A stretch of DNA of 44,980 nt from Alphaproteobacteria bacterium (GTDB taxonomy: Bacteria; Pseudomonadota; Alphaproteobacteria; HIMB59). A model generated the notes under the pieces. The model saw only the letters and a program-made list of their open reading frames with translations, did not search any database and was not told the DNA's origin. The stretch covers positions 1 to 44,980 of the forward strand of contig JAQWMI010000053.1 of NCBI GenBank assembly GCA_029246865.1. The letters are read 5' to 3'. Shown here in pieces: positions 1-44,980 of the stretch. Every line of letters begins with the position of its first letter. The first letter of the stretch is position 1. The position numbers were made by a program, and so were the translations under genes.

Positions 1-866
1 TAGAAATTCTATTAGTCCTTGATGACGAAAAACATTTTAAAAGGGCTTCTGAAAAATTAAATATTTCTCAACCTGCCTTATCAATGAAACTTAAATCTCT
101 AGAAAATGAAATAGGCGTAACTTTAGTTAAAAGAGGTAAAAATTTTATGGGTCTAACCTCAGAAGGAATAGTTCTTAAGAATAGGTTCTCAAACATAGTC
201 AAAGAGTATTCTGAAATTAAACAATTAAGTTCAGAACTCAAAAATTCATTATCTGGTACCTTGAGAATAGGTGTTATTCCAACTGCTCAATTAGAAATTG
301 CAAATATTATTAATCATTTTGTTCAAAAACATAAAAATGTAAATACAAAAGTTATATCTATGCCTTCGAGTAAAATAGATGAACAACTCCATGACTATAA
401 GATTGATATTGGAATTACCTATTTAGAAAATGAACCTATTAAAGGCGTAACTAAAATACCTTTCTATGATGAGAGGTATTTTTTAATATCATCCAATCAA
501 AAATTTAAGGCAAAAAAAACAGTAAGATGGTCGGATTGCCAAGATTTAGATTTATGCCTTTTATCTGACGACAATCAATTTAGAAGGATTATTAACACAG
601 TCTTCAAGGATGAAGGTATTAATCCCAGAGTTTTATTAGAATCTAATTCTGTTACTCAAATTTTCTCTCAAATTAATATGTCAAATTTTTCAACTATTAT
701 GCCTTTCTTTTTTACGCAAGCTTTTAATTACCGGCAGTCAGCATATTTCTCTGAACTTATTAGCCCAACTATTTCTCATAAAATTGGCCTAGTTTTTATT
801 AAAGACAATAATCCTGCGCCTTTAAAAGATAATTTTATCAAATTTGCAAAATCTTTTGATAAGTAG
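1..866 (+). CDS. LysR-family transcriptional regulator, 5' end cut by window edge
   Basis: This reads open from base 3, so the true start lies outside the window; 287 residues are visible. The first 45 or so residues are the end of a LysR winged helix-turn-helix, including the SQPALSMKLKSLENEIG recognition helix and the typical wing RGKNFMGLTSEG. The rest is a periplasmic-binding-protein-like effector domain beginning at GTLRIGVIPT. It lies 69 bp upstream of, and in the same direction as, the formate dehydrogenase genes, so I infer it may regulate them, as the LysR protein FdsR does in other bacteria. LysR regulators are more often divergent from their targets. The effector cannot be deduced. 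Confidence 0.88.
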   Translation, partial: EILLVLDDEKHFKRASEKLNISQPALSMKLKSLENEIGVTLVKRGKNFMGLTSEGIVLKNRFSNIVKEYSEIKQLSSELKNSLSGTLRIGVIPTAQLEIANIINHFVQKHKNVNTKVISMPSSKIDEQLHDYKIDIGITYLENEPIKGVTKIPFYDERYFLISSNQKFKAKKTVRWSDCQDLDLCLLSDDNQFRRIINTVFKDEGINPRVLLESNSVTQIFSQINMSNFSTIMPFFFTQAFNYRQSAYFSELISPTISHKIGLVFIKDNNPAPLKDNFIKFAKSFDK

Positions 867-867
867 A

Positions 868-896
868 AATTATTAATTAATTATCTATTAATAATT
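868..896. promoter_or_regulatory. AT-rich inverted repeat between the LysR gene and fdsB
   Basis: AATTATTAAT (868-877) and ATTAATAATT (887-896) form a perfect 10-bp inverted repeat with a 9-bp spacer. A dyad of this size upstream of a LysR target fits an operator, but the repeat is made only of A and T in an AT-rich spacer, so chance is a real alternative. No T-run follows, so a terminator is less likely. Confidence 0.3.
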
Positions 897-898
897 GA

Positions 899-926
899 TT
901 GATTATCAAAAAAATATAAGTATTAG
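899..926 (+). promoter_or_regulatory. Possible promoter of the formate dehydrogenase operon
   Basis: TTGATT (899-904) and TATTAG (921-926) are separated by 16 bp and would start transcription only a few bases before the fdsB ATG at 936. No Shine-Dalgarno sequence is seen before that ATG. TATAAG at 915-920 is a competing -10 box. The assignment is weak. Confidence 0.3.
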
Positions 927-935
927 AAACAATCC

Positions 936-2630
936 ATGGAAAATAAGAAAAAAATACACCCAGGTTCTGGAAGAAGAAATGCTCTTAACTACAACAAAGG
1001 TAGGCATGCAGATGATACTTCTATCGAAGAACTAATGAATTTAATTCCAAATGATTTCTTTAGACAAAGAGATATGCTTATCGAAAGCTTTCATCTAATT
1101 CAAGATCACTACAAATGTTTATCTTATAAGCATTTAACTGCTTTATCTGAGTTAACTAATTTACCTTTGACAGAAATATACGAAACAGCTTCATTTTATG
1201 CACACTTTGATATAATTGAAGAAGGAGAGGTATCTCCCCCGCCTGTTACTATTAGAGTCTGTGATAGTATCACTTGTGAAATGAATGGATGTCAATCTTT
1301 AGAAAAAAAAATGAAGGAAGAATTTAGTCCAGACGTAAGAGTAGTTCGGGCTCCTTGTATGGGCCGTTGCCATCAGGCTCCAATTGTGGAGGTTGGAAAA
1401 AAACATGTTCCTTTTGCCACCACTGACAAAGTAAAAAAAATATTAGACTCAAAAGAATTAAAACCAATCATACCCAATTTTATTGGTTTTGAAGATTATA
1501 AAAAAAATGGTGGTTACAAGTTATTAGAAGAATGTCTTTCTAACAATAAAGATCCTATGAAACTAATTGAAGAAATGGAAAACTCTGGCATTAGAGGATT
1601 AGGTGGAGCAGGCTTTCCAACAGGTAGGAAATGGAGATTTGTAAGAGCAGAAAAATCACCGAGATTAATGGCTATCAACGGAGATGAGGGAGAACCAGGA
1701 ACTTTCAAAGATCATCACTATTTATCAAAAGATCCTCACAGATTTTTGGAGGGAATGTTAATTGCAGCATGGGTGGTAGAGGCAACTGATGTTTATATTT
1801 ACATGAGAGATGAATACCCTGACGTTATCAAGTTTTTGAGAGAAGAAATTAAAAAGATCGAAGATGCTAATTTAAATATCAAAACAAGAATTCATTTTAG
1901 AAGAGGAGCGGGTGCATATATTTGCGGAGAGGAATCTTCAATGTTAGAAAGTTTGGAAGGTAAAAGAGGACTCCCAAGACATAAACCACCATTTCCTTCT
2001 CAAGTGGGTTTATTTGGAAGACCTACTTTGATTCATAATGTCGAAACAGTTTTTTGGGTGAGAGAAATTTTAGAAAAAGGTGCTACTTGGTTTAGTAGTC
2101 ACGGATTAAACGGAAGAAAAGGACTTAGGACTTACTCTGTCTCAGGAAGAGTTAAAAATCCAGGTGTGAAGTTAGCCCCTGCTGGAATTACAATTAAAGA
2201 ATTAATCAAAGATTATTGTGATGGCATGCTAGATGATCATGATTTCAAAGCATATCTTCCTGGCGGTGCGTCAGGAGGCATTCTCCCTGCAAGCCTTGAC
2301 TCAATTCCTCTTGATTTTGACACCCTCCAAGAACACGGATGTTTTATTGGTTCAGCCGCAATAGTTGTTTTATCTGACAAAGACAATATGAAAGATATTG
2401 CAAAAAATTTAATGTTTTTCTTTAAAGATGAAAGTTGTGGACAATGCACACCTTGTAGAAATGGAACTGAGAAAGCTCTCAAACTCATGAATAAAGAATC
2501 TTGGGATATTGAATTACTCAAAGAATTGTCAACCGCCATGATGGATACCTCTATCTGTGGATTAGGTCAAGCTGCACCAAATCCTCTACTTTCAGTTATT
2601 AAACATTTTCCATCTGAGGTAACCAATTAA
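936..2630 (+). CDS. fdsB: NAD-dependent formate dehydrogenase, fused gamma-beta (NuoE-NuoF-like) diaphorase subunit
   Basis: This subunit passes electrons from formate oxidation to NAD+ through FMN and iron-sulfur clusters in the cytoplasm. Residues about 30-170 are a NuoE-like thioredoxin-fold domain with [2Fe-2S] ligands C109, C114, C141 and C145. Residues about 190-564 are NuoF-like: GLGGAGFPTGRKW (221-233) and INGDEGEPGTFKD belong to the FMN/NADH site, GAYICGEES follows, and C501, C504, C507 and C541 bind a [4Fe-4S] cluster. In Rhodobacter and Cupriavidus these are two proteins, FdsG and FdsB; here they are one 564-residue chain. The catalytic subunit starts 3 bp downstream, so the two are co-transcribed. 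A complex I origin is unlikely because the partner is a molybdenum enzyme and no other nuo gene is present. Confidence 0.93.
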   Translation: MENKKKIHPGSGRRNALNYNKGRHADDTSIEELMNLIPNDFFRQRDMLIESFHLIQDHYKCLSYKHLTALSELTNLPLTEIYETASFYAHFDIIEEGEVSPPPVTIRVCDSITCEMNGCQSLEKKMKEEFSPDVRVVRAPCMGRCHQAPIVEVGKKHVPFATTDKVKKILDSKELKPIIPNFIGFEDYKKNGGYKLLEECLSNNKDPMKLIEEMENSGIRGLGGAGFPTGRKWRFVRAEKSPRLMAINGDEGEPGTFKDHHYLSKDPHRFLEGMLIAAWVVEATDVYIYMRDEYPDVIKFLREEIKKIEDANLNIKTRIHFRRGAGAYICGEESSMLESLEGKRGLPRHKPPFPSQVGLFGRPTLIHNVETVFWVREILEKGATWFSSHGLNGRKGLRTYSVSGRVKNPGVKLAPAGITIKELIKDYCDGMLDDHDFKAYLPGGASGGILPASLDSIPLDFDTLQEHGCFIGSAAIVVLSDKDNMKDIAKNLMFFFKDESCGQCTPCRNGTEKALKLMNKESWDIELLKELSTAMMDTSICGLGQAAPNPLLSVIKHFPSEVTN

Positions 2631-2633
2631 TTT

Positions 2634-5408
2634 ATGACTGACATCACAAATTTTAAAATTGACGGTAAGGAATACAAAGCAGAAAAAGATGAATCTATTT
2701 GGCAAGTGGCCAAAAAAAATGGAATAGATATACCTCACCTTTGTCACTCTGATGAACCTGGATATAGGTCTGATGGTAATTGCAGAACCTGTATGGTTGA
2801 GATTAAAGGTGAAAGAACATTAGCTGCATCATGCATAAGAAAACCAACAGAAGGAATGGAAATTACAGTAAACTCAGAGAGAGCAAAAAAATCTAGATCC
2901 ATGGTTTTTGAGCTACTAGTTGCCGATCAACCTAAAAAAGATTCCTCGCCAGATCCTGACTCAAAATTTTGGAGATGGTCAGATAAATTAGGTGTCACTG
3001 AAAGTAGATTTCCTTCTAAAGAAAAAATTACATTAGATCAAAGTCATACTGCAATGAGTGTTAATCTTGATGCTTGTATTAACTGTGGTTTATGTGTTCG
3101 TGCTTGTAGAGAAGTCCAAGTTAATGACGTTATAGGTATGGCTTTTAGAGGCTCTACTGCTAAAGTTATTTTTGATCTAGATGACCCTATGGGAGAAAGC
3201 ACGTGTGTTGCTTGTGGTGAATGTGTTCAGGCTTGCCCAACTGGCGCCTTGTTAGAAACTACCTTGGTTGATAAAGAGGGTAAAAGAAACGACTTAGTGG
3301 TAGATAAAAAAGTTGAGAGTGTTTGCCCTTACTGCGGAGTAGGATGTCAAACAGAAGTCAGTGTTAAAGATAATAAAATACTTCATATTGATGGAAAAAA
3401 TGGTCCAGCTAATGAGAACAGATTATGTGTTAAAGGTAGATTTGGTTTTGATTACATTAATCACGATGGAAGGCTAACAAAACCCCTGATTAGAAAAAAA
3501 ACAGCTCCGAAAAAATGGGACGCAAATATAGACGATAAAAATATTTATGATTATTTTGAAGAGACTTCATGGGAAAATGCTCTTGATATAGCTGCTAATG
3601 GATTTACCAAAACATTTAACGAAGAAGGACCAAAAGGTCTTGCTGGTTTTGGCTCTGCTAAGTGTTCTAATGAGGAAGCTTATTTATTTCAAAAATTAGT
3701 TAGAGTAGGTTTTGGTTCTAATAATGTTGATCATTGTACTAGGCTTTGTCATGCATCTTCAGTTGCAGCACTTTTTGAAGGGGTAAAATCTGGAGCTGTT
3801 TCAGCACCTTTCAACGCAGCAACTGTAGCTGATTGTATTATTGTGATTGGTGCTAGACCAACTGAAAATCATCCAGTGGCAGCAACATATTTAAAGAGAG
3901 CTGCAAAAAGAGGAGCTAAGCTTGTTGTTATGGATCCTAGAAAACAAGGTTTATCAAAGCATGCTGAACATAATCTTCAATTCAAAGCAGGAACTGACGT
4001 CGCTATGTTAAACGCTATGCTTCATACAATTATTGAAGAGGGTTTGTATGATGAACAATATGTACAAGGACAAACAGAAGGCTTTGAACAACTTAAAGAA
4101 AGTATAAAAGATTTTTCACCAGAAAAAATGGAAGCTGTTTGTGGAATTAAAGCAGAAACCTTAAAAGATGTAGCAAGACTTTATGCGACTTCAGAAAAAT
4201 CAATAATTTTTTGGGGAATGGGTGTTTCTCAGCATGTTCATGGAACTGATAATGCACGATGTTTAATTGCTCTTGCTTTGACTACTGGCCAAATAGGAAG
4301 AGAAGGCACAGGCCTTCATCCTCTACGTGGTCAAAATAATGTTCAAGGTGCTTCAGACGCAGGTTTAATACCATGGATGTATCCAGATTATCAAGTTGTA
4401 GATGGTAAAGAAAATCAAAATATATATGAAAAGTTCTGGAATAAAGAAATGGACCCTGAGAGAGGTTTGACTGTTGTTGAAATTATCAACGCTATACATA
4501 ATGATCAAATTAAAGCTATGTACATTATGGGAGAAAATCCTGCCATGTCTGATCCTGATCAAAAGCACGCAAGAAAAGCTTTAGCTAAATTAGATCATTT
4601 GGTTGTACAGGATATATTTTTAACAGAAACAGCTTGGCACGCAGATGTTATCTTACCGTCTTCAGCTCATGCTGAAAAAACAGGAACTTACACCAATACT
4701 AATAGGACCGTTCAAATGGGTAGGCAGGTTGTACCACCTCCTGGCGACGCAAGACAAGACTGGTGGATAACACAAGCAATAGCTCAAAGGATGGGTTTAG
4801 ACTGGAGTTATTTACATCCAAGTGATGTCTTTAATGAAATGTGTCAAATAATGGATTCACTTAAAAATATATCTTGGGAGAGATTAGATAAGGAAAATGC
4901 AATTACATACCCATGTGAAGCTCCTGATAGTTCAGGAAGTGAGTACATTTTCAGGGAATCTTTTCCAACTGCAAACGGAAGAGGTAAAATTGTACCGGCT
5001 AGACTTATACCCCCTGCAGAATTACCTGATGAAGAATTTCCTTTAATTCTTACTACAGGAAGACTTCTGGAGCATTGGCATACTGGCTCTATGACAAGAA
5101 GAGCTACAGTGTTAGATCATTTAGAACCTGAAGCAATCGTGAGCATGAACCGCTGGGACATGAAAAGAATGAGTATAAGTGCTGGAGAAGAGGTCCAAGT
5201 AAAAACTAAGAGAGGTTCCATTGTCATTAAAGTGAGAAGTGACAAAGAGATACCCGAAGGTATGGTCTTCATTCCTTTTTGTTTTGCTGAAGCCGCTGCT
5301 AACGTTTTAACTAACCCTCAGTTAGATCCATACGGAAAAATTCCAGAATTTAAGTTTAGTGCAGCAAATGTTTTTAAAACAGAGCCTACCATTCAACAAG
5401 CTGTATAG
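2634..5408 (+). CDS. fdsA: NAD-dependent formate dehydrogenase, molybdenum catalytic alpha subunit
   Basis: This protein oxidises formate to CO2 at a bis-MGD molybdenum (or tungsten) centre and hands electrons to FdsB. An N-terminal ferredoxin-like domain has [2Fe-2S] ligands C37, C50, C53 and C67. Two [4Fe-4S] motifs follow (C148, C151, C154, C158 and C191, C194, C197, C201). The molybdopterin domain opens with its own cluster (C231, C234, C238, C265). The metal ligand is Cys, not Sec: CTRLCH contains C372 followed by the catalytic H373. The C-terminal part (about 800-920) is the molybdopterin dinucleotide-binding domain. The 924-residue length is normal for FdsA. No fdsC/fdhD chaperone or small fdsD gene follows; a convergent gene starts at the next base. 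Confidence 0.95.
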   Translation: MTDITNFKIDGKEYKAEKDESIWQVAKKNGIDIPHLCHSDEPGYRSDGNCRTCMVEIKGERTLAASCIRKPTEGMEITVNSERAKKSRSMVFELLVADQPKKDSSPDPDSKFWRWSDKLGVTESRFPSKEKITLDQSHTAMSVNLDACINCGLCVRACREVQVNDVIGMAFRGSTAKVIFDLDDPMGESTCVACGECVQACPTGALLETTLVDKEGKRNDLVVDKKVESVCPYCGVGCQTEVSVKDNKILHIDGKNGPANENRLCVKGRFGFDYINHDGRLTKPLIRKKTAPKKWDANIDDKNIYDYFEETSWENALDIAANGFTKTFNEEGPKGLAGFGSAKCSNEEAYLFQKLVRVGFGSNNVDHCTRLCHASSVAALFEGVKSGAVSAPFNAATVADCIIVIGARPTENHPVAATYLKRAAKRGAKLVVMDPRKQGLSKHAEHNLQFKAGTDVAMLNAMLHTIIEEGLYDEQYVQGQTEGFEQLKESIKDFSPEKMEAVCGIKAETLKDVARLYATSEKSIIFWGMGVSQHVHGTDNARCLIALALTTGQIGREGTGLHPLRGQNNVQGASDAGLIPWMYPDYQVVDGKENQNIYEKFWNKEMDPERGLTVVEIINAIHNDQIKAMYIMGENPAMSDPDQKHARKALAKLDHLVVQDIFLTETAWHADVILPSSAHAEKTGTYTNTNRTVQMGRQVVPPPGDARQDWWITQAIAQRMGLDWSYLHPSDVFNEMCQIMDSLKNISWERLDKENAITYPCEAPDSSGSEYIFRESFPTANGRGKIVPARLIPPAELPDEEFPLILTTGRLLEHWHTGSMTRRATVLDHLEPEAIVSMNRWDMKRMSISAGEEVQVKTKRGSIVIKVRSDKEIPEGMVFIPFCFAEAAANVLTNPQLDPYGKIPEFKFSAANVFKTEPTIQQAV

Positions 5409-6032
5409 TTAAACATAGCCAATTATTTCTAAAAATTTTATAAGATAATCTTTACCAAATATTTTTAATGAATTTATATCACTATTAATTGTTAAAGATA
5501 TAAACACGGCTAATGAATAAAAAAATAAAAAAATAAATATCATATAAATAAATTTATTAAATAGCGGCACTTTAATCTTTTTAGATTGTTTTTTATTTAT
5601 CACAAGCACCGCTGTATTTGTCAATGGCTTTAGCTGGTTATTAAGTTCAACGAAAATATTATTTTCAATTTTATCTATTTGATGATCTTTATTTTGAGAT
5701 ATTTTAGAGTGACTTAGGTTAGATAATTTATCTTCGATAGAATTTAATTTTTCATCAATTTTACTTTGAAAATCAAATTCTAAAGATTTAATTTTATTTT
5801 CTAACTCTTTAATAGTTTTAAATGAGGAACTATTAATTTCTATATTTTCAGGTTTATTACTTTGTATTTTTTCACTGCTCTGAATTTTAAAATTTTCTTG
5901 TATTAATTGTTCTTTTATTTCAGCTAAAGATTGTTTAATTTTTTTTGATTGATCTAAATTTGTATTATCTATAATTTTATCATCACCACGGCTTTTATTA
6001 CTTCTGCCAAACTGATCTATGTTTTCATTCAT
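5409..6032 (-). CDS. Unrecognised coiled-coil protein with one C-terminal membrane segment
   Basis: I do not recognise this 207-residue protein. Residues 1-70 are polar and low in complexity (rich in N, K, S, Q and E). Residues about 72-106 look like a coiled coil with leucine/isoleucine spacing. A basic stretch (KKQSKKIK, about 147-154) precedes one hydrophobic segment at about 161-182, leaving some 25 residues after it. By the positive-inside rule the long N-terminal part should be cytoplasmic and the short tail periplasmic. Its stop codon sits directly against that of fdsA on the other strand. It lies 63 bp downstream of tRNA-Thr on the same strand and may be read from that promoter. Its role is unknown. 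Confidence 0.7.
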   Translation of the reverse strand: MNENIDQFGRSNKSRGDDKIIDNTNLDQSKKIKQSLAEIKEQLIQENFKIQSSEKIQSNKPENIEINSSSFKTIKELENKIKSLEFDFQSKIDEKLNSIEDKLSNLSHSKISQNKDHQIDKIENNIFVELNNQLKPLTNTAVLVINKKQSKKIKVPLFNKFIYMIFIFLFFYSLAVFISLTINSDINSLKIFGKDYLIKFLEIIGYV

Positions 6033-6095
6033 ATTTAAACTTTATATAATTGGAATTCACTTATCAATTAAAGTCATTAATAAATAAGTAAAATA

Positions 6096-6171
<76 letters not shown>

Positions 6172-6210
6172 ATAAACTAAACTATAAACTAATCTTGTTT
6201 ATATGGGGTA

Positions 6211-6238
6211 TTTATAACTATCCACAAATAGAGGTCAA
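6211..6238 (-). promoter_or_regulatory. Probable sigma70-type promoter of tRNA-Thr
   Basis: On the minus strand TTGACC (6238-6233) and TATAAA (6216-6211) are 16 bp apart. Transcription would start near 6204, about 30 bases before the tRNA 5' end at 6171. The rest of the 138-bp gap up to the rlmB stop shows only AT-rich sequence and no strong terminator. Confidence 0.5.
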
Positions 6239-6309
6239 CTATTTTCTAAAAGAAACAAATGACTAGTTTTTAATGAATCTGTGATTTGTTAGGTTTTATT
6301 TATTATTGA

Positions 6310-7032
6310 TTAATTATTTAAGTAATTATTATATAATGCTATAGCCATAGAATTGGCTGCATTAAAGCTATCTAATTGCATTATTTTTTTTTGTTTGAGG
6401 GAAATTATAAAATCAGAATTTTCTAAAATATTCTTTCTAATTCCCTTACCTTCATTTCCTAAAATAATTACTGATCTTTTATCAAATTTAAATTTACTAT
6501 CTAAAATATCTTTACCTTTCATGTCTAAAGAATAAATCCAGTAATTTTTTTTCTTTAAAATTTCAATTGTTCTTGAAATATTTTTTGCAATATGAAATTT
6601 AACAAGTTCAATAGCTCCAGCTGATATGCTGGCAGTTGAGGTTGTAATGCCTGCAGAGGAGTGCTCTGGAATAATAATGCCAGATACATTTGTTAGAGCT
6701 GCAGTTCTAAAAATATTACCAATATTATTTTGATCAGTTAATTGGTCGAGTATTATTAAGGTCGATTTGTCTTTATTAGTGGGCGCTAATTCATCTATTG
6801 AACTTGAAGAGAAGTTTTCTCTTTCTATTATAATGCTATCATTTGAGCTTATATCCTTATGAATTCTTAAAAAATCTGATTTATTTATAAAATTAACCTT
6901 ATTTTTTAGACTCATCGCTGAAATACTTTTTAAATAGTCTTCTTTCTTATCTTTGATTATAAAAATAGCCTTAATTTTATGAGTATTATGAATTATACAG
7001 CTCATACATGGGTTATGTCCTATTATATACAT
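6310..7032 (-). CDS. rlmB: RlmB-like SpoU/TrmH-family 2'-O-ribose rRNA methyltransferase
   Basis: This is an S-adenosylmethionine-dependent ribose methylase of the knotted SPOUT fold; the closest family is RlmB, which modifies 23S rRNA G2251 in E. coli. The N-terminal 70 residues match the small substrate-binding domain that starts with a GxNP motif (GHNP, 5-8). The three SpoU motifs are present: motif 1 NNIGNIFRTA (102-111), motif 2 ILGNEGKGIR (190-199) and motif 3 LDSFNAANSMAIALY (220-234). Motif 3 usually reads SLNVSVAAG, so this copy is divergent there. The 240-residue length is typical. TrmH acting on tRNA is the main alternative, but the N-terminal domain favours RlmB. Confidence 0.85.
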   Translation of the reverse strand: MYIIGHNPCMSCIIHNTHKIKAIFIIKDKKEDYLKSISAMSLKNKVNFINKSDFLRIHKDISSNDSIIIERENFSSSSIDELAPTNKDKSTLIILDQLTDQNNIGNIFRTAALTNVSGIIIPEHSSAGITTSTASISAGAIELVKFHIAKNISRTIEILKKKNYWIYSLDMKGKDILDSKFKFDKRSVIILGNEGKGIRKNILENSDFIISLKQKKIMQLDSFNAANSMAIALYNNYLNN

Positions 7033-7042
7033 TTAAAAATGT

Positions 7043-7071
7043 AGATTATGCTTATGTCTATTGACTTTCAA
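7043..7071 (-). promoter_or_regulatory. Candidate rlmB promoter
   Basis: On the minus strand TTGAAA (7071-7066) and TAATCT (7048-7043) are exactly 17 bp apart. The start would fall near 7036, only about 4 bases before the rlmB ATG at 7032, so the mRNA would be almost leaderless. Its -35 box touches that of the opposite-facing tRNA-Tyr promoter. Confidence 0.42.
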
Positions 7072-7088
7072 AGACAATTATTTATTAA
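7061..7088 (+). promoter_or_regulatory. Probable promoter of the tRNA-Tyr/tRNA-Gly/tuf transcription unit
   Basis: TTGACT (7061-7066) and TATTAA (7083-7088) are separated by 16 bp. The start near 7095 would leave about 20 bases before the tRNA-Tyr 5' end at 7116. This is the first good promoter ahead of the long plus-strand block. Confidence 0.5.
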
Positions 7089-7115
7089 TTTACCTTGTTT
7101 TAAGAAATCTTTCAC

Positions 7116-7201
7116 GGAGGGATGGCCGAGTGGTTAAAGGCGACGGACTGTAAATCCGTTCGCGTAAGCGTACGTAGGTTCGAATCCTACTCCCTCCACC
7201 A
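7116..7201 (+). tRNA. tRNA-Tyr (anticodon GUA), 3' CCA encoded
   Basis: This is an 86-nt class II tRNA with a long variable arm (CGCGTAAGCG). The acceptor strands GGAGGGA and TCCCTCC pair perfectly, the anticodon loop reads CTGTAAA with anticodon GTA, and the T loop is TTCGAAT. CCA is encoded. It leads the row tRNA-Tyr, tRNA-Gly, tuf, which resembles the tyrU-glyT-tufB arrangement of E. coli. Confidence 0.96.
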
Positions 7202-7255
7202 ATTTTTATTGTCTTTTTTTGAGTTTATTATTGAATTTATAAGAAAAATTAGTAC

Positions 7256-7317
7256 TTTAAGCGAACTCACAGGGATTTATTTTTGTGAATGTATTAAGTA
7301 GTGGTTACCCGCTTAAA
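7256..7317 (+). promoter_or_regulatory. Structured spacer between tRNA-Tyr and tRNA-Gly (long imperfect hairpin)
   Basis: TTTAAGCG (7256-7263) pairs perfectly with CGCTTAAA (7310-7317). After a 3-nt bulge the stem continues with AAC against GTT and, past a single bulged T, CAC against GTG, enclosing a 30-nt loop. The hairpin ends 4 bases before tRNA-Gly and no T-run follows, so RNA processing or attenuation is more plausible than simple termination. The function is inferred. Confidence 0.45.
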
Positions 7318-7327
7318 ATCCGCGGGT
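7307..7327 (+). repeat. Inverted repeat linking the spacer with the tRNA-Gly acceptor strand
   Basis: ACCCGC (7307-7312) is the reverse complement of GCGGGT (7322-7327), the 5' acceptor strand of tRNA-Gly. The seven bases ACCCGCT (7307-7313) also repeat exactly the tRNA's own 3' end at 7386-7392. Pairing here would compete both with the upstream hairpin and with correct acceptor-stem folding. Confidence 0.5.
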
Positions 7328-7395
7328 GTAGCTTAGTGGTAAAGCTCCAGATTTCCAATCTGGCTATGAGGGTTCGATTCCCTTCACCCGCTCCA
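7322..7395 (+). tRNA. tRNA-Gly (anticodon UCC), 3' CCA encoded
   Basis: The 74-nt cloverleaf has acceptor GCGGGTG/CACCCGC, anticodon stem CCAGA/TCTGG, loop TTTCCAA with anticodon TCC, T loop TTCGATT and an encoded CCA. It reads GGA/GGG glycine codons. It lies 71 bp before tuf and is probably cut from the same precursor. Confidence 0.96.
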
Positions 7396-7466
7396 AAATA
7401 CATATAACTAAAACTAAGAAACGAAATTAAAAAACTATAAATAAAAAAAAGAGGTAACAACTTAAA

Positions 7467-8657
7467 ATGGCTAAAGAAAAATTTGATAGATCGAAACCAC
7501 ATTGTAATATTGGTACGATCGGACACGTCGATCATGGTAAAACTACTTTAACTGCTGCTATTACTAAAGTCCTGGCAGAATCAGGTGGCGCTGACTATAC
7601 AGCTTACGATCAGATCGATAAAGCTCCTGAAGAAAAAGCTAGAGGTATAACTATCTCAACAGCCCATGTGGAGTACACAACTGCTAACAGACACTATGCT
7701 CATGTTGATTGTCCTGGACACGCAGACTATGTAAAAAATATGATTACAGGTGCCGCACAAATGGATGGTGGTATTCTTGTTGTTAACGCTGCTGATGGAC
7801 CTATGCCTCAAACAAGAGAACATATTCTTTTAGCAAGACAGGTTGGTGTTCCCGCTCTTGTTGTTTATCTTAATAAAGTTGATCAAGTTGACGATGCTGA
7901 ATTAATCGACTTAGTTGAAGAAGAAATTAGAGATCTTTTAAACAAGTATGAATTTCCAGGAGATACAACTCCAATTATTCGTGGTTCAGCTTTAGCTGCA
8001 TGTGAAGATGGAGATGTTGAAATTGGAAAAAACTCAATTCTTAAACTTATGGAAGCTGTTGATACATTTATACCTCAACCACCAAGAGAGTTAGATAAAC
8101 CATTCTTGATGCCTGTTGAAGATGTATTCTCAATCTCAGGTCGTGGTACAGTTGTTACTGGAAGAATTGAACAAGGTGTAATTAAGCCAGGCGAAGAGAT
8201 CGAAATTATTGGTATTTCAGATACTCAAAAAACTGTTGCAACAGGTGTTGAAATGTTTAGAAAACTTTTAGACTCTGGTGAAGCGGGAGATAACGTCGGT
8301 GTGCTTTTAAGAGGAACAAAAAAAGAAGAAGTTGAACGTGGCCAAGTTTTAGCTAAGCCAGGTAGTATCAAACCTCATAAGAAGTTTAAATGTGAAGTTT
8401 ATTCTCTAAGTAAAGAAGAAGGTGGACGACATACACCTTACTTTGCTAATTATAGACCTCAATTTTATTTCAGAACAACTGACGTAACAGGATCTATCAC
8501 TTTGCCAGAGGGCACTGAGATGGTCATGCCTGGTGATAACGTTACTCTAACAGTGGAATTACTTTCTCCGATAGCTATGGATAATAATCTAAGATTCGCT
8601 ATTCGTGAAGGTGGTAGAACTGTTGGTTCTGGAGTTGTTTCAGAGATATTAGAATAG
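7467..8657 (+). CDS. tuf: Elongation factor Tu
   Basis: This GTPase delivers aminoacyl-tRNA to the ribosome. The 396-residue product is full length and has G1 GHVDHGKT, G3 DCPGHADY, G4 NKVD and the three EF-Tu domains through [10 protein letters not shown] near the end. The start [20 protein letters not shown] is the family standard. A GAGG at 7451-7454 is 12 bases from the ATG, a rather wide spacing. It sits between tRNA-Gly and tRNA-Trp. No second tuf lies between fusA and rpsJ, so this may be the only copy. Confidence 0.99.
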
Positions 8658-8680
8658 TCATCTGCGGCAATAGTTAATGA

Positions 8681-8756
8681 AGGAGTGTAGCTCAACTGGT
8701 AGAGCGCCGGTCTCCAAAACCGGAGGTTGCGGGTTCGATGCCTGCCACTCCTGCCA
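8681..8756 (+). tRNA. tRNA-Trp (anticodon CCA), 3' CCA encoded
   Basis: The 76-nt cloverleaf has acceptor AGGAGTG/CACTCCT, D stem GCTC/GAGC, anticodon stem CCGGT/ACCGG with anticodon CCA, T stem GCGGG/CCTGC with one G-T pair, discriminator G and an encoded CCA. Position between tuf and secE is a conserved bacterial arrangement, with 23 bp to tuf and 12 bp to secE. Confidence 0.97.
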
Positions 8757-8768
8757 ACAAGGATAAAT

Positions 8769-8954
8769 ATGAAATTTAACCCAGCAAAATATTTAAGAGA
8801 AGTTCGCCAAGAAGTTTCTAAAGTCACATGGCCCTCAAAAAAAGAAACTTTCACTTCAGCTGGTATTGTAATTATCGTTGTAACTATTGCTGCAATAATT
8901 TTAATGATTATTGATCAGAGTTTTTCTTTATTAGTTAGATCGGTTTTAGGTTAA
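8769..8954 (+). CDS. secE: Preprotein translocase subunit SecE
   Basis: This is the short single-span form of SecE (61 residues) that clamps SecY in the inner membrane. An amphipathic N-terminal part with the conserved EVSKVTWPSKKE (about 15-26) precedes one hydrophobic segment (about 30-48). The ATG at 8769 is chosen because AAGGA lies 5 bases upstream at 8759-8763; a longer in-frame reading from a TTG at 8727 would start inside tRNA-Trp. Its stop overlaps the nusG start by one base (TAATG), suggesting coupled translation. Confidence 0.95.
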   Translation: MKFNPAKYLREVRQEVSKVTWPSKKETFTSAGIVIIVVTIAAIILMIIDQSFSLLVRSVLG

Positions 8955-9502
8955 TGGAAGTTTCTTTAGACATAAAGCACAAGTGGTATGTAGTAAATTG
9001 CCACTCTGGTTATGAAAAAAAAGTTGCAGATGCAATTATGGATGAGGCAAAAAAAGTAGAACTTGAAAGCTCTATTATAGAGGTGTCTGTTCCAACTCAA
9101 GCAGTGGTTGAAGTTAGAAGAGGAGTTAGAATTAACTCTGAGAAAAAATTTTTTCCAGGCTACGTATTAGTTAAAATGCAAATGAATGATGACACATGGC
9201 ATTTAGTAAAAGATATACCAAAAGTTAGTAATTTTTTAGGAGTTAAAAATAAGCCTTTAGCTATTTCTGAAAGAGAAGTTTCTAAATTACTTCAAGACAT
9301 TACTGAAGGGGCTGAGAGTCCTAAACCTAAATTCGAATACGAGGTCGGCGAGCAAATTAAAGTTTCCGATGGCCCATTTGCATCCTTTAGTGGTGTGATA
9401 GAAGAGGTTGACAGTTCAAGACAAAAGCTTAAAGTGTCTGTCTCTATTTTCGGACGTCCAACTCCTCTGGAATTGGACTATTCACAGGTTGTGAAGGGAT
9501 AA
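8954..9502 (+). CDS. nusG: Transcription termination/antitermination factor NusG
   Basis: NusG binds the RNA polymerase clamp, reduces pausing, and links polymerase with Rho or the ribosome. The 182-residue protein has the NGN domain ([28 protein letters not shown]) and a C-terminal KOW domain ([20 protein letters not shown]). Length and domain order are standard. It overlaps secE by one base and lies 5 bp before rplK. Confidence 0.98.
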
Positions 9503-9507
9503 TTATT

Positions 9508-9933
9508 ATGGCAAAAGAAATACTAGGATATATCAAATTACAAATCCCGGCTGGTAGTGCAAACCCGGCACCTCCTGTAGGCCCTGCTTTAGGACAAAAA
9601 GGTTTAAATATACAAGACTTCTGTAAACAGTTTAATGATGCCACAAGTAAATTAGAAAAAGGTGCTCCGATACCAACTATAATTACTGCATATAAAGATA
9701 GAACATTTGAATTTATTACAAAAAAACCTCCAGTAACTTTTTACTTGAAGAAAGCTGCAAATATAAAAAAAGGCAACGGTACTCCAGGTAAATCTCTTCT
9801 CGGTAAAGTTACAATGAATCAAGTTAGAGAAATCGCAAAAGAAAAATTAGAAGATCTTAACGCATATGACATTGATGAAGCTTCCAAAATCATTATGGGT
9901 TCAGCTAGATCAATGGGAATGGAAGTCGTATAA
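9508..9933 (+). CDS. rplK: 50S ribosomal protein L11
   Basis: L11 binds the GTPase-associated region of 23S rRNA. The 141-residue protein has the proline-rich N-terminal part around [15 protein letters not shown] and the rRNA-binding C-terminal domain ([14 protein letters not shown]). Three bases separate it from rplA, its usual partner. Confidence 0.98.
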
Positions 9934-9936
9934 CAA

Positions 9937-10611
9937 ATGAAATTATCTAAAAATAAAAAAAAACAAGTTGAAGGTATAAATTTTGAAAAAACTTATACCA
10001 TTGATGAGGGTGTTCAAATACTTAAAGATACTAAGTTTGTAAAATTTGATGAAAGTGTTGATATAGCACTAAATACATCAATTGATACAAAGCAATCCGA
10101 TCAAAATGTAAGAGGTAGTTTTGTGCCTCCTCATGGTTTAGGTAAAAAAGTTGAAATAGCGGTATTTGCATCAGGAAAAAATGCAGAAGAAGCATCTTCT
10201 TTAGGTGTTAAACATGTAGGTGGAGAAGACCTTGTTTCAATACTAGAAAAAAATATTGATGTGGATGTTATTATCGCTACTCCCGACATGATGTCAGTAG
10301 TAAGTAAAATTGCAAAAATTTTAGGCCCAAAAGGAATGATGCCTAACCCAAAGACTGGTACAGTAACAAACGACGTAAAGACCACAATAACAAATATTAA
10401 TAAGGGCTTGGTGGCTTATAAGAATGATAAAGCAGGAACAATTCATGCCTCTATTGGTAGAATTAGTTTTGATAATACTAAGTTGTCTGAAAATATTTCT
10501 GGTTTTGTTGAGGAAGTTAAAAAGAACAAACCAACAAATGTTAAGGGCAATTATGTAAACTCTGTTTATATATCATCTTCAATGGGTGTTGGAATTAAGG
10601 TGAGTTTTTAA
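9937..10611 (+). CDS. rplA: 50S ribosomal protein L1
   Basis: L1 forms the mobile stalk at the E site and in many bacteria represses its own operon by binding mRNA. The 224-residue length and the motif GPKGMMPNPKTGTVT are typical. It ends 2 bp before rplJ, which leaves no room for a separate L10 leader. Confidence 0.98.
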   Translation: MKLSKNKKKQVEGINFEKTYTIDEGVQILKDTKFVKFDESVDIALNTSIDTKQSDQNVRGSFVPPHGLGKKVEIAVFASGKNAEEASSLGVKHVGGEDLVSILEKNIDVDVIIATPDMMSVVSKIAKILGPKGMMPNPKTGTVTNDVKTTITNINKGLVAYKNDKAGTIHASIGRISFDNTKLSENISGFVEEVKKNKPTNVKGNYVNSVYISSSMGVGIKVSF

Positions 10612-10613
10612 TA

Positions 10614-11120
10614 ATGAATAGATTAGAAAAAAAAGAATACTTAGAAACTCTAGACACTCTCTCTGAGAAATATTCTGGGCTTTTTGTTGCCTCATTCAAT
10701 GCTATGACAGTTAAAGATATGATTAGTTTTAGAACTGAAATAAGAGCTAACGAAGGTGTGGCCAAAATATCTAAAAATAATATTGTTAAAATATTCCTTG
10801 AAAAAAATGAGGATAAAAAAACTATGGCTGAAAGTTTAACTCAGCAAAAATTATTAATTTTTACAAATAATCCTGTTGGTACAGCTAAAGTTTGTAGAAA
10901 ATTTGAAAAAGATTCAAAAAAACTATCTGCAGAGGTAGCTTTTTTCGATAAAACACTATATTCAAAAGATGATATAGCAAAGGTTGCAACTTTACCTTCT
11001 CTAGATGAGATCAGAGGAAAAATAGTTGGGTTGATTAGTGCTCCTGCATCTAAACTGGTTCGTGTATTACTAAGACCAGATCAGGATATTATATCAATTT
11101 TAAACAACAAAAAAGACTAA
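10614..11120 (+). CDS. rplJ: 50S ribosomal protein L10
   Basis: L10 anchors L7/L12 dimers to the ribosome stalk base. The 168 residues include the rRNA-binding N-terminal domain ([15 protein letters not shown], then [14 protein letters not shown]) and a C-terminal helix ([14 protein letters not shown]) that receives L12. There is no intergenic leader before it, so the L10-binding attenuator known in E. coli is not evident here. Confidence 0.97.
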
Positions 11121-11134
11121 CTAGGGAGAGACAA

Positions 11135-11503
11135 ATGGCAGATTTAAATAAAATAGTTGACGATTTATCGACTTTAACAGTAATAGAAGCTGCGGAGTTA
11201 TCCAAGCTTTTAGAAGAAAAATGGGGTGTATCAGCAGCAGCTCCAGTAGCAGCAGCAGCAGCAGCTCCTGCAGCAGAAGCAGCAGAAGAAAAGGATGCAT
11301 TTGATGTTGTTCTTGCAGCAGCAGGCGATCAAAAAATTAATGTAATTAAGGAAGTTAGAGCTATTACGGGTCTTGGTTTAAAAGAAGCTAAAGATATGGT
11401 AGAGGCAGCTCCAAAAGTAATTAAAGAGGGCGCAAAAAAAGATGAGGCAGAGGCATTAAAAAAACAGCTTGAAGCAGCTGGTGCAAAAGTAGAACTTAAG
11501 TAG
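11135..11503 (+). CDS. rplL: 50S ribosomal protein L7/L12
   Basis: This is the multi-copy stalk protein that recruits translation factors. The 122 residues show an N-terminal dimerisation domain, an alanine-rich hinge (about 33-51) and the C-terminal factor-binding domain with [24 protein letters not shown] upstream serves as ribosome binding site. The hinge is encoded by a run of AGC/GCA repeats. Only 19 bp separate it from rpoB. Confidence 0.98.
11248..11265 (+). repeat. AGC trinucleotide run in the L7/L12 hinge
   Basis: Six exact AGC units lie in tandem, read in frame as GCA alanine codons, with further interrupted copies on both sides from about 11231 to 11287. Slippage would add or remove hinge alanines without breaking the frame. 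Confidence 0.75.
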
Positions 11504-11522
11504 TCCAGGTTCTATAGCGCAT

Positions 11523-14500
11523 ATGTCACTCAGTTTCACTGAAAAGAAAAGAATTAGATATTCGTTCGGAAAGATCGAAAAAACTATAAATATTCCTAAT
11601 TTAGTAGATATTCAAAAAATATCTTACGATAAACTCTTACAATTAGGAAAAATTTCTGAAGAAAGATCTAACACCGGTCTTCAGGAAGTATTTAGTTCTG
11701 TTTTTCCTATTAAGGATTATGCCGGCAAATCAGAGTTACATTATATAGATTATTACCTAGATAATCCTAAATATGATGTTGATGAATGTAGAAGAAAAGG
11801 TCTCACTTTTTCTGCATCTTTGATGGTCACATTCCGTTTAATTATATGGGATATTAATGAAGAAACTGAAGAGAAGACTTTAAGAGATATAAAAGAGCAA
11901 ATTGTCTATTTAGGTGATTTACCTTTAATGACAAATAATGGTACTTTTGTTGTTAATGGAACAGAAAGAGTTGTCGTAAGTCAACTACACAGATCTCCAG
12001 GTGTGTTCTTTGATCACGATGAAGGTAAAACTCATGCTAGTGGTAAGACATTGTATAATGCTAGAATTATACCTTACAGAGGTTCTTGGTTAGATTTTGA
12101 ATTTGACCATAAAGACAACATGTTCTTTAGAATTGATAGGAAAAAGAAAATGATTTCTACTACAATTTTTCAATCCCTTCCCTCTAAAGCCTCAGAAAAA
12201 TATCTTGAAGAGTGCGCTCTTAATAAAGTAGATCCTGATATTTATAAAATATCTGGCATGTCCAGTGAAGAAATTCTGACATTTTTTTATGACTCATATA
12301 AATTTAAAAAAAATAAAGATGGCTGGTTGGTTAACTTAAACCTAGATAATTTTAAATATAAAAATTTACCTTTCAACTTGGTTGATCCAAGCAATAAAGA
12401 AGTATTAGCCTATAAAGATGTTAAACTTTCCCTTAAATTACTAAACGAAATAAATGAAAAAAATATTTCAAAATTTTTATTCACTGAAGAAGAATTAGAA
12501 GGCTTTTATCTTTCAAAAGATATTATTAATATTGATACTGGTTTGGTCTATGCTGAAGCTGGCACTATTTTAAATGAAGAGTTATTTTTGAGGTTTAATG
12601 AGTTATCTATTAGTGAATTTTCAATTATTAATGCTAGTCAAGCCGCAGGTAATCTTGGTATCATCAATTCATTAGTTGCTGATAAAAATCATTCTAGAGA
12701 AGAGTCTTTATTCGATATATTTAAAATTTTAAGACCAGGCGAACCACCAACATTAGAAGCTAGTAATTATTTATTTCAAAATATGTTTTTTAATGAAGAT
12801 AGATATGATTTGTCAGAGGTGGGTAGGGTAAAAATTAATACTTATCTAAATTTAGATAAAAACCACAAACACAGAGTTTTAAATAAAACAGATATTCTTT
12901 CTGTCGCTAAAAGATTATTTGACATGAAGACTAACAATATTGGTAAAGACGATATTGATCATTTAGGAAATCGAAGAGTTAGATCTGTTGGAGAATTAAT
13001 TGAGAATCAATACAGAATTGGTTTAGTTAGAATGGAAAGAGCGATTAGAGAAAAAATGGTAAGTGTTGATATAGAATCCATCATGCCTCAAGATCTAGTT
13101 AATTCAAAACCAATTCAAACAGTATTAAAAGAGTTCACTGGCTCAAGTCAGTTAAGTCAATTTATGGATCAAACTAACCCGCTTAGCGAAATTACCCATA
13201 AAAGAAGAATATCTGCATTAGGCCCCGGCGGTCTAACGAGAGAGAGAGCTGGATTTGAAGTGCGTGATGTACACACAACTCATTACGGAAGAATTTGCCC
13301 TATTGAAACCCCTGAAGGTTCGAACATTGGTTTGATCAATAGTCTATCTTCATACGCCAGAATTAATCGTTATGGTTTTATTGAAACACCTTATAGAAAA
13401 ATTGATAAAGAATTAGTAACAAAAGATGTTATTTATCTAAATGCGGATGAAGAAGAAAATTATACTATAGCTCAAGCTAATAGTCCTTTAGATAGCGATG
13501 GAATGTTTATTGAAGAATTAGTTAGCTGTAGAAGAAAAGGTGACTTTATTTTCTGCAACCCAACTGAAATAGACTTTATGGACGTCAATCCACAACAACT
13601 AGTTTCAGTTGCGGCTTCACTAATTCCATTTTTAGAAAATGATGATGCAAATAGAGCTTTAATGGGTTCAAACATGATGAGACAGGCTGTTCCTTTGATG
13701 AGAAATGAGGCCCCCTTAGTCGGAACTGGATTTGAATCTAAAGTTGCAAGAGACAGCGGTGCTGTAGTAGTAGCAAAAAATAATGGTTATGTTTATCAGG
13801 TTGACTCTTCTAGGATAGTTATTCGATCAGATTCAAAAAATATTAGTAAAGATAAAAGTGGTGTTGATATTTACAATCTTAAGAAATTTCAAAGATCAAA
13901 TCAAAGTACTGCTATAAACCAAAAACCAATTGTTAAGATTGGTGACTACGTCAGTAGAGGCGATATTATTGCAGACGGACCTTGTACTGATTTAGGAGAA
14001 TTAGCGCTAGGTAAAAATCTACTCGTTGGTTTTATGCCTTGGAATGGTTACAACTTTGAAGATTCAATTATTATGTCCGAAAACGTAGTGCAGGGCGATA
14101 AGTTTACATCAATTCATATAGAAGAATTTGAAGTTTTATGTAGAGATACAAAATTAGGCCCCGAAGAAATAACAAGAGATATGCCTAATGTTGGAGACGA
14201 AAGTATTACTAATCTTGATGAAGCTGGTATCGTTTATATAGGCTCTGAAGTTAAGCACGGCGATATACTTGTTGGAAAAGTTTCCCCAAAAGGTGACTCA
14301 CCTATTACTCCAGAAGAAAAATTATTAAGAGCTATTTTCTCAGAAAAAGCTGCTGATGTTAAAGATACATCTTTAAGATTACCTACTGGTTATTCTGGTG
14401 TTGTTGTTGATGTTCAAGTCCTTGTTAGAAGAGGTGTTGATAAGGATGAAAGAACTATTGCTATTGAGAGAGTAGAAATTGATCGTCTAGCAAAAGATAG

Positions 14501-15722
14501 GGATGATGAAAAAGAAATTCTCGAAAACAATTACAAGCAAAATCTAATTAGTATATTTAAGAATAAAATTTCTAACATTGAAATTGATGGTTTGCAAAAA
14601 GCCACAAAGATTGATGAGGAATTATTAAAGAATAAAAATGTTGAATTTTTAGAGACCATCTCTACTGATGACCAACAGACCATGGAAACTTTTAGTTCTC
14701 AAAAGAAAATTTATAATGACGCAATTATTCTTCTTGATAAACGTTTCCAAAACAAAATTGAAAAAATCCAAAGTGGAGATGACTTATTACCAGGTGTTCT
14801 AAAAGTTGTTAAAGTTTTTGTTGCTGTTAAGAGAAGATTGCAAACCGGAGATAAAATGGCCGGAAGACATGGTAACAAAGGTGTCGTTTCAAAAATTGTA
14901 CCTGTAGAAGATATGCCATTCTTAGAAGATGGAACTCCAGTAGATATATTATTAAATCCATTAGGTGTTCCAAGTAGAATGAACATTGGTCAAATACTTG
15001 AAACCCACTTAGGTTGGGCTGCATATGGGTTAGGTAAGCAGATATCAAAAAGTTTAGATATGGCTAATAAAGAAGGTAATGTTGCGGCTCTTAAAAACTC
15101 TATTGCTGAATTTTATGAAAAAAATCCAAATTCAACTAAGGCTATTTCAGAGATGAATGATGATCATATTGTTGAGTTAGCTACTAATCTTAAAAAAGGT
15201 GTAACGTTTGCTACTCCTGTATTTGACGGAACAAACGCTAACGAAATTACTGCTCTTTTAGATAAAGCTGGATTTGATAACAGTGGGCAAGTTTACTTAT
15301 ACGACGGGAGATCTGGAGATCGATTTGAAAGAAAAGTAACTGTTGGATTTAAATATGTCCTAAAACTTCATCATTTAATTGATGATAAAATCCATGCCAG
15401 ATCTATTGGGCCATATAGTTTAGTAACTCAACAGCCATTAGGAGGAAAAGCTCAATTTGGTGGTCAAAGATTTGGAGAAATGGAAGTATGGGCGTTAGAA
15501 GCCTATGGTGCCTCAAATACACTCCAAGAAATGCTTACTATTAAGTCTGACGATGTAGCTGGCCGTACTAAAGTTTATGAGGCTCTGATACGTGGTGACT
15601 ATAACTTTGAGAGTGGGATACCGGAATCCTTTCACGTTCTTGTTAAAGAATTAAAGTCATTAGGGCTTAATGTTGAGCTAATAGAAACTGACCCAAGTAA
15701 TAATAATATGGAGAAAATTTAA
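11523..15722 (+). CDS. rpoB: DNA-directed RNA polymerase beta subunit
   Basis: This is the full-length beta subunit (1399 residues). The rifampicin pocket is intact: [10 protein letters not shown] (541-550) with D549 equivalent to E. coli D516, then [19 protein letters not shown] keeping the His and Ser equivalents of H526 and S531, so no classical resistance change is seen. Catalytic-core motifs such as [15 protein letters not shown] near the C-terminal part and the final [20 protein letters not shown] are present. It starts 19 bp after rplL and ends 2 bp before rpoC, the conserved order. Confidence 0.99.
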
Positions 15723-15724
15723 TC

Positions 15725-18700
15725 ATGAAAGATCTTACCAATTTATTTAAAAATAATGTTGAAACTGTGAATTTTGATCAGATAAAAATTTCTGTATCCA
15801 GTCCTGAACAAATAAGATCATGGTCTTTCGGTGAAATTAAAAAACCTGAAACAATTAATTACAGAACTTTCAAGCCTGAAAGAGAAGGATTGTTTTGTGC
15901 TAGAATTTTTGGCCCTACAAAAGATTACGAATGTTTATGTGGCAAATATAAAAGAATGAAATTTAAAGGCATTACATGCGAAAAATGTGGTGTTGAAGTT
16001 ACTCTTTCTAAAGTTCGAAGAGAACGAATGGCTCATATTGAATTAGCTGCCCCTGTTGCTCATATATGGTTTTTAAAATCTCTACCTAGTAGAATTGGAT
16101 TAGCTCTTGATATTACACTAAAAAGTTTAGAAAAAGTTTTATATTTTGAAAGTCATATTGTAATTGATCCTTTAATGTCTGGATTAGAGTCTAAGCAGTT
16201 ACTTAATGATGAAGAGTTAGAAGAAGCTATTGAAATGTATGGAGAAGACTCTTTTAAACATGGTATTGGAGCTGAAGCGGTTTACGATATTTTATCTTCA
16301 TTGAACTTAGAGGAAGAAATCCAAAAATTAAAAGAAGACAGCGAAGCTACTTCATCAGAAACTAAAAAGAAAAAAATTTTAAAAAGATCAAAAGTATTAG
16401 AAGGTTTTAAGAGGTCTAATATCAAACCTGAATGGATGATATTAAAAGTTTTACCTGTTATTCCACCAGAACTAAGACCTTTAGTTCCCTTAGAAGGTGG
16501 AAGATTCGCTACTTCTGATCTCAATGACTTATACCGAAGAGTTATAAATAGAAATAATAGATTAAAAAGACTCTTAGACTTAAGAGCTCCTGATATTATT
16601 GTCAGAAATGAAAAAAGAATGCTTCAAGAGTCTGTTGACGCTTTATTTGACAATGGTAGAAGGGGGAGAGTCATAACCAGCACTAACAAAAGACCTCTTA
16701 AATCTTTATCTGAAATGTTGAAAGGTAAACAAGGAAGATTTAGACAAAACTTATTAGGTAAGAGAGTCGATTATTCTGGAAGATCTGTAATTGTTGTTGG
16801 TCCTGAATTAAAACTCCATCAATGTGGTTTGCCAAAAAAAATGGCTTTAGAATTATTTAAGCCTTTTATTTACAATAAATTAGAATCATACGGCTTTGCC
16901 TCAACCCTTAAATCTGCAAGAAAAATGGTTGAAACTGAAAGACCGGAGGTTTGGGATATATTAGATGAAGTTATCCGAGAACACCCAATACTATTAAATA
17001 GAGCGCCCACTCTTCATAGGTTAGGAATACAAGCATTTGAACCAATTTTAATCGAAGGTAAAGCTATCCAATTACACCCATTAGTATGTACAGCATTCAA
17101 TGCTGACTTTGATGGTGATCAAATGGCAGTTCATATTCCTTTAAGTCTTGAGTCTCAACTTGAAGCAAGAGTTTTAATGATGAGTACTAATAATATTTTA
17201 TCACCTTCAAGTGGAAAGCCTATTATTGTTCCAAGTCAAGATATTGTCTTGGGTATTTATTATCTTTCAGTTATGAATGAGAATGAAGAGCCAAAGAAAT
17301 ATTTCTCCCACATTGGTGAAGTTGAAGTTGCTTTAGAAAATAAAACTATTGATCTTCATACTTGTATTATCTATAGAACTAAAACTTACAACAAAGAAAC
17401 AGAAATATTCGAAGATAAAAAGTTTAAAACATCTGCTGGCAGAGTGATTCTTTTCAAAACACTACCAGAAAACAAAAATTTATCTTTTGATAACGTTAAT
17501 GAAATATTAACAAAAAAAAGGATTAGTAATCTTCTAGACAACGTCTATAGATTTACTGGTCAAAAAGCGACTTGTATATTTGTTGATCAAATTATGGGCA
17601 TAGGATTTAAATATGCTGCAAAAGCAGGAATTTCTTTTGGAAAAGATGATTTAATTATTCCAGAAGAAAAACAAACCCTAATTTCAAACACTCAAAAAAA
17701 TGTTGCTACCCTTGAAAGTCATTATCAAGAGGGATTAATTACTGAAAGAGAAAAATATAATAAAGTTGTAAATTTATGGTCACAAACAACTGAAAATGTT
17801 TCTAAGGCTATGATGAAATCTGTTATGAATAGTGAGGGTCAAATTAATTCTCTTTATATTATGGCAGACTCTGGTGCTAGGGGTTCTGAAACTCAGCTTA
17901 GACAATTAGCAGGTATGAGGGGATTAATGGCAAGACCTTCAGGCGAAATTATTGAAAATCCAATTACTTCAAATTTTAAAGAAGGTCTTTCTGTGCTTGA
18001 ATACTTTAATTCTACTCACGGAGCCAGAAAAGGTTTAGCAGATACTGCTCTTAAAACTGCTAGTTCTGGATATTTAACTAGAAGGCTTGTTGATGTAGCT
18101 CAAGACTTAACTATTACTAAAAAAGACTGTGGCGGGGTTAATGGTTTAACCGTTGATGCTATTTATGAATCTGGTGAATTAGCTATTCCTTTAGTTGAGA
18201 GAGTTTTTGGTAGAAATCTTTCGGCTGATGTTCAATCTAAAGATGGAACTGTAATCATGGAGAAGAACACTTATATTTCTTATAAAGAAATTGAAATACT
18301 AGAAAAAGAAAATATCACACAAGTGAAAATTTTCTCTCCTATAACTTGTGCAAACACTCATGGAATGTGTGCAAAATGCTACGGAAGAGATTTAGCTAAA
18401 GGTCAACACGTAAATGTTGGAGAAGCTGTAGGAATAATTGCGGCTCAGTCAATTGGTGAACCAGGTACGCAACTTACTATGAGAACCTTCCACGTTGGCG
18501 GTGTAGCTAGTTCTTCAGTTGAAAAGTCAACTTTTGAATCCTCTACAGATGGAAAAGTGGAAATTAAAAATCTAAGATCTGTAACAAATTCTTCCGGAAA
18601 TGAAATTGTGGTTAATAGAACAACTGAAATTAATATTTATGATATTAATAAAAATTTATCTGCAACCTTTAGAGCTCCCTATGGCTCAACTATTCTTGTT

Positions 18701-19885
18701 AAAGACAAACAGGATGTTAAATTAAGCGATCTGTTACTTGAATGGGATCCTTACACTGTACCTGTTATTGCTGAAGCCTCAGGTAAATTAGACTTTTTAG
18801 ATCTAGTTGAAGGTGTCTCTTTTGTTGAGAAATTTGATGAAACCACTGGTATATCTTCTAAAGTCATTATTGATTGGAAAAGCTTCCAAGGAAAAGCAGA
18901 CCTTAAACCTCAGCTTATTATTACTGACGACTCTGGCGAAGTAATGAGCGTTAAAGGCTCTAAGTTAGGTGCTTCATATAACTTAAGTGTGGGTGTTATA
19001 CTTAATATAGAAAAAGGTAAATCTGTAAACGCAGGTGATATTATTGCAAGAATACCAAGAGCATCATCTAAAACTAAAGATATTACAGGTGGTTTACCTA
19101 GAGTTGCAGATATTTTTGAATCAAGAAAACCAAAAAATCCTGCCGTTCTAGCTGAAATAAGTGGAACAATTGAATTTGGTAAAGATATTAAAAGCAAAAA
19201 AAGAATTATTATTGTACCAAGTGATGAATCGAAAGAACCAGTAGAATATTTAATCCCTAAAGGTACTTATGTGTATTTTAATGAAGGTGATGAGGTGAAT
19301 AAGGGTGACATGCTAGTAGATGGCACCCCAGCTCCATCAGATATACTTAATATACTTGGTGTAGAGGCTTTAGCAGAATACATGGTTAGAGAAGTCCAAA
19401 AAGTTTACAGACTTCAAGGTGTTCTTATTGATGACAAGCACATTGAGTGCATTACTAAGCAAATGCTTCAAAAAGTAGAATTAATTGATGCTGGCGATAG
19501 TGGTTTGCCTATTGGTGACGTCATGGATAAATCTGATGTTCTTGTTAAAAATGAGCAACTAAAATCTGAAGATAAAAAGGAAATTACTTATAAAATGCTT
19601 GTTTTAGGTATCACAAAGGCAAGTCTTCAAACTAATTCATTTATTTCTGCAGCATCATTCCAAGAAACTACAAGAGTTCTCACAGAAGCTGCAATTAATG
19701 GAAAAGTTGATAAACTTGTCGGCCTCAAAGAAAATGTAATAGTTGGTAAATTAATACCTGCAGGAACAGGAAATGTTATAAGAGATCAAAGAAAACAAGC
19801 AAAATTAAGAGATATTGAGATACTTAAAGCAATGGAACAAGAGAAAGAGGATAATAAAGAAATACCTCAGGAAATTGCTAATTAA
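15725..19885 (+). CDS. rpoC: DNA-directed RNA polymerase beta' subunit
   Basis: This 1386-residue subunit carries the catalytic Mg-binding loop [12 protein letters not shown] with D461, D463 and D465. The N-terminal zinc site is formed by C70, C72, C85 and C88, and the second zinc region includes [13 protein letters not shown]. The trigger-loop area and the C-terminal jaw region ([10 protein letters not shown]-like [16 protein letters not shown]) are intact. It is translated right after rpoB. Confidence 0.99.
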
Positions 19886-19888
19886 ATG

Positions 19889-19917
19889 TTGACTATATTA
19901 ACATCAAACCATATATT
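19889..19917 (+). promoter_or_regulatory. Strong candidate promoter for rpsL with an almost absent leader
   Basis: TTGACT (19889-19894) and TATATT (19912-19917) are 17 bp apart, the best sigma70-like match I see in the window. The predicted start near A19924 is about 3 bases before the rpsL ATG at 19927. No Shine-Dalgarno sequence occurs in the 41-bp gap, which agrees with leaderless translation. Confidence 0.62.
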
Positions 19918-19926
19918 CTGCGCACA

Positions 19927-20301
19927 ATGCCAACGATAAACCAATTAATTCGTAAGCCTCGTGCTAAAGTCCTTAAAAGAAATAAGGTTCCAGCTCTTAA
20001 ATCTTGTCCTCAAAAAAGAGGTGTTTGCCTTAGAGTTTACACAACAACTCCAAAAAAACCTAACTCTGCGCTTAGGAAAGTCGCGAGAGTTAAACTAACT
20101 TATGGCCAAGAAGTCACTAGTTATATCCCAGGTGAAGGTCATAATTTACAAGAACATTCAGTTGTTCTAATAAGAGGCGGTAGAGTTAAAGATCTTCCTG
20201 GTGTTCGTTATCATATCGTAAGAGGAACATTAGACACACAAGGCTTGGAAAAAAGAAGACAAAGAAGATCTAAGTATGGCGCTAAGAGACCGAAGGGTTA
20301 A
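19927..20301 (+). CDS. rpsL: 30S ribosomal protein S12
   Basis: S12 lies at the decoding centre. The 124-residue protein starts with the standard [12 protein letters not shown]. The streptomycin-linked segments [14 protein letters not shown] and [11 protein letters not shown] are wild type, so sensitivity is expected at this protein. It begins the rpsL-rpsG-fusA group and probably has its own promoter within the 41-bp gap after rpoC. Confidence 0.98.
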
Positions 20302-20308
20302 AATTTAA

Positions 20309-20785
<477 letters not shown>

Positions 20786-20787
20786 AG

Positions 20788-22851
20788 ATGGATTTAAGTA
20801 ATTATAGAAATATTGGCATTATGGCACACATTGATGCCGGAAAAACAACAACCACTGAAAGAATTTTATATTACACTGGTAAGTCTCATAAAATAGGTGA
20901 AGTGCATGATGGTGCTGCAACAATGGATTGGATGGAGCAAGAACAAGAAAGAGGTATAACTATTACCTCAGCTGCTACTACATGTTTTTGGAATGATCAC
21001 AGAATTAATATTATTGATACTCCTGGCCATGTTGATTTTACGATTGAAGTTGAACGTTCTCTAAGAGTTTTAGATGGTGCTGTTTGTTGCTTTGACGGAG
21101 TGGCTGGTGTTGAACCTCAATCCGAAACTGTTTGGAGACAAGCAGATAGATATAAAGTCCCTAGAATTTGTTTCTGTAATAAAATGGATAGAATGGGTGC
21201 AGATTTCGATATGAACGTTCAAACAATAATTGACAGATTGGGTGCTAATCCATTAGTAATTCAGATGCCAATTGGCAAAGAAGCTGATTTTGTTGGTGTT
21301 GTTGATCTTGTTAAGTTTAAGTCAATTATATGGAAAGATGATAGTTTAGGAGCGTCCTTTGATATTGTTGATATTAGCCCTGATATGCTTGATGAAGCTA
21401 AATTAAAAAGAGAAAAAATGATAGAGATGGCAGTTGAAGCAGATGATCAAGCAATGGAAGATTATTTAGATGGAAAAGAAATTTCAGAGGAAGTACTTAA
21501 AAAATGTATAAGAAAAGGAACAATAGAATTTAAATTTGTCCCAGTTCTTTGTGGTACCGCTTTTAAAAATAAAGGTGTCCAACCCTTATTAGATGCTGTG
21601 ATTGATTATCTTCCATCACCGAAAGATATCGGTTTTGTTGAAGGTATAAAAGATGGAGCAGAAGAGATGGTACAAATACCTAACACACCTGAAGAGCCTT
21701 TTTCTGCATTGGCTTTTAAAATTGCTACAGATCCTTTTGTCGGACAGCTCGTTTTTGCTAGAATTTATACAGGAACATTATCTGCCGGTGCAACAATATT
21801 AAATTCATCAAAAAATCAAAAAGAACGAATTGGAAGAATGTTATTAATGCACTCAAATACAAGAGAAGAAATTAAGGAAGCAAAAGCAGGAGATATTGTA
21901 GCTCTTGTAGGTTTGAAGAATGTTACTACTGGTAATACTATTTGTGACCCATCAAACGTTGTTGTTTTGGAAAAAATGGAATTCCCTGAACCAGTCATTG
22001 AAGTTGCTGTTGAGCCTAAAACAAAAGCTGACTATGAAAAAATGGGGCAAGCTTTAAATAGATTAGCACAAGAAGACCCTAGCTTTAGAGTAGCTACAGA
22101 CGAGGAGTCTGGTCAAACTTTAATAAAAGGTATGGGTGAGCTACATTTAGAAATTCTTGTAGATAGAATGAAAAGAGAATTTAAAGTGGAAGCAGATGTT
22201 GGTGCACCGCAAGTAGCATATCGTGAGACTATGACAAAAGAAGTTGATGTAGATTACACTCACAAAAAACAATCTGGTGGTGCTGGACAATTTGCAAGAG
22301 TAAAAATTAAATTTAAACCAACTGAGAGAATGTCTGGATTTAAATTCACAAATACTGTTGTAGGAGGAAATATACCTAGAGAATATATTCCAGGTGTTGA
22401 AAAAGGAATTAAGCAAGCATGTCAAAATGGTGTAATAGCAGGATATAATGTTATTGATTTTGAAGCTGAAGTATATGATGGAGCATTTCACGATGTTGAC
22501 TCATCTGTTTTAGCATTTGAAATTGCTTCAAGAGCTGCATTTAGAGACGCTATGAAAAAAGCTAATCCAAAACTCTTAGAACCTGTTATGAAAGTTGAGG
22601 TTGTGACTGCAGAAGAGTATATGGGCGATATAATTGGAGATTTAAATTCTAGAAGGGGGCAAATTGAAAAGATGGAAGACAGAGGTAACGCAAAAGTTAT
22701 CTCATCAACAGTACCTCTTGCTAATATGTTTGGTTATGTTAATAATCTACGTTCCATGAGTCAAGGTAGAGCTAGTTATACAATGTTATTTTCTCATTAT
22801 GAAGTTGTTCCCTCTAATGTGGAAGAAGAAATTAAATCAAAGTTAGCATAA
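20788..22851 (+). CDS. fusA: Elongation factor G
   Basis: EF-G drives ribosome translocation using GTP. G motifs [17 protein letters not shown] and NKMD are present near the N-terminus, and domains II-V follow over 687 residues. I chose the ATG at 20788 ([19 protein letters not shown]); an in-frame GTG at 20779 would overlap the end of rpsG and add three residues not typical of the family. The stop codon is immediately followed by the rpsJ ATG, and the tuf gene often found there is missing. Confidence 0.98.
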
Positions 22852-23166
22852 ATGATAAATCAAAATATAAGAATAAGGCTCAAATCTTTCGATCATAAAA
22901 TTTTAGATAGAAGTTCTGTTGATATTATGCAAACTGCTAAAAGAACTGGTGCTAAAGTTATTGGTCCAATTCCCATGCCTTCAAGAATAGAAAGAGTTAC
23001 AGTTAATAAATCCCCTCATGTAGATAAAAAAAGTAGAGAACAGTTTGAAATAAGAACTCACATTAGAATGATGGATATAATTGAACCAACACCACAAACT
23101 GTTGACGCACTAATGAAACTAGATTTAGCTTCTGGCGTAAATGTAGATATTAAAATTAAAAAATAA
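22852..23166 (+). CDS. rpsJ: 30S ribosomal protein S10
   Basis: S10 is a head protein and also the NusE partner of NusB in antitermination. The 104-residue protein has the standard core [14 protein letters not shown] and the loop [20 protein letters not shown]. It opens the S10 group with no spacer after fusA and overlaps rplC by one base. Confidence 0.98.
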
Positions 23167-23774
23167 TGATGATTTTAGGAAAAAAATTAGGGCAAACATC
23201 TTTTCTTGACTCAAATGGCAAGAGGGTTTGTGCTACCGTTCTTGATTATAAGGGTTGTACTGTGGTTGGAAATAGAACAAATGATAAAGACGGTTACATC
23301 GCCAATATTATAGGATTTCTTAAGCCTAAAAAACTTAACAAACCACAACAGCAAGATTTTATTAAAAAAAATATAGATCCAAAAAAACATCTAAAAGAAG
23401 AAAGATTAGAAGTTGAAGAAAATTTATTAGAAATCGGTTCAGAATTAAAAGTTGACTTTGAAATAGGTGATAAAGTTATCGTTCAGTCAAAATCTACGGG
23501 TAAAGGATTTGCTGGTGTTATGAAAAGACATAATTTTGGAGGTCTAAGAGCTTCCCATGGTGTATCTATTTCACATCGATCTTCTGGTGGTACTTGTCAA
23601 AATCATAATCCAGGTAGAGTTTTCAAAGGAAAAAAAATGGCCGGTCATCTTGGAGCTGAAGTTGTGACTCAAAAAAATTTAGAAGTTTTAAAAATTGACG
23701 AAGATAACAGTTTATTATTTTTAAAAGGCTCTGTACCGGGAAAAAGAAGTACAATAGTGAGAGTTTATAAATAA
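23166..23774 (+). CDS. rplC: 50S ribosomal protein L3
   Basis: L3 reaches the peptidyl transferase centre. The 202 residues contain the signature KGKGFAGVMKRH-like segment and GGTCQNHNPGRVFKGKKMAG, where the conserved Gln that PrmB methylates in E. coli is present. Two consecutive ATG codons (23166 and 23169) could serve as start; the first overlaps the rpsJ stop. Confidence 0.97.
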   Translation: MMILGKKLGQTSFLDSNGKRVCATVLDYKGCTVVGNRTNDKDGYIANIIGFLKPKKLNKPQQQDFIKKNIDPKKHLKEERLEVEENLLEIGSELKVDFEIGDKVIVQSKSTGKGFAGVMKRHNFGGLRASHGVSISHRSSGGTCQNHNPGRVFKGKKMAGHLGAEVVTQKNLEVLKIDEDNSLLFLKGSVPGKRSTIVRVYK

Positions 23775-24388
23775 TGATAAAAGAAATTAATTTTACTGAT
23801 TCTTCAATAAAAGAAACCAAGCTTTCTGTTATTCCAGAATTCACTCAGCCTTCGTCTAAGGTGATTAGCCTTGCTATTAATAAAGTTCAATCACACAAAC
23901 AAGGTAATAATCATTCCAAGGATAGATCTGAAATAGCTGGATCTACAAAAAAACTCTTTAAACAAAAAGGTACAGGTAGTTCAAGAGCAGGTAGTGGTAA
24001 AAATGGAAGTAGAAGAGGTGGTGGAAAAGCTTTTGGACCTAAGTTTCATCAAGTTAGTTTCAAAATTAATAAAAAAACCAAAACACTTTCAAAAGTATCT
24101 TCACTAATAACCAAAATTGAAAACAATAATCTTTATATCTTTAATGAAGATGAAGTTAGCGTTGAAAACTTTTCAAAATCATTAAAGTCAATAAATCATA
24201 AATCAATTATTTTTGTATTCAAAAGTACAAAAGACGTTGATGTAATAAAGAAGTTCAATAACTATAAAAATATTAGCTTTATGTCTGACTCAACTTATTC
24301 AGTTTTTAAAGCTTTAAAGCATGAGGCTTTATTTTTATCAAAAAACTCTGAACTCTTTACAAAACATTTAAACGGAATTGTTAAATGA
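23774..24388 (+). CDS. rplD: 50S ribosomal protein L4
   Basis: L4 lines the exit tunnel, and in some bacteria represses the S10 operon. The glycine- and arginine-rich tunnel loop KQKGTGSSRAGSGKNGSRRG (about 65-84) is clear, followed by GPKFHQVSFKINKKTK. At 204 residues it is normal. It overlaps rplC by 1 bp and rplW by 4 bp. Confidence 0.96.
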   Translation: MIKEINFTDSSIKETKLSVIPEFTQPSSKVISLAINKVQSHKQGNNHSKDRSEIAGSTKKLFKQKGTGSSRAGSGKNGSRRGGGKAFGPKFHQVSFKINKKTKTLSKVSSLITKIENNNLYIFNEDEVSVENFSKSLKSINHKSIIFVFKSTKDVDVIKKFNNYKNISFMSDSTYSVFKALKHEALFLSKNSELFTKHLNGIVK

Positions 24389-24672
24389 GTAATTTAAATC
24401 AAATTAAACGACCTGTTATAACAGAAAAGTCCACTGCTAATGCTCAATTCAATAAATATGTTTTTGAGGTCGATATGAAGGCTACAAAGAAAGATTTAAA
24501 AGTAATTGTTGAGCAGCTATATAAAGTTAAAGTTGAAAAGCTTAATGTACTAAGAACAAAAAGTAAGCCTAAAGTATTCAAAGGGGTTCGCGGTATGAGA
24601 AATGAAACAAAACGCATTACCGTTACCTTAAAACAGGGTAACACAATTGACTTAGGAGCTTCTGTTAAGTAA
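24385..24672 (+). CDS. rplW: 50S ribosomal protein L23
   Basis: L23 sits at the tunnel exit and docks trigger factor and SRP. The 95 residues include IKRPVITEKSTANAQFNKYV and the core VEKLNVLRTKSKPKVFKGVRG-type loop. It overlaps rplD by ATGA. Confidence 0.97.
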   Translation: MSNLNQIKRPVITEKSTANAQFNKYVFEVDMKATKKDLKVIVEQLYKVKVEKLNVLRTKSKPKVFKGVRGMRNETKRITVTLKQGNTIDLGASVK

Positions 24673-24674
24673 AA

Positions 24675-25502
24675 ATGAGTCTAATATCTTTTAAACCAAC
24701 AACTCCCTCATTAAGAAAAACTGTTAAAGTTGATAAAAAAAATCTTTTTAGAGGTAGACCTGAAAAAACATTGGCTGTCTCGCAACAACCAAGTGCTGGA
24801 AGAAATAATACTGGTAAAATAACTATCAGACACAGATCTGGTGGTGCTAAGAAAAAATATAGAATTATTAATTTTAAAAGAAATACAATGGACGTTTTAG
24901 GAACCGTAGAAAGATTAGAGTATGATCCAAATAGAACAGCTTTTATCGCATTAATATCTTATGATGATAAACCAAAAGAATATATTATTGCACCAACTGA
25001 TCTTAAAGTAGGTGATACGATCATATCCTCTGAAAAAACTGATATAAAAATTGGTAATTCCATGAAACTTAAAAATATTGCTGCTGGTACATCCGTACAC
25101 AATATTGAACTAAAGCCAGGCGCAGGCGCTAAATTATGTAGATCTGCTGGAACATTTGCTCAAGTGCTTGGTGTTAATGAAGCATACATAATTGTAAAAT
25201 TAACTTCTAAAGAAACTAGATTAATTAGTGGAGAATGTATGGCTACAGTTGGTGTAGTTTCTAATTCTGATAATAAAAATAAGAAAATTGGTAAAGCGGG
25301 TATAAAAAGACATCTTGGAATTAAGCCGACTGTTAGAGGTGTAGCTATGAATCCTGTTGATCATCCACATGGTGGTGGTGAGGGAAGAACATCTGGTGGT
25401 AGACATCCTACTTCTCCTTGGGGCTTAAAAACTAAAGGTAAAAAAACTAGAACTAACAAAAGATCCAATAAATTTATAATATCGAAAGGCACTAAAAAAT
25501 AA
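24675..25502 (+). CDS. rplB: 50S ribosomal protein L2
   Basis: L2 is needed for subunit association and peptidyl transferase structure. The 275-residue protein keeps [18 protein letters not shown] near the C-terminus, with the conserved His matching E. coli H229. The end RSNKFIIS is typical. It lies 2 bp after rplW and overlaps rpsS by one base. Confidence 0.98.
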
Positions 25503-25780
25503 TGACTAGATCTGTTTGGAAAGGGCCTTATTTCGATATAACTCTTTATAAAAAAATTAAAAAAGCAAAAGAAACCGATGCTAAAGGTCAAATTAAAACT
25601 TGGTCTAGAAGGTCAACTATAATACCTGATTTCGTTGGTGTTACGGTTGCTGTTTATAATGGTAAAACATTTATACCAGTTTATATATCTGAGGACATGG
25701 TAGGGCATAAATTAGGTGAGTTTTCTCCAACTAGGGTATTTAAAGGTCATGCTGGTAATAAAAAGGCAGTTTCTAAATGA
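25502..25780 (+). CDS. rpsS: 30S ribosomal protein S19
   Basis: S19 forms a head complex with S13. The 92 residues begin [11 protein letters not shown] and contain [20 protein letters not shown] and [11 protein letters not shown], all standard. It overlaps rplB by one base and rplV by four. Confidence 0.98.
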
Positions 25781-26121
25781 TCAACAAGGAAGTCAAAGCA
25801 ATTCATAAAATGATTAGATCTAGTCCACAAAAAGTAAATTTAATTGTAAAAGATATTAGAAAAAAGAAAATTTCAGATGCAATTAATATACTTAAATTTT
25901 CTCAAAAAAGAGTTAGTTCAGAAGTTTTAAAAACACTAAATTCAGCAGTGGCTAACGCTGAAAATAATAACAATCTTGATATTGACAAATTGGTAGTTAA
26001 AGAAGTTTATGTAGGTAAAAGTATCAGATTAAAAAGATACAACCCACAAAGTAAGGGTCGAGCACATAAAATAATTAAACCTTATTCTAGAGTTACTGTA
26101 GTATTAGAGGAGTCAGCATAA
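25777..26121 (+). CDS. rplV: 50S ribosomal protein L22
   Basis: L22 contributes the beta-hairpin to the exit-tunnel constriction. The 114-residue protein has [15 protein letters not shown] near the start and the hairpin region [21 protein letters not shown]. It overlaps rpsS by ATGA and rpsC by one base. Confidence 0.97.
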
Positions 26122-26786
26122 TGGGACAAAAAGTTAATCCAGTTTCTATGAGAATGGGAATCAATAAATATTGGGAGTCTACTTGGTTTGAAAAAAAACA
26201 TTATTCAACTTTATTAAAAGAAGATCACACGATTAGATCTTACATTGAAAAAAATTATGCTATTGCTGGTATTAGTTCTGTTAATATAGAAAGAGCTGCT
26301 GATAATCTTCGTATTATTATTCATACATCTAAGCCTGGAGTATTGATTGGTAAAAAAGGTGCTGACATAGAGAAGTTAAAAAATGGAATAGGTAAACTCT
26401 CTGTTAAAAATGTTTCACTTGATATTAAGGAAATTAAAAAACCTGAAATTGATGCTACTCTTGTGGCAGACTCAATCGCTAAGCAACTTGAAAAAAGAAT
26501 AGCTTTTAGAAAAGCAATGAAAAGATCAGGTATGTCAGCGATTAAATTAGGCGCTAAAGGTATTAAAATTGTATGCGGTGGTCGCTTAGGTGGAGCTGAA
26601 ATAGCTAGAACTGAAAAATTTTCAGATGGATCTGTCCCTTTACATACCTTAAGGGCTGATATAGATTATGCAACAGCTCGGGCTCTGACTACCTATGGTA
26701 TTATAGGTATTAAGGTTTGGTTATTTAAAGGTGAAAGTAAAACTTCTGCAAAACCAATTAAAACTGAGGAAAAAAAAGATAGTTAA
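26121..26786 (+). CDS. rpsC: 30S ribosomal protein S3
   Basis: S3 helps form the mRNA entry site. The 221 residues start [20 protein letters not shown] and hold the KH domain motif [13 protein letters not shown] and the C-terminal domain [18 protein letters not shown] just upstream is a good ribosome binding site. Confidence 0.98.
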
Positions 26787-26792
26787 AAAATT

Positions 26793-27209
26793 ATGTTACA
26801 GCCAGCAAATACAAAACACAGAAAACAATTTAAAGGTAGAATACATGGCCATGCAAAAGGTAATTATGAGCTTACATTCGGATTTTATGGTCTAAAAGCT
26901 CTCGAACCTGAAAGAATTACATCTAGACAGATTGAAGCCGCTAGGAGAACTATTTCAAGATATCTTAAAAGAGCTGGAAGACTTTGGATTAGAATATTCC
27001 CTGACGTTCCAGTAACTTCAAAACCTGCTGAAGTTAGAATGGGAAAAGGTAAAGGTAATATTGATAGATGGGTTGTTCGTGTTAAGCCAGGAACAATAAT
27101 GTTCGAAGTAGATGGCGTTGATAAACAACTTGCTAAAGAGGCATTTGCTTTAGCTGCAGCCAAACTTCCAATCAAAACAAGTTTTATAGCTATGGATAAT
27201 TATCAATGA
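26793..27209 (+). CDS. rplP: 50S ribosomal protein L16
   Basis: L16 organises the aminoacyl-tRNA site of the large subunit. At 138 residues it starts [16 protein letters not shown] and includes [19 protein letters not shown]. It overlaps rpmC by ATGA. Confidence 0.98.
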
Positions 27210-27361
27210 AAAATAATAAAGAGATTAGTGATTTAAAAAAAGAAATTTTTAATCTTAAAATTATGAAAAAAAGTGGACAATTAACTGACACTTCACAATT
27301 TAAAAAAATTAGAAAAAAAATTGCAGCACAACTAACAAAAGGAAATATAGAAAATGCCTAA
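27206..27361 (+). CDS. rpmC: 50S ribosomal protein L29
   Basis: This 51-residue gene is easy to miss by length cut-off. It begins ATG at 27206 inside the rplP stop (ATGA) and ends at 27361, 8 bp inside rpsQ. The product starts [18 protein letters not shown] and contains the L29 pattern [21 protein letters not shown]29 sits beside L23 at the tunnel exit. Order rplP-rpmC-rpsQ is conserved, which supports the call. Confidence 0.95.
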
Positions 27362-27581
27362 AAGAATACTTACTGGTAAGATCGTAAAAAAATCTGGTGA
27401 TAAAACTGTTTCAGTTCTTGTCACTAGACAAACTACACATCCCATCTACAAAAAAATTATTAGAGTATCAAAAAAATATCTTGCTCATGATGAAACTAAT
27501 AATTCTGCCGTTGGTGACCATGTTAAAATTAAAGAATCAAAACCATTGTCAAAAAGAAAATCTTGGGAGGTAATGGCTTAA
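27354..27581 (+). CDS. rpsQ: 30S ribosomal protein S17
   Basis: S17 is a primary 16S rRNA binder. The 75 residues begin [20 protein letters not shown] and have the OB-fold segment [19 protein letters not shown]. Its start overlaps the end of rpmC by 8 bp. Confidence 0.97.
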
Positions 27582-27582
27582 T

Positions 27583-27951
27583 ATGATTCAAACTGAATCA
27601 CAATTACTAGTTGCAGATAATTCTGGAGCCAAACTAATTCAGTGTATTAAAGTTATTGGTGGATCTAAGAGACGTTATGCAAGAATTGGAGATATAATAA
27701 TAGTATCAATTAAAGATGCTATACCTAGATCAAAAGTTAAAAAAGGAGAAGTTCAACGTGCAGTTATAGTTAGAACAAAAAAACCACTTATTAGAGAAGA
27801 TGGATCTTCAATTAAGTTTGACAGTAATTCAGCTGTACTTCTAGATAAATCTAATGAACCAATTGGTACTAGAATTTTTGGCCCAGTAACCAGGGAATTA
27901 AGAAAAAAAAATATGATGAAAATCGTTAGTTTGGCACCGGAGGTATTATAG
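27583..27951 (+). CDS. rplN: 50S ribosomal protein L14
   Basis: L14 forms part of the intersubunit bridge. The 122-residue protein starts [17 protein letters not shown] and has [20 protein letters not shown] and [20 protein letters not shown]. One base separates it from rpsQ. Confidence 0.98.
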
Positions 27952-27953
27952 CT

Positions 27954-28262
27954 ATGATTAAAAAATACAAAAAAGGTGACGAAGTTATTGTTAGAACAGG
28001 TAAAGATAAGGGAAAAGTTGGAAAAATATCACAAGTTATTAATGATGCCGATAAAGTTATCATCTCTGGTATTAATGTGTCAAAAAAACATCAAAAACCA
28101 TCTCAGGACTCAAAAGGTGGTATAGTAAATAAGGATATGCCTATTCATATTTCCAATATCCTTGCTTATGATGCTAAAAATAAAAAACATAGTAAAGTTG
28201 GTTTTAAAATTGTTGACGGTAAAAAAGTTAGAATATTAAAAAGCAATGGAGAAAATTACTAA
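27954..28262 (+). CDS. rplX: 50S ribosomal protein L24
   Basis: L24 initiates 50S assembly. The 102 residues carry a KOW motif (KGDEVIVRTGKDKGKVGKI) and the pattern KKHQKPSQDSKGGIVNKDMP. A strong GGAGGT (27939-27944) at the end of rplN gives a 9-base spacing. It overlaps rplE by one base. Confidence 0.97.
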   Translation: MIKKYKKGDEVIVRTGKDKGKVGKISQVINDADKVIISGINVSKKHQKPSQDSKGGIVNKDMPIHISNILAYDAKNKKHSKVGFKIVDGKKVRILKSNGENY

Positions 28263-28795
28263 TGACTTCTATTCAAGAAATGTTTGATGTTAAAGAACAA
28301 TTATCTAAAAATTTAAGCATACCTCATGTGCTTGCACTACCAAAGATTAAAAAGATTGTTATAAATGCTGGTATTGGTAAACAAAAAGAAGATAACAAAG
28401 CTATTGAAAAAATTAAGAAAGATATGTCATTACTATCAGGTCAGATGCCAGTTGTTAAGAATGCAAAAAAAGCAATTGCTTCTTTTAAGATTAGAGAAGG
28501 TATGCCAGTAGGACTAACAGTTACTCTTAGAAAAGAAAAAATGAGAGAGTTTTATGACAGACTAGTAAACATAGCAATGCCCCGAATTAAAGATTTCAGA
28601 GGTTTCTCTAGAAAATCATTTGATGGAAGAGGGAATATAACAATCGGTATTAAAGATCACATAATTTTTCCGGAAATTAGTGTCGAAAATGTTGAAAACA
28701 TTTTTGGATTTGATATCACTATCGCAACTTCAGCAAAGGATGATATACAGGGATATGAATTATTAAAATTAATGAATTTCCCTTTTTACAATTAA
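28262..28795 (+). CDS. rplE: 50S ribosomal protein L5
   Basis: L5 binds 5S rRNA and contacts P-site tRNA. The 177-residue protein has [32 protein letters not shown] and the conserved RDFRG-type segment [17 protein letters not shown]. Confidence 0.98.
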
Positions 28796-28796
28796 C

Positions 28797-29102
28797 ATGG
28801 CAAAACAAAGCGCAATACAAAAAAATCTAAATAGAGAGAAACTTATTAACCGTTTAAAGAATAAACGTGACTTGATTAAAAAAACACTTATGGACAAGAA
28901 AGTACCTTTTGAAGATAGAATTAAAGCACAAATTAAAATGGATTCAATGCCAAGAAACTCTTCAAAAAATAGATTTAGAAATAGATGTTTTTTTTCTGGT
29001 AGACCTAGAGGTGTTTACAGTAAGTTTGGTTTATCAAGAATAGCCATTAGGGATCTAGCTGGTAAAGGACAAATTCCAGGTTTAACAAAGGCTAGTTGGT
29101 AA
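28797..29102 (+). CDS. rpsN: 30S ribosomal protein S14, long zinc-independent form
   Basis: The 101-residue product ends [18 protein letters not shown] plus IPGLTKASW, typical of the long S14 class; no paired CxxC zinc ligands are present. One base separates it from rplE and 4 from rpsH. Confidence 0.97.
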
Positions 29103-29106
29103 AATT

Positions 29107-29493
29107 ATGAGTGACACATTAGCAGATATGATTACTAGAATTAGAAACGGGCAGAAAGCACAAAAATTTGAAATATCATCGATCTTTTCAAATACTAATA
29201 TGAGAGTTTGTGAAGTCTTAAAAAAAGAAGGTTTTATTGAAGACTTTTCTCAACAAGGTGATGTTAAAAAATCAATATTAATTAAATTGAAATATTATAA
29301 CGGCAAGCCTTTAATTAATAAAATTGAAAAAGTTTCTAAACAGGGTTGCAGAGTTTATACATCTTCATCTGAAATTCCAAAAACAATTGGCGGATTAGGA
29401 TCTACTATCTTATCTACATCTAAGGGTGTTATGACTGACAATGATGCAAGATCAAAAAATTTAGGTGGGGAAATACTGATTTCAGTATTTTAA
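29107..29493 (+). CDS. rpsH: 30S ribosomal protein S8
   Basis: S8 binds 16S rRNA and represses the spc operon in E. coli. The 128 residues start MSDTLADMITRIRNGQ and end with SKGVMTDNDARSKNLGGE, the family signature. Confidence 0.98.
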   Translation: MSDTLADMITRIRNGQKAQKFEISSIFSNTNMRVCEVLKKEGFIEDFSQQGDVKKSILIKLKYYNGKPLINKIEKVSKQGCRVYTSSSEIPKTIGGLGSTILSTSKGVMTDNDARSKNLGGEILISVF

Positions 29494-29499
29494 TCAAAC

Positions 29500-30018
29500 A
29501 TGTCTAGATTAGCAAAAAATCCGATTATTATTAGTGATGACGTAAAAGTTTCATTGGATAATAATCTACTCAATGTCGAAGGTAAGCTTGGTAAATCTTC
29601 TACAATGATCCCTAATACCATTAATGTTAACATTGATAAAAACGAAATTATGCTTACAAGTGAAAACAAAGCTTTACTTGGCACTCTATATGCAAATATA
29701 AAAAATGAAATTCACGGTAATTCTAAAGGTTTTGAAAAAAAATTAGAACTAGTTGGCACTGGTTACAAGGCAAATATCAATGGCAAAGAATTGGTTTTAT
29801 CTCTTGGCTATAGTCATGATATTAATTTCACTATTCCAGATAGTATTACCATCAAAGTAGAAAAAAATACGAATGTTTCAGTAACTGGATCTAGCAAACA
29901 GTTAGTTGGTCAAGTAGCTGCAAAAATTAAGAGTTTTAGAAAACCTGAACCATACAAAGGTAAAGGTGTAAGATACGAAGGTGAAAAAATTTATCGCAAA
30001 GAAGGAAAGAAGAAGTAA
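29500..30018 (+). CDS. rplF: 50S ribosomal protein L6
   Basis: L6 lies near the sarcin-ricin loop. The 172-residue protein has the tandem repeat fold and the C-terminal signature KPEPYKGKGVRYEGEKIYRK. Neighbours are 6 bp (rpsH) and 5 bp (rplR) away. Confidence 0.97.
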   Translation: MSRLAKNPIIISDDVKVSLDNNLLNVEGKLGKSSTMIPNTINVNIDKNEIMLTSENKALLGTLYANIKNEIHGNSKGFEKKLELVGTGYKANINGKELVLSLGYSHDINFTIPDSITIKVEKNTNVSVTGSSKQLVGQVAAKIKSFRKPEPYKGKGVRYEGEKIYRKEGKKK

Positions 30019-30023
30019 TCAAA

Positions 30024-30371
30024 ATGACTAAAAATCTTGCCCAAATAAATAGAAGAAAATCAAGAGTTAGAAAAAAACTTAACGGTATTCAAAAACATAG
30101 ATTACATATATTTAGATCTTCAAAACATATTTATGCCTCAGTAACTTCTGTAAAAAATGATGTAACACTTTGCTCTTTTTCTTCAGCTAAAATTAAAAAA
30201 ACTGAAGAAAATAAAAAAACTGATATAGCTAAGGAAGTAGGATTAAAAATTGCTGAATTAGCACTAGCTGCTGGTATTAAAGAAGTAAAGTTTGACAAAG
30301 GTCCTTATAGATATCATGGAAGATTAAAAAGTCTTGCCGACGCAGCAAGAGAGAAGGGATTAGTATTTTAA
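30024..30371 (+). CDS. rplR: 50S ribosomal protein L18
   Basis: L18 binds 5S rRNA with L5. The 115 residues contain HRLHIFRSSKHIYASV and the ending FDKGPYRYHGRLKSLADAAR. It overlaps rpsE by one base. Confidence 0.97.
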   Translation: MTKNLAQINRRKSRVRKKLNGIQKHRLHIFRSSKHIYASVTSVKNDVTLCSFSSAKIKKTEENKKTDIAKEVGLKIAELALAAGIKEVKFDKGPYRYHGRLKSLADAAREKGLVF

Positions 30372-30892
30372 TGGAACAGCATCATAAAAGAGAAGTAGAT
30401 AAAGATTTAGTTGAAAAATTAATACAAATTAGAAGAGTTTCTAAAGTTGTTAAAGGTGGAAGAAGATTTGGTTTTGCCGCTTTAGTGGTAAGTGGAGATG
30501 GACAAGGTAGAGTTGGTTTCGGATCTGGTAAAGCTAAAGAAGTACCAGAAGCGATAAGAAAAGCATCTGAAGAAGCAAAAAAAACATGGGTTAGAATTCC
30601 ATTAAGAGAAGGAAGAACTATACACCATGATGTAAAAGCAAAATTCTCATCAAGTACAGTTATTCTTAGAAGTGCATCTAAAGGTACTGGCATTATATCC
30701 GGCGGTCCATCAAGAGCTATTTTTGAATCATTAGGAATTTCTGATATCGTATCAAAAGCTATTGGAACAAAAAATCCTCATAACATTGTAAAATCTACCA
30801 TGAAAGCTTTACAATCTATTAACACCCCAAAATCTGTTTCCGCTAGAAGGGGTATAGATATGAATGACGTTATAAACAAAAGAGAAAATTAA
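30371..30892 (+). CDS. rpsE: 30S ribosomal protein S5
   Basis: S5 helps unwind mRNA at the entry site and affects fidelity. The 173-residue protein has [20 protein letters not shown] and [17 protein letters not shown]. Only one base lies between its stop and the rplO start, so the rpmD (L30) gene normally found here is absent. Confidence 0.98.
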
Positions 30893-30893
30893 A

Positions 30894-31328
30894 ATGTTAG
30901 ATAAATTAACAAAACAAAGAGAGACAAATAAAAAAAGAAAAGGACGCGGTGGTGGTTCAGGTCTTGGTAAAACATCCGGACGTGGTCACAAAGGTCAAAA
31001 ATCTAGATCAGGTGTTGCAGTTACTACTTTTGAAGGTGGTCAGATGCCAATCTACAGAAAGACACCCAAAAGAGGTTTTAATTCACTAAAAAAACAAAAC
31101 CCAACATCTTTTACGATACCATTAAATAATTTTAACAGTATTGAAGAAGACTCTGTGATTAATCATGATTTTCTAGTCACTAAAGGATTTTTAAAGAAAA
31201 AAGATCTTAAGAAGTCTATCAAAATTATTGACTCTGTTAGTTTTAAGAAAAAATTACAATTTAAAGACTTTAAATTTACTGATGGCGCTAAGAAAAGAAT
31301 TGAATCATTAGGTGGATCAACTCAATAG
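30894..31328 (+). CDS. rplO: 50S ribosomal protein L15
   Basis: L15 is a late-assembling core protein. The 144 residues have the glycine-rich [20 protein letters not shown] and [16 protein letters not shown], which are diagnostic. It lies 18 bp before secY. Confidence 0.97.
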
Positions 31329-31346
31329 AACTAACAAATTCATTCC

Positions 31347-32675
31347 ATGAATACCAAAGTCCCAAACATAGATTATAACGAAGCTATCAAAAGTTCAGGT
31401 TTATTTAAAAAATTAGGTTTTATTTTATTTGCTCTTGTTGTTTATAGACTTGGGACCTATATACCAATTCCCGGTATTAATTCTGCAGTGCTTGAGCAAA
31501 TCTTTAGTCAACATAAGGATGGTATTTTAGGTATATTTGATATGTTTTCAGGTGGAGCACTAATGAGAATGTCCATTTTTACTTTGGGAGTGATGCCATA
31601 CATCTCTGCATCAATTATAATGCAATTAATGCAATCATCATTTGATGGTTTAAAAGCACTTAAGGAACAAGGCACTATAGGAAGAAAAAAAATTCAACAA
31701 TACACTAGATATTTGACAATTGTTTTAGCATTATTTCAAAGTTATGGAATTTCCAATGGTATGTTAAATATTTCAGATACAGTAGATCCTACACTTGGTA
31801 GTGTTTTATTTTTTCAAATTTCATCAGTCATTTGTATGACAGCTGGAACTGTTTTTCTTATGTGGCTTGGTGAACAAATTACTGAAAATGGTTTTGGAAG
31901 TGGAATATCAATTATTATATTTGCAGGTATTGTCGCAAACCTTCCGTTTGCAATATTCAATACATTTGAATTAGGAAGAACTGGTGCTCTAAGCGCTATA
32001 GCTATTTTAATGATTATAGCCCTGATGTTTATTTTAATCGTTGTAATTTGCTTCGTTGAAAGAGCTCAAAGAAGACTGCTTGTCCAATACCCAAAAAGAC
32101 AGGTTGGCAATAAAGTTTTTGGTGGTCAGTCTTCATATTTACCATTAAAGGTTAATGTAGCTGGTGTGATACCAGCGATCTTTGCTTCTTCATTATTACT
32201 TTTTCCTAATACAATCTCAAATTTTTCATCCTCTTCTGAGGGAATTTTAGCTTCAATAAGTTTTTATCTTGGACACGGAAAACCTTTATATATGCTAGCT
32301 TTTTTCTCTTTAATCGTATTTTTTGCTTTCTTTTATACTGGAGTTGTTTTTAACCCAAAAGAACAAGCTGAGAATTTAAGAAATTATGGTGGTTTTGTCT
32401 TAGGTTATAGACCTGGTGAACAGACCGCAGCTTATTTAGAGCATGTCATATACAGACTAACATTTGTTGGTGCGATTTATTTAGGGCTAATAGCTTTAAT
32501 ACCTGAAATGCTTATATCAAGACTTTCAGTTCCTTTTTATTTAGGCGGTACCAGCTTATTAATTGTGGTTGTTGTAGCTATGGACTTTTTCTCACAAATT
32601 CAAACACAACTCTATTCTTCTCAATATGAAAAAGCTCTTAGCAAAAATAAAGTATATAAAAGTAAATGGTTATAA
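31347..32675 (+). CDS. secY: Preprotein translocase channel subunit SecY
   Basis: SecY forms the protein-conducting channel in the inner membrane, with SecE encoded 22 kb upstream. The 442-residue product has ten hydrophobic segments, the plug-region GIFDMFSGGALMRMSIFTLG and the cytoplasmic loop with YPKRQVGNKVFGGQSSYLPL. Its end overlaps adk by 10 bp. No rpmJ (L36) follows. Confidence 0.98.
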   Translation: MNTKVPNIDYNEAIKSSGLFKKLGFILFALVVYRLGTYIPIPGINSAVLEQIFSQHKDGILGIFDMFSGGALMRMSIFTLGVMPYISASIIMQLMQSSFDGLKALKEQGTIGRKKIQQYTRYLTIVLALFQSYGISNGMLNISDTVDPTLGSVLFFQISSVICMTAGTVFLMWLGEQITENGFGSGISIIIFAGIVANLPFAIFNTFELGRTGALSAIAILMIIALMFILIVVICFVERAQRRLLVQYPKRQVGNKVFGGQSSYLPLKVNVAGVIPAIFASSLLLFPNTISNFSSSSEGILASISFYLGHGKPLYMLAFFSLIVFFAFFYTGVVFNPKEQAENLRNYGGFVLGYRPGEQTAAYLEHVIYRLTFVGAIYLGLIALIPEMLISRLSVPFYLGGTSLLIVVVVAMDFFSQIQTQLYSSQYEKALSKNKVYKSKWL

Positions 32676-33220
32676 TCTTTATTGGCCCTCCTGGATCAGG
32701 AAAAGGTACACAAGCAAATTTATTAAAAGAACATCTTCCGAACCTCATTATACTCACTGTAAGTAGCTTACTTCTTGAAAAATCATCAGACGGATCAATA
32801 TTTGGTAATCAGATAAAAGAAAAAATGGATAAAGGTGAATTGATCGAAGACAATATTGTTAATCAGGTATTAACTGATAAATTTACGTCTCTTAAAGGAG
32901 AAGATATTTTAATTGATGGGTATCCAAGAAGTTTAAAACAGGCTGAGTTTTTAAACAAACTACTAGTAGATGAAACCTCTAAAATAGTTTTCAACTTTAA
33001 TGTAGAAAAAAACATACTTAAAGAAAGAATTTTGAAAAGATCACAAATTGAATCTAGAAAAGATGATAGCGTTTTTGATAAGAGATTTGATATTTATCAA
33101 GAAACATACGAGGAAATACTTAATTTTGTCGATAAAAACTTTGATTTAAAGAATATTGAGGCTGATAATAGCCTTGAGTCCATTAATATTGAAATTAAAG
33201 GCTTTTTAGGAAAATTATAG
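32666..33220 (+). CDS. adk: Adenylate kinase, short form without large LID domain
   Basis: The enzyme interconverts ATP, AMP and ADP. The P-loop GPPGSGKGT lies at residues 7-15, the AMP-site DGYPRSLKQAEFL is present, and a short KRSQIESRKDDS-type linker replaces the roughly 30-residue LID of long adenylate kinases, giving 184 residues. Its ATG is inside the secY 3' end (10-bp overlap). The secY-adk-rpsM order is common in alphaproteobacteria. Confidence 0.93.
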   Translation: MVIIFIGPPGSGKGTQANLLKEHLPNLIILTVSSLLLEKSSDGSIFGNQIKEKMDKGELIEDNIVNQVLTDKFTSLKGEDILIDGYPRSLKQAEFLNKLLVDETSKIVFNFNVEKNILKERILKRSQIESRKDDSVFDKRFDIYQETYEEILNFVDKNFDLKNIEADNSLESINIEIKGFLGKL

Positions 33221-33231
33221 GAGTATTTTTG

Positions 33232-33258
33232 TTGACTAAATATATTTTTTTTTATAGT
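33232..33258 (+). promoter_or_regulatory. Candidate promoter for rpsM-rpsK-rpoA-rplQ
   Basis: TTGACT (33232-33237) is followed after 15 bp by TATAGT (33253-33258). The 15-bp spacer is short for sigma70, but the box matches those before rpsL and tRNA-Tyr, and the 61-bp gap is the largest between protein genes in the ribosomal block. A T-run in the spacer is notable. Confidence 0.42.
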
Positions 33259-33269
33259 TTCACCCCTTC

Positions 33270-33284
33270 AGGAGATCTCAATTG
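33270..33284 (+). promoter_or_regulatory. Strong ribosome binding site with TTG start for rpsM
   Basis: AGGAGA (33270-33275) stands 6 bases before TTG at 33282. The following codons give ARIAGVNIP, the conserved N-terminus of S13, so the TTG start is well supported. Confidence 0.85.
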
Positions 33285-33659
33285 GCAAGAATAGCAGGCG
33301 TAAATATCCCAGTTAATAAAAGAGCAGTTATATCTTTAACTTATATTCATGGTATAGGTCCTAAGTTTGCTGCAGATATTTGTACTATTACTGGTTTAGA
33401 CTTTAGTAAAAGAATTAAAGATTGTTCAGAAGATGAAATTGTAAAAGTTAGAAAAGTAATTGAAGAAAGTTATACCGTTGAAGGGGATTTAAGAAGAACA
33501 GTTTCACAGAATATTAAAAGATTAAAAGATCTCGGTTGTTATAGAGGATTAAGACATAGAAGACAGCTTCCAACAAGAGGTCAAAGAACACACACTAACG
33601 CTAGAACTCGTAAGGGTAAAGCTGTTGCGATTGCTGGTAAAAAGAAAGTTACAAAATAG
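33282..33659 (+). CDS. rpsM: 30S ribosomal protein S13, TTG start
   Basis: S13 contacts the P-site tRNA and bridges to the large subunit. The 125 residues include [20 protein letters not shown] and the ending [20 protein letters not shown]. The TTG start is inferred from family alignment and from AGGAG upstream. It opens the alpha group and probably has its own promoter. Confidence 0.96.
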
Positions 33660-33665
33660 ATAATT

Positions 33666-34058
33666 ATGGCTAAAGATAAAAAAAGTGAAGTAAAAAAAAA
33701 GAAAAAGGACTACAACCCTAACGGGGTGGTACATATTAATAGTTCATTTAACAATACAATTATAACAATAGCAGATACTAACGGTAATGCAGTTTCATGG
33801 TCTTCTAGTGGAACTATGGGCTTTAGGGGTTCGAAAAAATCCACCCCATATGCAGCTCAAATGGCAACTGATGCTGCTGGAAAAAAAGCTTATGACTTAG
33901 GGCTGAGAAAATTAGATGTGTTGATGAAGGGTCCTGGATCAGGTCGTGAATCTGCTTTAAGAGCATTACAAAATATTGGTTTTTCAATTTCTAATATTAA
34001 GGACGTTACACCATTGCCTCATAATGGGTGTAGAGCAAAGAAGAAAAGAAGAGTTTAA
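33666..34058 (+). CDS. rpsK: 30S ribosomal protein S11
   Basis: S11 lines the platform near the E site. The 130-residue protein has a lysine-rich N-terminus, then [20 protein letters not shown] and [14 protein letters not shown], with the end [13 protein letters not shown]. It lies 6 bp after rpsM. Confidence 0.98.
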
Positions 34059-34070
34059 AAGTTAATTTTT

Positions 34071-34087
34071 AAGGAGATATGAAGTGA
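34071..34087 (+). promoter_or_regulatory. Translation start region of rpoA with a two-codon upstream ORF
   Basis: AAGGAG (34071-34076) is 7 bases before the GTG start at 34084. Between them ATG AAG TGA (34079-34087) forms a Met-Lys-stop unit in another frame whose TGA overlaps the GTG. The ATG is only 2 bases from the Shine-Dalgarno, so initiation at GTG is favoured. Confidence 0.7.
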
Positions 34088-35112
34088 TAGAGAATAATTG
34101 GATTTCGTTGGTTAAGCCTAATAAGGTTGAGTATAAAATTAGTGAAAATAAAAAATTTGGAACTGTAATAATTGAGCCATTAGAAAAAGGCTTTGGAACT
34201 ACTCTTGGTAATGCTTTAAGAAGAGTTCTTCTTTCTTCACTTCAAGGAACAGCTATGACATCTATTAAAATCAATGGTGTACTTCATGAATTTTCAACCA
34301 TTGAAGGAGTTAGAGAAGACGTTACAGATATAATTATGAACTTAAAAAATGTTACATTTAACTCTTCTAGCAATCATACACAGAAATTGTCTTTAAACGT
34401 TAAAGGTCCTAAAGAAGTATTATCCTCTGATTTTGAGGAAAATAGCGAAGTTGAAATAGTTGATAAAGATGTCGTAATTATGAATTTAGACGATAACAGA
34501 GAAGTTAATCTTGAAATTTTTCTTGACGTAAATAAAGGATATTTACCAGCAGAAAAAAATAAGTCTGATGATAGTAAGAGTGTTGGACAAATTGTTTTAG
34601 ACAGCACTTTTAGTCCTGTTAAAAGAGTTTCATTTAAAGTTGAAAATTCAAGAATAGGTCAAGACACTGAATTTGATAAATTAATTTTAGATATTGAAAC
34701 AAATGGGGTAATTACTCCTGATGAAGCAGCCGCTCTAGCAGCAAGAATACTTCAAGACCAGCTTAAGCCGTTTATTAACTTCGAAGAACCTACTGAAGAG
34801 GAAAGAAAACAACTTCAATCCTCTAACGAACCTCAGTTTAATAAAAATTTATTAAAGAAAGTTGATGAGTTGGAGTTATCTGTTAGATCAGCTAACTGCT
34901 TAAAAAATGATAATATATTTTATATTGGTGATTTAGTGCAAAAAACAGAAGGTGAAATGTTAAGAACACCAAATTTTGGTAGAAAATCACTAGATGAGAT
35001 TAAGGAAGTATTAGTTTCTATGAGTCTTTCAATGGGAATGGATCTGCCTGGTTGGCCTCCTGAAAATATTGACGAGTTATCTAAAAGGTATGAGGATCCA
35101 TTTAAAGTTTAG
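34084..35112 (+). CDS. rpoA: DNA-directed RNA polymerase alpha subunit, GTG start
   Basis: Alpha dimerises to start polymerase assembly and its C-terminal domain contacts activators and UP elements. The 342-residue product has the N-terminal domain signature [20 protein letters not shown] and the C-terminal domain [17 protein letters not shown] and [19 protein letters not shown] is the start because the only nearby ATG leads to a stop after two codons. It lies 25 bp after rpsK and 2 bp before rplQ. Confidence 0.98.
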
Positions 35113-35114
35113 TT

Positions 35115-35471
35115 ATGAAACACGGTTTAAAGCAAAGAAAATTAAATAGAACATCGTCTCATAGATTGGCTTTATTAAAAAACCTTTCTATAAGTTTAAT
35201 TAAACATGAATCTATTACCACAACTACTGAAAAAGCTAAAGAACTCAGACCGTTTATTGAAAAACTAGTTACAAAAGCAAGAACAGACACATTAGCAAAT
35301 AGAAGGATTGTTTTATCAACTCTCTTCAACAACCAAGAAGCAACAAGTAAGCTTTTTTCAGATATCTCAAAAAAATTCCTTGAAACAAATGGTGGGTACA
35401 CAAGAATTATAAAAAAAGGCAACAGAGTTGGTGATTTTGCCCACACTAGCATAATACAATTCATAAAATAA
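35115..35471 (+). CDS. rplQ: 50S ribosomal protein L17
   Basis: The 118-residue protein starts MKHGLKQRKLNRTSSHRLAL and has TTTEKAKELRPFIEKLVTKA and the ending GDFAHTSIIQFI, all typical of L17. It closes the ribosomal protein block. Confidence 0.98.
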   Translation: MKHGLKQRKLNRTSSHRLALLKNLSISLIKHESITTTTEKAKELRPFIEKLVTKARTDTLANRRIVLSTLFNNQEATSKLFSDISKKFLETNGGYTRIIKKGNRVGDFAHTSIIQFIK

Positions 35472-35472
35472 T

Positions 35473-35832
35473 TTGATTTCTATTAGCTCTTATCTAGCTC
35501 TTTTAACAGGTGCTATGATAGGCGCCTCCTTAAGATATTTAGTAAGCACTTTTGAATACACTATAATGGGTGTACCGGCATCTACATTGATTGTTAATTT
35601 GTTAGGTTCTTTAATAGCGGGAATTTTTCTTAATAAATTTACAGGAACATCATATTTTTTAATTTATATAGGAGTACTTGGTAGTTTTACAACACTATCA
35701 TCGTTTAATATTGAATTATTTAACCTTATGAATAATCAATTATATTTAAAGTCATTTGTCTTCTTCTTCTCTAATATTTTTATTTCCTTCTTATTTTTTG
35801 TAATTGGTTTTTATTTTTTTAATAAAAATTGA
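35473..35832 (+). CDS. crcB: Fluoride channel CrcB/FluC
   Basis: This small membrane protein exports fluoride as an antiparallel dimer. The 119 residues show four hydrophobic segments and the family patterns GAMIGASLRYLVS (13-25), STLIVNLLGSLIAGIF and GVLGSFTTLSSFNIE, which correspond to the usual GxFTTFSTF pore motif with some substitutions. The start is TTG one base after the rplQ stop, so it is read with the ribosomal operon. The neighbouring rluC-like gene is a common partner in alphaproteobacteria. No fluoride riboswitch fits in the one-base gap. Confidence 0.87.
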   Translation: MISISSYLALLTGAMIGASLRYLVSTFEYTIMGVPASTLIVNLLGSLIAGIFLNKFTGTSYFLIYIGVLGSFTTLSSFNIELFNLMNNQLYLKSFVFFFSNIFISFLFFVIGFYFFNKN

Positions 35833-36662
35833 ATATTTTAGTACATCAAGAACACCCCAGATTAGATAAATTCCTTATTAAGTATTTTAATGGACCTCCT
35901 ATGTCTCTCATCCAAAGATTAATTAGAAAGAAGCAAATCCTATTAAATGATCAAAAATGTAAACCATCACAAAGTATCAAAAATAAAGACATTATTAATA
36001 TTTTTTATAATTTCAAATCTAATGAAAATGTTGAAAATTCCAATTTGATTAACATTACGGATAAAGAAAAAGATAAATTTATTAAGTTAATTATTCATGA
36101 AAATGATAAATTTATTGTCATAAATAAACCAAGCAGCATTGCCGTACAGGGTGGAACAAAAGTCAAAATATCCTTAAAAGACATTTACGAGGTTGTTCTA
36201 AATATTAAGCTTTATATTGTCCACAGGATAGACAAAGATACTAGTGGATTAATCATACTAACGAAAGATCGTTTTTCAGCATCAGATATCTCTAAATTAT
36301 TTATAGATAAGAAAATTTATAAACATTATTTAGCAGTAACAGATAGAAAATTCTTAAAAAATAATGACTTGTTAATTCATACTAATAATGAAAAGCAAAT
36401 AATGAAACTAAGATACAGATTTATAAATACATCTGATGTGGGTTATATTTATCTTGTTTCACTTCTAACCGGGAGGAAGCATCAAATAAGACTTCAATTT
36501 TCCTTAAGTAAAAACCCTATCGTTAATGACATTAAGTTTAATAAAAAAGAAAGTAATGGATTGTTAGGCCTTCGAGCATATTCAATAAAATTTTGGTATG
36601 ACAAAAAGTTTTATAATTTTAAATTACCACTCAAGGAAACTCTAAAATCATTTGATTTTTAA
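35829..36662 (+). CDS. rluC: RluC/RluD-family 23S rRNA pseudouridine synthase, TTG start
   Basis: The enzyme isomerises uridines in 23S rRNA. An S4 RNA-binding domain covers about residues 10-62 (RLDKFLIKYF, then IRKKQILLN), followed by the catalytic domain with VHRIDKDTSGLIILTK, where D135 is the nucleophile, and the closing motif TGRKHQIRLQF. The first codon is TTG overlapping the crcB stop (TTGA); later ATG codons would cut into the S4 domain. The last 32 bp overlap lipB on the opposite strand. RluD is an alternative within the family, but the operon partner crcB favours RluC. Confidence 0.88.
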   Translation: MNILVHQEHPRLDKFLIKYFNGPPMSLIQRLIRKKQILLNDQKCKPSQSIKNKDIINIFYNFKSNENVENSNLINITDKEKDKFIKLIIHENDKFIVINKPSSIAVQGGTKVKISLKDIYEVVLNIKLYIVHRIDKDTSGLIILTKDRFSASDISKLFIDKKIYKHYLAVTDRKFLKNNDLLIHTNNEKQIMKLRYRFINTSDVGYIYLVSLLTGRKHQIRLQFSLSKNPIVNDIKFNKKESNGLLGLRAYSIKFWYDKKFYNFKLPLKETLKSFDF

Positions 36663-37257
36663 TTTCTTTAACTATTCGATCATAGGAATAATCAATTTCT
36701 AATTCTTTTAATGAGCTGATTTCAAATTCATTCAAGCCGCAAGGATTTATTAGTCTGAATTTTTGTAAGTCTGGCTTAAAATTTATTGAAATCCCGTGAT
36801 AGATAACACCACTACTATACCTTAACCCTATAAAGATAATTTTTTTCATGCCCTTGGCGCTTTTTATCCATAAGCCTCTATTTTTTTCTTTTTTTGGATA
36901 AAGCTTTATATTTTCTCTAGCAAAAGCATTAATTATTAATTTTTCAATCTGATCAATAAATTCTATTAAGCCTAATTTTCTTTTTTTAATATTTAGCATA
37001 AAATAAATAATCAATTGTCCTGGTCCATGAAATGTCATTTGACCACCTCTATTAACCTTAATCACAGGTATTTTTTCTATATATTCTTGATTCAAACCAA
37101 TATTAGAACTGCCAGCTGTAAACACACTATTATGCTCTAACATCCATATGACCTCATTGCTTTCACCTTCTGTTTTTATTTTTTCTACATTTTTTTCCAT
37201 ATCTCTTATTATGGATTGGTAACTTTGATAACCTTTTAGTTGTTTTATTAATACCAT
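36631..37257 (-). CDS. lipB: Octanoyl-[acyl-carrier-protein]:protein N-octanoyltransferase
   Basis: LipB moves octanoate from ACP to lipoyl domains, the first step of lipoate synthesis. The RGGQMTFHGPGQLIIY motif lies at 70-85; the catalytic pair is K139 (KKIIFIGLR) and C173 (NPCGL). The 208-residue length is normal. The 3' end overlaps the rluC 3' end for 32 bp, and the ATG is only 24 bp from the divergent tRNA-Leu, so the tRNA promoter must lie within lipB coding DNA. lipA is not in the window. Confidence 0.95.
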   Translation of the reverse strand: MVLIKQLKGYQSYQSIIRDMEKNVEKIKTEGESNEVIWMLEHNSVFTAGSSNIGLNQEYIEKIPVIKVNRGGQMTFHGPGQLIIYFMLNIKKRKLGLIEFIDQIEKLIINAFARENIKLYPKKEKNRGLWIKSAKGMKKIIFIGLRYSSGVIYHGISINFKPDLQKFRLINPCGLNEFEISSLKELEIDYSYDRIVKEIKNQMILEFP

Positions 37258-37281
37258 TCGATAATTTAATGATTGAAGTAA

Positions 37282-37368
37282 GCGGACGTGGCGGAACTGG
37301 TAGACGCGCAGCGTTGAGGTCGCTGTGGGATTATTCCTGTGGAAGTTCGAGTCTTCTCGTCCGCACCA
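37282..37368 (+). tRNA. tRNA-Leu (anticodon GAG), 3' CCA encoded
   Basis: This is an 87-nt class II tRNA. Acceptor GCGGACG pairs with CGTCCGC, the anticodon stem CAGCG/CGCTG encloses TTGAGGT with anticodon GAG, a long variable arm follows, and the T loop is TTCGAGT. It reads CTC/CTT leucine codons. It lies 22 bp before mgtE. Confidence 0.95.
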
Positions 37369-37390
37369 AAATAGGGGTTAATTTGGAGAT

Positions 37391-38692
37391 ATGAAAAATA
37401 CATTTAATAGTATTGAGTTTATAGGTAAAATTCAAAAAAAACACCCCGCAGATCAAGCTGATGCTATTGAAAATCTTGAAACTAGTCATCAAATTTCTTT
37501 TTTAAAAAACCATGTTAATAAACTTCAACCTGATTTCATATCTTATCTCAGAGAAGAGACAAGAGAGGAAATTTTAAGTTTTATACCCAAATCTAAATTA
37601 ATTACTTTCATTAAAACTCTTGATGTTGACGATGCTGTTGAAATATTGAGTGATTTTCAAAAAAAAGACTTAATTTCTATTTTAGCGAAGTTAGGTTCCG
37701 ATCAAAGAATAAAAATTGAGGAAAATTTATCATACCCTGAAGACTCCGCAGGTAGAATCATGAATAAAGATTTTTTAGCAGTCAGTATTCATTTAACTGT
37801 TGGAGAATTAATTGATCATTTGAGAAAATCAAGGAGAGGCCCTAAAGACTTTTATAATGTATTCATTATAGATGATAATAATTCCCCTATAGGTTACATC
37901 CCATCAGGTAGAATTCTTAGATCTAAAAAAACTAAAAAATTATCTGATATTTATATAAAAAATGTTTACAAAATTGATGTTGAGTCAAGTTTTAATGATA
38001 TCTCTTATGTTTTTAGAAAGTATGGTTTAGTATCTACACCTGTCGTTGACCATAATGATAAAATTATAGGTATAATAGCCGTTGATGACGTTGTTGATAT
38101 TGTTTATGAGGAAGACTCAGATGACATTCAAAAATTAGGTGGCTTATTTGTCAATGATTTTTATAAGGGGGCTTTATCTTCCGCCTCTACTCGTTTTGTT
38201 TGGTTAGGTTTAAATTTAATTACAGCTATAATTGCATCTCTAGTAATTGATATATATGCAATCCAACTTCAGCAAATGATTGCCATCGCTGTATTAATGC
38301 CAATTGTTGCATCAATGGGTGGTAATGCAGGCACTCAAGCTATGACTATATATGTCAGAGCGATTGCCACCAAAGATCTAATTGGATCAAATTATGTAAA
38401 CCTAGTTATTAAGGAATTTTTAATTGGTTCTATTAACGGATTATTATTGTCCATTATAATGGGATTCATCGCATATTTTTGGTTTGATAATCTAATTTTA
38501 GCTTTTGCTGTAGGTATATCTATATTAATTAATTTAGGATTTGCCTGTATATTTGGTATTTTAATTCCTTTAACGATGAACAAACTAAAAATTGATCCAG
38601 CTTTAGCTTCAGGAATAATTTTAACTACTTTTACTGATGTTTTCGGTTTTTTATCCTTCCTATCTATCGCCACATACATTATTAATCTCTAA
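37391..38692 (+). CDS. mgtE: Magnesium transporter MgtE
   Basis: MgtE is a Mg2+-gated channel of the inner membrane. The 433 residues follow the family plan: a helical N domain (about 1-115), two CBS domains (about 120-235, with NVFIIDDNNSPIGYI and TPVVDHNDKIIGIIAVDDVV), and five C-terminal membrane helices with LMPIVASMGGNAGTQAMT, the pore-region signature. It starts 22 bp after tRNA-Leu and overlaps ugd by one base (TAATG). Confidence 0.95.
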   Translation: MKNTFNSIEFIGKIQKKHPADQADAIENLETSHQISFLKNHVNKLQPDFISYLREETREEILSFIPKSKLITFIKTLDVDDAVEILSDFQKKDLISILAKLGSDQRIKIEENLSYPEDSAGRIMNKDFLAVSIHLTVGELIDHLRKSRRGPKDFYNVFIIDDNNSPIGYIPSGRILRSKKTKKLSDIYIKNVYKIDVESSFNDISYVFRKYGLVSTPVVDHNDKIIGIIAVDDVVDIVYEEDSDDIQKLGGLFVNDFYKGALSSASTRFVWLGLNLITAIIASLVIDIYAIQLQQMIAIAVLMPIVASMGGNAGTQAMTIYVRAIATKDLIGSNYVNLVIKEFLIGSINGLLLSIIMGFIAYFWFDNLILAFAVGISILINLGFACIFGILIPLTMNKLKIDPALASGIILTTFTDVFGFLSFLSIATYIINL

Positions 38693-40002
38693 TGAATATT
38701 TTAATAATAGGAACAGGTTACGTTGGTTTGGTTTCAGGTGCATGTTTTTCAGAATTTGGTTTTAAAGTTACATGTGTCGATCATGATAAAAATAAGATTA
38801 AAAATTTAAAAAAAGGAATTATCCCTATATATGAGCCAGGTCTAAATGATTTGGTAAAAAAAAATATTAATAATAGAAATTTAAATTTTGACTTAAATGC
38901 TAACAAATATTTAAATAAATCAGATTGTGTATTTCTTGCCGTTGGCACTCCATCCAGAAGAGGAGATGGTCATGCTGATTTAAAATTTGTATTCAAGGCT
39001 GTCGAACAAATTTGTTCAAATGTTAATAAAAAAATAGTATTGGTCACCAAATCTACCGTACCTGTTGGTACAGCAAAAAATATTAAAAATATTATTAAAA
39101 AATATAAAAAAGATGAGTTAATAACTGTTGCTTCTAATCCTGAATTTTTGAGAGAAGGTTCAGCAATAAATGATTTTTTAAGGCCGGATCGGGTTGTAAT
39201 TGGTGCTAATGATGAATACTCAAGATTATTGCTAAATAGCCTCTATAAGCCTCTTAATATACGTCAGGTGCCTATTGTTAATACTGATACTGAAACCTCC
39301 GAGCTTATCAAATATGCCTCTAATTCATTCTTAGCCGCAAAAATAACATTTATTAATGAAATTTCTGTGTTTTGTAAAAAAACGGGCACAAATATTGGTG
39401 ATGTAACAAGGGCCATGGGGCTGGACAAAAGGATAGGTTCTAAATTTTTACATCCTGGCCCAGGTTATGGCGGCTCTTGCTTTCCAAAAGACACACTCGC
39501 TATGTCTAAAATATTTAAAGACCAAAGAATTAAATTTAATATTGTTGATAGTGTAATAAAAACAAATGATAAAATAAAAAAAAATATATCAATTGAAATA
39601 TTAAAAATCATCAAAGCTAATAAAATTAATAAAGTTTTATTTTTAGGACTTTCCTTTAAGCCCGAAACTGATGATATTAGAGAGTCTTCTTCTATTTTTA
39701 TAATTAACTATCTACTTAAAAAACATAAAAAGCTATCAATAAGTGCTCATGATCCAGTAGCAATTCCAAATGCTAAAAAAGAAAAATTAAATATTAAGTA
39801 TTATTCTGATTTAAATAAATCTTTTGATAATCAGCAAATGATTATTATTGGTACTGAATGGAATATTTATAGATCGATAAATTTTAAAAAACTACACTTA
39901 CAAATGAGCTCTCATGTAATTTACGATTTAAGAAATATTTATATTCACGATAAAGAAATTGTTAAACTTGGATTTAGGTATTATTCTCTTTCATCTAAAT
40001 GA
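38692..40002 (+). CDS. ugd: UDP-glucose/GDP-mannose dehydrogenase family, probable UDP-glucose 6-dehydrogenase
   Basis: The enzyme oxidises UDP-glucose to UDP-glucuronate with two NAD+. The Rossmann motif GTGYVGLVSG is at residues 7-16, AVGTP and EFLREGSAINDFLRPDRVVIG follow, and the catalytic C263 lies in GYGGSCFPKDT. The C-terminal domain has GLSFKPETDDIRESSS. The 436-residue length matches Ugd. It overlaps mgtE by one base and the phosphomutase by four, which implies a sugar-nucleotide operon. GDP-mannose dehydrogenase is the main alternative. Confidence 0.9.
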   Translation: MNILIIGTGYVGLVSGACFSEFGFKVTCVDHDKNKIKNLKKGIIPIYEPGLNDLVKKNINNRNLNFDLNANKYLNKSDCVFLAVGTPSRRGDGHADLKFVFKAVEQICSNVNKKIVLVTKSTVPVGTAKNIKNIIKKYKKDELITVASNPEFLREGSAINDFLRPDRVVIGANDEYSRLLLNSLYKPLNIRQVPIVNTDTETSELIKYASNSFLAAKITFINEISVFCKKTGTNIGDVTRAMGLDKRIGSKFLHPGPGYGGSCFPKDTLAMSKIFKDQRIKFNIVDSVIKTNDKIKKNISIEILKIIKANKINKVLFLGLSFKPETDDIRESSSIFIINYLLKKHKKLSISAHDPVAIPNAKKEKLNIKYYSDLNKSFDNQQMIIIGTEWNIYRSINFKKLHLQMSSHVIYDLRNIYIHDKEIVKLGFRYYSLSSK

Positions 40003-41390
40003 TCAATGATGAGATATTAAGAGAGTACGATATAAGAGGTATTTACGGTTCCTCTTTAAAAAAAAACGATATCGTATCAATAGCAGATTCTATTAGTTCG
40101 ATTATAATTGATAATAAAATACCAGAAATTATTATTGGCCACGATGGGAGAGACTCATCCCTTGAAATAAAAAACTTACTTGTATCGTCAATTAACAATA
40201 ACGGGGTGAATGTAATTGACATCTCACTTGTTCCAACTCCTCTTTGTTATTATGCTACTAATAAAATAAAAATTCCTAATTCAATAATGATTACCGGATC
40301 TCACAATCCACAAGAATATAATGGATTTAAATTTATAATTAATAATGAGCCATTTTATGGTAAGCAAATAAAGAATTTAAATAATATTCAAATAAAAGAT
40401 AATCCTAAAAAAATAGGCCTATTGAAACATGTGAATATTGTAAGTACTTACGTAAATGAAATTTCAAATAAATTAAATATTAAAAAAGATTTAAAAATAG
40501 CTTGGGATATTGGTAATGGCGTAGTTGGATCTATGTTCCATAGTATTTTAAAAGCAATACCGGGTAACCATATAGTAATTAATTCTTCAGTTGACGGTAA
40601 TTTTCCTAATCACCACCCAGATCCTACTGTGTTGAAAAACAATATCCAAATTTCAAAATTAGTTCAGGAGCAAAATTGCGATTTAGGTATTTCTTTTGAT
40701 GGTGATGGGGATAGGCTTGGTATAATTGATAATAAGGGTCAGTTTGTTTATTCAGATATTGTGCTCTTGTTAATCTCAAAATTTATGTCTCTTACAATAA
40801 AAGACTTAACTGTTGTTGCAGACGTAAAATGTAGTCAAATCTTGTTTGATAATCTAAAAACTAATAATATCAATATTTTAATGAGTAAAACTGGTCATTC
40901 TCTTATTAAGAAAAAAATCAAAGAAACTAACGCTCATATTGCTGGTGAAATGAGTGGCCATATATTTTTTAATCATGATTACTACGGATTTGACGATGCA
41001 ATTTTTGCTGCATTTAAATTTTTAGAATATTTAACTGCTCAAGACAAAAAACTCAATGATATTGTGAATGACTATTTAATTTACTCTTCAAGCCCCGAGA
41101 TAAAGTTATACTGTAATGAGAATGTAAAGTTTAAAAATATTGATTCAATTATTAATAAAATTAAAGAAAATTCTCAAAATTTAATACTTAATGAGTTGGA
41201 TGGTATTAGAGTAGAGTCGAAAGATTTTTGGTATTTAATAAGAGCCTCGAACACGCAAAACTGCTTAGTTTTTAGGTTAGAGTGTAAGAAAAATTTAAAC
41301 TTTAAAGAAGAAATAAATAATATTCAAAAATTTCTTCAAGATTTTGATCTAGATTTATCTGAGTTAAATTCTTTTTACGAAACAATCTAA
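39999..41390 (+). CDS. Phosphomannomutase/phosphoglucomutase
   Basis: This alpha-D-phosphohexomutase interconverts hexose 1- and 6-phosphates for polysaccharide and lipopolysaccharide precursors. The start region has REYDIRGIYG; the phosphoserine S101 lies in TGSHNPQEYNGFK; the metal loop DGDGDR covers 234-239; the sugar-binding loop reads GEMSGHIFF; and the phosphate-binding loop near the C-terminus reads RASNTQN. At 463 residues it matches the AlgC/ManB type. Substrate preference cannot be fixed by sequence reading. Its final 27 bp overlap the convergent carboxypeptidase gene. Confidence 0.92.
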   Translation: MINDEILREYDIRGIYGSSLKKNDIVSIADSISSIIIDNKIPEIIIGHDGRDSSLEIKNLLVSSINNNGVNVIDISLVPTPLCYYATNKIKIPNSIMITGSHNPQEYNGFKFIINNEPFYGKQIKNLNNIQIKDNPKKIGLLKHVNIVSTYVNEISNKLNIKKDLKIAWDIGNGVVGSMFHSILKAIPGNHIVINSSVDGNFPNHHPDPTVLKNNIQISKLVQEQNCDLGISFDGDGDRLGIIDNKGQFVYSDIVLLLISKFMSLTIKDLTVVADVKCSQILFDNLKTNNINILMSKTGHSLIKKKIKETNAHIAGEMSGHIFFNHDYYGFDDAIFAAFKFLEYLTAQDKKLNDIVNDYLIYSSSPEIKLYCNENVKFKNIDSIINKIKENSQNLILNELDGIRVESKDFWYLIRASNTQNCLVFRLECKKNLNFKEEINNIQKFLQDFDLDLSELNSFYETI

Positions 41391-42425
41391 TTTTTTATCT
41401 TTTAATAATTCGCATAATTTATATGCATCATTTTTACTTAACGAATTAGTAATAGTGATAAAATACTTACCTTTTATCTCAATATTGTGTGTTAAGTATT
41501 TAATTTCATTAAGATATTTTTTTTTAATGAGAGATAATACAAACTCTTTACTTTTTTTAACGTTCCTAAAGGATGAAGTTTGAACTTTATAATTTAAACT
41601 ATTTGAACTTTTTAAGGGTTCATTCACTTTATTCTTATTGGTATTACGTTCCTTAGCTATTTTATTCATTAAAAAGTGTATCTTATCATTTCTTTCTTTA
41701 GCAGAATTACCTCCAAAATATATACCTAGCATTGGTTCTTCATCAAATATTCCTAGCAATGCAATTTGAAAACCTGATTTTCTTATATATCCTGTTTTGA
41801 GTCCTTTATAATACTTATATTTAGAAACAAGTTTGTTGTGCGTATTGTATTTAACTCCATTAATAACAGTTTTTGTTTTATTAAAATATTTTCTATATTC
41901 AGGAAAATCATTATAAATTGCTGAACCAAGTAAAAACATATCATGTGCAGAAGAAATATTAGATCTATTAGGTAATCCATTGGGGTTAGCAAAATTTGTA
42001 TTTTTCATATTAATTCTTTGAGCATACACATTCATTAATTTTACAAATTTTTTCTCAGTACCAGATATTTTCTCCGCTATTGCTACCGCAGCATCATTTC
42101 CTGATTTGATAATTAATCCTAAAATGATTTCATCAACATTTATTGATTTGCCGGCAGGTATATTGATTCTTGATGGTTGTTGACTTGCTGCATTATGACT
42201 AAATACAACCTTATCTTCTTTAGATATTTTATTGTTCTTTAATTCATCAAATATTATATAGAGAGTCATCATTTTAGTTAAAGATGCTGGATAATTTTTT
42301 GTATCTTTGTTTACATTAAAATAAATATCCCCGTTAACTGGATTACCTATTACTGAAGCTATTTTTGCATTTAAATCAAATGAAATGATTAAATTAATTG
42401 TTAACGCTATTAATATGATTCTCAT
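41364..42425 (-). CDS. dacA: D-alanyl-D-alanine carboxypeptidase (DacA/PBP5-6 family) with SPOR-like tail
   Basis: This exported serine peptidase trims the terminal D-Ala of peptidoglycan stem peptides. A signal peptide covers about residues 1-20. The catalytic motifs are S48-L-T-K51, S108-G-N110 and K210-T-G212, in the usual spacing. Instead of the usual PBP5 C-terminal beta domain and membrane anchor, residues about 278-353 (YKVQTSSFRNVKKSKEF onwards) look like a SPOR domain that binds denuded septal glycan. The 353-residue length fits this architecture, which is common in alphaproteobacteria. It faces the NDUFA12 operon across a 58-bp divergent gap. Confidence 0.9.
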   Translation of the reverse strand: MRIILIALTINLIISFDLNAKIASVIGNPVNGDIYFNVNKDTKNYPASLTKMMTLYIIFDELKNNKISKEDKVVFSHNAASQQPSRINIPAGKSINVDEIILGLIIKSGNDAAVAIAEKISGTEKKFVKLMNVYAQRINMKNTNFANPNGLPNRSNISSAHDMFLLGSAIYNDFPEYRKYFNKTKTVINGVKYNTHNKLVSKYKYYKGLKTGYIRKSGFQIALLGIFDEEPMLGIYFGGNSAKERNDKIHFLMNKIAKERNTNKNKVNEPLKSSNSLNYKVQTSSFRNVKKSKEFVLSLIKKKYLNEIKYLTHNIEIKGKYFITITNSLSKNDAYKLCELLKDKKLDCFVKRI

Positions 42426-42483
42426 TTATAAAATATAATCATAAGGACTTTTATTATGAATATTAATATTATATCATAATAAT
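42426..42483. promoter_or_regulatory. Divergent 58-bp spacer between dacA and the NDUFA12 operon
   Basis: The spacer must hold start signals for both directions. TATAAT lies at 42434-42439 or just before it, and the 12-bp palindrome AATATTAATATT occupies 42459-42470. No convincing -35 box is seen for either gene and no Shine-Dalgarno precedes the NDUFA12-family ATG. Confidence 0.3.
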
Positions 42484-42789
42484 ATGTCCCTTGGATTTAA
42501 AATATATTCTTACCTAAATGGTAAAGTTATAGGAAAAGATACTTTTGGTAACACTTTTTTTGTGAGTAAAAAAAACTTATCCAAAAGGTGGGTTATTTAC
42601 GCAAAAGGGTTTGGTCCTGACTCTTTACCTACTAACTATCATAATTGGTTACATAGCACGACTGATGAATTACCTTATTTTGATAAAGACGTCGAAAGAA
42701 CCCAAAGCATTGTAAGAAGACGTGTTAATAAACATGTAATCAAAAAGAATGCTAACTCTCAAGGATATACTTCTTGGCAGCCAAAGTAG
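42484..42789 (+). CDS. NDUFA12-family protein (complex I 17.2-kDa accessory subunit homologue)
   Basis: In alphaproteobacteria and mitochondria this family is an accessory subunit of NADH:ubiquinone oxidoreductase. The 101 residues show GNTFFVSKK near the start, RWVIYAKGFGPDSLPTNYHN and WLHSTTDELP, the conserved family core. The nuo genes are not in this window. It is the first gene of the MCE/DUF2155 operon and overlaps the next gene by 16 bp. This family is a good marker for alphaproteobacterial origin. Confidence 0.9.
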   Translation: MSLGFKIYSYLNGKVIGKDTFGNTFFVSKKNLSKRWVIYAKGFGPDSLPTNYHNWLHSTTDELPYFDKDVERTQSIVRRRVNKHVIKKNANSQGYTSWQPK

Positions 42790-43244
42790 TAAAAGAAATA
42801 GACGAAATAAGTAAAAATACTTTGCTTAAATTTGGTCTAATAACTATAGTAATTTTTTTACTTTTTTTCTTTTTATTTACTAAAACTAATTTAGATAAAA
42901 ACAATTTCTCTTTTCAGGCTACATTTAATACTGTCAATGGATTATCTGAAAAATCAACAGTTTTGTATGCAGGAATTGAAGTTGGTTATGTTACACAAAT
43001 CACATTACTTGAAAATAACAAAGTGCGCATAAATGGTTTAATTAAAAATGAAATACCAATACCATCTGACTCAATATTACAAATTAATACTGATGGTATT
43101 TTTGGAAAAAAATATCTAAATATAGTACCTGGTTATGATGAATATTTTGTAAGTAAAGATATTGTATTTAAGTATACAAGTGACTCATATACTATGGATT
43201 ATCTTGCAAGAGTATTAGAAAATAATATTAATGAAAAAAATTAA
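42774..43244 (+). CDS. MCE-domain (MlaD-like) membrane protein, first of tandem pair, TTG start
   Basis: MCE proteins bind lipids in the periplasm and pair with ABC transporters that move phospholipids between membranes. This 156-residue protein has a short cytoplasmic N-terminus, one membrane helix (about 18-36) and a single MCE domain with TFNTVNGLSEKSTVLYAGIE, VGYVTQI and IPSDSILQINTDGIFGKKYL. The start is TTG at 42774, supported by AAGGA at 42761-42765 with 8-base spacing. It overlaps the NDUFA12-like gene by 16 bp and the second MCE gene by 14 bp. No mlaE or mlaF lies nearby. Confidence 0.85.
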   Translation: MAAKVVKEIDEISKNTLLKFGLITIVIFLLFFFLFTKTNLDKNNFSFQATFNTVNGLSEKSTVLYAGIEVGYVTQITLLENNKVRINGLIKNEIPIPSDSILQINTDGIFGKKYLNIVPGYDEYFVSKDIVFKYTSDSYTMDYLARVLENNINEKN

Positions 43245-43674
43245 CAAAGAAGTATTTTTGGGAGTAATTATTATTTTACTTAGCTTGATAATATTTATTA
43301 ATTTATTTAATAGTTACAATTTAAATAATTCAAATAACGCTTCTTTTTATCTTAATTCTGAATTCAATAATGTTGGAAGTTTGTCTGTAGGAAATGATAT
43401 AAAAATTCATGGCGTTAAAGTAGGAGAGGTTACCAAGATTTCAATAAATCCAGAGTTATTTGTTGCTAATGTTATTATTAAATTTAATAATTTTTACAAA
43501 ATTCCTTCTGATAGTATTTTTACGATAACTAGTAATGGGCTGATGGGAGGATCTTATATTGATATCAAAATTGGATCTTCTGATCTAATATTTAATGAAA
43601 ATGAAACTAGTAAATATAATATAGATGCAATCTCTATTGAAAACATTATCTCTGATATTATTTTTGCTGATTAG
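43231..43674 (+). CDS. mlaD: MCE-domain (MlaD-like) membrane protein, second of tandem pair
   Basis: This 147-residue protein repeats the plan of its upstream neighbour: a membrane helix at about 8-26 and one MCE domain with EFNNVGSLSVGNDIKIHGVK, VGEVTKI and SNGLMGGSYIDIKIG. Its ending (ISIENIISDIIF) resembles the last helix of E. coli MlaD, so this copy is the better MlaD candidate. The two copies are clearly divergent from one another. Its 3' end overlaps the DUF2155 gene by 50 bp. Confidence 0.85.
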   Translation: MKKINKEVFLGVIIILLSLIIFINLFNSYNLNNSNNASFYLNSEFNNVGSLSVGNDIKIHGVKVGEVTKISINPELFVANVIIKFNNFYKIPSDSIFTITSNGLMGGSYIDIKIGSSDLIFNENETSKYNIDAISIENIISDIIFAD

Positions 43675-43981
43675 CTTTAATTGTAATCTATCTGCCGAGA
43701 TAGGATTAAAAAATGCTAATATAGTAATTTTAGATAAATCATCTTCCACAAAATACTATTTATCAATGTCTAAAAATTCAATTTTTAGGTCACTTAAATT
43801 TGAAATTCTTTCCTGTCAGCTTTTAAGTTTTGAAAAATATGATGATCAGGTTGCCTTAATTAAAATATCTAATTCTATTGATAATTCTAAATTTACAGGA
43901 TGGTTTTTTTCTAAAACTGAAGAACTTAATCTTTTTTCTGATAAAATTTATGAAATTAGCCTTATTAATTGTAATGGTTAA
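43625..43981 (+). CDS. DUF2155 family exported protein
   Basis: The family is of unknown function and typical of alphaproteobacteria. The 118 residues begin with a signal peptide (about 1-24, ending NLSA). The mature part shows the family pattern: LDKSSSTKYYLSM, a pair of cysteines (C63 region EILSCQLL and the terminal LINC), and FTGWFFSKTEELNLFSDKIY. A TTG at 43637 is a possible alternative start that would keep the signal peptide and shorten the 50-bp overlap with the MCE gene. Its stop overlaps the accC stop on the other strand by 4 bp. Confidence 0.83.
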   Translation: MQSLLKTLSLILFLLISFNCNLSAEIGLKNANIVILDKSSSTKYYLSMSKNSIFRSLKFEILSCQLLSFEKYDDQVALIKISNSIDNSKFTGWFFSKTEELNLFSDKIYEISLINCNG

Positions 43982-44980
43982 AATTTAGTAATTACTTTTT
44001 CTAGCCAATTAGTACTATAGCTTCCATTCAAGAATTCTTTTTGAGTTAAAATCCACTTATGTAGTTCAATATTAGTATCTATACCCTCAATAATCAGTTC
44101 ATTTAATGATCTTAGCATAATTTTAATTGCCTCTTCTCTTTTAGGGGCCTTACAAATCAATTTTAATACTAGGCTATCGTAATGCGGACTTACATTATAA
44201 TTTGTGTAAATAGCAGTATCTACTCTAACACCTCTACCACCTGGTATATTGATGTAATTAATTTTTCCAGGACTTGGTGTAAAATTTTTTGAATTTTCTG
44301 CATTTATTCTGCATTCTATTGAATGTGATAGATGTACATCGTTGGTTTTTATTTTATCACCTGCAGCTATTCTTATTTGTTTTTTAACTAAATCACAATT
44401 AAAAGCTTCTTCAGTAACAGGGTGCTCTACTTGTAAGCGTGTATTCATTTCAATAAAAAAAACCTCATTATCTTGGTATAAAAACTCTAAAGTACCTAGT
44501 CCTTCATATTCTGTTTCTTTAAGCATTTTTTTAATATTTTTAATTATTGTTTTAATATTTTTAATATCCACATAGTCAGAAGGAATTTCTTCAATTAATT
44601 TTTGATTCTTTCTTTGAACTGAGCAGTCTCTTTGTCCGATTATATTAATAATGTTTCTTTTAGGATCAGCTACAATTTGAAATTCAATATGTTTTGCATT
44701 TGATAAAAATTTTTCTCCATATAAGGCATCATTTCCAAAATAATTTTTCGCTTCTATTTTAAGATTACTAAAGTGATCATTTATCTCATTATCACTATAA
44801 AAAACTCTCATACCTCGTCCACCACCACCGTATGAAGCTTTAATAACTATTGGATAGTTAAATTTTTTAGCAAAATCTTTTGCTTCTTTAATGTTTTTAA
44901 TCGTTCCAGCTTCGCCTGAACCTAATATTGGGATTGTGTATTTCTTAGCTAATTTGAGAGCATTCTTCTGATTGCCTAAT
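43978..44980 (-). CDS. accC: Biotin carboxylase subunit of acetyl-CoA carboxylase, 5' end beyond window
   Basis: The enzyme carboxylates biotin on AccB with ATP and bicarbonate, the first step of fatty acid synthesis. The reading frame stays open to the window edge, so the N-terminal hundred or so residues are missing. Visible are the glycine-rich ATP loop SYGGGGRGMRV (which AccC usually writes SGGGGGRGM), QRDCSVQRKNQKLIEE, the catalytic region FIEMNTRLQVEHPVTE and ECRINAEN, and the C-terminal PGGRGVRVDTAIYTNYNVSP. Pyruvate carboxylase was considered, but the reading frame stops at the end of the biotin carboxylase domain. Confidence 0.92.
   Translation of the reverse strand, partial: LGNQKNALKLAKKYTIPILGSGEAGTIKNIKEAKDFAKKFNYPIVIKASYGGGGRGMRVFYSDNEINDHFSNLKIEAKNYFGNDALYGEKFLSNAKHIEFQIVADPKRNIINIIGQRDCSVQRKNQKLIEEIPSDYVDIKNIKTIIKNIKKMLKETEYEGLGTLEFLYQDNEVFFIEMNTRLQVEHPVTEEAFNCDLVKKQIRIAAGDKIKTNDVHLSHSIECRINAENSKNFTPSPGKINYINIPGGRGVRVDTAIYTNYNVSPHYDSLVLKLICKAPKREEAIKIMLRSLNELIIEGIDTNIELHKWILTQKEFLNGSYSTNWLEKVITKF

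Follow-up and report, generated by a model that had tools for sequence, protein, structure and literature searches.

Why does a genome encode two different single-domain MCE proteins side by side, at a locus where one MlaD-like gene is usual? We addressed this question in the window, the whole 44,980-nucleotide stretch of DNA analysed here (contig JAQWMI010000053.1 of the alphaproteobacterial assembly GCA_029246865.1, lineage HIMB59). The locus lies on the + strand in the order NDUFA12, MCE-A, MCE-B and DUF2155, each ORF overlapping the next, and comprises the following features.

42484..42789, + strand: NDUFA12 family gene, the upstream neighbour (PF05071, 50.1 bits, cut-off 23)
42774..43244, + strand: MCE-A, the upstream MlaD paralog, with membrane anchor, MCE domain and short C-terminal helix (PF02470, 62.2 bits)
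42813..42899, + strand: predicted transmembrane helix of MCE-A, residues 14-42, including the Gly that matches Gly11 of E. coli MlaD (model and alignment)
43098..43103, + strand: pore pair Ile109-Phe110 of MCE-A, aligned to E. coli MlaD Leu106-Leu107 (alignment)
43197..43232, + strand: C-terminal helix of MCE-A, residues 142-153 (model and alignment)
43231..43674, + strand: MCE-B, downstream and MlaD-like (PF02470, 66.3 bits)
43246..43332, + strand: predicted transmembrane helix of MCE-B, residues 6-34, including Glu7 and Gly11 (model and alignment)
43540..43545, + strand: pore pair Leu104-Met105 of MCE-B, aligned to E. coli MlaD Leu106-Leu107 (alignment)
43636..43665, + strand: C-terminal helix of MCE-B, residues 136-145, with Phe145 in the place of E. 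coli Tyr152 (model and alignment)
43625..43981, + strand: DUF2155 gene, the downstream neighbour (PF09923, 51.3 bits, cut-off 27)

MCE-A has 156 aa counted from the first TTG, a putative start codon, and MCE-B, which opens with ATG, has 147 aa. The ORFs of NDUFA12 and MCE-A overlap by 16 nt and those of MCE-A and MCE-B by 14 nt; the first-start ORF of DUF2155 also overlaps MCE-B, and its true start may be later. These observations agree with the preliminary description, which had read here two different, overlapping single-domain MCE genes in tandem between NDUFA12 and DUF2155, with differing key loops (GKKYLNIVPG against GGSYIDIKIG). In the profile search against MCE families that it had proposed, both proteins exceeded the cut-off of 25.1 of the Pfam MlaD model PF02470. 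Both were under the cut-off of 135 of TIGR04430, the NCBIfam MlaD equivalog (MCE-A 76.8 and MCE-B 106.3 bits). A chance match was rejected, as both proteins are over the Pfam cut-off and 29% identical to each other (30/103). The possibility of one gene split by a sequencing error was also rejected: each gene spans an MCE domain, and the same pair, with both genes intact, was present in 23/23 genomes of the genus that have an MCE match. MCE-A and MCE-B were the only MCE domains found in their own genome (1.29 Mb, 93% complete). Beside the MCE locus, on the - strand of the window (41364-42425), lies a D-Ala-D-Ala carboxypeptidase gene (Peptidase_S11) with a weak C-terminal SPOR domain.

The genus-level search covered 60 genomes: the window's own, 36 other members of the genus and 23 genomes from a sister family. 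MCE matches were found in 23/60, all of the same genus (its own included), and each of these genomes had exactly two, in tandem. The 14 other genomes of the genus that were searched, most of them incomplete, gave no MCE match. One same-genus genome that is 94% complete (G020) has MlaE, MlaC and MlaA and no MCE match, which may be a real loss or an assembly gap. The 16-nt overlap of NDUFA12 with MCE-A was identical in 21 of the 22 genus genomes in which NDUFA12 was found. A profile scan with the genus MCE-A alignment returned 27 named loci, all carrying the pair, under the names 'alpha proteobacterium HIMB59', 'Pelagibacteraceae', 'Proteobacteria bacterium' and uncultured Alphaproteobacteria. 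These names point to the marine HIMB59 group, which the title of PMC10308909 treats as a single clade with AEGEAN-169.

Across the class, an MCE domain was present in 364 of 387 genomes at least 90% complete. Loci from this survey were inspected in batches of 56, 58 and 65 genomes, and small genomes with at least two MCE matches were taken first, so that the sample is non-random. In total, with the genus loci included, the MCE locus was read in 209 alphaproteobacterial genomes from 141 families: 69 genomes carried a tandem (31/141 families, about a fifth of those read) and 140 a single gene. A peculiarity of the window's own genome was rejected on these counts. In 110/141 families the loci inspected showed single MCE genes alone (10 of these families had neither flanking gene), in line with the preliminary statement that one MlaD-like gene is usual here.

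By profile score, 65 of the 69 tandem genomes, from 27 families, had an A-type gene upstream and a B-type gene downstream, where the A/B call is a score difference of 10 bits (a threshold of our own choice) and 22 of the 65 tandems lie outside the profile-training rows, 16 of those 22 being from the window's genus. The A score minus the B/single score was +79 bits for MCE-A and -46 bits for MCE-B, both of them rows of the training set, and only +14 to +21 bits for the A genes of f54, f65, f98 and f16. Among single genes flanked by NDUFA12 or DUF2155, an A-type gene was found in 0/127, 101 of which lie outside the training rows; 13 further single MCE genes have neither neighbour. We conclude that the pair is a class-wide MlaD variant, not a single-genome oddity. 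The suggestion that tandem copies with known separate roles might be standard in the clade held for the tandem itself (23/23 genus genomes with MCE; 27 families) but not for the roles, as none appeared in the titles and abstract openings searched. A few genomes (e.g. G293, G080 and G164) have short, non-adjacent second MCE genes. In one genome (G130, family f73), locus L228 (2829-4308) has a run of three single-domain MCE genes, flanked by NDUFA12 and DUF2155: copy 1 is A-like, copy 2 is B-like, and copy 3 is without aromatic 136, Gln138, small 148 and aromatic 152.

The absence of a permease or ATPase gene next to the pair, also remarked on in the preliminary description, is true locally; MlaE lies with an ABC ATPase on another contig (C17). 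This was the one MlaE match in the genome, with scores of 234.3 bits for TIGR00056 (over 212.2) and 187.3 for NF033619 (under 315). The ATPase ORF adjoins MlaE; the MlaF model gave 124.6 bits against a cut-off of 441, and other ABC models scored higher. Both genes are flanked by what we take, from the translations, to be dnaB-like and CvpA/purF-like genes. MlaC (70.7 bits) and MlaA (181.6 bits) gave one match each, side by side on contig C15. The Mla parts are distributed over three loci. Both IF1 glycines of MlaE were kept in 26/26 aligned MlaE rows of the genus (fragment L057 left out). The sister family f2 (e.g. L156-L175) had MlaA and MlaC in 15/15 genomes tested, and no MlaE or MCE domain was found in 23/23 genomes searched; this family apparently has an Mla system without the inner-membrane transporter.

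Predicted models and fold matches gave both proteins an N-terminal membrane helix, an MCE barrel and a C-terminal helix (AF2 monomer pLDDT 83.4 for MCE-A and 83.0 for MCE-B). In a search of solved folds, E. coli MlaD was the best match of MCE-B, while the Mce1B and Mce1C chains were top by E-value for MCE-A, with MlaD nearly tied. A weak match to MCE-A was chain I of PDB 13hr, a 312-residue 'Mce/MlaD domain-containing protein' present in 8 chains. In the C-terminal helix of MCE-A, Arg replaces Gly148 and Asn replaces Tyr152 (E. coli MlaD positions). The preliminary description had stated that only the second protein ends like MlaD, and throughout the genus the aromatic residue at the Tyr152 place was indeed found in 23/23 B and 0/23 A proteins.

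We then asked how this difference extends across the class. The alignment joined 65 A and 65 B proteins and 127 single-copy ones with E. coli K-12 MlaD, and residues were counted by family (27 A, 27 B and 101 single-copy), leaving out the four odd tandems (f127, f62, f83 and f73) and the 13 unflanked single genes. Four features were kept by B and by single-copy proteins: a small residue at 148 (A 0/27, B 26/27, single 97/101), an aromatic residue at 152 (0/27, 25/27, 92/101), Glu7 (12/27, 27/27, 98/101) and Lys/Arg64 (6/27, 24/27, 94/101). Others went the opposite way: Gln138 (A 20/27, B 1/27, single 87/101), aromatic 136 (20/27, 0/27, 61/101), Ser/Ala140 (23/27, 5/27, 73/101) and Leu146 (21/27, 7/27, 85/101). 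Likewise, the beta6-7 loop (117-128) was net negative in 23 A, 8 B and 93 single-copy families (A versus B, p 5e-7). Gly11 was kept by both (27/27, 27/27, 100/101). The hydrophobic pore residue 106 was present in 65/65 A proteins, and Phe at the pore position in 43/65 A against 4/65 B proteins (13/27 against 2/27 families). The residue columns were chosen after viewing the alignment. The transmembrane Ala aligned to E. coli Ala20 (small in A 6/27, B 24/27, single 94/101) was excluded as evidence because it can be aligned only by opening a gap of two residues within the helix.

A scan of 91 positions conserved in single-copy proteins, run with classes and thresholds of our own, found 18 lost in A alone, 5 in B alone and 3 in both. 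All 5 B-only losses lie within 117-158, a region holding 20/91 positions (Fisher p 0.0003), and 16/18 A-only losses lie outside it, transmembrane positions among them. Single-copy MlaD holds both residue sets; taking the single-copy state as ancestral, which is an assumption, A lost small-148 and aromatic-152, and B lost the acidic loop and the Gln138 segment. A changed widely, yet it retains the other half of the stretch formed by the loop and the C-terminal helix, and the B-only losses are confined to that stretch.

Within the genus (23 pairs), the division was sharp at aromatic 152, at Glu7 (A 0, B 22), at Gln138 (A 16, B 0), at aromatic 118 (E. coli Phe118; A 23, B 0) and at pore position 107 (Phe in 23 A and 0 B). 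E. coli Phe118 is a cross-link site to MlaC. Other positions were blurred: small-148 was found in only 2 B (A 0), Leu146 and aromatic-136 in 2 A each, and Lys/Arg64 in 18 A. The window's own MCE-A has Ser rather than Gln at 138, and its own MCE-B has Tyr at 136.

Some tandems outside the A/B arrangement carry a similar division. In f83, copy 1 has Phe136, Gln138, an acidic loop and Leu152, with Gly148 kept; copy 2 has Arg136, Glu138, Gly148 and Phe152, and its loop is less acidic. In a single-copy f83 relative the residues are Phe136, Gln138, Gly148 and Phe152. The f127 copies stand in the opposite order: Tyr136, Ala148 and Leu152 are in copy 2, Asn136, Gly148 and Phe152 in copy 1, and Gln138 in both; in f62, copy 2 retains both sets and copy 1 lost 136. 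The two f83 copies group together (95 in the 103-row tree described below, 98/82 in the careful tree), and they therefore represent a duplication of their own. Another probably gave rise to the copies of f62 and f127, which group only weakly (93/41, careful tree) but come from genomes that the rpoB tree places as sisters (99). Thus, as far as alignments of these few cases go, read once the pattern was known, the split seems to recur partially in side duplications, in f83 and more weakly in f62/f127.

Trees of MCE copies from related genomes, as proposed in the preliminary description, were built with and without outgroups. In a quick tree of 79 rows, with no outgroups and the f73 triple left out, 27 A rows (the window's MCE-A included) lie on one side of a branch with SH-aLRT 96; on the other side are B, the single copies and six rows of the side duplications f83, f62 and f127, which were labelled apart. 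By this tree and by profile score, MCE-B falls on the side of single-copy alphaproteobacterial MlaD. In a quick 103-row tree, 36/40 A rows fell together on the same side of a branch with 97% support. In the careful tree with outgroups, A was not one group (30 A rows, including 3 recent side duplicates; 6 changes, 0/200 bootstrap trees); its root is unreliable, since the outgroups were five very distant long MCE rows and an E. coli MlaD sequence that joined the fast B rows of the window's genus. An rpoB tree was built for 30 genomes, 17 of which have A/B tandems. These 17 did not form one clade, and one clade was not rejected (AU p 0.41), so that either one gain with losses or transfer would fit.

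How might the two proteins work together? In E. coli, as described in the available text of PMC11289387, MlaC rests mainly on one chain, MlaD1, at the negatively charged beta6-7 loop and near Lys138, and also contacts the neighbour chain MlaD6 at the Gly148 pocket; Tyr152 is a cross-link site, with the chain unnamed. According to PMC7790496, MlaE is two-fold and is contacted by the six MlaD anchors in three non-equivalent ways, Gly11 packs on MlaE Gly10 and Gly21, and Leu106 and Leu107 are the pore residues. We hypothesize that MCE-A and MCE-B are divided MlaD copies that would be built side by side into the same hexameric ring of a single MlaFE transporter. Both anchors would dock on MlaE through Gly11. 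MlaC would dock at the A-B border, where the acidic beta6-7 loop and Gln138 segment of A would meet the small-148 pocket and aromatic 152 of B, and lipid would reach a common pore by moving between the C-terminal helices of A and B; in the window this pore would be lined by Ile-Phe from A and Leu-Met from B. Such a mixed ring would offer fewer, defined MlaC docking sites, compared with six equal ones in a homohexamer.

We consider it somewhat probable, from the pattern of residues, that A and B assemble as neighbours in one mixed hexameric ring on a single MlaFE. The mixed hexamer is favoured because the residue losses are reciprocal, one MlaE was found and no A-type gene was seen alone at the loci read; neighbours in one ring are favoured because two separate rings would each be without one half of the MlaC-side residues, while a mixed ring has both. 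A stronger form, which we put forward tentatively, is that this would be an obligate mixed ring of two MlaD paralogs in a Gram-negative Mla system, in which A and B each give half of every MlaC site, so that six equal sites become fixed sites, with partial division arising again in f83 and, more weakly, in f62/f127.

The best of the competing explanations is that separate homohexamers, A6 and B6, alternate on the same MlaFE core for different lipids, partners or conditions. Each protein has its own predicted anchor, MCE domain and C-terminal helix, and the two differ in Phe at the pore position, which are points in favour of this reading. We regard this as unlikely, since each homohexamer would be without half of the MlaC-side residues kept by single-copy MlaD, the ORFs overlap in the genus and in 40/68 A/B pairs overall, and no A-type gene without B was found at the locus. 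Slightly less likely still, in our view, is that B alone forms the working MlaD ring and that A is an accessory, docked on MlaE by its anchor and regulating or stabilising the transporter from outside the ring. The greater divergence of A, with its 16 losses outside 117-158, and the position of B on the single-copy side of the tree would fit such a division of labour, but A keeps hydrophobic 106, the MCE fold and the acidic loop (23/27 families), which would hardly be needed outside a ring.

Proteins with three or seven consecutive MCE domains stack as rings. Two stacked rings here, A on B, would likewise form a longer channel, and the existence of such multidomain proteins is described in PMC5561183. 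We consider this very improbable because the MCE barrel begins only 2 residues (MCE-A) or 5 residues (MCE-B) after the membrane helix in the models, in a stretch of moderate confidence; an MlaC shuttle is also present. The preliminary description had left a choice between a mixed hexamer and two rings; the former is the better supported, by the reciprocal losses, the one MlaE and the lack of a lone A, and stacked rings have become the less likely part of it. That A is a decaying duplicate without function can practically be dismissed: A rows are longer-branched than B rows in our trees, but dN/dS was 0.13-0.37 in the 40 closest A pairs among the matches listed, and A is retained in 27 families.

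Several observations speak against the mixed ring. The genus blurs the split at small-148, aromatic-136, Leu146 and Lys/Arg64; the excess of A-only over B-only losses (18 versus 5) is unexplained by the sharing of one job; the side duplications are partial (Gly148 in f83 copy 1, Gln138 in both f127 copies, both sets in f62 copy 2); and the careful outgroup tree fails to hold A together. In E. coli, moreover, two single MlaC changes facing the MlaD helix were tolerated, and co-evolution was not seen there, as far as the accessible part of PMC11289387 reports. The comparison with E. coli MlaD is itself loose, because at 138 that protein carries Lys instead of Gln, and its loop exceeds that of nearly all proteins of the three groups by about five residues.

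Compared with E. coli MlaFEDB, whose MlaD is a homohexamer (PDB 6XBD, 8OJ4), the system shares a single-MCE anchored protein with the MCE fold, the pore pair and the C-terminal helix, an MlaE with two IF1 glycines, and MlaC and MlaA in the genome. It is unlike it in having two diverged MlaD paralogs, encoded away from mlaE, with the MlaC-side residues divided between them. For Alphaproteobacteria, PMC5561183 has already reported NDUFA12 as the upstream neighbour of a type I (single-domain) MCE gene. The same NDUFA12-MCE-DUF2155 locus holds single-copy alphaproteobacterial MlaD, on whose side B falls; there, as far as the text available from that paper goes, one type I gene is present, whereas here a second paralog precedes it. 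We read the tandem A/B pair as this known locus type with a distinct paralog added, and favour the mixed ring as the idea that goes with it; what suggests the ring is that the two genes have lost different parts of single-copy MlaD.

The described mixed ring is mycobacterial: Mce1 is built from six proteins and is contrasted with the homohexamers MlaD, PqiB and LetB in the available part of PMC9882608. If our hypothesis is true, a mixed MCE ring would also exist in a Gram-negative Mla system. Mce1 (PDB 8FED-8FEF) resembles the arrangement proposed here in forming a ring from different MCE paralogs, and its Mce1B and Mce1C chains are, by E-value and nearly tied with MlaD, the top folds for MCE-A. 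It differs in its six long proteins, its needle and its YrbE1A/B permease pair (PMC9882608); here there are two proteins, both short, a single MlaE, and MlaC, which is soluble. The mycobacterial Mce set of six MCE proteins and two YrbE proteins has no equivalent in this genome, in which two MCE domains and one MlaE were found.

We found no description of paired MlaD genes in the literature searched, which comprised titles and abstract openings, most subscription papers lying outside the search. In PMC11289387 and PMC7790496, the number and place of MlaC on the MlaD ring, and the way a two-fold MlaE copes with six-fold symmetry in the ring, are treated as open or unusual points. For these questions split-MlaD genomes are a natural experiment, in which kept and lost residues point to the job of each chain.

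Finally, Brucella Mpc also pairs an MCE protein, MpcD, with an MlaE-like partner in the Alphaproteobacteria. According to the part of PMC12436622 available, MpcD has 331 aa and an extended C-terminal domain, unlike the 156 and 147 aa of the two proteins here. In our tree, five MCE proteins of the class of about 300 aa, called MpcD-like by length only, fall apart from MCE-A and MCE-B.
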